A model generated the notes under the pieces. That model was not told where the DNA came from. It saw only the letters and a list, made by a program, of their open reading frames with translations, and did no database searches. Positions 1 through 64,000 of a stretch of DNA of 64,000 nucleotides are shown here, piece after piece (positions within the stretch are counted from its first letter, which is position 1; each line of letters begins with the position of its first letter). The stretch spans positions 124,001 to 188,000 of the forward strand of contig JAMDHS010000038.1 in assembly GCA_029717555.1 (NCBI GenBank), read 5' to 3'. The stretch is from Peribolospora baueri (taxonomy: Eukaryota; Basidiomycota; Peribolosporomycetes; Peribolosporales; Peribolosporaceae). The position numbers were made by a program, and so were the translations under genes.

Positions 1-237
1 TTTGACTGTCTCCTCTTGTCTTCTGCTCGTCGGATCAACAGGCTCTTATCTTTCCGGGCTGACATTTCCTTGTCCCGCCGTCACCGAATAGCTTCTCCAA
101 TACGAACCGAAGAAGCGCCTCCCACTCGATCAAGTTCTCCAACATCCCTGGATTCTCAAGTACAAGGCGACGAACAAGAGCGACGGGGCGAGACGCATGT
201 AGCTCAGGAGCGCAGTCGCCGCGACCTAGAATTAGAA
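1..237. other. 3' flank of the SelO gene, no gene seen
   Basis: This stretch lies downstream of the SelO stop codon on the minus strand. Open frames here are short on both strands and show no family motif. I see no gene. Confidence 0.5.
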
Positions 238-3782
<3,545 letters not shown>

Positions 3783-4001
3783 GAACGTCTGCGAAGCCGG
3801 TGCGATACGCTCGTCGTCGCCGTCGTTCGTCGCTGTCGTCTTTCGTCGGTGGACTTGATCGGCCCGCATTGCGTCATGGCGGACCGGAGCCTCGGCAGAC
3901 TGCGGCTGCCTGGCTGCGGTTGCATGCATCAAACTTCCATTCCCACCCCGAGCAGACCGATCGAACCACCATCGCCACCGAGGTCGAAATCATTTCGCAT
4001 C
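3783..4001. promoter_or_regulatory. Divergent promoter between SelO and TOM5-like gene
   Basis: Only 219 bp separate the start codons of the minus-strand SelO gene and the plus-strand TOM5-like gene, so both must be driven from this interval or from within the neighbours. I see no clear TATA box. Both products are predicted mitochondrial, which makes shared control plausible (inference). Confidence 0.45.
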
Positions 4002-4367
4002 ATGTTCGCTGGTGAGCTCACTGAAGTGCTAGGGTACAGGAGAACGTCAGCCTGATTTGATGTAGTAAGAAGAACTTACGCTTTTGCCCGCCCTCTTCTT
4101 GTTTCTTCAGGCGCACCCCCCAAGCCCTCCCCCGCTGAGCGCGCCATCGCAAAGATGGAGGTGCGACGGACGTTCACCACTTTCCTCACCGCTGCTGCCG
4201 CCTTGCATTTCGGTGAGTGGGACATGAGCGTCGTACGGACGTCTGGGCCATGTTCTATGCATCGTGGCCGCTTGCCGAGATGCGACATACTTGCTCACTC
4301 CCGCCTCTTGTCCATCCCAGCACCTCTGGCCATAGGCTATGTCCTCCGCCTCTTCAAGAAGCAGTAG
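4002..4367 (+). CDS. TOM5: Small tail-anchored mitochondrial protein, TOM5-like
   Basis: Three small exons (4002-4011, 4111-4212, 4321-4367) encode a 52-residue protein. The first exon is only ten bases and carries MFA plus one base. Residues 1-19 are polar and Pro-rich (MFAGAPPKPSPAERAIAKME), residues about 28-46 form one hydrophobic helix, and the protein ends in the basic tail RLFKKQ. Size, the MF.G..P.PS start, the Ala/Thr-rich stretch before the helix and the proline inside it (HFAPLAIGY) resemble fungal Tom5, the small subunit of the mitochondrial outer-membrane import pore. The splice donors (GTGAGC, GTGAGT) and CAG acceptors are canonical and keep the frame. Other single-span small mitochondrial subunits cannot be excluded by eye. 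Confidence 0.6.
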
Positions 4368-5845
4368 AACCTGATCTTCAATGTGAAGGAACGCAATGGC
4401 ATGGCTCGTTGTTAATTATGCTTGTTGCATTTGACCGGGCCATATGCGCTTCTGTCCTCGCTAGCGAATCGAGAGTGTGGCCGATCGCTTCTACCCGTCT
4501 TTTCATCCTGTCCGGTTTTGCAGAAAGTGCCCGGTGCGAGAGCACTGCATGGCCAAGGCATGGGCGGTTTCAAATCGACCCGGCCCGCGCCGTAAGGCGG
4601 GAGGGCGAGCGAGTTTTCGTTCGTCGCGTTCCCACCGTTTTCTTCCACTTTTTTTTGTCTTGCTCCGCCGTCGCATGGGATAACCTGACTGCCGATTTGG
4701 TCTGATCGTTTCTTCGTTCGGACATACGGCCCCCCTCGTGTCAGGGTGCGAGTTCCATGCACCCCGGCTGGTTCGATCGGTCGGGGCTCAGGTCGCGCCG
4801 CACTAGGAAGGAGAAGAAAGGGAGGAAGAACCGACGGTGCCGTCTTTCCTTGCTTCCATTCTTCTTTCCCATCTCGTGCGCGCGCGCACCGACGGCGCAC
4901 ATCGATCGAAGCCGACGTTGCACCGCCAACGTTGGCCGAACCTCGATTGCGGAAAAGACCGCTTGTTGAGCGCTGCCCCTTTAAGGGCTCGCGCCGCCGG
5001 AGAAGCGGCGGCGACGAGCAGTATCAGGGGCGTACATCTTTTTGTTGTCTTGTGTCCTTTTCGGCTCTCTTTTCGGAACGCGTCTTTCATTCCCTCTCTC
5101 GTCTTGTTACGACCGCGATCCGATCTCGCTTCGAAAGGACTGTCATTGTCTGCACGCTCGCCCATCTCGGTCGTTTCACCAGTCGTCCCGACGCTTCGGT
5201 GTGCGCCGCCCCTTCCCCCACCTCTCCTTTGTTTATTTATCTATAATTTTCACCCTCCTCGCGCGGAGAAAAAAAAAAGAAAATGATTTGCGGGACGTGG
5301 GTGGGTGGCCGTGCTATTGAGCGGGGATAGAACAAGAGCATGGAAACGCTTGGAATTGGTTCGAGGCTACGCTACCACTACTCACTCTGCCAAGGGAACG
5401 GAGAAAAGTTACAGCCGATTGGAGCGGAGCGAGATGGGGAAGAGCGGGCGGGTGCAATACAAGAGCGGGAGTTGCGAGCGGTACAGATGGAGACGGACGA
5501 GCGGGGCGGGGCGAGAGGAAGAGGAGAGCGGAAGGGGAAACTCCCGAATGAAGTGAAGTGACGTGAAGTGAGGGAGCCGGAGGAGGCAAACAAGGGAGGC
5601 GAGGGGAAGGACCGCTGGGTAATCAAGAAAATAACAGGAGATAAGACGGAGTCCGACTGGGTAGTACCGCCCTCGCACCTCCAACGACCGAAGGGAAAAC
5701 CAAGGAAAGAAACAAAGCCTTAGGAAACGGCGACCGAGACGGGAGAGCGCGGAAAAGAAAGGAAGAACGACAAGCGGGGACGGTATGTAGAACGTGAAAG
5801 ACGGCCGAGGCCGAACGAACGAACGAACGAACGCCGATGGCTGGG
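4368..5845. other. Convergent intergenic region, no gene seen
   Basis: About 1.5 kb between the 3' ends of the TOM5-like gene and the membrane-protein gene. It is rich in short C/T and G/A tracts, has a poly-A-like run near 5270 and a (GAAC)n run near 5815-5832. Open frames on both strands are low in complexity and overlap one another; none has a recognisable motif. Confidence 0.5.
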
Positions 5846-8800
5846 TCAATATTGCGTACGATCCCTCAACCTGAACCTCTGCAGACCTCCGCGCCAATAC
5901 CAACTGTCGCCACCTCCGACGACGACGGACGAAGGGTCGCCGCGTTGCTCCTGCGGTGAACCATCCCCTTCTTCTCCCGTCCCGCTACCGCCCGGAAGCG
6001 GTGGCGGTGGCGGTGGCGGCGGCGACGGCGGTGACATGCCAGACGCGTCGCGTCCACACGCGCTCGAGCCGTGGCCGGGGAGGCGCTCGCGACTGGCCGC
6101 CCGAGGGTCAGAGAAAGGCCCGAGGCCGTCGAGGGCGCGGGCGCGATCGACGACGGCGGTGGCGGAAGAAGCGTCGTCGGTGGGTGGAGAGTGGTGATGG
6201 TGAACCATCCCCCCCCTCCTCCTCCTCTCTCGCTCCCTCGCCTGCGCTCTCGCTTCCGACACCGCCTCGTCCGCCGCTTCGTACGAGCCTGGCTCGGCCG
6301 GTCTGCGAGCCCTGCCGGGGCGGATGGGCGAGGAGAGGGTGGAGAGGGTACGAGGGCGAGCGTCGGTGGAGAGGGTACGAGGGCGAGCGTCGGTGGAGTG
6401 GGTACGAGGGCGAGCGTCGAGGTGGTGCGCATCGGCGCCGTTCGTCGCGTTGACAAAGGCGTAGCTACCGTCTAGGAGGGGCAGGTCAGACGCGGAGGGA
6501 GGGTGATCATACGAGGGAGCGCGGGCGAGATCGCCGGCGAGACTGGGACGGGATCCCGTCTGCGGCGGAGGCGAGCCGGCCGGAGTGGCGAGCGGGAGGT
6601 AGTCGAACGAGGAGCCGGACGAGCGCGAGGGCGAGCGCGGAGAAAGAGAGACAAAGGGCGACGCGGCGGAGCGGGTGTAAGGGGGGGAGGCCGAGTTGGG
6701 GATCGGAGGCGACGTCAGCTCGGTGGCCCGCGTGCGCCGAGCGGTTTGAGGAGCGACCTGCGCCGCCGCGCTCGTGCGGTGGTGGCGCGCTGGCCGACCG
6801 CGCGAATGGGCGGGGGAGGATGGTGGTCGTGATCGTGGTGGTCGTCGTCGCCGGCGCTCGGACGAATCCGCCCGTCTCCTTCCAACACGGCCACCGCGCT
6901 GGTTGTCCGTCGCCGCCGCCGACGACGACGACGTAGCAGATTCATCGTCGGTGCTCCGTCGACCAGCTCCATCCTCCTCCTCCGACTCGTCCTCCCAACC
7001 GCCACTGTCATCGTCGTCGTCGTCGTCCTCCTCCTCCTCGTCGTCGGAACGCTCTTCTTCTAGTCTCTCACTCCCCTCTTCCTCCCGCCGTCTCCGCCGC
7101 CGTCTCCGTCTCCGCGCACCACCGCCACTACCACCACCACCACCGGACGTCGACGCCGAAGGCCGCCTGCCACACGAGCACTGATGCGACCCTTCTTCGT
7201 CGGCCCCCGCCGCCGTCGCCCTCCACCCGCGCGGACTGAGCGAGCCCTCAGCGTAGACCATATTGCTCAACCCCGGCCCTCCCCACCCACCACCTCTCCC
7301 GCCGCCGAGGACCTGTTCACGCAATCCGATCTGCTCGCTCGCCCGCTTCTTCGCCGCTGCATCGTGAGCGAGGCGGAGACGGCGCAAGTGGGAGTGGACG
7401 AAGGAGAGGGAAGAGGTGGACATGAGTGCCCGCCACGCGCCTGCGACGGGACGGAGGAGCGGGTGAAGGGTGGAGGGAGAGCGGGAGGAGTGGGTCGAGC
7501 TGGAGGAGGTGCCGGTTCCGACGCGCGACTCGGCTCTCGCGTCCACGTTGCCGTTGCCGTGGCCGTTGACGACGACGCGCCTCAAGCCGGCGTCCAAGGC
7601 GGCGTCCGGCGAGTCGCCATCGACGGCCTCGCGGGAGGAAGCTCTGGAACGCATGGGCTGCAGCTCGAGCCAAGACGACGACGACGGCCCGTCGGCCCTC
7701 GCTCCTGCGGCTGCTGTCCAGCGACGACGGGAGAGGACGTTGCCGTTGCCGTCGCCGCCGGACAAGGTGCTGGCGATCGTGGCGGTACGGGAACCCGTGC
7801 CGAGGGCGATGTGCGTCCTCCAACGTTCCAGCCTGGAGCCGATGTCGAGGTGGCCCTGATGGTGGTGGTCGTCCTCCCCCTCCTCCTCGCCGCCGAGCGT
7901 GGCGAGCTTCTTCCTCCTCGTCCGCTCCTCCTTCTCCTCCTTGAGCCTTTTCCTTTCCTTCTTCCTCCGCTCCTTCTCCTCCCTTTCCACCATGTCCTCC
8001 ACCTCGCCGATCCCCATCCCAGCGCCGACCCACCACCAAAAGCCGAGCCAGCTCTGCCAGAGGGTGAGCGTCCAACCGAGGCCGGGGAGCCACCAGAGAC
8101 GATCGTATTTGATCTGTGCAAAGTAGATGGCGCAGTTGAGCGTCGCGAGGCCCATGGCGCCGCCGCCAAAGGCCGCCGTGCCGCCGTCGGTGCGCCATGC
8201 GCGCCTGCGGTTGACGAGCACGCCCCAGATGACGAGGGCGAGCGAGTAGAGGAGGGCGAGGGTGGAGTTGCAAATGCTGCGCACCGCATCGCCCAAGTCT
8301 TGCCGCTCCGCCTCGACGGCAAGGTCCATGAACTCCATCCCGGAGGAGGCCAACGCCAAAGGGACTGGTGGGAGGAGAAAGGGAAAAGGACCATGTGAGT
8401 GCATGCGACACTGCCGACATGCCCTCTTTCGACGGCTCACCGAGAAGCCAGCAGATCAACTTGGCTTCGAGCCTCGACGGGAAGAGAAGCGTCAAGAATT
8501 GAATGAGCGTGCACTGCGGGAGAGGGAGGCGTGTGAGCGACAGAAATGATTAAGAAAAGAAAGGGAAAACGAAAACGCACATGACACATGGCGGTGACGA
8601 CGGACTTCATCATGAGCCAAAGGCCGGTCTCGGCGTCGGTCCAGGAGCTGTCGTCGTCGTCGTCGTTGGGGGGCATCTCGACGGCTATGTAAGGAAACAT
8701 ATAAGGCCTCTCGTGGGCTTTTGCCTGTAGCCAGGCGAGGACGACGTGCATCTCGGCGCAGAGGTTGAGAAGGAGGAAGAGGGTGCTGCTGAGTTGGAGG

Positions 8801-9736
8801 ATGTAGTTGAGTTTGGAGAGCGGGTAGTGGTATCGAAAGGTGAAGATGAGGTGGAGGACGAGGACGATGACGAGAGCGATGTCGATGCCGCTGACGATGG
8901 ACTGGGAGGGTACGGAGAAGACAAAGTCGGGCATGTAGGCCAGGAGCGGGTCGGTGTGGGACGTTTTGCTCGTCGGTTGCGGCTGGCCCTGCTCGACGGT
9001 GTAGGAGCTGGAGGGAGGGACGGGGGGAAGGCCCACCAAGCGGAGAAGAGCGAGTGAGCCTCATCGTCGTAGGTCACGCCAGCAGAAATGGCTGGTGGAA
9101 TACTCACGTCGGCAAGGGGCCGTACCCGTAGCGATCGGTGCCCATATCGCTTACGGTGACGGTGACGGTGGTGACGGTCGCGTTGCCGTTGACGGTGGCG
9201 TTGCTGGAAAGGGAGGCGGGGGAGGCGGTAGAGGACACGATGGGCGAGCCGCTCGATGCGCGAGCTCCTGTCGCGGCAGCATCGCTCGGGGAGGTGGCCC
9301 TGGGGCGAAGGGCGTGCGCGACTGTAGGCGTGAGTGGCGGCGGGGTAGGGGGAGGAGAGACGGGGAAGAGGGGGGGAAGGGGATAGCGGGGGATAGCGAG
9401 GACGAGGTCGAGGAAAAAGGACAGGAGGAGCAAGAGAAGAAAGAAAGGATATCGAGGGGTACGAAGAGGAAAGAACGAATGCCGACGACGGCGGGGGGCC
9501 GCCGATCGGTGTCGGTGTCGCGCGGCGGATGTGAGTACTGGTGGGGGTGATGCGGGAGGTGGTGACGACGGCGCCAGCGGCGTGGAGAGGGGAAGGTCGG
9601 GCTGGCCGTTATCGTTATCGGTCTTGCTCTTGCTCTTGCTCTTGCTCTCCATCGCCCTCGTCCTCGCCCTCGTCTCCAACCCGTTATCGCAATACCATGG
9701 CGGACGAGGGGCCATGCGAAAGTGAAAAGAAGTCAT
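5846..9736 (-). CDS. Multi-pass membrane protein with long charged cytosolic tail (candidate Rra1/PalH-like pH sensor)
   Basis: Four exons (9108-9736, 8581-9007, 8441-8513, 5846-8364) give 1215 residues. Hydrophobic segments appear at about residues 97-115 (leucine-rich, after a basic stretch), 247-267, 277-304, a segment spanning the exon 3/4 junction (FLTLLFPS to LALASSG), then ALLYSLALVIWGVLV, ATLNCAIYFAQ and WTLTLWQSWLGFWWW, so roughly seven spans. The remaining half is a hydrophilic tail with Lys/Arg/Glu-rich heptads, a run of acidic residues and Ser/Pro/Arg repeats. I do not recognise the family from sequence alone. Seven spans followed by a long highly charged tail is the layout described for the basidiomycete alkaline-pH sensor Rra1, so that is a hypothesis, not an assignment. 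The long antisense open frames over the tail are GC-rich shadows. The start is the first in-frame ATG; the ATG seven codons on is equally possible. Confidence 0.7.
6338..6418 (-). repeat. Three tandem 27-bp units in the membrane protein tail
   Basis: Three near-identical 27-bp units at 6338-6364, 6365-6391 and 6392-6418 encode the nonapeptide DARPRTLST (first-read copy DARPRTHST) three times on the minus strand. The unit length keeps the frame, so copy number can vary without breaking the protein. Confidence 0.85.
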
Positions 9737-10472
9737 TCATTCACTCCCTGGAGGGCGGCGCCCGCGGGCGGAGGAAGGAAGCGAAAGAAAGTGTGGAGGG
9801 ATACGGAGGTGGGGAGGGATGAGGAGGGGAAGCTGAGACGAGACGAGACGAGGCAGGAGGAGGATGGGAGAAAGTGGATGAGAAAAGAAACGTCGATGGC
9901 GGAGGCAAGTGCACGACGTCCGACGGCGCGGGGCGAGACGCCAGTCGGGCCAGCGGCACGTGCCTGGCCTGGCGGAACGCTCACCGCGACCGGACCGGGG
10001 CGTCGGTATCTCCTCTTTCTATCTCGTCCGCCCGGGCAGCTTTGGAATCATCGATCCAAGACGCTTTCGACGCTTTCGCACTGCCACCGAGTCTCTCAGC
10101 AGATGGAATAGGGATAGGGATAGGGTTCATCCAGCGCCTCAGTGAGGTACATGGGAGAACACGCGTGGCTTAGGATGAAGGCGAAGAGGGGGAAGAAAGG
10201 GCACGGGCGTTCTGGAGAGAGAGACAGACAGACAGCCAGCGATGATCGATCGATCGATCGCTGCGCCACGGCTCTTCAGACGGCGACGGCCGCCTGCAAC
10301 CGGCTAGGACGGCGGGGTCGTCGGAAGAGCGAACGAACCGGTCTGGCGAGAGGGCTCGGAAACGCGACCAGCCGGCGGACGGGCGGTCTTCACGTTCCAA
10401 GGGCAGGCGCAGTTAGAAGTGGGACGAGAAGAGGAGAGGGCGAAGGCGGAGGACGGATGGTTGGTTCGCCTG

Positions 10473-10504
<32 letters not shown>

Positions 10505-11871
10505 CCTTCCACCTGGACGGGGCAACAGATGCGATGGGGTGAAACGAACGAGGGGACGAGGGTGTGTGGTGGTGGGATGGGCGGGGAGCGTCGGGAAGGA
10601 CCCTCGGAACAAATATCGCCGGCGGTGGACAGAGCAACACACGTCGTCGGGATCGAATCCTTCCTTCCGACCGGACATTGGACATTGGACATTGACAGGA
10701 ACCGTCCGTAAGTTCCCGGGTGGACCGTGCGCACATGAATGGATTCGATTCGATGGCTGTGACTGGCTGGCAGAGCGTTCGTTCGTTCGTTCGTTCTGTT
10801 GTGATCGGCGTCGGCGGCAGATGGGTGGTCGGTTGACGTGAAGGACCGGCGGCGGTCTACGGTAACTCCCGATGACATCCTGCATCCGTCTGTCGCCTGT
10901 CCGTCGTTGTCCGTGCTTCCGCTCCTTCTTTCGTTCGTGCCTTTTGCCTTCTTCCGTCCCCGTCCTCGTCGGTCCGAGGCGAGCCGAAGCTGTCTGGTCT
11001 GGGCCTGTCTCGCCCGTCCGTCGGGTCGGAGGCGGCAAGTCGGACGCTGTCGGAGGCCGTCGGAGGCCGTCGGAGGCCGTCGGAGGCCGTCGGAGGTGGT
11101 TGTGGACGACCAGACCAGAGCAGACCCGACCCAAGTCCGGGCGCGATGCGGGACACGAGCATGGGGGAACTGCGACACCGGCTTGTCAATGAGCCGGTCG
11201 GTTGGCCAGGCAGGCCGACGAGGGGATGGGATGGCGAATGGAGATGGAAGGCGGGTTGGACGTCGGACGTCGATCATCGTTCAGGCTTCGGTCAGCGCGG
11301 GCAGGCGAGGTTGACGTGACTGGACTGGATTAGACTGGCTGAGCGGGCTGCGTGGGCGTTGGGTGGGGCAAGGTGAGTTTGGGCGACGGAGTGGGTGAGA
11401 TTGAGATTATGACAGCAGACGCGTGACAGTTGGCACACACATAGACAGGCCAAGCTAGACTAGGCAGGATGACATAACCGACAGACGGCAGCGACGGCGA
11501 GCGAGCGACCGTGACCGCCGGCTTAGCCACAGCCCGCGCCAGCGGTCGAACAAGCGACGACAACAGACTCGGGCGAGCGGGCGAGCGAGCGAGGCGAGGA
11601 AGAAAGAAATAGAAGGAAGGTGTGTGTTCTGCCCTGGTAGACAGCAGTCGCCATCGCCATCCTTAAACGACCACCTCCAACCATCCCTTCCTTCTCCCCT
11701 TCCATCCCACCGACGCCTTCCTCCCTTCCAACAACCTCCAAACAAGCCCACCTCCCCGCCTTCCCCGCCTTCCCCGCCCTCCACCTCCTTCCTCCGACCA
11801 CCGCGCCGCTCGCTTCCCTGTCCCCGCGCCCACGCCTTCGCCTCCTTCACCTCGCCCTCCCATTCGCCTCC
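9737..11871. promoter_or_regulatory. Long divergent intergenic region with simple repeats
   Basis: 2.1 kb between the start codons of the membrane-protein gene and the TALE homeodomain gene. It carries several simple repeats: (GATC)n near 10244-10260, (CTTT)n near 10480-10504, (GTTC)n near 10777-10800 and a decamer array at 11051-11100. No open frame here shows a recognisable domain. A long, repeat-rich 5' region is common for fungal regulators (inference); long 5' leaders or upstream frames could lie here. Confidence 0.5.
11051..11100. repeat. Decamer tandem repeat CGGAGGCCGT
   Basis: Four perfect copies of CGGAGGCCGT (11051-11090) followed by a degenerate fifth (CGGAGGTGGT). The unit contains the inverted core GGCC. 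It lies about 800 bp upstream of the homeodomain gene. Confidence 0.85.
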
Positions 11872-11992
11872 ATGGCGCACGAGAGCGCCGCCGCCGCCTT
11901 CTCTTCCTTCCCTCTCACCGCCGCTCGTGTCCTCCTCTCCTCCTGGCGACTGCCTCAGCATTACCGCGACCGAGAACGAGGGGGAGAAGCAG

Positions 11993-12033
<41 letters not shown>

Positions 12034-14874
12034 GAAGACGAAAGACCGCCCTCCTCCCCTTCCGCACCCCTCCCGTTGCCGCCCACCCCCTCCTCCTCTT
12101 CTTCGCCCTCGACCCCGGCACACGACGACGACATGCTCTCCCTCCGCACTGATATCCCTCTTCCCCGCGCCGGCGAGGAGGTGCTTGCCTCCTCGCCGCT
12201 CGGCCGTCGGCCTACGGTGACGGCGACGATGGACGAGAGAAAAGGACCACCGCCGGCCTCCTATCGCATAAATACGCCCTCCTCGCCGGACCGCCTTTCT
12301 CCCCTCGACCTCCCCCCCATCCTCCGACTAACCACTCCTTCCTCTTCCACCGACTCCCAAGCCGACGCCCTCAAGCCCCACCTGCCTAGCATCCATTCCC
12401 TCTTCCACTCCGAGCTCACCTTCTCCCACTCCCCTTCCCCATCCCCCTTCTCTCCACCCATTTCGTCCCCCGACACGGGCTGCGGCTACGGCCGCGGCCA
12501 CGGATACGGCGGATCTCCTGAGATGTATGCGTCCGACTCTGTACGCGTTTTCTCCCGCGTCGGACACCCTTTCCCCCGTGTCCCGAGGTCAGTCGCATCA
12601 TTTTCATTTTCCGCGTCGCACGCAATGCGAGGACAAGACGGCCTCACGCCTCGTCAGACCATCCACTGACTCTTCTTCCCTCGTCTCGCCAGTTCGCCCC
12701 CTCTTCATCCCCGACATGGCTACACTACCGAGACCGAGTCCGGAAGCGATGGCACGCCGACGTGCGAGCCCCCACCCGGCTCCATCTTTAGCATCGCCAG
12801 GATCCGCTCCACCACCGACGGACGCGCGTCGCCGCTTCGCGGGCTTGACGAGCTCGAGGCCGCACATCACTATTGGAGGCGTCTCAAGCTCAGGGCCAGA
12901 GCCCCACCGGGGACCCTCAGCGAGGCCGGTAGTCGTGGCGGGAAAAGAGGAAGGTGGGAAGGAGAAGGAGAAGGAGAAGGAGAAGGAGAAGGAGAAGGAG
13001 AAGGAGAAGGAGAAGGAGAAGGAGAAGGAGAAGGAGAAGGAGAAGGAGAAGGAGAAGGAGAAGGAGAAGGAGAAGGAGAAGGAGAAGGAAGCGAAGAAGA
13101 AGAAAGGAGAGGAGGACGAGACGGCCAATACGCACAAGGCAACGGCGACGTGCGGCTCAGTCCGCGGACAGAGATAAGGTTGCGCCTACGAGGAGGCTCC
13201 CATTCCCCCACCGGCCCTCCCGGCAAGGCCATCACCGAGTTCAACCTCGACGTCGACGCTCAAGCCAAAGAGATGGACACTTTTCAGTCCTTCGCCACCC
13301 TCGACCCTACCACCACCCCGTCGTCCTCGTCTTCACACCCGCACAAACGCTCCGCCACAGAGGCCGGCTTGGGCGCCCCACCGACCGCCGGCGGCACTGA
13401 GATTCATGAAAGGGAGCGGGCGCAGCTCCCTTATCAAAGTCAGTATCTCGCATGGGCGGAGGATGCGGTCGACTCGGTCGTCGTCGTACTCACCGCCCCA
13501 TGCTCTCTTTCTCACACCAGCAGGATGGGACGGCAGCGCGTTGCCTCCTCCTTTCCAAATCGCAGGAGCGCCGCCTCATGCGACCTATGCGCCATCGCCC
13601 CCCTACCTTCCACAGGTCCAGGTTCAGCTCTCATTTGGCAGAACAGCGCCCGAGTTTGGACACCCCTCCGCTCCGTCCCCCATTTCGAGTCACTGGCCCA
13701 ATGTAGCAGTGCCGATGCCGGTGTCTGAGCCGCCGCCGATCGACGCGCCCGTTCCCAGGGCCGTCATGGGTCCTCCTCCCTACTCGGGCCAGGAGCACGC
13801 ATATCCTGCGGGGCGCGCGCGAGTGCCGGCGTCGGCAATGGCGACGACGACGACGTCTCCCTCGTCCGGTTACCAGCAGAACCCCTTTCCTCCGTCGCCC
13901 TCTTCCTCCGACTTTGCGCCGCCTTGGCCCGTTCCATCCTCCATCTCCTTCTGGCAGGGCCACTCGCACCGGCCCTCGTCGTCGTCGTCCTCCGACCCTC
14001 GACACTCACATGCTTCCAGGGCCGCCACCTCGTCCTCTTCCCGAATGTCTAGCCCCCCGCACCGCTACGGCCCTTCCGTGCTCCTCCCCCAGGACGCCCC
14101 CGTCGTACCGCGCCGCAGGGGCAAGCTGCCCAAGCACGTCACCGAGCTTCTCCGCGCTTGGCTCCTCGATCACGCCTCCCATCCGTACCCGACCGAGGAG
14201 GAGAAGAAGACGCTGTGTATGCAGACGGCGCTCAGCATCAGTCAGATTTCCAATGTGAGTTGACGCGAAGGAGGGAGGAAAATAAAAAAAAATAAAATAA
14301 AAAAAGAAAGAAAGGGTGCTAACCTACGTCCGTTTCGTTCCCTCAGTGGTTCATCAACGCCCGGCGCAGGATCCTTGTCCCCGTCGCCAATGGCGGCTTC
14401 TCTCTCGGCGCCGCGGCGGCTATCCAACAGAAGCAACGACAACAACAGCGGCAACAGCAACAGCAGGATGCGACGACGACACTGCCGGTTGGCTCTGGAA
14501 CTGCGGCTGGTACGCCTCGCGTTGGCGGGACGCAAGCGCTACCTGCGTCTTGGTCACCCCGCGCCGACAGTCCGGGCGAGCAAGCGCTGCGGTCACCCAC
14601 CGCCGCTTCCACTTCCTCCACCCATACCGCCGCCGCCGGACATTCTCCCTCTCGGTGGCCGCCACCGCACCCGTCGTCTACCGAACGCGCTGACCCGACG
14701 GACTACAACTTTGCCGACGAATTGTCCCCCTCCTTTTCTTCCCACCACAGTTCTTTGCCCACCGTCCACCCGCTCGCTCCTCCTCCTCCTCTCCACCTCT
14801 CCCACATCTCTAACCCAGGCCCGTACGCGCACGCGCACGGAAGGACTTCTCCGCACGGCGACCTCGGAGGATAG
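11872..14874 (+). CDS. TALE-class (KN-type) homeodomain transcription factor
   Basis: Four exons (11872-12587, 12693-13438, 13521-14254, 14347-14874) give 907 residues. The DNA-binding domain spans the exon 3/4 junction: RRRGKLPKHVTELLRAWLLD, HPYPTEEEKKTL, then SISQISN joined to WFINARRRIL. The PYP three-residue loop extension and WFINARRR recognition helix are hallmarks of TALE/KN homeodomains, as in yeast Tos8/Cup9. The rest is Pro/Ser/Gln-rich, with an EP repeat near the N-terminus, a (Gly-Glu)n tract in exon 2 and a Gln-rich tract after the homeodomain. Such regulators act in the nucleus; the target genes are unknown. The start is uncertain: ATGs at 12134 and 12229 are alternatives. A further intron near 14823 could extend the C-terminus beyond the stop used here, since open sequence continues to about 15180. 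The acceptor of exon 3 is ambiguous by one codon (CAGCAG). Confidence 0.85.
11993..12031 (+). repeat. (AGAACC)n hexanucleotide run encoding EP repeats
   Basis: About six copies of AGAACC in exon 1 of the homeodomain gene. In the chosen frame they encode alternating Glu-Pro. Confidence 0.8.
12961..13086 (+). repeat. (GGAGAA)21 hexanucleotide tract encoding poly(Gly-Glu)
   Basis: Twenty-one perfect GGAGAA units, 126 bp, in exon 2 of the homeodomain gene. In the gene's frame it encodes (GE)21. All six frames of the tract are open, which creates long spurious open frames on both strands. Six-base units keep the frame when copies are gained or lost, so length polymorphism between strains is expected. 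Confidence 0.95.
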
Positions 14875-16192
14875 AGAGAGGGGACCAGGTCTTCCGCCGC
14901 CGTCGTCGTCGACCGTGCGGAAGCAGGCGCGGGCCCGCCTCTCCGACCTTCACACTCCCGCATTGGCTTTGGCCTCTTTGGCTTTGGCCGCCGAAGATAG
15001 CTGCCTCCCTTGCCCTGTTCCGAGTGGACCCACGGAGGCCACTGGTGCGATCGGGCCGACGACGGGAGAGGAGACGGCGTTCGTGTACGCCAATGCCGCT
15101 GAACCTTTGTCGGCTGAGGCGGAGAGCGACAGGTTTGGAGGGCGTGGCGGCGGCGGCGGCGGCGGCTGGGAGGAGGAAAGATAGGAGTGCGGACACGGAG
15201 TGATGGTACGGGGTTCGCTAGGTTTTTTTTTCCCGTCCCCTCTTGTCTCACGCACGTTGTTGTTTGTCTGTCTGTTGTATGTCTGTAGTCTGGTTAACCT
15301 GGATCGGAACTCGGAATTCACGTTCCCGCCCGAGGCGGCGATCCCCCGTCCGTCCGTCCTTGTTTGTGTGTGTCTGTCTGTCACTCGTACTGCCGCATCT
15401 TTTCGTTCGTTCGTTCGTCCGTCCGTCGGTGCCGATCGTGTTCGTTTCCAGACGGCCATCGTCCGCTTTTCTGGGTTGCCGTCGCTCGTATGCTCGTCGC
15501 TTCGTTCGTTTCGTTTTGTCGTTTCGTTTGTTCGTTTTGTTTGTTTTGTTCGTTTTCCTTCCGCCCCGGAGTCGGCCATCCTCCGTCCGTCCGTCCGTCC
15601 GTGCTCGAGTCCTGTCTTTCTCTTCCGCTCCTCTCTCTCTTTCCCTCCCCCTCCCTTCCTTCGTCCCTCCCTTCGCTTTCCATTTTTTTCCCCTTCTTCT
15701 TTCCTCTTCCTCCCTTCGCTTTCCTTCTTCCCCTCCGCCCTCCTCCCTCTTGTCCTGCGGAGCCCGCTCTCGTTCCCCCTCGTTTTCGCACTCTCTTTTT
15801 GTCGCTCACCTACTCCCGTCCTTTTCCTTCGTCCCGCCCGCCCGATCGTGTTTGTAATGGCCATGTAGCCTCTCCCCCTCCCCCTGCTTCGTTACGTTAC
15901 ATTCCAAGCCCCCTTGTATTCCATTTGCCCACCACTCCACTCTGCCTCTGCGAGCGAGATCGGCAGGCGGCATGCGATGGCGACGAGACGGGAGTGAATG
16001 ATGATCGACGATCGACGACCGGTCCGTAAAATCGGATCGGACGGACGTCCCTGGACTTGACATTGCCCTCGTCCGTCGCCTCGCGTCGTTTCTACTCTAT
16101 GCTAATGACCGTCGGCGAACCAAGGACAGATGCAGGAGCGAGGCTTAAAAGGACGGGAGCGACGGCGAGGTCCTCACCCAGACAAGTAAAGA
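14875..16192. other. Pyrimidine-rich intergenic region, no gene seen
   Basis: 1.3 kb between the 3' ends of the homeodomain gene and the small minus-strand gene. It is strongly C/T-rich on the plus strand, with (CGTT)n and (CGTC)n runs near 15400-15430 and 15585-15605. Open frames of up to about 220 codons occur on the plus strand but read as Ser/Arg/Phe/Val repeats of the tetranucleotide runs. The true C-terminus of the homeodomain protein may reach into 14875-15184. Confidence 0.5.
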
Positions 16193-16802
16193 CTACTGAC
16201 CGGCCCGCTTCCTCGCCCTGCTCGCGCCATAGTTCGCCCCGCTCGCCGGCGTGTCGCCCTCCGACCGCGTCGTCCCGGCCCGCTTGTCGGCCCCATCGTC
16301 CTTCTCCGAGTTGGCCGCGCTAATACCTGTGCGCAGCCTTGCTCCCGTCTGCATTCGAGTGATCATGAAGCGAGAGAGTCGCGTGGGTCTCGCTTCTGCT
16401 AGACCCCGAGGCACGCACGCGAAACGAGTGACCCCTGAGTCTTGCTCACCTCTTTCTCAACGCCCTCGGCGCTCGATACCGGATCCGCGTTGCCGTCGTA
16501 AGCGCTGTCTGACTTTGACACCTTGTCCGTCTGTCCAGCAGGCGGGCCGGGGGACGACACGGCGCGATCCAAAATTCGATCAGCGACAGCAATCTGGACA
16601 AGGTCGATCTGCCTGCTAGGCCATCCATCCACCGGTCACCCACCTCTGCAGCGCCCGGCAGACCTTGCTCGTCTCTTGAGGGGGAGCTCCGCACGGCCGG
16701 TGACGTGCTCAGCAGCGCTCTTCCTCTTCGCGGAACGTGTCGAGAGACGGCGGCAGCGGCGGCCGCGGCCATGGGTCGGAATGCAACCTTGAAGGCGGAC
16801 AT
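16193..16802 (-). CDS. Small protein with mitochondrial-type leader, function unknown
   Basis: Three exons (16644-16802, 16450-16593, 16193-16348) give 152 residues, all junctions in phase 0. The N-terminus is Ala/Arg-rich and free of acids for about 42 residues, with SRHVPRRGRALLSTSPAVRSS, a good mitochondrial presequence with a likely cleavage near RALLSTS. The mature part is hydrophilic and has a short motif SAYDGNADPVSSAEG and an Asp/Lys/Arg-rich end (SEKDDGADKRAG). I do not recognise the family. The acceptor of exon 2 could instead be the CAG just before 16545, which would drop about sixteen residues. It is head to head with the Rad60-like gene. Confidence 0.5.
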
Positions 16803-17084
16803 GGTTGACACGAGGTGGCGTTGGATGAAGATGGGAGGGTAAGGTAAGCTCTGGAGAGCTAGCTGGACCACATAACGGGCGATGATCAGCGCCGTCTAAC
16901 CGACTGATCGGCGATCGAGTCCTGACGTCATTCGGTATTGTCGCCCGTAGACGGAAATGTGCGGAGATGCTGGCTCGTGCGCCGGCCGCGTTTGTCGGCT
17001 CTCGGGAGATCGTTAATCTTGCCCGAGGGTTACTCGCACGGATCACTTTCACCACATTTCATCCACTCCATCCCTCGTCCTCCC
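16803..17084. promoter_or_regulatory. Divergent promoter, small mitochondrial gene / Rad60-like gene
   Basis: 282 bp between the two start codons. No convincing TATA box; a run of CA-rich sequence (ACCACATTTCATCC) lies just upstream of the Rad60-like ATG. Confidence 0.4.
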
Positions 17085-19663
17085 ATGGCCGCCCGACCGC
17101 GCCCCAAGCCAAAGGCCAAGGCCGCACTACTTCCCACAGCCAGTCAGCTTGGTGGTGGACACGGCGACGTCGGGCCCTCCTCGTCGTTTATCAGCGAGCC
17201 CCACCGCGTCTCCCCTCCTCCGCCTTCCTCTTCTTCTTCCGCTTTGCGTGCACCGCTCTCGCCTCCTGCCTCCTCTCGTGCTCAGAGCGCCGCAAGGTCT
17301 GTCAGTCCAGAGAAGGCGACGAGACAACACGCGATCGTCATCGACGACGAGGACGACTTTTTCACCAGGAGGCGAGCCACTGGCTCTCGAAGATTGGGTG
17401 AGGGAGCCAGCGTGGCCTAGTGTTGTTCGTCCATGCGCTTTCGATGACCACTTTTTGCTTAGTTACATCTTCATTCCCCTTACTTTCCACGTGCGCCTCC
17501 TCTGTCGGCCCCCAGATAAGGGCAAGGCCCGTGCACGGGAGGGCACTACGGCGAAGAAGGTAGATTCGATCGTCCTCTCCGAGAACGATGACGACCACCG
17601 ACATCCTTCGGCTAGTCCTTCCAGGCTCCCTTCCTCCTTGCAACGGTCGGCCACCCAACACTCCAGTCGCTCTTCGTCTTCCTCCCCCTCTTCATCCAGC
17701 CTCTCTTCTGCCTCTGGAAATGGCAGCGATACCGACACCGAGCGGAGAAGGAAGCGAGAACGCAAGCGCGACGTCGTGACAAAGTTGCCTCGTTGGGCGA
17801 GGTCTCAAAAATACGCACTTGGGTGAGCGAGAGGACGGCGCGAACGAGCGCATGTGTGATTCACTTTGAGCTGGCGCTTTCTCGTCCTAATCAATATCGC
17901 TCGCTCGCTCGCATATGCATCCTCTCGACTGTCTTTGGTCCAAGCTTGGAGAACGACGGACCACGTACTCGTCCTCCTCCCTCCCCCTCGCGGTCCTCTC
18001 AAAAGGGTAGCCCCGAATCGTCTACCCCCCAGGCCTCGGACCTTGACAACGAGCGGGAGCAGAGTACCAGCGTCACTCCGCCCCCGAAATTGCCTGACGC
18101 TGTCCTACTCCAGAGTAGAAATGGCTGGAGGTGAGCGCTCCTTTCAAGTGGCGCGTCATCCCACCGGACCTGCCCCTCACAGCTGTGCTCCCTTTTGTCG
18201 ACAAAGGCAAATACTGGCCCACAAAACGTCGGCGGAAACAACAGACAACGTCTCTGCTTCGTCTGCCCACTCCCTCGCCGACCCTGACAAGCTCGATCCC
18301 GAGCTTGCTCGAATCCTGCAACAGGTTCAGGCGCACGTTCACTCCGCTGGTAGTAGCGGCGGCGCTGGACCTTCGTCCTCTTTTCTACACGGCGTCGACC
18401 CTTCCACACGGACAGGGCATCACAGTGGGCACGACACTGAAGAGAAAGCTCCTAGTGGCGAAGACGTGGTGGAGGACCATGTGAAAACGCGGATCAGGCT
18501 TAGTATGGTCGGCCGTTCCGCGACGGTGCCCTGTTCTTCCACTGCGACGAACCCTGAAAAAGGAGCGTTGGTGGACATGGGCAAACCGAAAATCTTTCTC
18601 GTCAATAGGGTGAGTTCGCTTCACACCTTTTCTGGTCGGCGTTTAGCTTTCTTCCGTTTGTCCCTTCACGCCCTTCGCTCTTTTTATTCATTGCTGCAAT
18701 GCCTCCCTTCTTCGGACAACGCTTACCGACTCCTCCGCCACCATCTGTTCCACAGCACGAATCCTTTGACGTGCTCTACGATGCCGTCGCAGAGAGAACA
18801 CGTATACCTCGCTCCCATCTCGTCCTTATGACCCAGGGAGGCAGCCTGGTTTATCCCAGCAGCACTCCGGAGAGCCTTGGATGGTGGACCGCGGGGGAGC
18901 TGGGTGGGTCCTCCTATCCGGCTCTTACTTACTTAACCTTGGAGGCTTGGCACGACGTCCCCGCTCACAGGGCGGCCGCGCACATCTCGGAAAAAACCTA
19001 TACTCTTCTCCAAACTGACTTGTTCCCGTCGTCGTCCTTTTCCCCCATTCCATCTTCCGCTCAGTCGGCTGCTCTCGAGAGGTGTACGACTTCATGCAAG
19101 CCGAAAAGCGCGCCAAGCGTCAGGCGCACCTCGATCTCCTAGCAGAACTCAATGGCCCCTCGTCGGCATCCTCCTCGCAGCCATCAGGGAAATCCGTCGG
19201 CCCTGCAGCCTCCCGTCGCGGCGATATGATCAGCATCTTATCTTCGGACGAAGAAGACGGGACACCGGTCGTCGTCACGTCTGACACTGAACCCGCTCGT
19301 GACCTGCAGCCGTCTTGCTCCCCCAGACCGGGCAGCCCGCCGACGGGGAGAACGGGGTTAGGGTCGCACGCCACGGCAGAGGGGACCGGAGGTAATGTCG
19401 GGGCTGGTGTTGACGCCGACGAGGATGAAGAAGGACTCCTCCGCCTGACCCTCCGCTCCAAACGGGGCAAAGACGTCCGGGTGACGGTGAAACCCACGAC
19501 GCTCGTCTCCTCCGTCCTCCAACACTTTGCACAAGTTTCAGGTCTCTCGGCCGCAGAGGCGGGCAAGGCGAGGATCGAGTTTGAAGGAGAGACGGTGGCA
19601 CCCGGGACCATGTTTGCGTCGACCGAGGTGGAGGACGAGGATATGCTCGATGTCAAGTGGTGA
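17085..19663 (+). CDS. rad60: Rad60/Esc2/NIP45-family protein with SUMO-like domains
   Basis: Six exons (17085-17397, 17516-17822, 17945-18130, 18183-18609, 18756-18903, 19080-19663) give 654 residues. The C-terminus is a Rad60-type SUMO-like domain (LLRLTLRSKRGKDVRVTV through VEDEDMLDVKW), and a second, more diverged one spans exons 4-6 (KTRIRLSMVG, HESFDVLYDAVAERT, LVLMTQGGSLVYP). The N-terminal half is disordered and basic/Ser-rich, with AIVIDDEDDFF and, between the two domains, MISILSSDEED, both of which look like SUMO-interacting motifs. This family (fission yeast Rad60, budding yeast Esc2, human NIP45) works in the nucleus with the SUMO ligase machinery and Smc5/6 in repair of stalled replication forks. 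Paired SLDs and SIM-like acidic motifs support the family; choosing between Rad60 and Esc2 is not possible by eye. Confidence 0.85.
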
Positions 19664-20016
19664 AGGTAATGGAACCCAACCACACGCGGCCCACCGTTGT
19701 CAACGCCGCCTTTTCTTACGAAACACCTTCGTCTTCGCACTCCGTTGAAATTCTATCGTAATTTCCACGCAGGGTCAGATTTGGAGTAGTGTGAAGCAAG
19801 GTCCGGAAAGGATATAGAGCTTCTTTGCAATCTTGGAGTCACTGTGTTCCGCGCTCTCGCCTTCTAACGTTACCTCCTTGTCACTCTCCTAATCCAGCCA
19901 TGAGACATCTGTGCATGTGTAGGGGCATGAAAGCGATTACATGTCCTTCCGGGTGCTCCGAGCATCCCCTCAGATATCCATACACTGGCGGATCGCTAGT
20001 CCCAATAATGAGCTAT
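19664..20016. other. Convergent intergenic spacer
   Basis: 353 bp between the stop codons of the Rad60-like gene and the condensin gene. I found no conserved continuation of the condensin protein on the minus strand here. Confidence 0.5.
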
Positions 20017-23000
20017 TTACAAGGTTTCGGAATTCTGGGGTTGATCCCGCATCTCCAAAAGCTCGGTGTATACGGGGATGAAGTAGCTGAGGCATTGTCG
20101 GACCTTAGCATTGTCGGCGGTATCCGGTGACTTGTATAGTTCCTCCATTTGTTCCAGGACCTGAACGGTACAATGACGGTTTGAAAAGAGATCATCAGCC
20201 AAGCCCGATGGGCGGCATTTAAGCGGAGAGCAATGACCCGAGCGCACCTGTGGATCGTCCAATGCACCTGAGAGCATCAGCTTTGCTATCCCTTCGCAAG
20301 TGATAGCTAGAGCCTCTCCATCCTCGTCTTCGAGGGCGTGCATCAAGAAACCACAAAGCTGCTCCGACTTGAGGGAATCAAGGCGCGCAGAATTGTATCA
20401 GCATTTCAAGATCATGCGTCGGCGAGGGATGGGATAATAGCACTCACGTTCTGGGCGCCCATCAGGAACTCGGTGCCGTGCGCGATCAACAGGTCGAAGA
20501 CAATCTGCAGCGCCCGCAACCTGATCTCTAACGGCCCCTCGATCGCTTGAGGAGGGAACAGACGAAAATTTCGGCGAGCCAGTTGCTGGTCGGAAGGAAG
20601 GACGGGGAGAGGGTATCGAACGAAGGTCCGAGCGAATGGTGTTCAGAAACGACTTAGGTTGTCAAACTGGGGTCTGGCTCTCTTACCTTGTCAAGCAAGC
20701 AGCACAGACCAAGGCAGACGAGGCCTTGTTCTCGCAGGCCAACATCCTTGCTGAGTACAGCGGGAGAAATCAACTGCGGAATGAGACCGTGCACGGCAGT
20801 GTTCTCTGCGAGAGCCTAAAGAATTTCAAAACATCTCGGCTTAGTCACGAGGGCTGGTTCAAGGCCACGAAGGGAAGATGAAAATTTGCCACTTACACCG
20901 ACGACCCTTTCTAGCATGGCTTGGACGATGGCCAAACAGCGAATATCAATGATGGCCTGTCGGAGAAGTGCAAATTTGGGGAAGAAGGGGGGGGGTTCAT
21001 ACACTGCAAGGCTATCGGTTCTGAAGCCTGCAGCGAAGGCAATTGTAAACATGTATTGGTAAACCTACCTGATCCTTCTCTGACGTTGGACGGTTGCTTT
21101 CGGCTGGCGGGCCCCGGCCAGGTGTCCGTCCAGGTTCGAGCTCCTCCCCCACCGTGTCCATATCTCGGAGATCTTGCACGATCTCCACAACCATACGCAT
21201 GAAGTCCTTCTCTCCCGCGGAGAGCTTGAGAAGGACGTCCAGACAGGCAGGAAGCAAAGCTTCGGAGAGTGCAGGGTCTGCCAGCATCTCACCTGCATAC
21301 AATATGAGGCGTAGTCATCGTCAGTTTGGGCAAATCGCAGCTAGCGACGTCACTTTCGCACTGTCAATGTCGACTCACGTACGAGGTTGAACATTCGCCG
21401 TCTTCCAATCTCGTCACCATAATCGGCAATCATGGCGATGCTAAGAAGCTCTTTGACGATGATCTCATGGTCCTCGTTCGTTAGATCACCATCGGCCCCA
21501 TTCGCACCTTTTGCACCCTCGCCTTCCGCCTCTTCCGTGAGCGCATTATATTCAGCTTGGAGGCGGAAGGCAAGGAGGGTGACCAGAGGTAGGGTTTCGT
21601 CGAGTCGTTCCTCGTCCTAACAAATCGAGAACGTCGTTTATTCAACGATGTCGTACGGTGGCACGACATTCGCGCGAGGATACCCACCTTAGTCTTGAGG
21701 CAGAAATCGAAGAAGACTCGAGCAGCAAATGCTTTGTGAGGCGTGAGAGATGTCCAGAATCCATCTTCGAATGAGGGAGTAAATCATTACGAGTGAGCAA
21801 TTTGCCACGCCTTCAAGACCAGAACTGCAGATCGACAGTTACCTGAGAATGGAATTGTGTCCGCAACGTGAGGTCGCAACTCGAAAGCGGACACTAAAGC
21901 CAGCTCTGCCGCTTTGCCTTCGTCATCCAGGGAGAACAGATCGAGAAACTGCACAGTGACCATCAAAGCGATCAGACCGTGACCTTCAATTGCCAATGAT
22001 GCGACTGCTGTGACTAGCGAACATACCTTGAGTGCGTCTCCCTCAAAAGCGTCGATCCACCCCGTCAAGACCTTCTGAGCTGCATTCTTCACGGACAACT
22101 CTCGATCCCGCAAACCGTGCATTACGATCGCCTTCCTCTGTTCGCCATCCAAGGCCAGCGGGGTTTGATGTGCGACCGCCAGCGCTGCGTATGTTGCTTT
22201 ACGCGTTAATGTGTCTACGTCACGAGCACGGCTCAATAGGTATGGAAGGTTGTTCGGAGAAAAGCTAATGTTGTAGACGACTGCTCGTCGTACGTCCCTT
22301 GAGATTCAATGTCATGAGTAAACGTGAGTATGACGGTATGAAACTCTAAAAAAGAAGCAGCGAGCAAAATGGTAGCACTCAAACTCACCCTGAAGAATCG
22401 TGTTGGAGGGCGTCGATCAGTGCTCGCTTGATTCGGACGGTGTCCTCCTCTTCCTCGGCATCGCCTACGCCCACCATCTTAGCCAACGAGATGGCCGCCT
22501 GCACACGAACAGATGCTTCCTTGTCGTGGAGTCGGAGCAAGAGCGCTGCGCTTAGTTGCTTGTACGTGTCATCGCTAAAATGCCAAGACAAACAGAAAGT
22601 AGCGCAAGTTAGAGAATTTCGCCATCGAAGTGAAGGAGAGGACCAGCTTACTCCATGCCTCCAACAGCGTTCACTATGAAAGCAGTAGCAAGGCAAGCTC
22701 GATAGCGCACGGTCTTGTCCTTCGCCCCAAACGCTTTAAGAATGTGACGCAAAAGGTACTCGGCAAATCGAGTGCCGGGGGTCTCCTCGTCCTCATCGTC
22801 ATCATCCTCTTCTTGGTTATCAGCGGTTCCTTTGATCTCCGCAGCGAATTGCTCCTGTGTGTCTGCCGGATTGTAGTGGAAGGTCACGGCGTAACAAAAT
22901 ACCTCAGTGTTCAAAAAGAGCACACGGAACAAAATAAAACAAATCACCAAAAACTCACAAGCGACGAAAACAGCAACAAACTTGATCACTCTGTCGGCGA

Positions 23001-23265
23001 CCGCGACGCCTTTCTTGATGGGAAGCGCCCGATCGAACATGTCGACGAAGGCGTCGTTAAACGCCTTCTCCCCAACCAGCTTGTTCCCCCGTTCTGTCCT
23101 CTCTACATGCTTGGCACACTTCACTTGCACCTTATGGAGCGCCACCGAGTTCTTCCTGTGGTTGGCGATCGTCTTCTGGACTTGCTGAAAGATGGGCGGG
23201 AGGGATTCGCTGAGCAGCGTCCCGACGTCGACCTGCTCCCCGCGGCGCTTGACGGCGGCCGGCAT
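20017..23265 (-). CDS. YCG1: Condensin complex subunit 3 (Ycg1/Cnd3/CAP-G)
   Basis: Thirteen exons (22959-23265, 22652-22862, 22389-22574, 22027-22297, 21843-21948, 21688-21764, 21379-21616, 21069-21292, 20897-20956, 20687-20815, 20448-20585, 20248-20367, 20017-20160) give 736 residues. CAP-G is a HEAT-repeat subunit that, with Brn1, clamps DNA in the condensin ring for mitotic chromosome compaction. Telling stretches are the N-terminal block IFQQVQKTIANHRKNSVALH, RFAEYLLRHILKAF, repeated HEAT helices (LLLRLHDKEASVRVQAAISL), RRAVVYNIS, DGFWTSLTPHKAFAARVFFD, LPLVTLLAFRLQAEYNALTE, GLVCLGLCCLLD, and KVRQCLSYFIPVY near the end. It stops 16 residues after that block, whereas orthologues run on for 100 or more residues (budding yeast 1035, fission yeast 875). 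Transcribed towards Rad60-like and tandem with ALG11. Confidence 0.92.
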
Positions 23266-23599
23266 ATCTGGATCAGATACAAGCTAGGTTGTCGAGGAAC
23301 AGAGGCTTGTCAGAAGAGGTGTCGAGGAGGCGTCAGGCGATGTCGCAACAGCTTGGAAGGGAAGCGAGCGAGTGATCGTCAGCTCGCCGTGCTCATTCGC
23401 AAAGGCGCGCTACCAGCTCCGGACGCGTCATGCACGTGACCCATTTATAAATGACGTGGGACTCGAAAACGAGTTTCAACCAGATGATTCTACATTCTTA
23501 CTAGACGAGTACGTATGCCGTAGGTCCTTACTGGTACGTGGTACATGTGCCTCTTACGGGCGCCGCAACGATGGCTTCCCCGTGCCGCTTCGCCTCACC
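23266..23599. promoter_or_regulatory. Spacer between ALG11 stop and condensin start
   Basis: 334 bp on the minus strand downstream of ALG11; it must hold the ALG11 3' end and the condensin promoter. Plus-strand open frames that cross 23538-23813 are antisense to the last ALG11 exon. Confidence 0.5.
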
Positions 23600-26107
23600 T
23601 TACCTCGCCGAGGACGTGTCCTTCGAAACCGTGGCCAGTCGCCCGACCAAAGAGTCCACACCCTGCGCCCATGCACTCCGAAACTGCTCTTCAGAAAAGT
23701 TTCGCTCCGCCGCTCTCCTCGCTCTTTCGCGCATCGCCAGCTGCCCACTCAGCGGGAGGGAAATAATTTCCCATAATGCCTCCGAGAAGGTGGGGTATTC
23801 GGTGGACGTTTGACCTGACTTCGTACCCGTTATCGCGTGGAACCCTACAGGGACGGGAGGGCACGGACGTCAAGAGGAACAGATCATCAGCGGCGCCGAA
23901 AAGATGTGTTCCTGACGCGACTCATCCAAACTTGCCTGTTGCCTCGCCATCTAACGGTACAACTATGTCGTGGAGAGGTCCACCGGATGCGTGGACTAGG
24001 GGGACCAGCCCCGCAGCCTGTTAAGCAGGCAAGCAGTTAAGGCGAAGATGTTCTCCATTCAGTACTTCGGAAAGCAGGCTACGAGCACGACTGCTCCACA
24101 TGCGACGGCGAGTAAGAAGAGCGCCCAAAATCGGGCAAAAGCATTGAGCGGCAGAAACGAAAACGCACCATGAACTCGACGATATTTATGCCAAAATGCT
24201 CGTCCACCATGGTGCTGACTCCCACACTGGCTTTGGAAAGCTCCTTCAACACCTCTGAATATGGGGCGTTCACGACGAATCGGACGTTATCCTGATCACG
24301 CGGGTCGAGGCGTTGTAAAGGAAACAGAGGGGGTTGATAAGAATATCCTCAGATTGAATTCCTTAAGACGCCCAAACCAGAGGTAGGGGGCTGAGCTCTT
24401 TTGTACGCATCGCTCACCTCAATCCCGAGTTCTCGCGCCAACGCCTTGAGCTGTTCAACTCTGCGTGCGTCCCCTTCATTTCGACTACTTCCGATGAGAA
24501 CGAGCTCGATGCCGTCCCCACCCGGCGAGCGGAGTTCGGGATGCGCTTGTAAAAGGTCGCACAACATGTGCAGTTGAGCTGGGTGCTCCTTTTCCGGCCT
24601 ATTGGAGGATAGGGGCAGGAAGGCAGATTTTGGTATAAGGAAGAAAGAGCAAAAAAACAAGGGAGGAAAGCAAGCGTCAGCCGTGAGAGCGCAGCGTACG
24701 AAATTAGCAGGGCTCCTACGAGAGCGTGCTCACCTAAACTGTGCTAAGCTGACGATGTTCCTAGGTCGATCATGCAGTGGAAAGTCTACGAGCGATTTGA
24801 CATCACAGGGCGGATAGACTATACTTGCTTCTCTTCTCCCCTCTTCTTTCCTCCTACGCGCGGCGCTCAACAGAGGAAAGGGCGTACGGGCGAGAAGAGT
24901 GTCTACATGGTTCTTCGTCCAAGACGAGTTGACCATGACGCTGTCCGCTTGAGCAAGACATTGTGCGTAGACTGCGGCGAAAAGACGATAGTACCTGCAG
25001 GGAATGGAGGACAGCGGTCATTTTCCAATCGGCCAGCTCATTCTTGACAAGACCACGTTAGTCAATCTCATATCAGACGCACTGCAGCTTTATGACGCTC
25101 CTCCAGGCACTGCTGGTCACCGCCGAATCGTTGGTGTGTCCGGATTGTCGCTGCCGAACGCGCTCGAGCATATCCGTGCTATCATGGCGGAGACAAGGGT
25201 GGCAGATGAAGCACAGTTCCATAAGTTTCCAGACAGATGTGAATCGAATGCTCACCTGATGGTGGGGTAATGCACGTAAGCGCATATCGGCGCTGACGGA
25301 GCCAGTGCTCGAACGACGGGAAACGTGAAGGCGTAACCCATGGTGTCTGTCATTCCAACGAATCTGGTCAGCAACCGTTCGAGACAGAGGTCACAATGTA
25401 ACCACAACAGTTTTCTCAGGTCGCCAACTCACCAATGAAGACGTCCGGCAGCACACCCTCGTCCCCCACCAGAGCATCCCAGGCCATGCGCATGCTCCCC
25501 AAGCTCTGCCCCAGAAGTGTGAACCGCTTCCAATAGTGATCCTCTACCAAATAGCGCGACCGAACCGGGATAAACACGATCGTAGTTTTGGAGAGATGGA
25601 TCCCGAAGCGAGCCTATGTTGAATAAGGAAGAGATGGATGATGCACAGAAATTCAGGAATACTACTTCGTAAGCTTTCGAGCGAAGGTTGGCGGCCGCAC
25701 CTCTGCTTTCTCCAGGATCTCGTCTTCAGAAGCCTCCACATCGCCGGAGTAGATAGCGCATATAGCCTCCGGGCTCACGGACTGATGGTAAGCGATGGCG
25801 GTCCAAAGGACACGTTCGCCTCCACCTCCCGCGTTGCTGGACAGGTCCCATTCGACCCAGGAGCAAGGACGTGGCGGTGTGAGCGAAATGAGGGCCGGAT
25901 TGCCCTCTGAAGGGAAATGGCTCACCAGTAGGGATGAAAGAATCCAATCAACGTTCGCTTTCCATCTTTCCGCTCGTCTATGCCCAGTCCTTCCAGCACC
26001 ACCCTTCTCCGCCTAGTGTCTCGTCGGCAGATGGAGCTCAGCAGGAGCGAATAACCTAACCGGGCGGAGAGCGCTGCAAAACAGACCAGGAGCACAAGAG
26101 GAAACAT
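23600..26107 (-). CDS. ALG11: GDP-Man:Man3GlcNAc2-PP-dolichol alpha-1,2-mannosyltransferase
   Basis: Ten exons (25926-26107, 25701-25836, 25433-25613, 25256-25346, 25083-25178, 24734-24994, 24418-24598, 24169-24291, 23936-24017, 23600-23844) give 525 residues. ALG11 adds the fourth and fifth mannoses to the lipid-linked oligosaccharide on the cytosolic face of the ER. The protein starts with a hydrophobic anchor (residues 2-24), then IGFFHPYCNAGGGGERVLW, DTMGYAFTFPVVRAL, YVHYPTISTDML, SVMVNSSWTKNHV, IVYPPCDV, STMVDEHFGINIVEFM, AAGLVPLVHASGGPLHDIV and the C-terminal RARRAAERNFSEEQF, all in family order. The EHFGINIVEFMAAG segment is the GT-B donor site (EX7E type). The intron after 23936 has a GC donor (GCAAGT) and TAG acceptor; both flanks read through ALG11 sequence, so it is a real GC-AG intron. 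The start at 26107 has a good context (GACCATGT). Confidence 0.95.
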
Positions 26108-26236
26108 GGTCCGACCAGAAGGCGGAGTGTCCTGGCGTTGTGCCCTCTCGGATGCTTGCACTGCCGCTGTCAAGGTTGAGATACAAACTACCCGGCAAGT
26201 GTCAGTAGCCACGTCGCCGTCCTCCTCGTCTCAGGT

Positions 26237-26245
26237 CGATTGATG

Positions 26246-26309
<64 letters not shown>
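26237..26309. repeat. (ATTG)n tetranucleotide run, likely LINE 3' tail
   Basis: About 16 perfect ATTG units preceded by one or two degenerate ones. Read on the minus strand it is (CAAT)n and follows the LINE 3' end after a short untranslated stretch. Non-LTR elements often end in short tandem repeats rather than poly-A, so I read this as the element's tail. Confidence 0.6.
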
Positions 26310-26619
26310 AGTCAACTTAAAGTTTTTGATACAAGCCAGCCGGAGGCCTAGAGAAGACTAAAAACACGACTACCGTGGGAAAGGGAAGCTGCGGCGGATC
26401 GGGACGCGAAGGGGGAGTTCGGCATACGGAGAGAAAAGAGAGGGGACTACGCTGGCAATGTGGGGCCAAAGATAGTGGACAAGGGCGTGGTGGCAACATA
26501 ACTCATACAAACTGTGCGGAGACGCCAATGGTGAGGGGCGCAGGAGGACGCATCAGGGGAGGGATGCAGCAGGGCGGCGCAAGAGGGTTGTTGGCAGCCA
26601 GCGCTCAGGACGCCAGCGC

Positions 26620-27510
26620 TCAGGAGAGGCCGGGCCGACCAGAACTGCCCGGCACGGTGTCATCCGAGGAGGGTCGGCTAGCGCCTGAACCCTCGGCAAA
26701 GGACAAGGGGAAGCGTCCAGTGTCTCGAAGGAAGTGCACTGTGAGCGGGAGTGCCTTCGGGTGAAACAGGAGCGTGTGTAGGTCCGTGCTGGGAATACGG
26801 CGGGCGGATAGCTCGCTTTGGAGTCGACGTCGGTGACTCTGCCATCGGGGGCAGAACAGGAGGAAATGGGCGACCGTCTCGGGGCGCCGGGAAGAGGGGC
26901 ACTTATCGTCGTCGGCGGCCCGGACTCGAGAGAGATAGCTGCGGAGCGCGCAGTGGCCGGAGCGAAGTTGGACGATGAGCGCCGCCGCACCGCGCCCCAG
27001 GCATGAGAGAGCATCGAACGCGGCTTGGGGCGACACATCCCGGCGGACGTGGGCGTGCCACGCTCCCGCCATGCTCTCTCGCAGACCGTAGTTTGGCCCA
27101 GGGTCGTCGGCCCCATGCCGCCATTTCCGAACCATTTTAGCCGCCGACGGGGAGCGCGGGAGGGACTGGGAAGGCTGTCAACGTCCGGTCCCAGGGGGAG
27201 GAGCGGACGGCGAACTGGCAAGTGGCGGCAGCGTCGGCGATTTCGTTTTCAGGGACATCGGAGTGGCCGGGGCACCATCTCGCATGGGGGGGCGGCTAAT
27301 GCGCGTAGAACGGCCTGGTTGTCGATGTGTAGCCACACCTCGCGGGCTCGCGTGTCTCCTTCGGTCCCGTCCCAGCATTCGAGCACGATGTCCACGGCCA
27401 GAAGGACCCCTACGAGCTCCGCCTCATAGAGTGTGCGAACCGCAGCGGAGCTCAATGACGTACGATGCAGACCGTTGGGGCTACCGCCGCCGCTTCGACG
27501 ACCGACCATA
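26620..27510 (-). pseudogene. LINE ORF2 remnant: RNase H and C-terminal Cys/His region
   Basis: Minus-strand frames give TLYEAELVGVLLAVDIVL and HIDNQAVLRAL (RNase H), PGHSDVPENEIADAAA (RNase H His/Asp box) and then QLRSGHCALRSYLSRV followed by CPSSRRPETVAHFLLFCPRW, the degenerate zinc-binding end of many LINE ORF2 proteins (second Cys lost). The pieces lie in different frames, so it is a pseudogene. Confidence 0.8.
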
Positions 27511-28355
27511 TTTTGAGCGTTGGCTGACGACGCCGCATCCCAGGGCGGGAGGCGGGATGGTGGCGCTGTCGGTCGGGAAAGCCGGGTGGCGACGGGGTCG
27601 GAGTCCGTAGGCGGGCGGCGGAAAGAAGGTGCGCAGGAATAAGTCGGCTTGCGTGGGGGCCGAGGAGACTGACGGTGGCTCCGATGTCGAAGCCGAGGAG
27701 TCCCGGAGAGGGAGGACGCCGGTGCTGGAGGGTGGTTCGCGGGCGTACCGCGCCGCCGACCAAACGGTCGTACTGTCGAGTCCTTCCAAAAATTTCCGCC
27801 AGTGAAAACGCTTGGCCCTGAGAATGCCTGATTTCAAGCGCCGTCGCGCTCGTCGCAGTGATTCCTTGAGGTCGCCGAAGCCGGGAGAGCTGGGGTCGGC
27901 GCGTCGGGCTGCTCGCTCACAGCGCTTGACATCCCGGACCAGCGGGTTTAATACCTCTGGGTCCCACCACCGTTTAGCATAAGGGGAGGGTTAGCCCTAG
28001 GGACGTGGGCGTGCATGGCCAGCTGGAGGGCCACCGAGAACCGGGCTGCAGCATCGTCCACTTGGCGGGCGTACCCGGTATGCCTGGCCAGTCGCGTAAG
28101 TTGTCGCGCACTGACGCCACGACTTCCTCGAGATCAGCTGCCTTCCAGTTGAGCGGGCGGGGCAGTGTGGTGTAATCGGGGGGGGGGGTTGCAGGGCCGA
28201 GCCTGAAGGCGTACGAGCGCATCGACTTCTCATACCCTCCGCGAGTGCTCTTGTTCCGAGGGGCAGAGGTGCCAGCCGGGCGACTGCTCGCACACGCAGG
28301 TATCCTGTGCCCTACGCCTCGCTGCTGGCCATACGGAGGTGGGGCACATGGCAAC
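27511..28355 (-). pseudogene. LINE ORF2 remnant: endonuclease-RT linker
   Basis: The frames read LPRPLNWKAADLEEVVASVR, then about 130 codons further on AKRFHWRKFLEGLDSTTVW and LRTFFPPP, the layout seen between endonuclease and reverse transcriptase in LINE ORF2. It ends where the RT should begin. Frame changes interrupt it. Confidence 0.65.
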
Positions 28356-28399
28356 TAGCAATGACTGCCCAATCCGCGCCGCACGACGTCAGCAACTGG

Positions 28400-29220
28400 A
28401 AGACGACCCCGCCCTCTCCGACAGTCTCTACTGATGCTGCCTCCCTCCTCCACAACCTTGAGTCCGACCCCCCCTCCGGCTGACACCGACCGGGTCACAT
28501 GGCTGCGTGTAAAGCAATTTAACTGCAGACGCAGCGATAGCACCCTCCACTCCCTGTTGCACGATGCGGACACGACGATGCACCACATCCTATGCTTGCA
28601 GGAGCCCTACTTCATTCCCACCACTTTCCGCCTTCCCTTCTACCGCAACTGGGAGCCGGTTCTGCCTCCCTCACCCCCTGGGGCGACCACTGACCCGTCC
28701 ACCCGTCCTAGATCGGCTATGTTGCTCAATACCCATCTCCTCTCCCCCCGCGAGATCTCCGTCTTTCCGGTTACTTCAAGGGATGTCACGGCAGTCCAGC
28801 TCTCCCCTCCCGCCGGGGCACCTGCAACATGGCGCCCATTCACTCTCGTCAATGTATACAACCCCGCCCCGGCACGACTTCTGCGCTCGGCCCTCTGGCC
28901 GACCTCCTGACCCGCGTCAGCAACCTGGGGCGGCACCCCCTGCTCGTTGTTGGGGACTTCAACCTCCACCATCCGACGTGGAACCTCAGGGGGTACACGG
29001 TGGAAGAGGCCGATGCGGATCGACTCCTGGCGCTGGTCATGGCGCACGGACTTGAGCTAGCGTCGTCGACCCGCACCCCGACCTTCTTCCGAACCAACCC
29101 TCCGGCCGCCACTTGCATCGACCTCGGCTTCGCCTCTGGTCCTGCGCGGGACAGCCTAGGACGCGCGACCCTCGGCTCCTTCTCCCATGGGTCGGATCAC
29201 ATTCCAATTCGAGCGCAGCG
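28400..29220 (+). pseudogene. LINE apurinic-type endonuclease block, inverted
   Basis: On the plus strand, opposite to the rest of the element, the frames give VKQFNCRRSDSTLHSLL, HHILCLQEPYF, VNVYNPAP, then in another frame LLVVGDFNLHHPTWN, IDLGFASG and GSDHIPIRAQ. These are the EEP-fold endonuclease motifs (LQEP, GDFN-H-W, SDH). One frame change near 28870 interrupts it. The 3' boundary at about 29220 abuts antisense ORF1 sequence, marking an inversion breakpoint. Confidence 0.85.
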
Positions 29221-30254
29221 GGGGGCGTTCGCACAGTGAGCGGCCGTGTGGTCGAACCCACAGCAGCGGTAACACTGGCGGATTGTTGGGCGGGACTTCT
29301 GGGTGGGGTGGATCTCATGGCCGATGGCGACGTGCTGCTGGATGGCCCGGTTGGCAGCGTCTTTGCTGCCCAGAAGCACGACCAGGCTAGATCTAGGCCT
29401 GGGGTTGGGGCCGGTGGCATGGGAGGGGATGGCCCACCGGGCACGTACAACGTCCTCCCGAAGGAGCCCGTTGTCCGCGGCCAAATCGCCCAGGCACTCG
29501 GGGTCATGGGGGGCGAACGAGGTCGGAACGCCGTGCACGAAGACCGGGTACAGACGGGCCTTGAAGCGCCCATTTAAATGTCGAGAAACTTCTCCAATAC
29601 TGTTAAATGTACGATTTAATTCAGAAACCCCTCGTGCAAAGCGCCCACCCAAGAGCGGTCGGACGAGAGCCGTGTCACTGCCGCGTCCGACAAGAGGTGG
29701 ACAACGATCTCCTTGGACCTGGGTCGAACGGAGGCGGCCTTGATCCTGACGTCCTCCCCTGCCGATTCCTTCACCGCCGCACGAATACGGTTGCAAAGGA
29801 TCGTCGGCGGGAGGTCAACGAGAACAGGGGCATGGGGTTGGCGTTGAGCGAGAGTCACCGAGAACTTGGTGACCGGGGACCGGGGTTCCGAGGTCGCTGT
29901 GGCGGTCGAACGCGACGTTGTCTTGCGTTGGACGACGCGCCAGGGAGAAGGGTGACTTTGCTGGGAGGAGGGCAGCCCAGAGGATTCAGCGCCGCCGGCC
30001 AGGTCGGCCGGCACGCCCTGGGTCCTGGCGTCCATGTTGAACACGGTGTCCCGGACCTGGCACACGCGTTCATCCAGCTTGTCCAGCTTGGTCTGGATGT
30101 CGGCGGTCGGATCCGCCTTCGCCTTGTGGGCAGCGTCGACTTTGGCCATCTGGCCGGCAAGGAGGAGGTCTTGAAAGACCGTCGCATCGACGGTGATCTT
30201 CTTGGCTTTGAGTTTTCTGGCACGATCCGCCTGTGGTGTCGCGATGTTCTTCAT
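29197..30254 (-). pseudogene. LINE ORF1 (gag-like, zinc knuckle)
   Basis: The minus strand opens with ATG at 30254 (MKNIATPQADRARKLKAKKI), followed by a coiled region (IQTKLDKLDERVCQVRDTVF), a nucleic-acid-binding block (TILCNRIRAAVKES, KEIVVHLLSDAAV) and a terminal zinc knuckle (QCYRCCGFDHTAAHC). A frame change near 29610 separates the two halves. ORF1 proteins coat LINE RNA. Confidence 0.75.
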
Positions 30255-30262
30255 GGAGAGGA

Positions 30263-31720
30263 CAGATCTTGATCAACCACGGCGGCGGGGAAGCGTCAAA
30301 CTTCTTCGCATCAAAGCAGAAGAAGCACTTGTAGGGCTGTAGGCGCTCCATGAAGCGCCGTGCACCACCGTGCCAACACGACTGCTCGATGGCCACAGGG
30401 TGGCCCTCAGCCAGCGTCATGTTCGTCAGAATATTCTCCGTGACGCCATTCAGCTTTAGGTCCCTGTGGCTGGTCATCATGATCAGCCTTCCGGCCTCGG
30501 GCTTGTCACCCTGGGCCCTGATCTTGGCCTGCGTGGTGGCCTTCCCACGTCCTCCCATCCTAACCAGGTGCGGTTCGACGCGCTCGCCACGTATCAGTCG
30601 TTGTCAGGCTTGCTCCGCGTCATACTGGGCAACAACGTCCGCTTCTCCGCGTGTGGAGAACCCGCGCCGCCAGTACTCCACCCCTGCAAAGCGGTCGCCG
30701 TAGAAGCGAACGTCCTGCAGGTCGGCGATCGTTGGGAAGTCAACGCCGTCCGTAAAGGAGCACAGGCCAGCAACATTGTGCGGCTTGAGTAATGAGCTCA
30801 TAGAACTCATGGCGCATTGGGATGACAGCGCGGTTGAACTGATCAAGATGATTCAGCTCAACTAGGGAGTTTGGCTTGACAAAGATATGGTCTGCCGAGA
30901 AGGTGCCCTCAAAGTACGAAGAGTCTGAGTGATTTGCTTCTGTTTCGGAATCGGAAGAGAGGAAGGAAAGGCGGTCGCCCTCTTCTTCTGACGATGCGGT
31001 TCGAGACGGCCGTGGACGGCTAGCGGGTGCGACAGACCGAACGGCCGGTCGTGGGCGGTGCCGGCAAAAGACGGCTGTGCTTCTTCTGGTCTGAGGCACC
31101 TTCGGGGACGAGGGAGGCAGACTCGAACCATCCCCCCGTGCTCGTCCAAGCTGCGTTGGACGTATTAAACGTCGAAGGAACCCGACTCCAACCTCAACCT
31201 AAACCGTGCTTCAGATCCTCCGTCCCCTCTCTTGTCGTCGTGGGCGTCCAGGCTGAATCCCGGAAAGGGCGAGATCGCGTAGTACGCTTTGAAGACCTCG
31301 CACGCCTCCGCGATAAGCAATGTCTTCGACATCCCACGGAGGCACGCCTGCCGACCCATGAACTCCATCCGGTGGAAGCGTGCGTAGAAAGCGGCTTCTT
31401 CAGCCACACTGCGTGCAGTGGCTCCCACACGGCGCTGTCCCCTGCGGCGGCGCGTCGACACCGAACCCTCCGGCATCTCCTCCTCTGGCGTAATGGTGTT
31501 GTCGAACGCATGATCCGAGCTGTAGTCGGAAAAGTGGTGTAGGCGGACATCGTGGAGGTCGCCAGCTCGGACCAGGTGGTTGCGTTCAGCCAGGCTGTCG
31601 TTGGACAGGCGAAAGCCTTGCCCTTGTCTTGATCAGCATTCCTCCCCAAGTGCTTGCGAGTCGGCACTAGTTTTGCGGGGGAGAACCTTTTGGCTTGTTT
31701 CTTGCCTCGTCTCAGGCACA
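30263..31720 (-). pseudogene. Fossil RNA-virus polymerase-like sequence (partitivirus-like), broken
   Basis: Minus-strand reading frames contain a block whose order matches the front of a partitivirus-type RNA-dependent RNA polymerase palm: an arginine-led segment (GRLIMMTSH), a Gly-rich helix (HGGARRFMERL) and a motif-A-like box FDAKKFDASPPPWLIK. Further upstream frames on the same strand (YARFHRMEFMGRQACL, FYGDRFAGVEYW) may be the polymerase N-terminal part, but I cannot assign them firmly. The later palm motifs are absent; the sequence stops where the LINE begins. The fossil is broken in several places and so is not recent. It is flanked by MSP1 on the other side. The family call is by motif pattern only. 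Confidence 0.45.
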
Positions 31721-31826
31721 TGTCAGCAGATGCACGCGCCGCCGCAGTCGACCCCGTGCGAGTCCGATCCGGACATTCACCTGCATTCTTCCTTCCACCA
31801 TCATCGTAGCTGCATCTTGATTCATC

Positions 31827-33744
<1,918 letters not shown>

Positions 33745-34653
33745 GGTTCGCTTTCGCTTTCGTTACGTGGATTTGTATCTGTACTGTTGAGCCCGTAATA
33801 GATGTCCTCCACTCTGGTAAAAACGTACGAGCTGGCCAATGGAGAGCAATGAGTGGCACGGTCTTTGAGACTGTCATGCGATTGCGGAAAAATGGGGGAC
33901 TTTGATTTTAGCTCGACCTAATGGTATCGTGGTAGAGTAGTGTGAACCGAGAAGAACCATTTGAGCGTTCAATCAAGCTCCCTTCGCAGCTGTAGAGAGA
34001 GTAGCAGGTGGATAGACGAGGTGGGTGAAGAAATGGAAAGATAAAGCGGGTAGGTAGAAGGACGGGGTGTATAAGTCAAGCAACCGAGGAGAGGTCACAT
34101 ACGCAGGGCTATGTGTAGTAAGGTGGCCACCAATGACAAACTGAGCTACCACCTCCGGGTCTACTTGACAGTGCCAGCAGAAGCTGTATCAGTGTGAAGA
34201 GCAACATGGTCAAGGAAGAGAGACTTTCGATCCTTGCTCTCCCTAAGGACAACCTCCACGTCTACCTTCTCCATGGGCCGTCGTCTTTCATCCACCAGCT
34301 GAACTTGGTCTCTCAAGTGTGACTGACCATCGCCTAGGAAAGGCCAAAAATAAATAGATACCTTGAGAAGAGTTCTGGTGAAGTCATCTCTTTCCGCCAA
34401 AAGGTTCACTTTGTACTGGAGCGTTGCCGTTGTCACCGAGTGTGTCGCAGCCTGAGTGACTTGACCGGTGTTACAAAATATCGTTCATGATACGTGTACA
34501 GACTTGACTTGCATCAAGGATGCTACAGAGTGGTGGGTGAGGGTGAATGGTACACAAGAGAGGAGAAAACGGGCAAGCCGGGAACATGTCGTATGACGTC
34601 GCATCACTCTCGGCCCCACCCGAGCCGCAAAATCGAAACTTGGCCATAGAAGC
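33745..34653. other. Convergent intergenic region with one possible small minus-strand exon
   Basis: 909 bp between the stops of MSP1 and the next minus-strand gene. On the minus strand 34436-34161 stays open and ends at a TAG, with a coding-like helix-rich sequence (LQYKVNLLAERDDFTRTLL, DVEVVLRESKDRKSLFLDH). It lacks an ATG, so if real it would be the last exon of a small spliced gene. I cannot name it, nor find its first exon. Confidence 0.3.
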
Positions 34654-36798
34654 CTAGAAGCCAATGAACATATGCCTCACAGACCTCCACCTCTCCCAAA
34701 CCACTTCCCAGAGCGCGATGCTCACGATGTCGCCCATGTGCTCTTCATCGCCGCTTCGCCTTCGGTCTCGATCGTCACCGCCCTTGAGCGCTGATGCAGG
34801 AGCGCGCCCGCCCACGAAGCTACGTCCGGATCCACTATCTCTAGACAAAGGTCTCTGGGCCGGAGCGGAGGAAGAGAGACTTCCTCTGTTTTGGCTCCGA
34901 CGCTCATCAAATACGAGGAAAGACTGTGCGGCCAAGGTGGGTGGGCCAAGTTCGAGGTCGCTCACTTCCTCGTCGGCTGTGATGTTGGCAACTTGACCGT
35001 ACTGGTCCCCGGCGACGGTGAGATCGTGTCCATCGTCATCGACGATACTAGCAAAAATGTTGACATCTTTCCGGCGCACATTCGCCTTCGTCTTCGTTCT
35101 GTCGATATCCTCGTCGCCATCCTCACCACTGGAGCTGCTGTGTGGAGACAGAGCGCCGACCATCTGAGCGAGGAGGTTCACGGATTTGGAAGGGAAGAGC
35201 GCAAGAGGAAGCAACGCGAGGTATGGAGGGCTGACGAAGCTGAGTATGAGGTGGAGGTCGAAAGCGGGGACGGGGACGGACATGGAAGGAGGGTCAGCGG
35301 CTTGCGCGAGCGCGAGGACAGGGTGGATGACGTCGACGCCACTCCAGCCGCTGTGTGACGTTGCCGGAGTAGCGTTCTTGCTAGATGCGAGCTCAGATTC
35401 GTAAGGGTCCCAAACGCTCATGTCCCCGTTTTCGCGCTGCGCGAACTGAACGTGCTTCCTCAGCGCCGATGCGAATTGATCTACTCCGCTCTCCCATCGA
35501 GAAGACCGGGAGGTGGTTGCTGGCGTAGGAGTCCGATCTCCACTCCCGCTCCACAAGGTGGAAGTGTCCCCTTCATTGAGAAACATATCGACGGTCTCCT
35601 CGTCCAAGTTCATGAACCGACGGACGATCGAGCCGAGGAAGAAGCCCTCCCGCTCTCGGTTCGCTCGCGCCTGTCGGACGGCCGCAGTGGCAGGTGCTAT
35701 GACCGGTGGACGGGGAGGGAGCCTCCGGGTCGCCGAAGGTAGTCGGCCGTTACTCGAGCGAATGCTAACGGTCTGACTTCGCGACCCGCTCCTTCCTTGG
35801 CTGACTCTGGTGGCCGAATTAGTGAGGTGACCGCCTTTTTCCATAGACGCCATCGATGAACCAGCGCTGAGGCACGTGTTGCTCCGCTTGCTTGCCTCCG
35901 AAGACGCCCTCCCCTGTGTTCTATGCCTCCTCTTACGCGGAGCTACGCTCGATGCAGGTAGTCTCGAAGACGAAGTTAACGCGTTATCCATTCCCGCGCT
36001 CTCAGCCTGTGGTGTGAAGCCGAGAAGCGCCTCGACCTCTTCGGCATCTCGAGAGCGTCGAGGGGTGGCCGCGCCATCGCGCACCAACCGTTCTTCCTCG
36101 CCATCCGAGGAGGTAAAGTTGAAGCTGGTCGTAGGGGAGAGCGGTTCGCCGAACTCGGAGATTCCAGAAGCGGCAGACAACGGCCCCGACGGTGGGGACC
36201 TAAGCAATGTAGAAGACGTCGTAGAGGGTCGTCGAGCAGCTACAGCGCGCTCCCATCTTCGGGAATGTCGAACTGATCCAAGCTCTTCCCTAGAGGAGCT
36301 CCCCGAACCGTCCAACTCCTCTTCCACTTCGTCGTCGAAATCGAACTCGCTCCCTGCTGCGCTTGTCCACTCGCCGACGTCCGGTAGCGACGGCGAACCC
36401 TCTAGTTCGTAGCCGTCCGTAGAAAACGTTGACGCTGCGTAAATATCGTCTCCATCATCGCTGTGTGGGCTTCCGCCAGTGGACCTGAAGCGACCAGTGC
36501 CGTCGTGAGCTGGAAGGGGGAAGGTGGGCGGCGAAGTCGAGCGGCCAGGAAAAATGACGGACCAATCCGCCGCCTCTTGAGCCAAGCGGGCAGCGGTCGA
36601 GCCGCCAACCTTGGGCGCGGAAGATTGAGAGGCGGTCGAGGCGTTAGACATCGACGGCCGTCGGCCTTCGACGCCGTGTCGAGAGGTGGAAACGTCATGA
36701 GGCGACGGGCCGCCATGCACCACCTGCGCGTTCACCTCGTCGACGCCGTGTCGCTCGGTGCGTGGAGGATGAGAGTGCCTGGGCTGGTAGAAGGCCAT
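34654..36798 (-). CDS. Uncharacterised Ser-rich protein
   Basis: A single uninterrupted frame of 714 codons starting at the ATG at 36798 (MAFYQPRHSHPPRTERHGVD). The first two thirds are Ser/Gly/Thr/Asp-rich and look disordered, with an acidic run (FDFDDEVEEELDGSGSSS) and a basic patch (APRKRRHRTQGRASS). The C-terminal third is more ordered: EGFFLGSIVRRFMNLDEE, a hydrophobic stretch LILSFVSPPYLALLPLALF that could cross or sit on a membrane, and the end IALWEVVWERWRSVRHMFIG. I do not recognise any family. The length of the frame and the clean split into disordered and ordered parts support a real gene. It is head to head with the DUF1749 hydrolase (249 bp apart). Confidence 0.7.
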   Translation of the reverse strand: MAFYQPRHSHPPRTERHGVDEVNAQVVHGGPSPHDVSTSRHGVEGRRPSMSNASTASQSSAPKVGGSTAARLAQEAADWSVIFPGRSTSPPTFPLPAHDGTGRFRSTGGSPHSDDGDDIYAASTFSTDGYELEGSPSLPDVGEWTSAAGSEFDFDDEVEEELDGSGSSSREELGSVRHSRRWERAVAARRPSTTSSTLLRSPPSGPLSAASGISEFGEPLSPTTSFNFTSSDGEEERLVRDGAATPRRSRDAEEVEALLGFTPQAESAGMDNALTSSSRLPASSVAPRKRRHRTQGRASSEASKRSNTCLSAGSSMASMEKGGHLTNSATRVSQGRSGSRSQTVSIRSSNGRLPSATRRLPPRPPVIAPATAAVRQARANREREGFFLGSIVRRFMNLDEETVDMFLNEGDTSTLWSGSGDRTPTPATTSRSSRWESGVDQFASALRKHVQFAQRENGDMSVWDPYESELASSKNATPATSHSGWSGVDVIHPVLALAQAADPPSMSVPVPAFDLHLILSFVSPPYLALLPLALFPSKSVNLLAQMVGALSPHSSSSGEDGDEDIDRTKTKANVRRKDVNIFASIVDDDGHDLTVAGDQYGQVANITADEEVSDLELGPPTLAAQSFLVFDERRSQNRGSLSSSAPAQRPLSRDSGSGRSFVGGRAPASALKGGDDRDRRRSGDEEHMGDIVSIALWEVVWERWRSVRHMFIGF

Positions 36799-37047
36799 TT
36801 CGTCCCAGCAAGGTAATGGAAAAACGAAGTAAGTGCTGAAGGAGGACGCGGACGACGGATGCGTTGTAGGACAGACGGCGGTCCTCAGGATCGAGGGAGA
36901 CAAAGAGATGCCCGATAACAGGAGTATGCCTTATCATGGCGTAATCAGGCACGTGATCCCAGGAGATTACCGGTTACTCAACAACATGCGCGGCGCTGTT
37001 GTCATCCTTTTCTTCTTTCCATTCCGCAAGCTAGGAAGGAAACCGAC
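36799..37047. promoter_or_regulatory. Divergent promoter, Ser-rich protein / DUF1749 hydrolase
   Basis: 249 bp between start codons. Nothing diagnostic beyond a T-rich stretch at about 37003-37022 (TTTTCTTCTTTCC) ahead of the plus-strand ATG. Confidence 0.4.
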
Positions 37048-38225
37048 ATGGACCTCACCGGAGTGCTATATCTCTACGCCTCCGACCCAGATCTTCCTCT
37101 TTTTGAGTCAGGCCAGGTAGATGGCACAAAAACGCTGCTCTTCGTCGGTAAGCCCTTTAAATGACCGGTGAGCCACGCGTCGCATCGCGGGGTCTTGCCC
37201 GTTACCGACGTCTGATCACGGCCTCCTCTCACAGGCGGCTTGGGAGACGGCCCAGGCTCGATACCATATGTGGCGCCCCTCTCTGAGCGCCTCAAGCCTC
37301 TTGGTTGGTCCATAGCCCAAGTGACCCTCTCGTCTTCCTACGCCGGTTACGGCACCTGCTCGCTGGAGAGGGATGCGCGCGAGATGTCCAAGGCCGTGCA
37401 CTTCCTCAAGACGAAGAGAGGGAAGAGGGACGTTGTGCTCATGGGACATAGCACTGGGAGCCAAGTGAGGACGACACGCCGCGTTTGGTTGCTCCCAACC
37501 GGCGTTTTAGCTTGTTCCCGCCGGACTTGGGTCCTTGCTCACCTCTCTTCTCTCTACCTCGCTTTACGCTTTTCCCCCTCGCAGGACGTGGTCCACTACC
37601 TCCAGCCACCGTCCTCTCCTTTAAACGTCAGATCGAACGTCCTAGGCGCGATTGCCCAAGCGCCGGTGAGCGATCGCGAGGCTTTCGACGTCGTGAGGGA
37701 CGATGACGCGGGCAAGTGGACCGCCCAGGCAGAGAGGCTCGTAAAGCAGGGAAGGGGACGCGAGCTGCTTCCGCGCGAGGCGCACAGCGCGCCCATCACC
37801 GCCGCTCGATTCTATTCTTTGTTTTGCAAGGGGTGCGTACGCGCTGTCCTCGTTGGAGACGATATTAGCTATTGACGGGGACGGACGTCGCTGACACTTC
37901 TCGTGGGTGACCCCCCGTCCCCGGTTCTCTTACCCTTTTCAACAGCGGGGACGACGACCTATTCAGCTCCGACCTTCACTCCTTCCCTTGGGCCAGCCGC
38001 TCCGCGGCACCACTGTGCATGATCATGTCCGGCGATGACGAGTACGTTCCGAAGCACGTCAACAAGGACCGTTTACTCGCGCGATGGCGAATGGAAGGCG
38101 GTAGCGAGAACAGAATACGCATGGCCGAGATCATTGATGGGGCGGACCATAGGTGCGGCGGAGAGGAGCAGATAAAGCGGCTTTGTGACGTTGTCGAGCG
38201 ATTTTTGAAGCAGGTCGCGCCTTGA
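37048..38225 (+). CDS. DUF1749 alpha/beta hydrolase (SidJ-like esterase family)
   Basis: Four exons (37048-37147, 37235-37464, 37585-37832, 37946-38225) give 285 residues, the usual family length. The N-terminus has TLLFVGGLGDG (oxyanion strand), followed by the nucleophile elbow GHSTGSQD with Ser in G-x-S-x-G-like context, a catalytic Asp region MSGDDEYVP and a C-terminal GADHRCGG with the likely catalytic His. DUF1749 proteins are fungal hydrolases; Aspergillus fumigatus SidJ in this family hydrolyses fusarinine-type siderophores. The substrate here is unknown, and I see no other siderophore gene nearby. Confidence 0.85.
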
Positions 38226-38559
38226 TGCGGAAGGCAACGATGGTCGAGGAGGTGGAGCGCCAGGGTGAGCGAGAAGATACCGTAAACGCCCCCTATATGA
38301 CCACAAACTTTGTATACACTAGCATCATCCGTCCTACGATAATGATAAGACCACGGGATGTACTGGTATGCGTTTGCTTTTGATCTTGAGTTGTTTGCAG
38401 AGCTCGCGGAAGAACTTAGATACGAACCTTGGCCCTTCCGAGACTATGTCAACCACCAACATCGGTAGCAGGGCCAAGCTATCTGGTCATTCCCCTCTCC
38501 AACCACTACCACCAAACCCCTCTCGCACTTGATCGACTCGTCGGTCACAATGCCCCCTC
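38226..38559. other. Spacer between the hydrolase gene and the Ty3/gypsy remnant
   Basis: 334 bp holding the 3' end of the DUF1749 gene. No gene seen. Confidence 0.4.
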
Positions 38560-41500
38560 CTTCAATCCCAAAGCGACCCTTGAGCGACTCTTGCGTGTCG
38601 CAATGCCAACCTCACCTAAAGGCTTCCCTGAGCCTTCGCCTGCAGACGATGCTGGTGCGCGGACCACCGAAGCACCTGCGGACGACTCTGGCGCATGGAG
38701 TCTGTTCCCCGCGGCCGATTTCCGTCCGCCCGGTCCGCCGCATCCCAGTTTCAAACCGGATCTGCTCCTCGACTTCAACCCGGACGATCCCAATTCCCCG
38801 TCCGCCTCCCTCTTCATCGACAAGACCAAGGAGCTTGCCGACATATACAGCGAAGCTACTGTAGCGCTCTACGTCTCAAAGGGGCTACCGCCGTCAATTG
38901 GTACGGGAACATCCCGAAGGAGCAAAAGCATCCCATGTACATCTCCATGGGAGAATGCTCTTCGGAGTCGCTTTATCAAGCCCCGAAAGGAAGCATTCTG
39001 GGAGACCCAGTCGGAGCGGTTTCGGTTCGAGGACGGTCGAACGTACGAGCAGTTTCATGAGAAGAAGATTCGTCTTCTCCATGGTGCCGGGATCGTATCC
39101 TGCGTCTTGCCCAGCTAAAAAGAAAAGAGAAAAGAAAAACGGGGGTAGCATAGGGAAGGGAGAGGCATATTCAAGGGCGCGCAGGGCGAGTGGGCATGCG
39201 CACGCGGAGGCGGTCTTCGTAATCCCGAGATATCAGGTGACTCTCGTTGCTCAAGGAGCTTCCCTTTTGCCTCGAGGTACTCCAACCTCTACCGCTCCCA
39301 GCGCCGCAGCCTCTCCCACGACTTCCACGCCTGGGTCGACTGCTTGTCCCAAGCCTTCGGCGAGGACGAATTTGCTGCCAGGATCGCGGCCGAGAAACGC
39401 GTCTCGAACATGGGGACAAGCAGCTTGTCGTGGTAATGGTAACTTGCGCTCGGGCTACAATCAAGTCCGCATCGACCCCAGCCATGTGTCCAAAACGGCC
39501 TTCAAGACACGCTACGGGCAGTTCCAGTATCCGGTGACTCAGGGGATCTTTGCGACGAACGGTATCCACTTGCATGCGGAATGAAAGGAGCCGCAGTGGC
39601 TGAGGTGGTATTGCCCGTGGGCACAGACCTCAGGGGTTGGTGTGGCATGGGTCCAGAGCTCAGGGGTTGGCTCCACCGGAACTGACGCTGGTCGATCTGA
39701 TCGGCCAGTTGCATCAACCGGTCAAGGTCCTCCGCTTGGGGAAGCAGCATGAGGGTGTTCCGAATGTGGTCCTTGAGACCGCGCTCAAACCGGCCGATTG
39801 CGAGTGCTGGAGGAGCCTGAATATGGACTTGCAGCGACCTGAACTTGGTAATGTAGTCGGCCACAGGTCCGGTCTGCCGCAGGACCTTCCACTAATCCAT
39901 GTAGGTCCGCCGATGCTTGGCCAGCAGCTGGAGCAGGCGGCTATGCAGCGTGACCTTGTCTGGAGGCAGGTGGATGTGTGCTGGGAGACTAGAGACTGGA
40001 CTGGGGTCGACGTCCGGGGCTACCCTAGGCCTCAAGGACTACGCCCGACAAATCGACAAGTTCTCGGGCGAGCGGACCAAGCTCGCCGGATTCCTCTACC
40101 AACCTGCGGGAGACCGGACCTGTGGCAGACTACATCACCAAGTTCAGGTCACTACAGGTCCACATCCAGGCCCCTCCTGCAGTCCCCATCGGCCGGTTTG
40201 AACGCGGTCTCAAGGACCACATTCGGAACACCCTCATGCTGCTTCCCCAAGCGGAGGACCTTGACCGGTTGATGCAACTGGCCGACCAGATCGACCAGCG
40301 TCGGTTCCGGTGGAGCCAACCCCTGAGCTCTGGACCCACGCCACACCAACCCCCGAGGTCTGTGCCCACGGGCAATACTACCTCAGCCACTGCGGCTCCT
40401 TTCATCCTTCATGAGGATCGCATGCAAGTGGATACCGTTCGTCGATAATGCCGCCTGAGTCAAGCCGAAGGGCATGATCAGATAGTCGAACTGCCCGTAG
40501 CATGTCTTGAAGGCCGTCTTGCGAATTCGTCCTCGCCGAAGGCCTCGGACAAGCAATCGATCCAGGCGTGGAAGTCGTGGGAGAGGTTGCGGCGCTGGGA
40601 GCGGTAGAGGTTGGAGTACCACACGGCCGCGGCGCCGTCGAGACAAAAGGGAAGCTCTTTGAGCAACGAGACTCACCTGATTTCTTTTCTCATGAAACTG
40701 GTCGGAACCTCGAACCGAAACCGCTCCGACTGGGCTCCCAGAATGCTTCCTTTCGGGGCTTGATAAAGCGATTCCGAAGAGAATTCTCCCATGCAACAGT
40801 GGAGAAGGACATGAGCCGCTTTTGCTCCTTCGGGATGTTGCCGTACCAGTTGAGGGCGGTAGCCCCTTTGAGACGGTGGGAGACGTAGGGTGCTACAGTA
40901 GCTTCACCGTATATGTCGGCAAGCTTCTTGATCTTGTCGATGAAGAGGGAGGCGGACGGGGAATTGGGATCGTCCGGGTTGAAATCGAGGAGCAGATCCG
41001 GTTTGAAACTGGGATGCGGCGGACCGGGCGAACGGGAGTCGGCCGCGGGGAACTGAAGTTGAGGAGGAGGCTGAGCCGTGGACGTGGGCAGGTAACCTCC
41101 ACTCGTCGGCGACTGAAACTGAAGTGGGGAATGAGCCGCGGAGACGGGAGGATGACCTCCACCCGGGGATGCCTGCATCAGGTGGCCCTGTTGAACCGAG
41201 GGGGGCGTTCAGCCGATGGGGGCGCACGGAGTTGTCGTACGGATACGCGTGGGGCTGCCCGGGCGAAACGCGTGGCTGTTCGGGCGAGGGGCTGGTGCTC
41301 GTAGGTGCAATGCGGCTGAGCAGAAGGGAATGATGGCGCCAGTATGTGTGATGGTGGTGGCTGCGAAGAGGACGCAGGGGGGGGCCAGTTCTGTGCCATG
41401 AGGAGGCGGTTGAGAACCTCGAACCGGCGGTTGAGAACCTCAAACCGGCGGTTGATACCCTCGTTGCCTGAACATGGCCGCGTTCTCAGTGTTCGAGGCC

Positions 41501-41900
41501 TGGGTCTCCTGGAGGATCCTAAAAAGTGGATTTGTGGTGCTGCCGCTACTGGTGTCGTTGTTCTGTGCCTCAGCATGGCGGTAATGTATAAGAGGGCGGT
41601 CTTGCCATAGTCCTGGAGCCTGTCTGCGAGTGCGCAGAACTCGGTGGAGTAATCGAATCGCGTGTTGACGGAGAGTAGCGAGTTTGTCGGCAGCGGAACC
41701 TTCAGATCGCGCCCGCAACTGGCTTAAGGACTGGATATATTCAAGAAGCAGTTCATGGAACGTTTCGGCGCCTTTACCTGGAGGTTGAGCTGGTTGCGCC
41801 AGGCGTAAGTCCACTTACTGGTGTTGCCCTCGAGGCAGGCGACGGTGAACTTATCTTGGTGACCCCGCTGCGGGCAATCATCACGGGGTGCCGCAGCACC
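38560..41900. mobile_element. Broken Ty3/gypsy retrotransposon pieces, gag with a trace of RT, scrambled
   Basis: Gag-like protein blocks recur in both orientations: HPSFKPDLLLDFNPDDPNSP and FIKPRKEAFWE on plus near 38.7-39.0 kb and on minus near 40.7-41.15 kb; ADYITKFRSLQVHIQAP with FERGLKDHIRNTL on minus near 39.5-39.86 kb and on plus near 40.12-40.4 kb. A short reverse-transcriptase-like piece (KTAFKTRYGQF) occurs near 39.5 kb and again on the other strand near 40.5 kb. Gag of this type and the RT box belong to Ty3/gypsy (Metaviridae) elements. No protease, integrase or recognisable LTR pair is seen. The element is a fossil with many breaks; two copies of the same piece face each other. 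Confidence 0.75.
38690..41180. repeat. Large imperfect inverted repeat made of gypsy pieces
   Basis: The block at about 38690-39890 reappears in inverse orientation at about 40110-41180, with a centre of about 200 bp near 40.0 kb. Protein-level identity between arms is high (for example the 20-residue gag stretch FKPDLLLDFNPDDPNSPSAS occurs in both), so the duplication is fairly young compared with the element's loss of function. Exact arm ends need alignment. Confidence 0.7.
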
Positions 41901-41992
41901 TTAGCGATCGTCCAATACAACATGGTATTGAAGCGTTGAGGGCCGTCCAGCCCGTCGTGGCGGACCCTTTCCTGTTCTGGACAACGACGACG

Positions 41993-44327
41993 ATGTTTAA
42001 CCAGGTCAAAGACAGGGCCAAACAGGCAAAGACGTACGGCACCGGAAAGGTCTTGTCGATCAGGGACAAGTATCAGTCGGCGTCGACGAAGGAGACCGGG
42101 TATGATCCCTACTCGGGCACCATAGAGCGGCCTCCCCAGGCGGAAAGACGGCCACCGCCAGTGCCGCCGCCGCACGCTGGTAGCCGACCGGGGTCCTCAT
42201 ACGGCGTCAAGCCAGACTGGCAGCCTCCACCGGTGAGGAGGGATGCCGCCGGCTCGGCGGCGTCGAGCAGCAGCGCCGGTTTGGTTTCGCCCTCGCCCGG
42301 CCTCCCGCCACGACAAGCGACGGCACCCAGTGCTGCAGCTCGCAACAAGGGCGCGCCCCCGCCTCCTCCTCCGAGGACTGGCAAGCCCGCCACCGCTAGG
42401 ACGGCTCCAGGTCCTTCGACGTCTGTTTCCTCTAGCTCACTCCCTCCTCCGCCCTCGCGTAATGTGTCAGCCGTTTACTCTCCCCCCGCCGGGTCACTGC
42501 CGCCGCCGTACTCGCCTGCAGCACCTCCGGCTAGCTCTAGGCCGGTACCAGCGGCATCGAACGCTCCCCGTCGAGCGAGCACCGGAGTAAAGAGATTCTC
42601 CGAGTACGACGAAAATGACAAGCGCGCCCTGTTTAACGTTCTCGACCAGGTGAGCACGCCCCGGCACATGTGGGATGCGCACAGCGTGTCCAAAGTCTTC
42701 GCTTTTTTCCCTTCTGACATCGCTTGAATGATCCAGTTTTTTGACAGCCACAAGTCTACATTTGTGGGGGAGCGGGACGGCGCGGAGGTTTCCGTTGAAG
42801 AACATTTACCGACGGTTCCTGGAGGTCCAAGGCCGGAGAATTCTGTGCATGCGATGAAAGCAAGCGATGGACCAGTAAGTGAAGGACAAGTCGACCGGCG
42901 CGAGTTCGGTTCGTCACCGCTGGTTCACGCCCCTTTCATTCAATGACGGGTTTGTCAATCCGACCGAACAGCCGCCTATCAATCACGCCACCCGACCAAA
43001 TGTCGCATCGCGATCTTTATCAGACCCGCGAACATTTCCATTTCTCTCCTCTTCAAATCATCCCGCAGACCAGGTCTCCTTGGCAGGCCTAGCTGCCGAG
43101 TTCTTCATCTCTCAGTCTGATCCCTTATGGCGAGGCGGACAACCCTGGTTTGCGTCTAACAACAGCATGCCTCCCCCTCTGCGAAACCGCTCAGACGTCG
43201 GTTGGATGTCATCCTGGACGCAACATGGGAACGAGAAGACCCTACTTGGCTCCGCTCTCTTCGGAGACTTATCATCCCTTTGGTATCGTGTCTCCTTTTC
43301 TACGTCCTCGCCCGCCTCGACCGTGCAGGTGGATGCTGCGGTCGCAGAACCGCCCGATGCTTGGAGAGACGACGACCCTCTCCAATACAGCGCGGCAGAG
43401 TACGGTGAGGCGGTCGCAGCGCTCGCTGAGAATGCCCTCCAAGCGGGCGTGCACGTCGGCGGAGGCGAGTGCTGGGAACTGGCAAGCAATGCGATCCGCA
43501 GCATTGAGGAGACGAGGCCTGACTTGCCTAAGCCATTGCCAAGCATCGGGCGCGTGCACGGACACCTGCTCTTCGCCGGCGTAGGCGCCGATAATCAGTC
43601 CGCGCAGAAGGGGAGGTGGAGGGGTGGAGACAGAGATCGGCAGCAGTGGGGCGGAATCCGCCGGGGCGATATCGTCGAATGGCGAAAAGTGAGTCCTACC
43701 GCCTCCCGTTCGAGAAGCTTGTCGCTGTCCTCATAGGGTCCTCTTTACTTGCCCAGGCAAAAATCTGCGAGCTCAACTGCGCGCCGGGAACTTACATGGT
43801 GAGTTGGACACCTCACGCCCGTCCTTTTGTCTTTTTTTCTTTTTGGCCTCCACCTCTGACCCGTTTTCCCCTTGCGTGCGTGTCGCCCACCAGATCCTCG
43901 GCGAACCAGAGCATACGGCCGTCGTTGTCACCGACTGTCCTGCCCCAGAACGCCTCGTCCAGACGGCCGGTCAAGAGCAGCCTGAGATCGCGCCGTGGGA
44001 ATTTGGAACGCTCGAGGTGGTCGAGCAGAGCGCTCGAGAGGTGCGAAGCCTTTTAGTGCTACTTGGCAGAGGGATGATGAGAGATATGGCTCTCTTGGCG
44101 TCCGGATGCGAGAGGGACATTTCTTCCTGGCCAAGAAAACTTTTCACTCACCTTCCTTTTCCTGCCTTATGAAATCGCAGGTGCCCACTCGTCGCTTGTA
44201 CGATCTATCCGAATTTTCTTCAGGGCACATGTGGATCTACCGACCGGTGGCGTATGCCGACTATGTGGGCACGGTGGTCTCGGCGGAATGGCCTCCTAGT
44301 TGCGACCGGGCAAGGGTGGTGACTTGA
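41993..44327 (+). CDS. BBC1/AIM3 domain protein (cysteine-proteinase-like fold, actin-patch type)
   Basis: Six exons (41993-42649, 42737-42874, 43074-43688, 43757-43798, 43894-44040, 44181-44327) give 581 residues. The N-terminus has a conserved helix (MFNQVKDRAKQAKTYGTGKV) and then about 170 residues of poly-proline (PPPVPPP, APPPPPPRTGK), typical of SH3- and profilin-binding cortical actin proteins. The C-terminal domain shows WTQHGNEKTLLGSALFGDLS, AGVHVGGGECWELASNAI, GIRRGDIVEW and EPEHTAVVV, matching the NlpC/P60-like domain of yeast Bbc1 and Aim3: the Cys of GECW and the His of EHTA sit where a papain-like pair would be. There is no SH3 domain, so the layout is Aim3-like. Enzyme activity is unproven in the family. 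The junction 42874/43074 is the least certain. The gypsy remnant ends about 90 bp upstream of the ATG. Confidence 0.82.
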
Positions 44328-45357
44328 CGACTCACTAGCTGCGGGATGGCGAGGAAGGCGATCGTCGGCGTTTTATCGAATTCTGGGCTCTTCAGGACAG
44401 CTACCTGGCATTGCGCGGAAGCATCATTCTGGAGCGTGATTATCTCGTGGAGGAGAATTGATCATCTCTTCGTGTCCGTCTTTTCTATCGTGGGCCACTT
44501 TTTACTGCCTGGAACGAGTCCTGCTACGGTAGTCGGAGGACTTTTCTGGATAAAATCACAGAATTTCTCGTCGAGGTTGATGATGAATGTGTAAGCTGGG
44601 CCGATACAAGAGGGTCGGGTGGACGCAAGGGGATAAATTGCTGACCGTGGAATTTCTGCTCGGTCCCGATCGATATGATATGGCATGGCGAGTAAGTCTA
44701 TATTTGGTCTCAACGCTTGCTGGCGCCTACCTTTGGAAGCAACTCGCGGAGAGGAGACTAGGAGGTGATCTGCGAAGAGGTACCCGATGTACGACCCGTG
44801 TCCGTCGCGTGATGGTTTGAGTACGAAAATGAAATTGTCCCGAACAAGTGAGGCTTGACAGACTCGACAGGAACGTGAGAGAGATACTTGAAGACCTTCT
44901 CGCGGACCCTCTCATTTGCTGCAAAAGAATAACTCGGATCATGGGTGAGGGAGTGAACGTTTCGTCCATTGTTGCTCTTCCTGAAAGGCGCTCTTCCCTT
45001 TGCAGTTAGGACTGAGCTCACGACACATCCCTTACTTAGAGAACATTCCAATACGCGGTCCTCCACCAGAGGCACGCTTGAAGTTTCTGGAGGCCGCTAA
45101 GACGAAAGTGATGAGCACGAAACCGCTTGTACAAGACCATTATCCTACTTCCCAATGAAAAAAAATGGCATTGCACATCGCCAAGTCTACGACATTTGCA
45201 AGATGGCAAGTTTCCGCAAGCCAGAGCCATCCTTGGACGAGATCCAAGGATGGCATTTAGAAGAAACCCCAAGAATGAAGAACCAAGAACCAAAACAGAC
45301 ACGGAATTCGGAAACTTGGAGAAGGTGGAACGACGGAAGAACAGAATGAGGCACGGT
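44328..45357. other. Convergent intergenic region, no gene seen
   Basis: 1.03 kb between the stops of the BBC1-domain gene and the PhyH gene. Open frames are short (under 110 codons), overlap on both strands and show no motif. Confidence 0.5.
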
Positions 45358-47253
45358 TCAAAGGCCGTCCTGCGGGGTCCAGAACACCATCCAGCGGTCA
45401 TCGTACGGCTCTTGCGGGTTGACGAAGCGCAAGTCCGTGGCAAGACTGTGGGTATACCAGGACAAGACGCGATAGTGAAGTTAGGATGCAAAGAAGCAGT
45501 TTAGAGAAGACCTTGACGCGACGCGACACGACGACGATCTGCCATAAGACGCGTTACTCACCGGATGGAGCCCGTCTTGGATTCGTTCAGCGTCGAGGCG
45601 TGGACCATGTAGGGATGATGGAAAACCACGTCTCCCGCCTTATTTGGATTGATTCAGAGGATAGGAGTCAAAAAGTACAGAGGCCAAGCGAGGCTCCATC
45701 AGCACCAGAATCGATGGACTCTCGCCGAATCAAACTCGGTGCAAGCCCTCCTCTCCACGTGGTCGGGACCCGGGCAGTCAGTCAAATGGCTTCGTGCTCA
45801 CCTCATAGTTTGCTACAAGCCACCTATGTCCACCGTTGTCCTCCATGAAGCGGTTCGGGTCGTCGCTGCAAGCGATTGCCGTTCGAGTGGGAAGACACCG
45901 GAGGCAACGGTGGCATGAGTTTATCTATCACCCCATCATTCTCGCACCCGCCAACCCGCCGGTTCCTCACTCAAGCAAGTTTAGCGTCTCACCTCAACAT
46001 CCCCCCGGCCATCATGTGCGCATTGAAAGCGGACCTCTTCTCCTCTTCTGAGAAGTCCTTGGCGCGCTCATTGAAGTCGTCCTCGATCTTCTTACCCAAG
46101 TGGTGGCTCTTCTCGAGGTAGATGAGTCCGCCGCCGTCGGCGGCGACGTCGCCCATTGGGACCCAACCCGTAAGGAAGGTGGCTGTAACCGAACGACAAG
46201 GCGTGATGAGGAAGTTTAGCACGTGGGAAGCAAAAACTGGCGCCATGAGTACAATGGAGCATTCGGACTTACGTCCCGCACCGCGGAGGAAGAGCTGATC
46301 GTAGTGCACGGCTGTGGTGGGAGCGCTGTGGAGCGTCAACGCAAGCAAACATGAATCGTCATTTCATGACCTCTTCTCCATTTGTTCAGCTGCTTCTCAC
46401 CCAGGAACATTGGCTCTGAGCATCTGCCTCTGCAAGAGAAGCACCTCCGGCCACCCGCAGAATTTTTGGACGAACTCTTTGAGCGCTGGGTGGCTGACAA
46501 ACTGGGGCGTTTGCCAGGATAAGGAGCATCGGACAGAGAAGGGGATGGGAAATGAAAACAAAAACCAGACGGGTGTCAGCCAACCCTGTGCTAGTAAACG
46601 CTCCAGTTTGCAAGTCAGGTAGAGGACTTCGGACGCTCACGTTCAGATAGAAGTCGGCCTTGTGAGCCTCGATGGAGCGGTTGAGGAATTTGACGGACGG
46701 ATGATCATCTGCGGCTATCTGACAAGTTTCTCCTGTGGGAGAAGGTAGGGTAAAAAGAATACGGAGGCGAGCAACACAGGATGATTTAGCAAGCTCGGCT
46801 CAACAAACTCGAAGAAGAAGGGGATGACTACTGACCGTTGCCCGGGGGCAAGAAATTCTTCACGTCGTCGCCACAGTAGATGCCGTCCTGGGGATCGGTG
46901 CCCTCCTTAAGCACACCGGTATCGCGCATGAACTCGAAGTAGTCCTTGCGGGCCTTGAGGGAGTCTTCACGGGGAATCAGACCCTTGACCAAGACGTAGC
47001 CATCGGTCATGAAGCGGCGACGCATCTCGTCCATCGACGTCGTGCGAGGATCCGTGGGCGTGAGCCAGCCGATCTTGGAGGGAGGCAAAAAGCCGCTGTT
47101 GCTCTTCAAAGAGAGGCTCTCCACGGCCGCCTTTGTCTCGCCGCCATCAGCTGCGCCGATGTTGCCCTGGGCAGCGGCGAGCTTGGCAGGGTCGACCTGA
47201 GGTAAGACGACGGAGTGGTGAAAGATGGACTCTTCGGTTGCGACAGGGGCCAT
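45358..47253 (-). CDS. Phytanoyl-CoA dioxygenase (PhyH) family protein
   Basis: Eight exons (46836-47253, 46641-46732, 46401-46501, 46273-46325, 45993-46182, 45802-45865, 45562-45638, 45358-45445) give 360 residues. PhyH enzymes are Fe(II)/2-oxoglutarate oxygenases with a double-stranded beta-helix. The N-terminal segment MRRRFMTDGYVLVKGLIP is the usual entry strand. The metal motif H-x-D is in TTAVHYDQLFLRG (His and Asp near residues 210-213), followed by TFLTGWVPMGDV and GGLIYLEKSHHLG. The distal His is in DVVFHHPYMVHAS and the 2-oxoglutarate Arg in GSIRLATDLRF. Known members hydroxylate acyl-CoAs or secondary-metabolite substrates; the substrate here is unknown. A peroxisomal signal (SKL-type) is absent; it ends in DGL. 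Confidence 0.9.
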
Positions 47254-47804
47254 GTTAAGAGGTTATGCAGGGCACGAGGAGATGGAAGGGAGTGAGTGGG
47301 ATGACAAGAGAAAGAAGAGGACGAGGTGGAGAGATTGCAGGGTGAGGGGGACGAGGCCCTGTTTTTGAATGTTGTCTTTATCCCAATCCCCGCTTATCGG
47401 TCGGTCGTTCATCGGTGTCCCGTTGTACCTCGGTTGTGGGGCCCCAGCCAAGATTGAAGACCGCGGCGAAGACGCCGATGTGAGACCGACGATAACGTGG
47501 TCGAGCGCTAATGGAGGTGCACAGGCAGCGAAGGGCGGACGCCGCTACAATATAAGTATACAGGGGGAAACGGAATTGACAGGGAGCGAGCGGCCCGGGA
47601 CATCGGACCGGAGTGATCGGCGTCCTAGGCGCGCTTGGTCGAGGCTGACTCGGGTGTTCGGGCGTCCAGAGCGAGATGGTGAAGGACGACTGGCTATTAT
47701 TAGGAAATCTCTCCAGCTCTCATCCTTACCCAGCTTTGCAAATTCCGCAAGAATTGCACCGGTGATCTCGTGGACACGGCATGGGGACCCAACCGGATTT
47801 ATTT
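47254..47804. promoter_or_regulatory. Spacer holding the PhyH promoter
   Basis: 551 bp upstream of the minus-strand PhyH gene and downstream of GatB. An A/T-rich patch at about 47547-47562 (CAATATAAGTATACAG) could be a core promoter element, about 300 bp from the start codon. Confidence 0.35.
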
Positions 47805-50431
47805 TTATCCGCGATTCGGCAACAAAATACCTCGCAAGATTTCGCCCGCTTTCTTTGCGTCCACTCTTCCCTTCTCCCTCTTCATCACCTCGCCGACCAG
47901 CCGGGCGATCACGCGCTCGTTGCCCTTCCTCACCTTGTCCGCCTCAACGGTGAGGTCGTTGACGACGCCCTGGCAGAGCGATACGAGCCCCGAGGACGAG
48001 TCCATTCGGAGTGCGGAGCGCGAGTGGAGGAGTGTAAAGACCGGGCTGGTGTCGGTCGAGGACAGAGACGAGAGGGGCGCGGAGAGCAGCTCGTCTAGGA
48101 GAGATTTGGCGGTTCTCGCTGCAAGGCGGATCAAGTCAAGTCCAGTTTCGATGAGTGCCTCTTTTCGCTAGCCTGACGAGGGAAGACGCAGCATCGGCTT
48201 CTGCGAAGTACAGGCTATAACGTACGTGTAACCTTCTCCGCCTCCACCAAGTCGATCAATTCGCCCAGGTGAGCAGCCGGTATGGGGTTGGCACGGAAGG
48301 CCAAACCGTGTGTACCAAGCCGTCCCAAAAGATCATGTAAGATCCTGCGCCAACAGGAGGGCAGGGAGAAAGATGAGGCATGAGAAATATACAGCGAAAG
48401 GTGCTGGCAGATGTCCACGTCGCGTGAGAGACAAACAGACTGCTTGCCTTCACTCACCAGTTCACAACCACATTCGCATCGCGGCCCTTTGCCACCTGTT
48501 CAAAGTACTCCACTGCATTCACTGGCGCCTGCACCTTCCTCTCCTCGTCACTCGTGGTCGACGTCGCTTCAACGTGGCCTCCATCTTCGGCGCTCAATGC
48601 CATGAGCAGGTTGGTATCGCGAAGGCTCAATCCGTACCGTTCCCGCAACCTTTTTCTCAGTTGTGACGGCAGTTCCGGGAGGGATGCTTTCGCTTCTCGG
48701 ACCAAGTCCTAATAGGAATGGCAAGCGTGGAATGGTCATGGACCGACCAACGGGAAAGGAACAGAATGAGTACGCAACAACTCACTCGAGTCAAGGTGAG
48801 CGGTGGCAGGTTGGGATCGGGTATGTACCGATAGTCGGGCGTGTCCTCCTTGTCGCGTAGCTTGAACGTCTCGCCTTTGACGGCGTCGTACCCTCGCGTC
48901 TCCTGTTTCACTCGCTGACCAGCGTCTAGAAGGGCAAGATGTCGGTGCGCTTCGGCGGCTGTCGAGAAAAAGAACAGGAGGATGACGTTAGTAAAATGAG
49001 GGAGGCGCGTGAGAAAAAATTGCCTATATGACAGATCCTGCTCACCAATGGCGCCCATGAGAAACTTGATTCCGTTCAGGTTCTTCACCTCGCACCGAGT
49101 CCCCCACGGCTCCCCACTTCGGTGAATCGAGACATTGACGTCACATCGAAGGGAACCCTTCGTAGAGCAGCAAAGAACGAAGACGGTTCAAGACAATGCC
49201 GAATGTGTGTACATTAGGCCAATGGGAGCCCACCTCGTCCAAGTTGCCGTCCGACGCCCCGATCTTCCGCAGGATAGCCTGTAGCTTTCGAACAAACGCT
49301 CCAGCTTGCGCAGGGGTTCTGAATGAAGGTCGACCCAAAATGTGAGAGTACGTTCACTGAGTGAAAAGCCAGCTCGATAGTCTGACGAGGGCTCACCTCA
49401 TATCCGGTCCAGTTACGATCTCCATTAGTCCAGTCCCAGCTCGATTGAGGTCCACCAACGTCGTACCATCCCACGGGTCCGAAGTTGACTTCGCAGTATC
49501 TTGCTCTATCTGCAGTTGAAAGATGCGCACGTTGGTTTCGTCGGAAGGAGCGGCAATCAATTGGTCCCCGTCGGAGACCAAGAGGGGGAGGCTCCCACCA
49601 CGTGCCAAGGGGGCTGCATGGGGAAAAGAGGAACGAATAAGACGGTCTTCTATCAGCTTGAAGGTAGAAAGCAAAGGAGCGCACAGTAATGCTGAGTGAT
49701 CTGGTATCCAGCAGGGAGGTCGGGGTAGAAGTAGTGCTTCCGGTCAAAGCTGCTCCTCCGGTTTATGGTGGCACCGAGAGCTAACGAGGTCATGAGTGCT
49801 ATGCGCAGACACTCAGAATTGAGTTGCTAAAAGAGAAAGGGAGAGTAAAGCTCGAGCGATGAGTCAATGTGCAAACAGATGCTACGAAAGTAAGGAATTC
49901 GCTTCATTCTACTGACAGGTTGGGTCCCCGGATAAGCGGCGTCGAACAAGGAAACGTGACTGTTTGGAAGAGACTCGTATGATGTCGGGGTAGCTACAGG
50001 TGCCAAAAGCACAAAAAATCAAGATCCCGCAAAAAGTGCACGAATCAGCAAAGCCCCCGCACGAATGCGGCCACCTTGGAAAGTGGGCGCAACACACCGG
50101 AGAAGAGCTTCTGCTTGGCGGCCATTTGCACATGGATCTCAAGACCGATCACCGCTTCCCAGCCGGGAGGCAAAGGCTTAAAGCCTTTCCAACCTTCATC
50201 ATGAGCGCCTTGCTGAGGGGTCCTTGAACCGGCCAACGAGGATTCGACGTTGATGCGTTTAATGTCGGCACCCGCGCTTGAGGTCGCGAACCGGGCATGC
50301 AGGCCGCGGCTTGCTGATGCAAGAATTGCCCTTGGTTGAATCAATTTTCCAGCAAGGGCAACGTAGCCTATGGCCTGAGCGCCCCGGAGAGCATATGATC
50401 GACCTGAAAGGCGAAGAGAGGTGTAAATCAT
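47805..50431 (-). CDS. PET112: Mitochondrial glutamyl-tRNA(Gln) amidotransferase subunit B
   Basis: Ten exons (50098-50431, 49917-49993, 49685-49826, 49397-49613, 49234-49318, 49046-49157, 48786-48958, 48458-48708, 48226-48344, 47805-48118) give 607 residues. GatB is the subunit that activates Glu-tRNA(Gln) and converts it to Gln-tRNA(Gln) for mitochondrial translation. After a basic leader (about 50 residues, ARFATSSAG) come [114 protein letters not shown] and the YqeY-like tail ending [13 protein letters not shown]. All N-domain signature blocks are intact. It is head to head with ZPR1. Confidence 0.96.
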
Positions 50432-50658
50432 GGCGAGCACATCTCTCCTAAGTAGCAAGCGCAACGGGAAGGCGAACGGAGCAAGAGGGACGGGTCAGGA
50501 CCGGGATGACTGCGGCAAAACGCTCGATCACTTCATTTTTCTTGCGATGCCGACCTTCACTCCGTCTCTCGGTCACTTCGTCCCCCATCACCTCGCCGCC
50601 TTCCGTTTCTCTCTCTTTCCCCTCTCTCCAGTCCCTAGATCCAAGACGTATATCTCAA
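50432..50658. promoter_or_regulatory. Divergent promoter, GatB / ZPR1
   Basis: 227 bp between start codons. A pyrimidine-rich stretch (about 50600-50635, TCTCTCTTTCCCCTCTCTCC) precedes the ZPR1 start, as often seen near fungal transcription starts. Confidence 0.45.
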
Positions 50659-52807
50659 ATGTCTCAGAAAGAGGCCGATTCTTTCTTCCGCCCTCTGGGA
50701 GAGCACGCCGAGGAGACTTCCAAGCGCGCTGAGGGTGGCGAACAGGAAGAAGAGAAAGCGGTGCAGGAGATCGAGAGCTTGTGCCTCAAGTGCCACGAGA
50801 ATGTGAGTTGTACATTTTCCTTGTCCTCTATCGGCTGGTGCTCTAGCCGCTAGCTTATCGGTCGTATAGTGACTGAGTTGACGTGCCTGTGCATCTCCTC
50901 TTCGTACAGGGCACCACCCGCCTCATGTTGACGTATATCCCCTACTTCCGAGAAGTGATCATCGTCTCGTTTCACTGCGATCACTGTGGCAACTCAAACA
51001 ATGAGATCCAATCGGCGGGAACGATTCAAGGTGAGGTGGCGAATTTCCTAAGCGACCGCTGATATGGAGGGAAAGGAAGCTAGCTGACACGTACAATCCT
51101 GCTCACATCACGTTTCTTTAGAGAAGGGCTCTCTGCATACGGTGCACTGCACTGTGGTCGCTGACCTGGATAGACAACTAGTCAAGTCCGAGTACGCTAC
51201 GGTGCGCATCCCGGAATTCCAGCTGGAAATCCCGCCAAAGCGGGGCCAGCTGACGACCATCGAAGGTCTTTTGGCCGACACGATCCGAGATCTCGAGATG
51301 GACCAACCGTTGCGTAAACATGTGGATCCAGAGACGTGGGGTAAGATCGATGCTTTGGTGCAGAAGATGCGCGTCGTTGTTCCAGACGTTGTAGGACCGG
51401 AGGGCGAGGAGGAGGCGGGCGCGCAGACCGGAGAGGTGCAGGCCAAAGACAAGGAGAGGACGTTCCCCAAGTTTACCGTACAGCTCGAAGACCCCTCGGG
51501 GAACAGCTTCATCGAGTTCGACCACGAAGCCGGCTTGAACGATCCCAAATGGAGCAAGCGAGAGTACCCTCGCTCCAAGGAGCAGAACGAGACGCTCGGT
51601 TTGACCGCTCCTGCGTGGCAAGACCCGGACGCGCCGGACCAGGCTCAAAATGGGGATGCTGCTGCTGACGGTGACGGAAAGGAAAAGGCGGATCCGAGGG
51701 ATGTCGAAGCGGAGGCGGAAAAAGAGGGAGAAGACAATGAGGAGATCTACCATTTTCCTAGCACTTGTTCGAGCTGCAACCACCCTCTGGAGACACTGAT
51801 GAAGAAGGTTAACATTCCTTACTTCAAGGTACGTATTTCCATCTGTTTGGCTTCCCCCGCCTGTGACTGACTTGATCGATCCAGCGGTGCTGATCACCGC
51901 CCACCGAACTTCTTCCGGAACAGGACGTCCTGATCATGTCTACTAACTGCGCAAACTGCGGGTACAGAGACAGCGAGGTCAAGTCTGGCACAGCCATCTC
52001 CGAGAAAGGGCGCAAGCTCACTCTTCGGGTGGAAGATGCGGAGGATTTGAGCAGGGATATTTTGAAGGTGTGTGGTGTGTTCGCATCGGGTCCTCCGCAC
52101 CGTGCTGAAGGTCCACTGATGCGACGCTCCTCGTCGCGTTTTCTGCGCCTAGTCCGAGACCGCAGGCCTTTCGGTACCCGAGATTGACCTCAATCTCGCG
52201 CCCGGAACCCTTGGCGGAAGGTTCACGACGCTCGAAGGCCTCCTGAACCAGGTCTACGACGAACTGAGCGAGAAAGTGTTCATGAGGGGCGACTCCACGG
52301 GTGTCAAGGATCGGAACTCGTTCGAGACCTTTTTGGGCAAGTTGAAGGACGTGAGTTGAAGCACCCTTCGGCTTCGAGCCCTGACAAGAGCGTGATTTTT
52401 GATACGACATCGTGCTCGACCCGATTGTTCTTGCTTTGTAGGTCATGTCCGCCGCGCCTTCTGTTCTTCCGTACACGGTCATCGTGGACGACCCATTGGC
52501 GAACAGCTACATCCAGAACCCCTACGCTCCAGACCCGGACGAGCAGATCGTCGCGGAGTGGTACGAGCGCTCGCATGAGCAGAACGAGGACTTGGGGTTG
52601 AATGACATCAAGGTGAGTCTGCCCGAGCCGGAGAGTTGCCGCTTTGGCGCTCCCGATGTGCTTGTCGCTCGTTCATTGACCGACCAATTTCGCTGCCCTT
52701 TCTTATCGTTACTCCCTTCTTCGTAGGTCGAAGGTTACGAAGAGGAGCATGCGGCAGAGTTGGCTGCCGCAAAGGCCGCTGGCGATGCGGAGAAGGCCGC
52801 ATCCTGA
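50659..52807 (+). CDS. ZPR1: ZPR1 zinc-finger protein
   Basis: Seven exons (50659-50802, 50910-51030, 51122-51828, 51924-52067, 52153-52350, 52442-52612, 52727-52807) give 521 residues. ZPR1 is an essential eukaryotic chaperone that binds and helps fold translation factor eEF1A. It has two tandem ZPR1 modules, each a C4 zinc finger plus a beta-rich domain: finger 1 CLKCHENGTTRLMLTYIPYF with CDHCGNSNNEI, and finger 2 CSSCNHPLETLMKKVNIPYF with CANCGYRDSEVK. The repeated DPSGNSFIE and DDPLANSYIQNPYAPDPDEQ segments are the paired A/B domains. An acidic linker (about residues 255-300) separates the modules. Both zinc sites are complete. Confidence 0.97.
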
Positions 52808-53934
52808 CGTGCCATTTCACAGTAGCGTGATGATGAATCGTCGCGAGATTTTGGCTTTCATTACATCAAATGCCGGAGCCCAGCGCTCCTTGAATATCAT
52901 ATCTAGAGTGGATTTTGTGTATCAGTAGGACGTAACGTAATTAAGATCTTGTTCCCACAACTGTGTAAAGCCAGTTTTGCAAGCACTGGTCCACCGATTG
53001 AACCAAACGGACACTCTAATTCGCCAATCGCAGCAAACCCAGTTGGGCTAGTACGGATCTACCAATCGTTGTGGACCATATTGCTGCAGCAATACATTTG
53101 CGCAACATGTTTTCTTGCATGCAACGTGAGAACCTAGACGCCGCTGAGGAAGGTGGGTAGGGGCGGGCGGGATAGCGGCATGTGAGCGCGCACACACGGA
53201 GACGATGCAGCACGGGGACATGGATGCACATCAATGTGAGGAATGGCTCTGGCGATAGTGATCTACCAGCCTGACAGGAAGAACCCATCCCAACCCCATA
53301 TCCCACCTCCGCCGTCCTTCCGCGGCCATATACGCTCGAGACAATGACGAGGACAACGACCAAAGCCTTCATCCAAGTGACTGAGACATCTGCTGTTAAG
53401 GGTCAGAATCAGACTCGCGGGAGCATGACAGCCGGTACGCGTCCCCTTCGTCCTTCGCTTCAGAAAGCTCCTGCAGTGAGTTTGCACCCCTCCTAAGCAG
53501 AATGCGTGCACCTCCTTCCCACAGCATCCAATCATCTCTGAAAACGTACGCAATGCACGCGCCGCTTGTGAGGATGGCTTGAGCCTTCGCTTGAGATACG
53601 CTTTGAACACGCCGCTGGAGCGCACCAAACAGAAGAGCATATTCTCATCGGGGGCCTGTGGCCGTCTTCCAGACCAGAACGGACGAGAAACGATCATCTA
53701 AGTTCTCTCAAGTTCTGCCGAGATTCGGAAGAGGCATACATCTTGACGACAAGTGATAACAAGTTCGGCTGAGTGAATAACGGTGTTCAGGAGAGGAGAA
53801 CTAGTCGGAGCGGGGACAAGGCTGGAAGAGGAAGAGGAATGTTGAAAACTGTCAGGACAAGCGGAAGCCACGGGGAAAAATGCCACTTCCCCCCACGGTC
53901 AAAGAAACAATGCCTCACAATGTTCCAAGAACGT
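52808..53934. other. Convergent intergenic region with one doubtful open frame
   Basis: 1.1 kb between the stops of ZPR1 and COX6. On the minus strand an ATG-initiated frame of 144 codons runs from 53697 to 53263 (MIVSRPFWSGRRPQAPDENM); it contains the plausible helix SGVFKAYLKRRLKPSSQAAR but ends in low-complexity Gly/Trp sequence and has no motif I know. I do not annotate it as a gene. Confidence 0.35.
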
Positions 53935-54625
53935 TCAGTGACCGTACAGCTCGTCCTTAGTAACCACACCTGTGACCATCAGAAATGCCAGGCGTGGAGG
54001 CCAAAGGAAAGCAGTCAGATCGGACCCCTAGCTACCAAGAAAGCCCTTCCCATGCCCACTCACCAAGATCCTTTCTCAGCGGCTCCAGCTCAGCCAGGTA
54101 CTGCTCGTACTGCCCCTTGTTCTCCACCTTCTCCTTCAAGCCTTCAAAGATCCTGACGGCGGTTGAGAAGTCATTGACGCGCCTCGAGGCGTGAAGGGCG
54201 GCCTCGATGACGGAGGGAGAGGGGACGAGGTCGTACGAGAAGCAGTTGTTGAGGCCGCGCTGCAGCTCGAAGAGGTCCTCGACAGAGGAGAAGAATTGAA
54301 CGTAGCGCGCGTTGAAGTCCTCGTACGACTCCTCCTCGTGGGCTGACGCGTAGCCGCGGACTGGAGAGCAATGGGGTTAACCGGTGGTCGGGAAAGCGCG
54401 CGGAAGACAGAAGGGAGGAGGAAAAGGTGAGCATGACCGAAGGTTAACCGCGACTTGGCGCTAAGACGTTCTATACGACTGGCCGGCCCGACGATCTTGC
54501 CGACATCCATGCAACTTGACCCACTCACCCTGAGCGATCGAGAGCGCAGGCCTGGCCGAAAGGACGGAGGTTCGCAAAGAAGACGCGGCGACAGCGGAAC
54601 GGAAAGTGCCCGTGAGGAAGGACAT
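53935..54625 (-). CDS. COX6: Cytochrome c oxidase subunit 6 (mammalian subunit Va)
   Basis: Three exons (54529-54625, 54064-54360, 53935-53969) give 142 residues. COX6 is a nuclear-encoded matrix-side subunit of respiratory complex IV. Exon 1 carries the presequence (MSFLTGTFRSAVAASSLRTS) and joins in phase to VRGYASAHEEE, a typical cleavage region. The mature part has ARYVQFFSSVEDLFELQRGL, NNCFSYDLVPSPSVIEAAL, ASRRVNDFSTAVRIFEGLKE and KGQYEQYLAELEPLRKDLG, the tetratricopeptide-like helices of subunit Va. The last exon of 35 bases supplies VVTKDELYGH and the stop. It shares a divergent promoter with the uL10m gene. Confidence 0.96.
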
Positions 54626-54889
54626 GGCCGGCGAGGGAGCAGAAGTGCGAGAAAAGGAGATGGCAGCTCGTCAAGTCGAGAGTTGTATCGTCTCTTCTCA
54701 CCGTCGGTCGCGGCCGTTGGTGAGGCAGGGAAGACCCGGGAGCGTGGGAAATGTCGGTTTAGAACGGAGGTAGGCGGCCCTGGATGTTCTTGGCCTTCTG
54801 AAAAGGACTCGACTTCGTCCCATACTAGCTGGACTCGACTCGACATGGTGTGCGTCAACTCGACTCCTTCTGTGGCAGCAAGAGCAATC
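54626..54889. promoter_or_regulatory. Divergent promoter, COX6 / uL10m
   Basis: 264 bp between start codons of two nuclear genes for mitochondrial proteins (one respiratory subunit, one mitoribosomal protein). An alternative ATG for uL10m at 54845 would shorten it to 219 bp. No TATA box seen. Confidence 0.45.
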
Positions 54890-55819
54890 ATGAGAGCCGT
54901 CAACGTGCGCTCGACGTTGCGCGGCCTTGCCTATGCCGGCGTACCCTCCCTTCCTCGCCCTCCCCTCTGCGCTGCGCCCTCCTGCTCGACTCTCGCGCCA
55001 TCCGTCTCCTCTCCTTCTTCCGCTCGTAACATGGCCAACGTCACTGCCGAGCCCGCTCAACGAAAGCCGTCGGACGTTCGAACACGGCCGAATCCTTCGC
55101 CGACGACGCCAGGCAAAAAGCGGGTCTACACCGGTCGCAAAACGTTCCTCTACGCTTCCTATGACCGCCTCTTCGACACTTCAGAGCTTGTGCTTGTCCT
55201 GCAGCCCAACAACCTGAGCGTAGCGGAGCTGAGCGAGCTCAGGAGAAGCATAGCCGCCATTCATCCCCCGTCGTCGTCACCGTCTCCCGCGGTAGATGGC
55301 TCCAAGGAGGGCACCCGCTCGGCTTCAGCCCAAGGCGCAGAGCTGACGATGGTGCGAGCAGGCATCCTCCAACGGGTTGCGAGGCGGCATCCCAAGCCGG
55401 CTGTCGCATCACTCGCCCCCCTCTTCACGGGCCCGGTTTTATTGCTCACTTGCACCACGCTGGACCCTTCCTATCTATCCAAGGTGCTCGTCACCATCGA
55501 CCGCGCCCTGGGCCATCGACCAAAGAAGGCCCCTGCCTCCGCCGCCGCGCCTGTGCCTTCCAATCCTCGCCTCGTGCTCCTTGGAGGCCTTGTGGAAGGA
55601 AACTGGGTCCTCCACGTCCCGCAACTGAGGGACGTCAGCAAACTCCCCAGTCTACAGATCTTGCGCGCGCAGATCGTCGGACTATTGAGCGCGCCCGCGG
55701 CGCAGTTGGCTGGCGTGCTGGGCATAGCTGGAGGTGCAGCGCTGGCGAGGACTTTGGAAGGGTTCAGGAAGGGTCTGGAAGAGGGCGGGAAGGAGGCGAA
55801 GGACCGTGAAGCTTCATGA
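54890..55819 (+). CDS. MRPL11: Mitochondrial ribosomal protein uL10m
   Basis: A single exon of 309 codons. uL10m forms the stalk base of the mitochondrial large ribosomal subunit with bL12m. The N-terminus is basic (MRAVNVRSTLRGLAYAG), fitting mitochondrial import. The conserved core begins at KRVYTGRKTFLYASYDRLFD, then LVLVLQPNNLSVAELSELRR, TMVRAGILQRVARRHP, APLFTGPVLLLTC and, near the C-terminus, LVLLGGLVEGNWVLHVPQLR and LLSAPAAQLAGVL, the uL10 pattern of a Rossmann-like core followed by the stalk helix. An in-frame ATG at 54845 would add 15 residues; I prefer 54890 because it starts the basic leader directly. Confidence 0.9.
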   Translation: MRAVNVRSTLRGLAYAGVPSLPRPPLCAAPSCSTLAPSVSSPSSARNMANVTAEPAQRKPSDVRTRPNPSPTTPGKKRVYTGRKTFLYASYDRLFDTSELVLVLQPNNLSVAELSELRRSIAAIHPPSSSPSPAVDGSKEGTRSASAQGAELTMVRAGILQRVARRHPKPAVASLAPLFTGPVLLLTCTTLDPSYLSKVLVTIDRALGHRPKKAPASAAAPVPSNPRLVLLGGLVEGNWVLHVPQLRDVSKLPSLQILRAQIVGLLSAPAAQLAGVLGIAGGAALARTLEGFRKGLEEGGKEAKDREAS

Positions 55820-56245
55820 GCGATGTACGCGCTGTCACGTATATACACATTCACACGTGCCTTCGCGCTGGAGAGCAACAAGTCGCATCCGTAACGACTT
55901 GCGCCCGTCCCCGATGAAGACTCGCTCGCCCCTCACGAAAATAAATGAGCTTTTCCCGGGCCGATACTTGTTCGTAACCGAGTTGCCCATCGACAATCCT
56001 ACGATATTCTCATGCGAGAGAGTAGACGATAGACACTGGGACACCGCGCCGGCGGCGAAGAAGGGCGGTGCCGCACGATCGGCTGCGGAACACTTTCCGC
56101 CAGGTCACAACCAACCCCCCTTCCATCCCGTCCATCTTCTAACCCCCCTTCGTTCGATAACAGCGGGAGACGACCGAAAGGAGGCGGCGCACGCAGGACG
56201 GCAGCACTTTCATCCGCTCCACCTCTTCTTGAACCTCGCACCGCC
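55820..56245. other. Tandem intergenic spacer, promoter of the armadillo gene
   Basis: 426 bp holding the uL10m 3' end and the upstream region of the next plus-strand gene. No gene seen. Confidence 0.4.
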
Positions 56246-59200
56246 ATGACTGCCTCACCCTCGTCGCCTTCAGCGTCCCGCACCCTCCTAGATGCCCTCT
56301 CCAAGGTCCGACACGATGCCAGCATCTCGCTCGACTCTGGCGTCGCCGGTCTGTCGTCATCCTCGGACGGAGGAGGAGGAGAAGAGGAAGTTTGGCAAGG
56401 CGTCAGAAGAGAGGCCAAGGTTGTCGCTGATGCGCTCAGGACCGGTGAGCTAGCTACCAGGAGCATGACAATGCAGCCAAGGCGCTTTTCCTTCTTGCTC
56501 GTTGGTTTGGGACACTGGATTGACCATCCTCCGGCCACTTTGTCGTTGTCATTTCCAACCGTATCATTGTAGTCGATCTCCGAGGGCCTCTGGGAAAGAC
56601 GGACCTTCCGCCCACCGTCGTCTCTCTTCTTCGCTTGTCGTACCAAGCGTCCACGGAGCAGCAGGAACAGGTTAGGCTGGCTCAGATTGAGCTGTTAAGG
56701 GTCATCGCGAATTTGTGCATTGACGACGGTGAGAAATTGAGTGGGAGGACGATTTGCTATCCGAAGGAAATGCTGACGGGCTACGAGCGACGGTGTCACT
56801 CCTCACCCTCCTCGCCCTTTCTGCAGACGCAAATCGAACTGTCCTTCTGGACGCCTCTGCTCCAACCACGATAATCTCCTTCCTGGACACTGTCTTACGC
56901 TCCGCTGAGTTGGCCTCGGAGCCCCTGACTAGCGAAGACTTGCGGCTGTTCAAGACTGCCATTGGAGCAGTCTTGAACCTTCAACTCGATCATGGTGCGT
57001 GGCATAACTTTACGTCTTCTTCTCGTCGTATTTTCCAGCCAATTTTCTCTTTTCAAGCGTGCATGTCTGACACGCAATGCTTGATGTCTTCCAGCTCCGG
57101 TTCGAGACTCGCTCGTTACACCCACTTCCCTATCCCTCCTCCTCCGCACCGCCTCCTCTCCCAAAATATATACCCTTTCGCAGTGGGAGAAGACCGATGC
57201 TGGCTCGAAGCCGGCAAGCGAGGAAGAGGAGAAACTGCGAATCAAGCTCAGTCAGTCGATCAGCAGGTGGGCTTGGAGGGTTCTGGAGGATCTGTGCGGC
57301 TTGGGTGAGTGCAGGCCGCCCCCTGGCATTTTTTTCCCCGGAAAGCCTGAGTGTCGGGTGTCGAGTCCTTGTCCCTTCACCGCTGCTTCCCGCCCTACAA
57401 TGTTGTCTCAGATCTTCCTGAACTCTCCATTATCATTGTGTCTGGCTCTCCTTCCCTTCAGAGCAAGCGAAGGCAATTCTGCCGCAAACGTCGATCGCCC
57501 CGCTCTTCATTCCTCTGCTCCCCTACCTGCCCTCTGATGCAACTCCAACTACTACAACCGCGGCCGCCTCGCACCTGTCTCCCACTGCGACACTCCACTG
57601 GACATCAGAGGAGACGGAAGACCTGATCGAAGGCGACGCGGACGCGCTCCAGGTCGCTGCTGAACTAATCGAAGCCATGGCCCTCGACTCCGAGTCGTTC
57701 AGGCAAATGGCGATCCGCAAAGAAGGACTTCCCAAGGAAGCTGAAGAGAGCTGGGAAGGAGCGGATGGGTACGGGTCGGCGAGGAATCCCTTGGATCTCC
57801 TCATGGCGTTCCTTGACGTCGGCGCTTCTCCGCCCAGTTGGGGTCCCCTCTATCTCTCCTCTTCCACGACTCCCACTGCGACCACCGCCACCACCTCGGC
57901 AGCGGTGGAAACTTTGGAGAGCCCTTCTTCGGCCTCACAGAGCTCACGCCTTAAGACCTTTGCTTCCGTTAAGGCGGCCGTGGGGCGCGCCATCGTAGCT
58001 GTCGCGGGCGAGGACGCAAACATGGCGTTCCTGTTTGGCGAGGTAGCGGCGGACGGCGAGGCATCGAGATCGGACGGGAAGGGTTGGTTCGTGGAGAGGT
58101 TAAACGAGTGGCTTGGGAGGGACGAAGTGAGGGAGGTGAGGGATAGGAGGGAGGATCTTGCCGGCATCGCGTTGCTCGCTTTGGGCAATTTGGCCAGGAC
58201 GGGTGAGTACCGAGTGTCAGTTGACATCGGATGCACCAGTACTGTTTTCGCCGAGTCAAGTTTCCCTCACGCCTTTCATTCCGTTTCGTGTCATTCCGGG
58301 GTGGTCAAGACTCCCACTGCCTGGCTCTCGTTCACGAGCACGACGTGGTTCCCACGTTGGCCCGCATGCTCCGACGACCAGATTCAAACGTCCAAGTCCA
58401 GCACGGCCTTGTGGGCCTGCTTAAGAACCTGGCCATCCCGCCCGCCAACAAGAACGTAATTGGTCAATCCGGCGTTATCGAATCGGTAGCTCCGTTTTTG
58501 GGTAGAAAGAAGGACATGGTGCAGCCGCTACAGTTTGGAACTGTCGGCCTGCTGAAACATCTGAGCGCGGGCAACCTCCAGAACACGCTACGCATAGTGC
58601 TTCCCTCACCTGCCCTGCCTGACTTGACTGCGACCAAGCAGGGCGAGGAAGGGGACGAGGACGAGCCTTCGTCGGTGCTGGATCGCCTTCTCGATCTCGT
58701 GGAGCGGACTGACGACGTGCCTACGCGCATGGAAGGCACGCGCGTGTTGGTCAACGTCGTGAAGAGCCTTTGGTCGTCCTCTTCATCGGCCGCGACTGCC
58801 TTGCCGGTGGGAGGGAATGCACGGGAGGTCGCGACGGCCAAGGAGATAATGAAGCGGATGGAAGTGGTGAAGGGGCTGAGCGAGATGGTCAGACTGAGCG
58901 TCAAATACCCCGTTTTGGTCAACGAGGGCGTCTTAGGATTGACGTTGGTGGGCAGTGATAGGAAAGGAGGTGAGCGTCGTCTAGGCTCTGCGCAGGCTTC
59001 GGACCTTCGGCTTATCCCTGTCTCGCTTGATTGTCTCCCCTCATCCGCCGGCTTTCCCAGCGGCGCTCGTCCTCGCCGCCCTGGTTCAAGAGCCCCCTGC
59101 GTCGTCCGCGTCAGCCGAGGAGCGCGAGCGCAAGCCAAGGCAAGGGAGCATGGACGAAAGCGCGGGCTCGACTACTTCCCAACCCCCGCGGCCCACTTCA

Positions 59201-59530
59201 CTCGACACAATCATTGGCGTGTTGGAACGCAGCGACCCGAGGATGCCACCCCAATTCGCGCTCAACGCTTGCCAGATGCTGTCCTCGCTCGCTTCGGCCA
59301 CTCGAGATCCGACTGGAGGGAGAACAGTGGTAGTGGAGGAGGGAGATGACGAAGAGGCCAAGGCGATCAGGGAGGATTTGCAAGTGGTCAAAACCAAGGC
59401 CCAGGCGGCGCTGGTGGCTCTGTCCGGGTCTGAGGGCCGAGTAGAGGAGAGCCAGGGTCATGGCGCCGCGGCGGGTCAGGAAGTCAAGTCAGGAGCGAGA
59501 CGGGCTCTGCAGAAGTTGAGGGAGACATGA
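56246..59530 (+). CDS. arz1: Armadillo-repeat GTPase GDP-dissociation stimulator (smgGDS/RAP1GDS1, Arz1-like)
   Basis: Seven exons (56246-56444, 56573-56728, 56827-56994, 57095-57304, 57462-58202, 58310-58969, 59061-59530) give 867 residues, every intron in phase 1. smgGDS proteins are all-armadillo chaperones and exchange stimulators for small GTPases with C-terminal polybasic, prenylated tails. Armadillo helices are clear: LAQIELLRVIANLCIDDANR, FKTAIGAVLNLQLDHAPVRD, LAGIALLALGNLARTDSHC, VQVQHGLVGLLKNLAIPPAN, PLQFGTVGLLKHLSAGN and TRMEGTRVLVNVVKSLW. Fungal insertions (Thr/Ala- and Ser-rich, near residues 310-320 and 410-420) lengthen it relative to human (about 600). The family call rests on the repeat pattern and overall layout; another armadillo family cannot be fully excluded. 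Confidence 0.8.
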
Positions 59531-60052
59531 CGGGTAGTGGGTGTGCTTCCGCTACCGCACTTTCGTTTGTCTTAGACTTGTTGCTATGCCTGGATTGCTG
59601 TTTGGACATCGTATACCGTGACAATGAGAATTTGATGGAAAGAATGTCGGGGTGCATAAGGAAGCTAGACGGCGCACTTATACTTCGTCCCCGCGTACAT
59701 GATGGTTTCAGGTATTGACGACAACATCTCAGAACATGCCATCCCGTCGATATCTTAATAGAGCTGATCACATTGATACCGCAACACATCACGACAGCGA
59801 AGCACTTGCCTGGGCTTCAAGATGATCCGGGCGCCGACTATTTTCTCACAGACCCACCAGACCATATTCGGTGACCACCATTGGCTCCTTTGGTGGAAGA
59901 ACGGAGTGCTCCAGCTTGTCTCTCTTCCAGTCTTTTTCGGGACACAGAAAGCTTCAGACAAGATGCTTTCCTACTTCCAGTTGCTGTGGTGTGCATCTCG
60001 TGTCTTGCAATAAAGAGTTGCCAAATGACGACAGGGCATGCATCGTGGGTAT
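59531..60052. other. Convergent intergenic region, no gene seen
   Basis: 522 bp between the stops of the armadillo gene and the JmjC gene. Nothing recognisable on either strand. Confidence 0.5.
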
Positions 60053-61546
60053 CTAGCTTTCCCCTCGTTCATCTACACTCTCCCGAATCCGCTGGCCGAG
60101 CTCCCTCAAAAAGCCCAGCCAGGCCCACCGTTCCCCGACCTCTGCCTCGTACCACCAGTTGACGCTGACGCACATCCCTTCATCCGTCGGAGAGCTCGCT
60201 CCCCGCCCCTCTCGCTCCTCCCACTTGTCGCCGCGCTGCTCGACGTGGTGCAGCCATCCGCTGGGCAAGTAGAGCATTTCTCCGGCTTTGAGGCGAATTC
60301 GAGCTGCCCGTCGAGCGTGCTGGAACCTTGGGAAAGGAACGTTGCGAGGGTGGGAGGCTGGTAGAAGAGGATCGACCGGAATCCATGGCGTGGGCGGGTC
60401 TGAAGCGCACATCGTCAGTCTCAAGTCGCTGCGACGCGTTGGCGGGTCGGAAGAAATGCGAGGCTCCCATCGTGCGATCGGATAGGGCGTGTCTAGTTGC
60501 ACGACAGTCCAGAGCAGGCACGACGCATGTGATGAGTGAGAAGACCCTCCTCCCTTCTGAAAGCTCGCCCTTACCGTCATGAAAAAAGTAGGCGTCTGTC
60601 GGCGCATACAAGGTGAAGATCTTTTCTCCCCGTATCACGCCGAACAGATTCTCGTAATGATCTCTGGAGAGGTTGCAACGCCGGTGGAAAGGGTGAACTC
60701 TCGGGTGCAAGGATCCTGGGCCGACGGGCGACGAAGATCTGGCAAGCTCAACAAACGCACCGATGCGAACTAGTAACGCTCCGACTGTCCCCTGCCCAAA
60801 AATTGACCGCCTCCGGCTTCTTGCCTCCCAGTGCTTCAGTGGCCCAATCGATATGCTCGTCAACATCTCGTGCCAACGGAGAGAACTCGGACGATAGGTT
60901 GTCATTTTGAGTTTGCAAATAGTAGACAAGCGAGTCGGACGAAGAAGAAGAAGAGGAGGCGAGGAGAGATAGAAAGGTGGAAAACGTCCTACAGAGGCCA
61001 AGCGGTAAATTTGTCAATAAAAACGACCATAGCGCTCCGCGGCCTAATCCGGACAATCGTCTTCCTCAGCTCACATGGTCTCCTCATGCGGCAGAGCGAA
61101 CACGGCCTGTCCGTCCTCCGTATGCCTGACGGAGTCAGCCCGACCGTCGGGAGTGACAGCCACCGTCAGCGGAGCATCACCCAACGTGCGCGCCAAGTAT
61201 TCGTTCGTCCATAGCGTTAAAGCGGGCATGTGCGAGAGGGCATCTGAGAAGCAATTAAATCGTATTGGCAAAAGTTCGCAAGACGCCACCCGTTCGTCCG
61301 TACAGATCGACAGAAGAGTTGCGACAGGGAAAGAATGACATGTGAGCGAGGGGCCTGTGCCAGACCGTACGGGGACGGTTGAGACTCACTCTTGATGATT
61401 GCTGGTCCGCCGGCCTTCACGACCCGGGCAAACTCGAGCGCAGTCGGCGGCTTGTCGAAGACGGGGATGTGCTCGCCACGGAGCTCGCGCGCCTCATCGG
61501 AGAGGGCGATGGTAGCTTCAAGGAACTGCTCTGCCGAAATGGACAT
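60053..61546 (-). CDS. JMJD7-like JmjC (cupin_8) dioxygenase
   Basis: Five exons (61390-61546, 61075-61243, 60761-60988, 60575-60663, 60053-60492) give 360 residues. Human JMJD7 is an Fe(II)/2-oxoglutarate lysyl-3-hydroxylase acting on DRG GTPases. The gene starts MSISAEQFLEATIALSDEAR with PPTALEFARVV, as in JMJD7. Then come LTVAVTPDGRADSV, the SSHRDHYENLFGVIRGEKIF block with the metal pair H-x-D (HRD), PWIPVDPLLP, KAGEMLYLPSGWLHHVEQ with the distal His, and VSVNWWYEAE. All three metal ligands and the following Lys (GEKIF) expected to bind 2-oxoglutarate are present. The protein is slightly longer than human JMJD7 because of Ser/Pro/Arg-rich inserts. Head to head with RPL17. Confidence 0.9.
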
Positions 61547-62179
61547 ATCTTCCCGGCGTGCGAGTATCTGATAGAGGCGAGTTGCAGGCGTTCCTAGTAA
61601 CCCTAACCGTTATTCGACGTCGACCTTGACGTCGATCATCCCTTCCCGTCGGGCACTCGGTCAGACACACGGTAAGAACATTAATGGTATCTACGTGCCG
61701 AAGTGCAGGACTACACTGTGATGAGATATGAGATTGCAAAGGGGGGAAGACCAAGAGTAGGCGCCGAGGATCGAATGGAAGGACCTGTCGCTTCGGCGCA
61801 GAACCTGATCGTAGAGATCCGCACAAGCCACCTACACTTCTTCCTTTCGCATTATCTCCTTCGGCAGCCACCGATCTCCCTTTCTCTCACCATGCCGAGT
61901 AACTAGACAGGCGGATACCTTATCGACGACGGGCGAATTTGCGCGAGACAAGACACGACGGGGCAGATTAGAACGACCAAAGATGGGAGACGACCGAGCT
62001 CCATAGCAAACCAGTACGTGCCGCAGCCAACGCTGCAACCCTAACCCTACTATTTGCTACTGTAGACCGTGAGAAAAACTTGGCAGTTCCAATCTTCGCG
62101 ATGGCTGTCCGATCCGCTTCTCAGCTGTCCACCGCTCTCAATATCGCCCTTCAAGATCTCAAAGGAGCAGCAAGTCGCA
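61547..62179. promoter_or_regulatory. Divergent promoter, JmjC gene / RPL17, with telobox motifs
   Basis: 633 bp between start codons. It contains AACCCTAACCCTA at 62037-62049, 131 bp upstream of the RPL17 ATG, and AACCCTAACC at 61599-61608, close to the JmjC start. These match the telobox (reverse TTAGGG), bound by Tbf1-type factors at ribosomal protein genes in many fungi. Confidence 0.55.
62037..62049. promoter_or_regulatory. Telobox (AACCCTAACCCTA)
   Basis: Two tandem telomere-type hexamers (CCCTAA) upstream of RPL17. Position and motif are as in ribosomal-protein promoters of many fungi; regulation is inferred, not shown. Confidence 0.55.
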
Positions 62180-63452
62180 ATGGTGGGTGTCGTCAGCGCC
62201 CGTGCACTACGTATGGGAGGATGTATGAATGGGCTTTGGGTGGTGCTGGCTAAGATTGCGTTGACATTGGTGGATGTGGGAGCCTGAGGGAAGGAATAGT
62301 CGGAAGCAAGGTCGAAGGAGACGGGAGAGTGCGCTGACCGTGCTCCATTACCTCTTGTTCTCCCTCGCCATTTTATGTCATCCCCGTTGTTCGCATTCGC
62401 TTTCTCTGCACGTCCTACTCACATCGTGATCGACTTTGGATGCTTTGGATGGAACATGTGGTTGTTCGTGTGTTGGTGGTATAGGTCCGTTACGCCGCTC
62501 AGCACATCAACGAGGAGAAGTGTGAGTAATGGAGAGGTCATGTGGACGGAAAAACATGGCGGAGAGAGGGGGACGTCTGTGTTGTCATGCTCACGAGAAG
62601 CCTCGCTACCTCGCCTTACTACACATCAGCCTCCCGCTCCCGCGGCCAGTACCTTCGCGTGCACTTCAAGAACACGCGCGAGACGGCTGCCGTCCTCTCT
62701 GGCATGAAGCTCCAGAAGGCGTTCAAGTTCCTCGACGACGTCCAGGAGAAGAAGCAAATTGTGCCTTTCCGCCGTTTCAACGGCGGTGTTGGCCGTCAGG
62801 CTCAGGCCAAGCAGTGGAACACCACTCAGGGTGCGTTTCTTTCTCTGATGGACCCTTCGCTCCCATTCTGTTCCTTCAGCTCGCAGCTCATTAGTAGTAT
62901 CCTCGATGGTGCTCCGGACGCCTCGGCCCCATATACTTTCCTTCAGGTCGTTGGCCGCAGAAGTCGGCCAAGTTCCTCCGCGGTCTCCTCAAGAACGCGG
63001 AGGCCAACGCGGAGGGCAAGGGTCTTGACGTGGAGGACCTGGTCATTGCCAACATCTGCGTTCAGCAGGCTCCCGTGAGTATTCTTTTCAATTTACTTTA
63101 CTAAGTTCTTGTTCGGGCTTGCGGCCCGGCAGCCACACTGGGACTGATGTCTGATCTCATGGCCCTCGCTCGCGCTTCTTAGAAAACCCGCCGCCGCACC
63201 TACCGTGCGCACGGTCGCATCAACCCCTACCTTGGTCACCCTTGCCACAGTGAGTAATTCGTCTTTGCCCTTGGCACTTATCTTTGTCTCCGGAGTACCA
63301 ACCGTCTTGCTCCTGCTTGTCCCCACCCAGTCGAGATCCACCTCACCCAGCCGACCGCCGAGGTTCCCAAGGCTGCTGAGGAGACTGCTCTCGTCCCCCG
63401 CTTGAACAGGAGGCAGCTCGCGAGGAAGCGCATCGAGGCCTCTCGGGCGTAA
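62180..63452 (+). CDS. RPL17: 60S ribosomal protein uL22 (RPL17)
   Basis: Six coding exons (62180-62182, 62485-62521, 62630-62830, 62947-63074, 63183-63249, 63331-63452) give 185 residues, the usual length. uL22 lines the exit tunnel of the large ribosomal subunit. The sequence runs [120 protein letters not shown], ending [14 protein letters not shown]. The start codon is alone on its coding exon: the intron GTGGGT to TATAG follows the ATG directly, and the next exon continues with the conserved VRYA. Such an intron right at the start codon is common in fungal ribosomal-protein genes. Confidence 0.96.
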
Positions 63453-64000
63453 GCCAGAGCGTCCATTCTTTGCTCTTTTCTGTCTCGCCCACCCTCTTTT
63501 GTTTCTCCTTCGGATGGGGCGTTCGCTGGGAGGGGACGTTCCCAAATGGGCCCCTATGCAACGTCATCTCGTTTCCCCCATGTACACCTACCTCCCAACC
63601 AGCATGCTCTGCCTCTTTCCTGAGGGGCGATCAAAAGTGTTTATCTCACCAGAATGCGCGTGCCTGCTCAGGGAAGCGAGGCAGCGAGTGAGCCTCGTCC
63701 ACGTGCCGGTGTTCAGGCGAGGGTTGGGTTAGTTCGCTCATGCCGCACGCGGTTGACTGATAGTTGGCTTAGCGTCGGTGTATACGGCGTGCAAGATAGG
63801 TAGGCTATGTGAGTCGAGATGTTAGGGGTTTGTGGTTTTGGTGTCCCTAGCGCTCCGCGAGAGAGGAAGGCACGGATGACATTCTCGTTGCTTCTCCACC
63901 GGACGAGGGGCGTTAGCCCTCTTTAGCCACACTTATCGCGAGACCAGTGTCACTGTCTACCGATACAGAGGTCCCAGCTCCCACATGAGCAAGGGCGTCG
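63453..64000. other. 3' flank of RPL17, no gene seen
   Basis: 548 bp at the window edge. Short open frames on the plus strand near 63470-63730 are not supported by any motif. Confidence 0.45.

Follow-up and report, generated by a model that had tools for sequence, protein, structure and literature searches.

To our knowledge, the route by which RNA viruses lacking a reverse transcriptase (RT) enter fungal chromosomes is mostly inferred, because their fossils seldom keep a trace of the enzyme involved.

The closest described system is MINE of Magnaporthe grisea. In the accessible part of that report, the copy of another RNA is fused directly to the 5' side of a 5'-truncated LINE, with duplications of 10-20 bp; one case joins three transcripts and has a 14-bp duplication, and the main family of chimeras has a full-length RNA as its 5' partner (PMC2104539). 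Associations between viral sequences and retroelements have also been described, according to the available portions of two other studies. Partitivirus coat-protein-like genes are flanked by LTR and non-LTR retrotransposons (PMC12027680), and dinoRNAV elements of dinoflagellates lie 95 bp to 17 kb from LINEs, which were proposed as the agents (PMC10235124).

In the window, the 64,000-nucleotide stretch of Peribolospora baueri DNA analysed here, the minus strand carries a single insertion, from 31704 to 26236, in the stretch that separates ALG11 from an Msp1-like ATPase gene. Its parts, read 5' to 3', are the N-terminal half of a viral RNA-dependent RNA polymerase (RdRp) with a host-gene piece inside it, a rearranged LINE and a (CAAT)n tail. 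Most likely, the copying enzyme of a LINE jumped onto viral RNA and thereby introduced a stretch of RNA-virus sequence into the chromosome. The fusion of the LINE to the viral sequence within one duplication makes the likely agent, the direction and the jump point readable from the sequence, and the fossil shows that this lineage was once infected by a curvulavirus-like virus.

Features of the insertion and its edges (positions in the window)
Feature	Position	Strand	Evidence
Target-site duplication, 5' copy CCTGAGACGAGG	31705..31716	-	Identical to 3' copy, 12/12
Viral segment A, RdRp N-terminal part	31240..31704	-	17/65 RdRps matched, E<=0.01, best 5e-10
Segment B, host-gene copy	30893..31239	-	96% identical to contig C168:22063-22416
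Viral segment C, RdRp until just past motif A	30263..30892	-	E 1.3e-33
LINE ORF1, 5'-truncated within coding region	29211..30262	-	84% and 93% identical to C96 copy
Inverted LINE segment, ORF1 C-terminus and endonuclease domain	28207..29209	+	PF14529, E 1.1e-13
LINE 3' half: linker, RNase H-like (by eye), C-terminal region, 3' UTR	26310..28206	-	Copies C88/C146/C178
(CAAT)n 3' tail of LINE	26236..26309	-	Sequence
Target-site duplication, 3' copy CCTGAGACGAGG	26224..26235	-	Sequence and shuffle tests

Judged from its sequence, the minus-strand block is a real RNA-virus RdRp and not a chance similarity. The earlier note had described it as a partitivirus-like polymerase block with a motif-A-like peptide. 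The peptide (FDAKKFDASPPPWLIK) is present, and the piece 30603-30259 matched three RdRps with E values between 1.3e-33 and 3.5e-28, the best hit having 55% identity. The translated search proposed in that note thus gave strong matches; all 65 RdRps from the profile search match the piece 30603-30262 (E<=0.01). When the pieces of segment C were searched apart at this threshold, C1, C2 and C3 matched 32, 62 and 65 of the 65 RdRps, respectively. The viral pieces are collinear in every relative matched by three or more of the four (39 relatives). The Pfam RdRP_1 profile covered just 35 residues of the fossil piece alone (E 0.024; 13.9 bits, cut-off 23.9). PF00680 is present in all 65 matched proteins, and run over the fungus's own genome it gave 0 matches, the fossil itself included. 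The profile is therefore too weak here. A protein search of the genome with P0016 recovered the fossil alone, in two pieces, and no other part of an RdRp among the best candidates scored. A PDB sequence search with the motif-A piece returned 4 matches, none better than E 0.98 and none a polymerase, and the RdRp alignment, scanned against viral contigs, gave 70 pattern matches, 0 of them confirmed.

The partitivirus label has to be replaced. On these similarities the fossil polymerase is curvulavirus-like (Curvulaviridae, Durnavirales), and not specifically of the partitivirus kind. The matches include both fungal genome proteins and exogenous viruses. Those named include Podosphaera virus A, Heterobasidion RNA virus 6 (HetRV6), Phlebiopsis gigantea curvulavirus 1 and Trichoderma harzianum bipartite mycovirus 1 (THBMV1), which are Curvulaviridae members or viruses near them. 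HetRV6, THBMV1 and Rhizoctonia cerealis orthocurvulavirus are members of the family, and Podosphaera virus A is unclassified. No partitivirus name occurs among the 65 profile hits (E<=1e-5, best 7996 candidates scored), many of which are unnamed. A tree of 66 rows and 112 columns places the fossil among the curvulavirus matches without a supported sister, its bootstrap values being not fully settled. The 46-row alignment used for column comparisons lacks 19 of the 65 relatives, most of them proteins from fungal genomes, and segment A was compared with relatives by pairwise matches instead.

The fossil reaches residue 321 of the 589 in P0002, so that roughly half of the viral ORF, counted from its start, is present. 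Segment A matches P0002 residues 37-98; its open frame begins at 31632, probably preceded by some viral 5' leader. The first ~240 nt of this segment showed no similarity to anything, and we infer their viral origin. In the accessible part of the source, HetRV6 RNA1 is 2050 nt long, or 1821 nt without UTRs (PMC8473416). These lengths allow, and do not prove, a position of 31704 near the viral 5' end. The earlier note rightly saw the fossil as broken. Segment C contains a frameshift near 30772 and an in-frame stop at 30606-30604, and it deviates once at the 23 columns that are invariant in 46 relatives.

As had been proposed, the viral part lies 5' of LINE ORF1 in the same sense, stops inside the polymerase just past motif A, and joins the LINE without a spacer, at 30263/30262. 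The viral pieces, LINE ORF1 and the LINE 3' half share one sense. The match to the C96 copy of the LINE begins exactly at 30262; beyond this point C96 continues into its own ORF1 start, with ~40 additional codons upstream. C96 and C88, the two other copies with a readable 5' UTR, have this UTR in common. The LINE in the window is thus without ~200 nt of its front, and viral sequence occupies that place. The ATG at 30254 exists, and by comparison with C96 it is an internal codon rather than the start of ORF1, as which it had been taken. The usual 5' end of the LINE does not coincide with about 30260, a comparison that the earlier note had proposed, since LINE sequence continues upstream of that point in C96. 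The switch would have come ~200 nt before RT reached the 5' end of the LINE RNA, and not at that end as had been assumed. Words in common between the viral block and the 5' regions of C96 and C88 or the C101 locus are limited to 12-16 nt, the longest one shared with other LINE regions being 16 nt including a mismatch. From the C96 copy, the LINE bases just upstream of the break are GAGTTGA.

The remainder of the LINE is rearranged. ORF1 ends in a zinc-knuckle-like region (by eye), and 56 nt of it (29570-29625) are not in C96. The C96 copy, itself a fold-back, connects 29209 to 28217, and C146 connects the endonuclease to the linker at the level of protein similarity. The endonuclease is of the APE type, and the LINE may belong to the Tad clade. 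The linker matches C88 and C146, and 27168-26674 is 65% identical to the C178 copy over 165 aa. The RNase H-like region had no Pfam match. A (CAAT)n tail likewise follows the LINE remains at C88 and C178. No RT domain was found in the copy in the window, and none of the 31 RT (RVT_1) places in the genome lies on this contig. This counts against a template jump by the copy as it stands, since the enzyme has to have been supplied by another copy or by an element that was damaged afterwards.

The two copies of CCTGAGACGAGG adjoin the viral block at one edge of the insertion and the LINE tail at the other. A shared word of 12 nt was reached in 1 of 3000 shuffles of the ends (141 and 161 nt) and, with 30 x 30 nt, in none of 5000. 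This distribution bears on whether viral cDNA and LINE arrived separately, one landing later at the edge of the other. In favour of two independent insertions, the genomes of other fungi contain endogenous curvulavirus-like RdRps, with no LINE named alongside in the accessible part of the report (PMC12548735). However, the best words found around the LINE alone (5 nt) and around the viral block alone (4 nt) are the lengths that shuffles give most often, compared with the 12 nt that bracket the two together, and the viral block including the host piece (1442 nt) exactly fills the space between the duplication and the LINE. We regard two separate insertions as very improbable. The central proposal of the earlier note, capture of the viral RNA by this LINE, is supported on three sides: the block matches viral polymerases, the 5' regions of the two other LINE copies with a readable 5' UTR are unrelated to it, and the single duplication surrounds the whole, with none marking separate insertions.

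A single duplication, one sense and the same junction would also be expected if the virus-LINE joint had been made elsewhere, by an earlier jump, RNA recombination or ligation, and the chimeric transcript had later been retrotransposed (5' transduction). A defective source of this kind would explain a copy that lacks RT and has a normal tail. This course of events takes two events instead of one, and the best candidates scored in the 22.1-Mb assembly included no further junction and no further copy of the viral part. We consider it improbable.

The block that had been called virus-like throughout (30263-31720) is mostly so, with its upstream edge at 31704 and with a host-gene copy, segment B, at 31239-30893. 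This segment makes up ~347 nt, or about one quarter, of the block. It corresponds to 348 nt (116 codons) of a donor that sits within an intact 1243-codon open frame; the donor gene fits no Pfam family, and a search that scored 7989 candidates yielded no homologue at E<=0.001. Segment B has the sense of the viral sequence and is in frame with it at both ends. It carries two lesions, a 1-nt deletion and a stop. The BLAST match extends to 30887, and the final 6 nt, with 2 mismatches, are taken here as viral. With this edge there is no net loss of viral codons relative to 20 of 22 relatives, the other 2 having two fewer; with the edge set at the BLAST end, two viral codons would be lost.

Segment B could have arrived after integration, if a break within the fossil was repaired with filler DNA for which the C168 gene served as template. 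The preserved viral codon number in those 20 relatives agrees with this, as do a GAC shared at the left edge (by eye) and the lack of a tail or duplication of its own (best word 4 nt), and no unusual virus is required. On the other hand, the agreement of sense and of both frames would arise by chance about 1 time in 18 by our own reckoning. Across its 348 nt, segment B differs from its donor by one deletion and 11 substitutions, of which 8 are nonsynonymous, as against the single deviation at the 23 invariant columns of segment C. It is not visibly younger than the fossil, these numbers being too small to decide. We give the filler reading an even chance. It concerns segment B alone and is compatible with a template jump for the insertion as a whole. 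It is rather doubtful that the captured viral RNA was already a virus-host recombinant, in which 116 host-mRNA codons stood between two viral codons in the matching sense and frame. If it was, the fossil would record two successive RNA jumps, from host mRNA to virus and from virus to LINE, and would be an example of a dsRNA mycovirus whose polymerase gene had received a host insertion.

Patchwork rearrangement evidently occurred here, as the host insert and the inverted endonuclease demonstrate, and together with the fold-back at C96 they could point to repair of a double-strand break that captured cDNA pieces of the virus, the host gene and the LINE. Such repair does not predict the 12-bp duplication, the intact LINE tail at the edge or a common sense for the viral part and the outer parts of the LINE. 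As the origin of the whole block, we find it highly implausible.

We therefore return to the template jump. The order and sense of the parts, the missing spacer, the missing front of the LINE, the viral identity, the tail and the duplication are observed directly, and we think it likely that 31704-26236 is one target-primed insertion in which RT switched from LINE RNA to the RNA of a curvulavirus-like dsRNA virus. The LINE endonuclease would have nicked the chromosome at CCTGAGACGAGG, in the stretch separating ALG11 from the Msp1-like gene, and RT would have started on the LINE RNA at its (CAAT)n end. It would have left this RNA inside ORF1, ~200 nt before the LINE 5' end, landed on plus-sense viral RNA just past RdRp motif A, and copied toward the viral 5' end. 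Joining of the far end to the chromosome would have produced the 12-bp duplication at both edges, and later decay the frameshift and stop in the viral part. The length of the duplication supports this reading because it is within the 10-20 bp of fungal LINE chimeras given in the accessible part of the Magnaporthe report (PMC2104539). A duplication was sought at two other copies. None was found at C88, and one 9-nt word at C178, ~4 kb from the tail, was taken as chance, so that these copies offer no second case of duplications of this size in this LINE family, which counts against the reading.

Several observations speak against the template jump. Plain target-primed reverse transcription does not predict the internal inversion of the LINE, and the host insert requires an extra event. 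The viral origin of the first ~240 nt of segment A rests on our inference. The switch-site consensus GCC*A/U is absent from the junction, although this consensus comes from another LINE, that of Magnaporthe, in the part of the report available (PMC2104539). The viral ORF is represented by no more than its 5' half, in contrast to the full-length 5' partner of the main Magnaporthe family described there.

Compared with MINE, as far as the accessible part of its report describes it (PMC2104539), the insertion is alike in having a single duplication, here 12 bp, around all its parts, a 5'-truncated LINE with its own tail as the 3' part, and a same-sense copy of another RNA as the 5' part. It differs in that the partner is an RNA virus, copied from the middle toward its 5' end, and in the single copy found, the host piece within the viral part and the lack of the GCC*A/U switch site. 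The RdRp belongs to the same family as the endogenous curvulavirus-like RdRps of Mortierellaceae and those of exogenous Curvulaviridae such as HetRV6 (PMC12548735). The Mortierellaceae clade proteins have a mean length of 646 aa, with no integration route named in the portion of that study available (PMC12548735), whereas the fossil in the window is a truncated pseudogene whose probable route of entry can be seen. As in the copies of viral mRNA in mammalian genomes, LINE enzymes would have taken up viral RNA and left duplications at the edges; the mammalian copies carry 3' poly-A tails like mRNA pseudogenes, whereas here the LINE's own sequence and tail are present, as judged from the accessible part of that work (PMC2987831). 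A dsRNA virus fused to a LINE inside one duplication was not found in the accessible parts of the open-licence PMC literature. In the cases of the partitivirus coat-protein-like genes and the dinoRNAV elements, the evidence in the available portions is proximity (PMC12027680; PMC10235124), whereas here the junction lies within one duplication. The mechanism itself is already known from fungal LINE chimeras.

The viral block and the LINE form one insertion (table) in the window, C110:124001-188000 of the 22.1 Mb assembly (178 contigs). The type of LINE, the family of the virus and the gene content point to a fungus. The ALG11 neighbour has an ALG11_N domain (E 6e-14) and, by eye, an ATG near 26108. 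The other neighbour, which is divergently oriented, has an AAA domain (E 1e-11) and resembles MSP1; its PDB matches include Msp1 chains, with VCP-type chains scoring higher. The target-site duplications that the earlier note proposed to look for outside the block and next to the CAAT tail are present: one copy of the 12-bp CCTGAGACGAGG abuts the viral block, and the other abuts the end of the (CAAT)n tail. A duplication of 12 was reached in 1 of 3000 shuffles of both ends (141 and 161 nt), and in 0 of 5000 with 30 nt per edge. Two separate insertions would be expected to leave duplications at 30263/26235 (LINE alone) or 31705/30262 (viral block alone). Neither was found at these inner edges, where the best common words were 5 nt and 4 nt, respectively, the lengths that shuffling also gave most often.

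Features of the insertion (window coordinates)
Feature	Position	Strand	Details
Whole insertion	31704 -> 26236	minus	between ALG11 and Msp1-like AAA ATPase gene
Target-site duplication	31716-31705 and 26235-26224	minus	CCTGAGACGAGG, 12/12 identical
Segment A	31704-31240	minus	viral
Segment B	31239-30893	minus	host insert
Segment C	30892-30263	minus	viral
LINE part	30262-26236		(CAAT)n tail at 26309-26236
Endonuclease PF14529	within inverted segment 28207-29209	plus	E 1.1e-13

The broken viral gene was searched piecewise. Piece 30603-30259 matched three full-length relatives (E 1.3e-33, 2.6e-31 and 3.5e-28; 50-55% identity; 90 candidates scored), all carrying PF00680; the named one, Podosphaera virus A, is unclassified at NCBI. 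A profile built from these three found 65 RdRps (best 7996 candidates scored), including Heterobasidion RNA virus 6, Phlebiopsis gigantea curvulavirus 1, Trichoderma harzianum bipartite mycovirus 1 and fungal-genome proteins of Mortierella, Linnemannia, Phycomyces and Apophysomyces. With a cut-off of E<=0.01, 17 of the 65 were matched by segment A (31632-31240), and 32, 62 and 65 by C1, C2 and C3, pieces of segment C of which C3 holds motif A, confirming that these pieces come from a viral polymerase. The pieces are collinear with the protein in the 39 relatives having at least three pieces matched, and cover residues 37 to 321 of the 589-residue relative P0002. In a tree (66 rows, 112 columns), C3 falls inside the RdRp set without a supported sister. 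Of the named relatives, HetRV6, THBMV1 and Rhizoctonia cerealis orthocurvulavirus belong to Curvulaviridae, in the order Durnavirales that the earlier note proposed to search, and no partitivirus is named among the 65; the fossil is curvulavirus-like rather than specifically partitivirus-like. Segment C is broken by a single frameshift, near 30772, and by a single stop in frame, at 30606-30604; the open frame of segment A runs from 31632. Ahead of it, about the first 240 nt matched nothing compared; their position suggests that they are also viral.

Segment B interrupts the viral gene. BLAST aligned 31239-30887 to C168:22063-22416 with 96% identity, within a 1243-codon open frame (L010 2266-5997). 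This frame matched no Pfam family, and none of 7989 scored candidates was a homologue at E<=0.001. The insert was ended at 30893, because the final 6 nt aligned by BLAST contain 2 mismatches and encode residues resembling P0002 at that place. Its donor equivalent is 348 nt (116 codons), with one deletion in the window copy. At one edge the viral frame of segment A passes into the donor's frame, and at the other the donor's frame passes into the viral frame of segment C, as two ORFs (31632-31165 and 31198-30740); by our own reckoning, agreement in sense and in both phases would arise by chance in ~1 of 18 cases. In 22 of the 65 relatives the site is flanked by matches at E<=1, some of them weak (up to E 0.49); codon spacing across it equals that of the fossil without the insert in 20 and is two fewer in 2. 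In the 11 relatives whose two matches both reach E<=0.01, the spacing never differs. Ending the insert at the BLAST end would leave two viral codons missing. The insert therefore lies between two viral codons, with a loss of none or at most two.

In our judgement, filler from repair after integration has about an even chance of being the source of the insert. That the insert was already in the viral RNA when captured is unlikely, and a jump out and back within the same reverse transcription less probable than either; part of the probability is assigned to none of the three. The 354-nt alignment to the donor has 13 substitutions (3 synonymous, 10 not) and one deletion; the 348-nt limits leave 11 (3 synonymous, 8 not). 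Segment C deviates in 1 of the 23 columns that do not vary among 46 of the 65 relatives, and in 1 of the 42 with conservation of 95% or more; the relatives themselves deviate by 0-2% in a leave-one-out control. The insert is thus not visibly younger than the fossil, on numbers too small to decide.

The match to the C96 LINE copy begins at 30262 (84% and 93% identity in two stretches), upstream of which that copy has its own ORF1 start. Against a 94-residue C96 query, the window protein covers residues 39-93 only, with 12-58 for C101 and 32-93 for C88. C96 and C88 have in common a 5' UTR, 79 nt or longer, ahead of the ORF1 ATG. The window LINE therefore lacks ~200 nt of its front, with the virus in its place, and its usual 5' end is not at about 30260, as had been considered. 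Nor does the viral block recur in the copies compared: only words of 12-16 nt (best E 0.01, small comparison) link it to the 5' regions of C96 and C88 or to the C101 locus. Tails of (CAAT)n behind LINE remains also occur on C88 and C178; at the four further loci with such a tail (C92, C106, C129 and another on C178), no LINE was matched convincingly. The C88 copy (L045) has a recognisable 5' UTR, ORF1, linker piece and tail; for endonuclease, RT and C-terminal part there was no match to the window, and it is apparently a short deleted form. At 29570-29625, 56 nt in the window ORF1 are missing from the C96 copy, and the open frame breaks there. The window LINE is putatively Tad-like, with candidate zinc knuckles and a candidate RNase H region seen by eye.

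The segment holding the endonuclease is inverted, because 29209 adjoins 28217 in C96, and the endonuclease adjoins the linker in C146. The inversion is ~1 kb, clean and internal, comprising the ORF1 end and the endonuclease; by eye, GCGCTCG (minus strand) occurs at both joints. Twin priming inverts the 5' end and is not known to invert an inner segment. The C96 copy (L011 5462-6684) is a fold-back, in which an ORF1 piece is followed directly by ORF1 in the opposite sense, and it breaks where the window's inversion does, at LINE position 29209-29211. None of 31 RVT_1 places in the genome (best candidates scored) lies on this contig. Clusters of RT fragments occur on both strands on C146, C106 and C174, as though these contigs had accumulated LINE remains.

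A single event, target-primed reverse transcription with a template jump, would account for the duplication, tail, truncation, order, sense and missing spacer, in agreement with the virus-LINE chimera suggested in the earlier note. LINE reverse transcription would have started at the target site and then jumped from the LINE RNA to the viral RNA. The same mechanism has been proposed for Magnaporthe MINE elements and a tripartite relative (PMC2104539). The GCC*A/U switch site described there is not present here, and the partner here is a viral RNA, entered from the middle. The likeness lies in the duplications, 10-20 bp in that account and 12 bp here, and in the LINE parts, which are 5'-truncated in both (PMC2104539).
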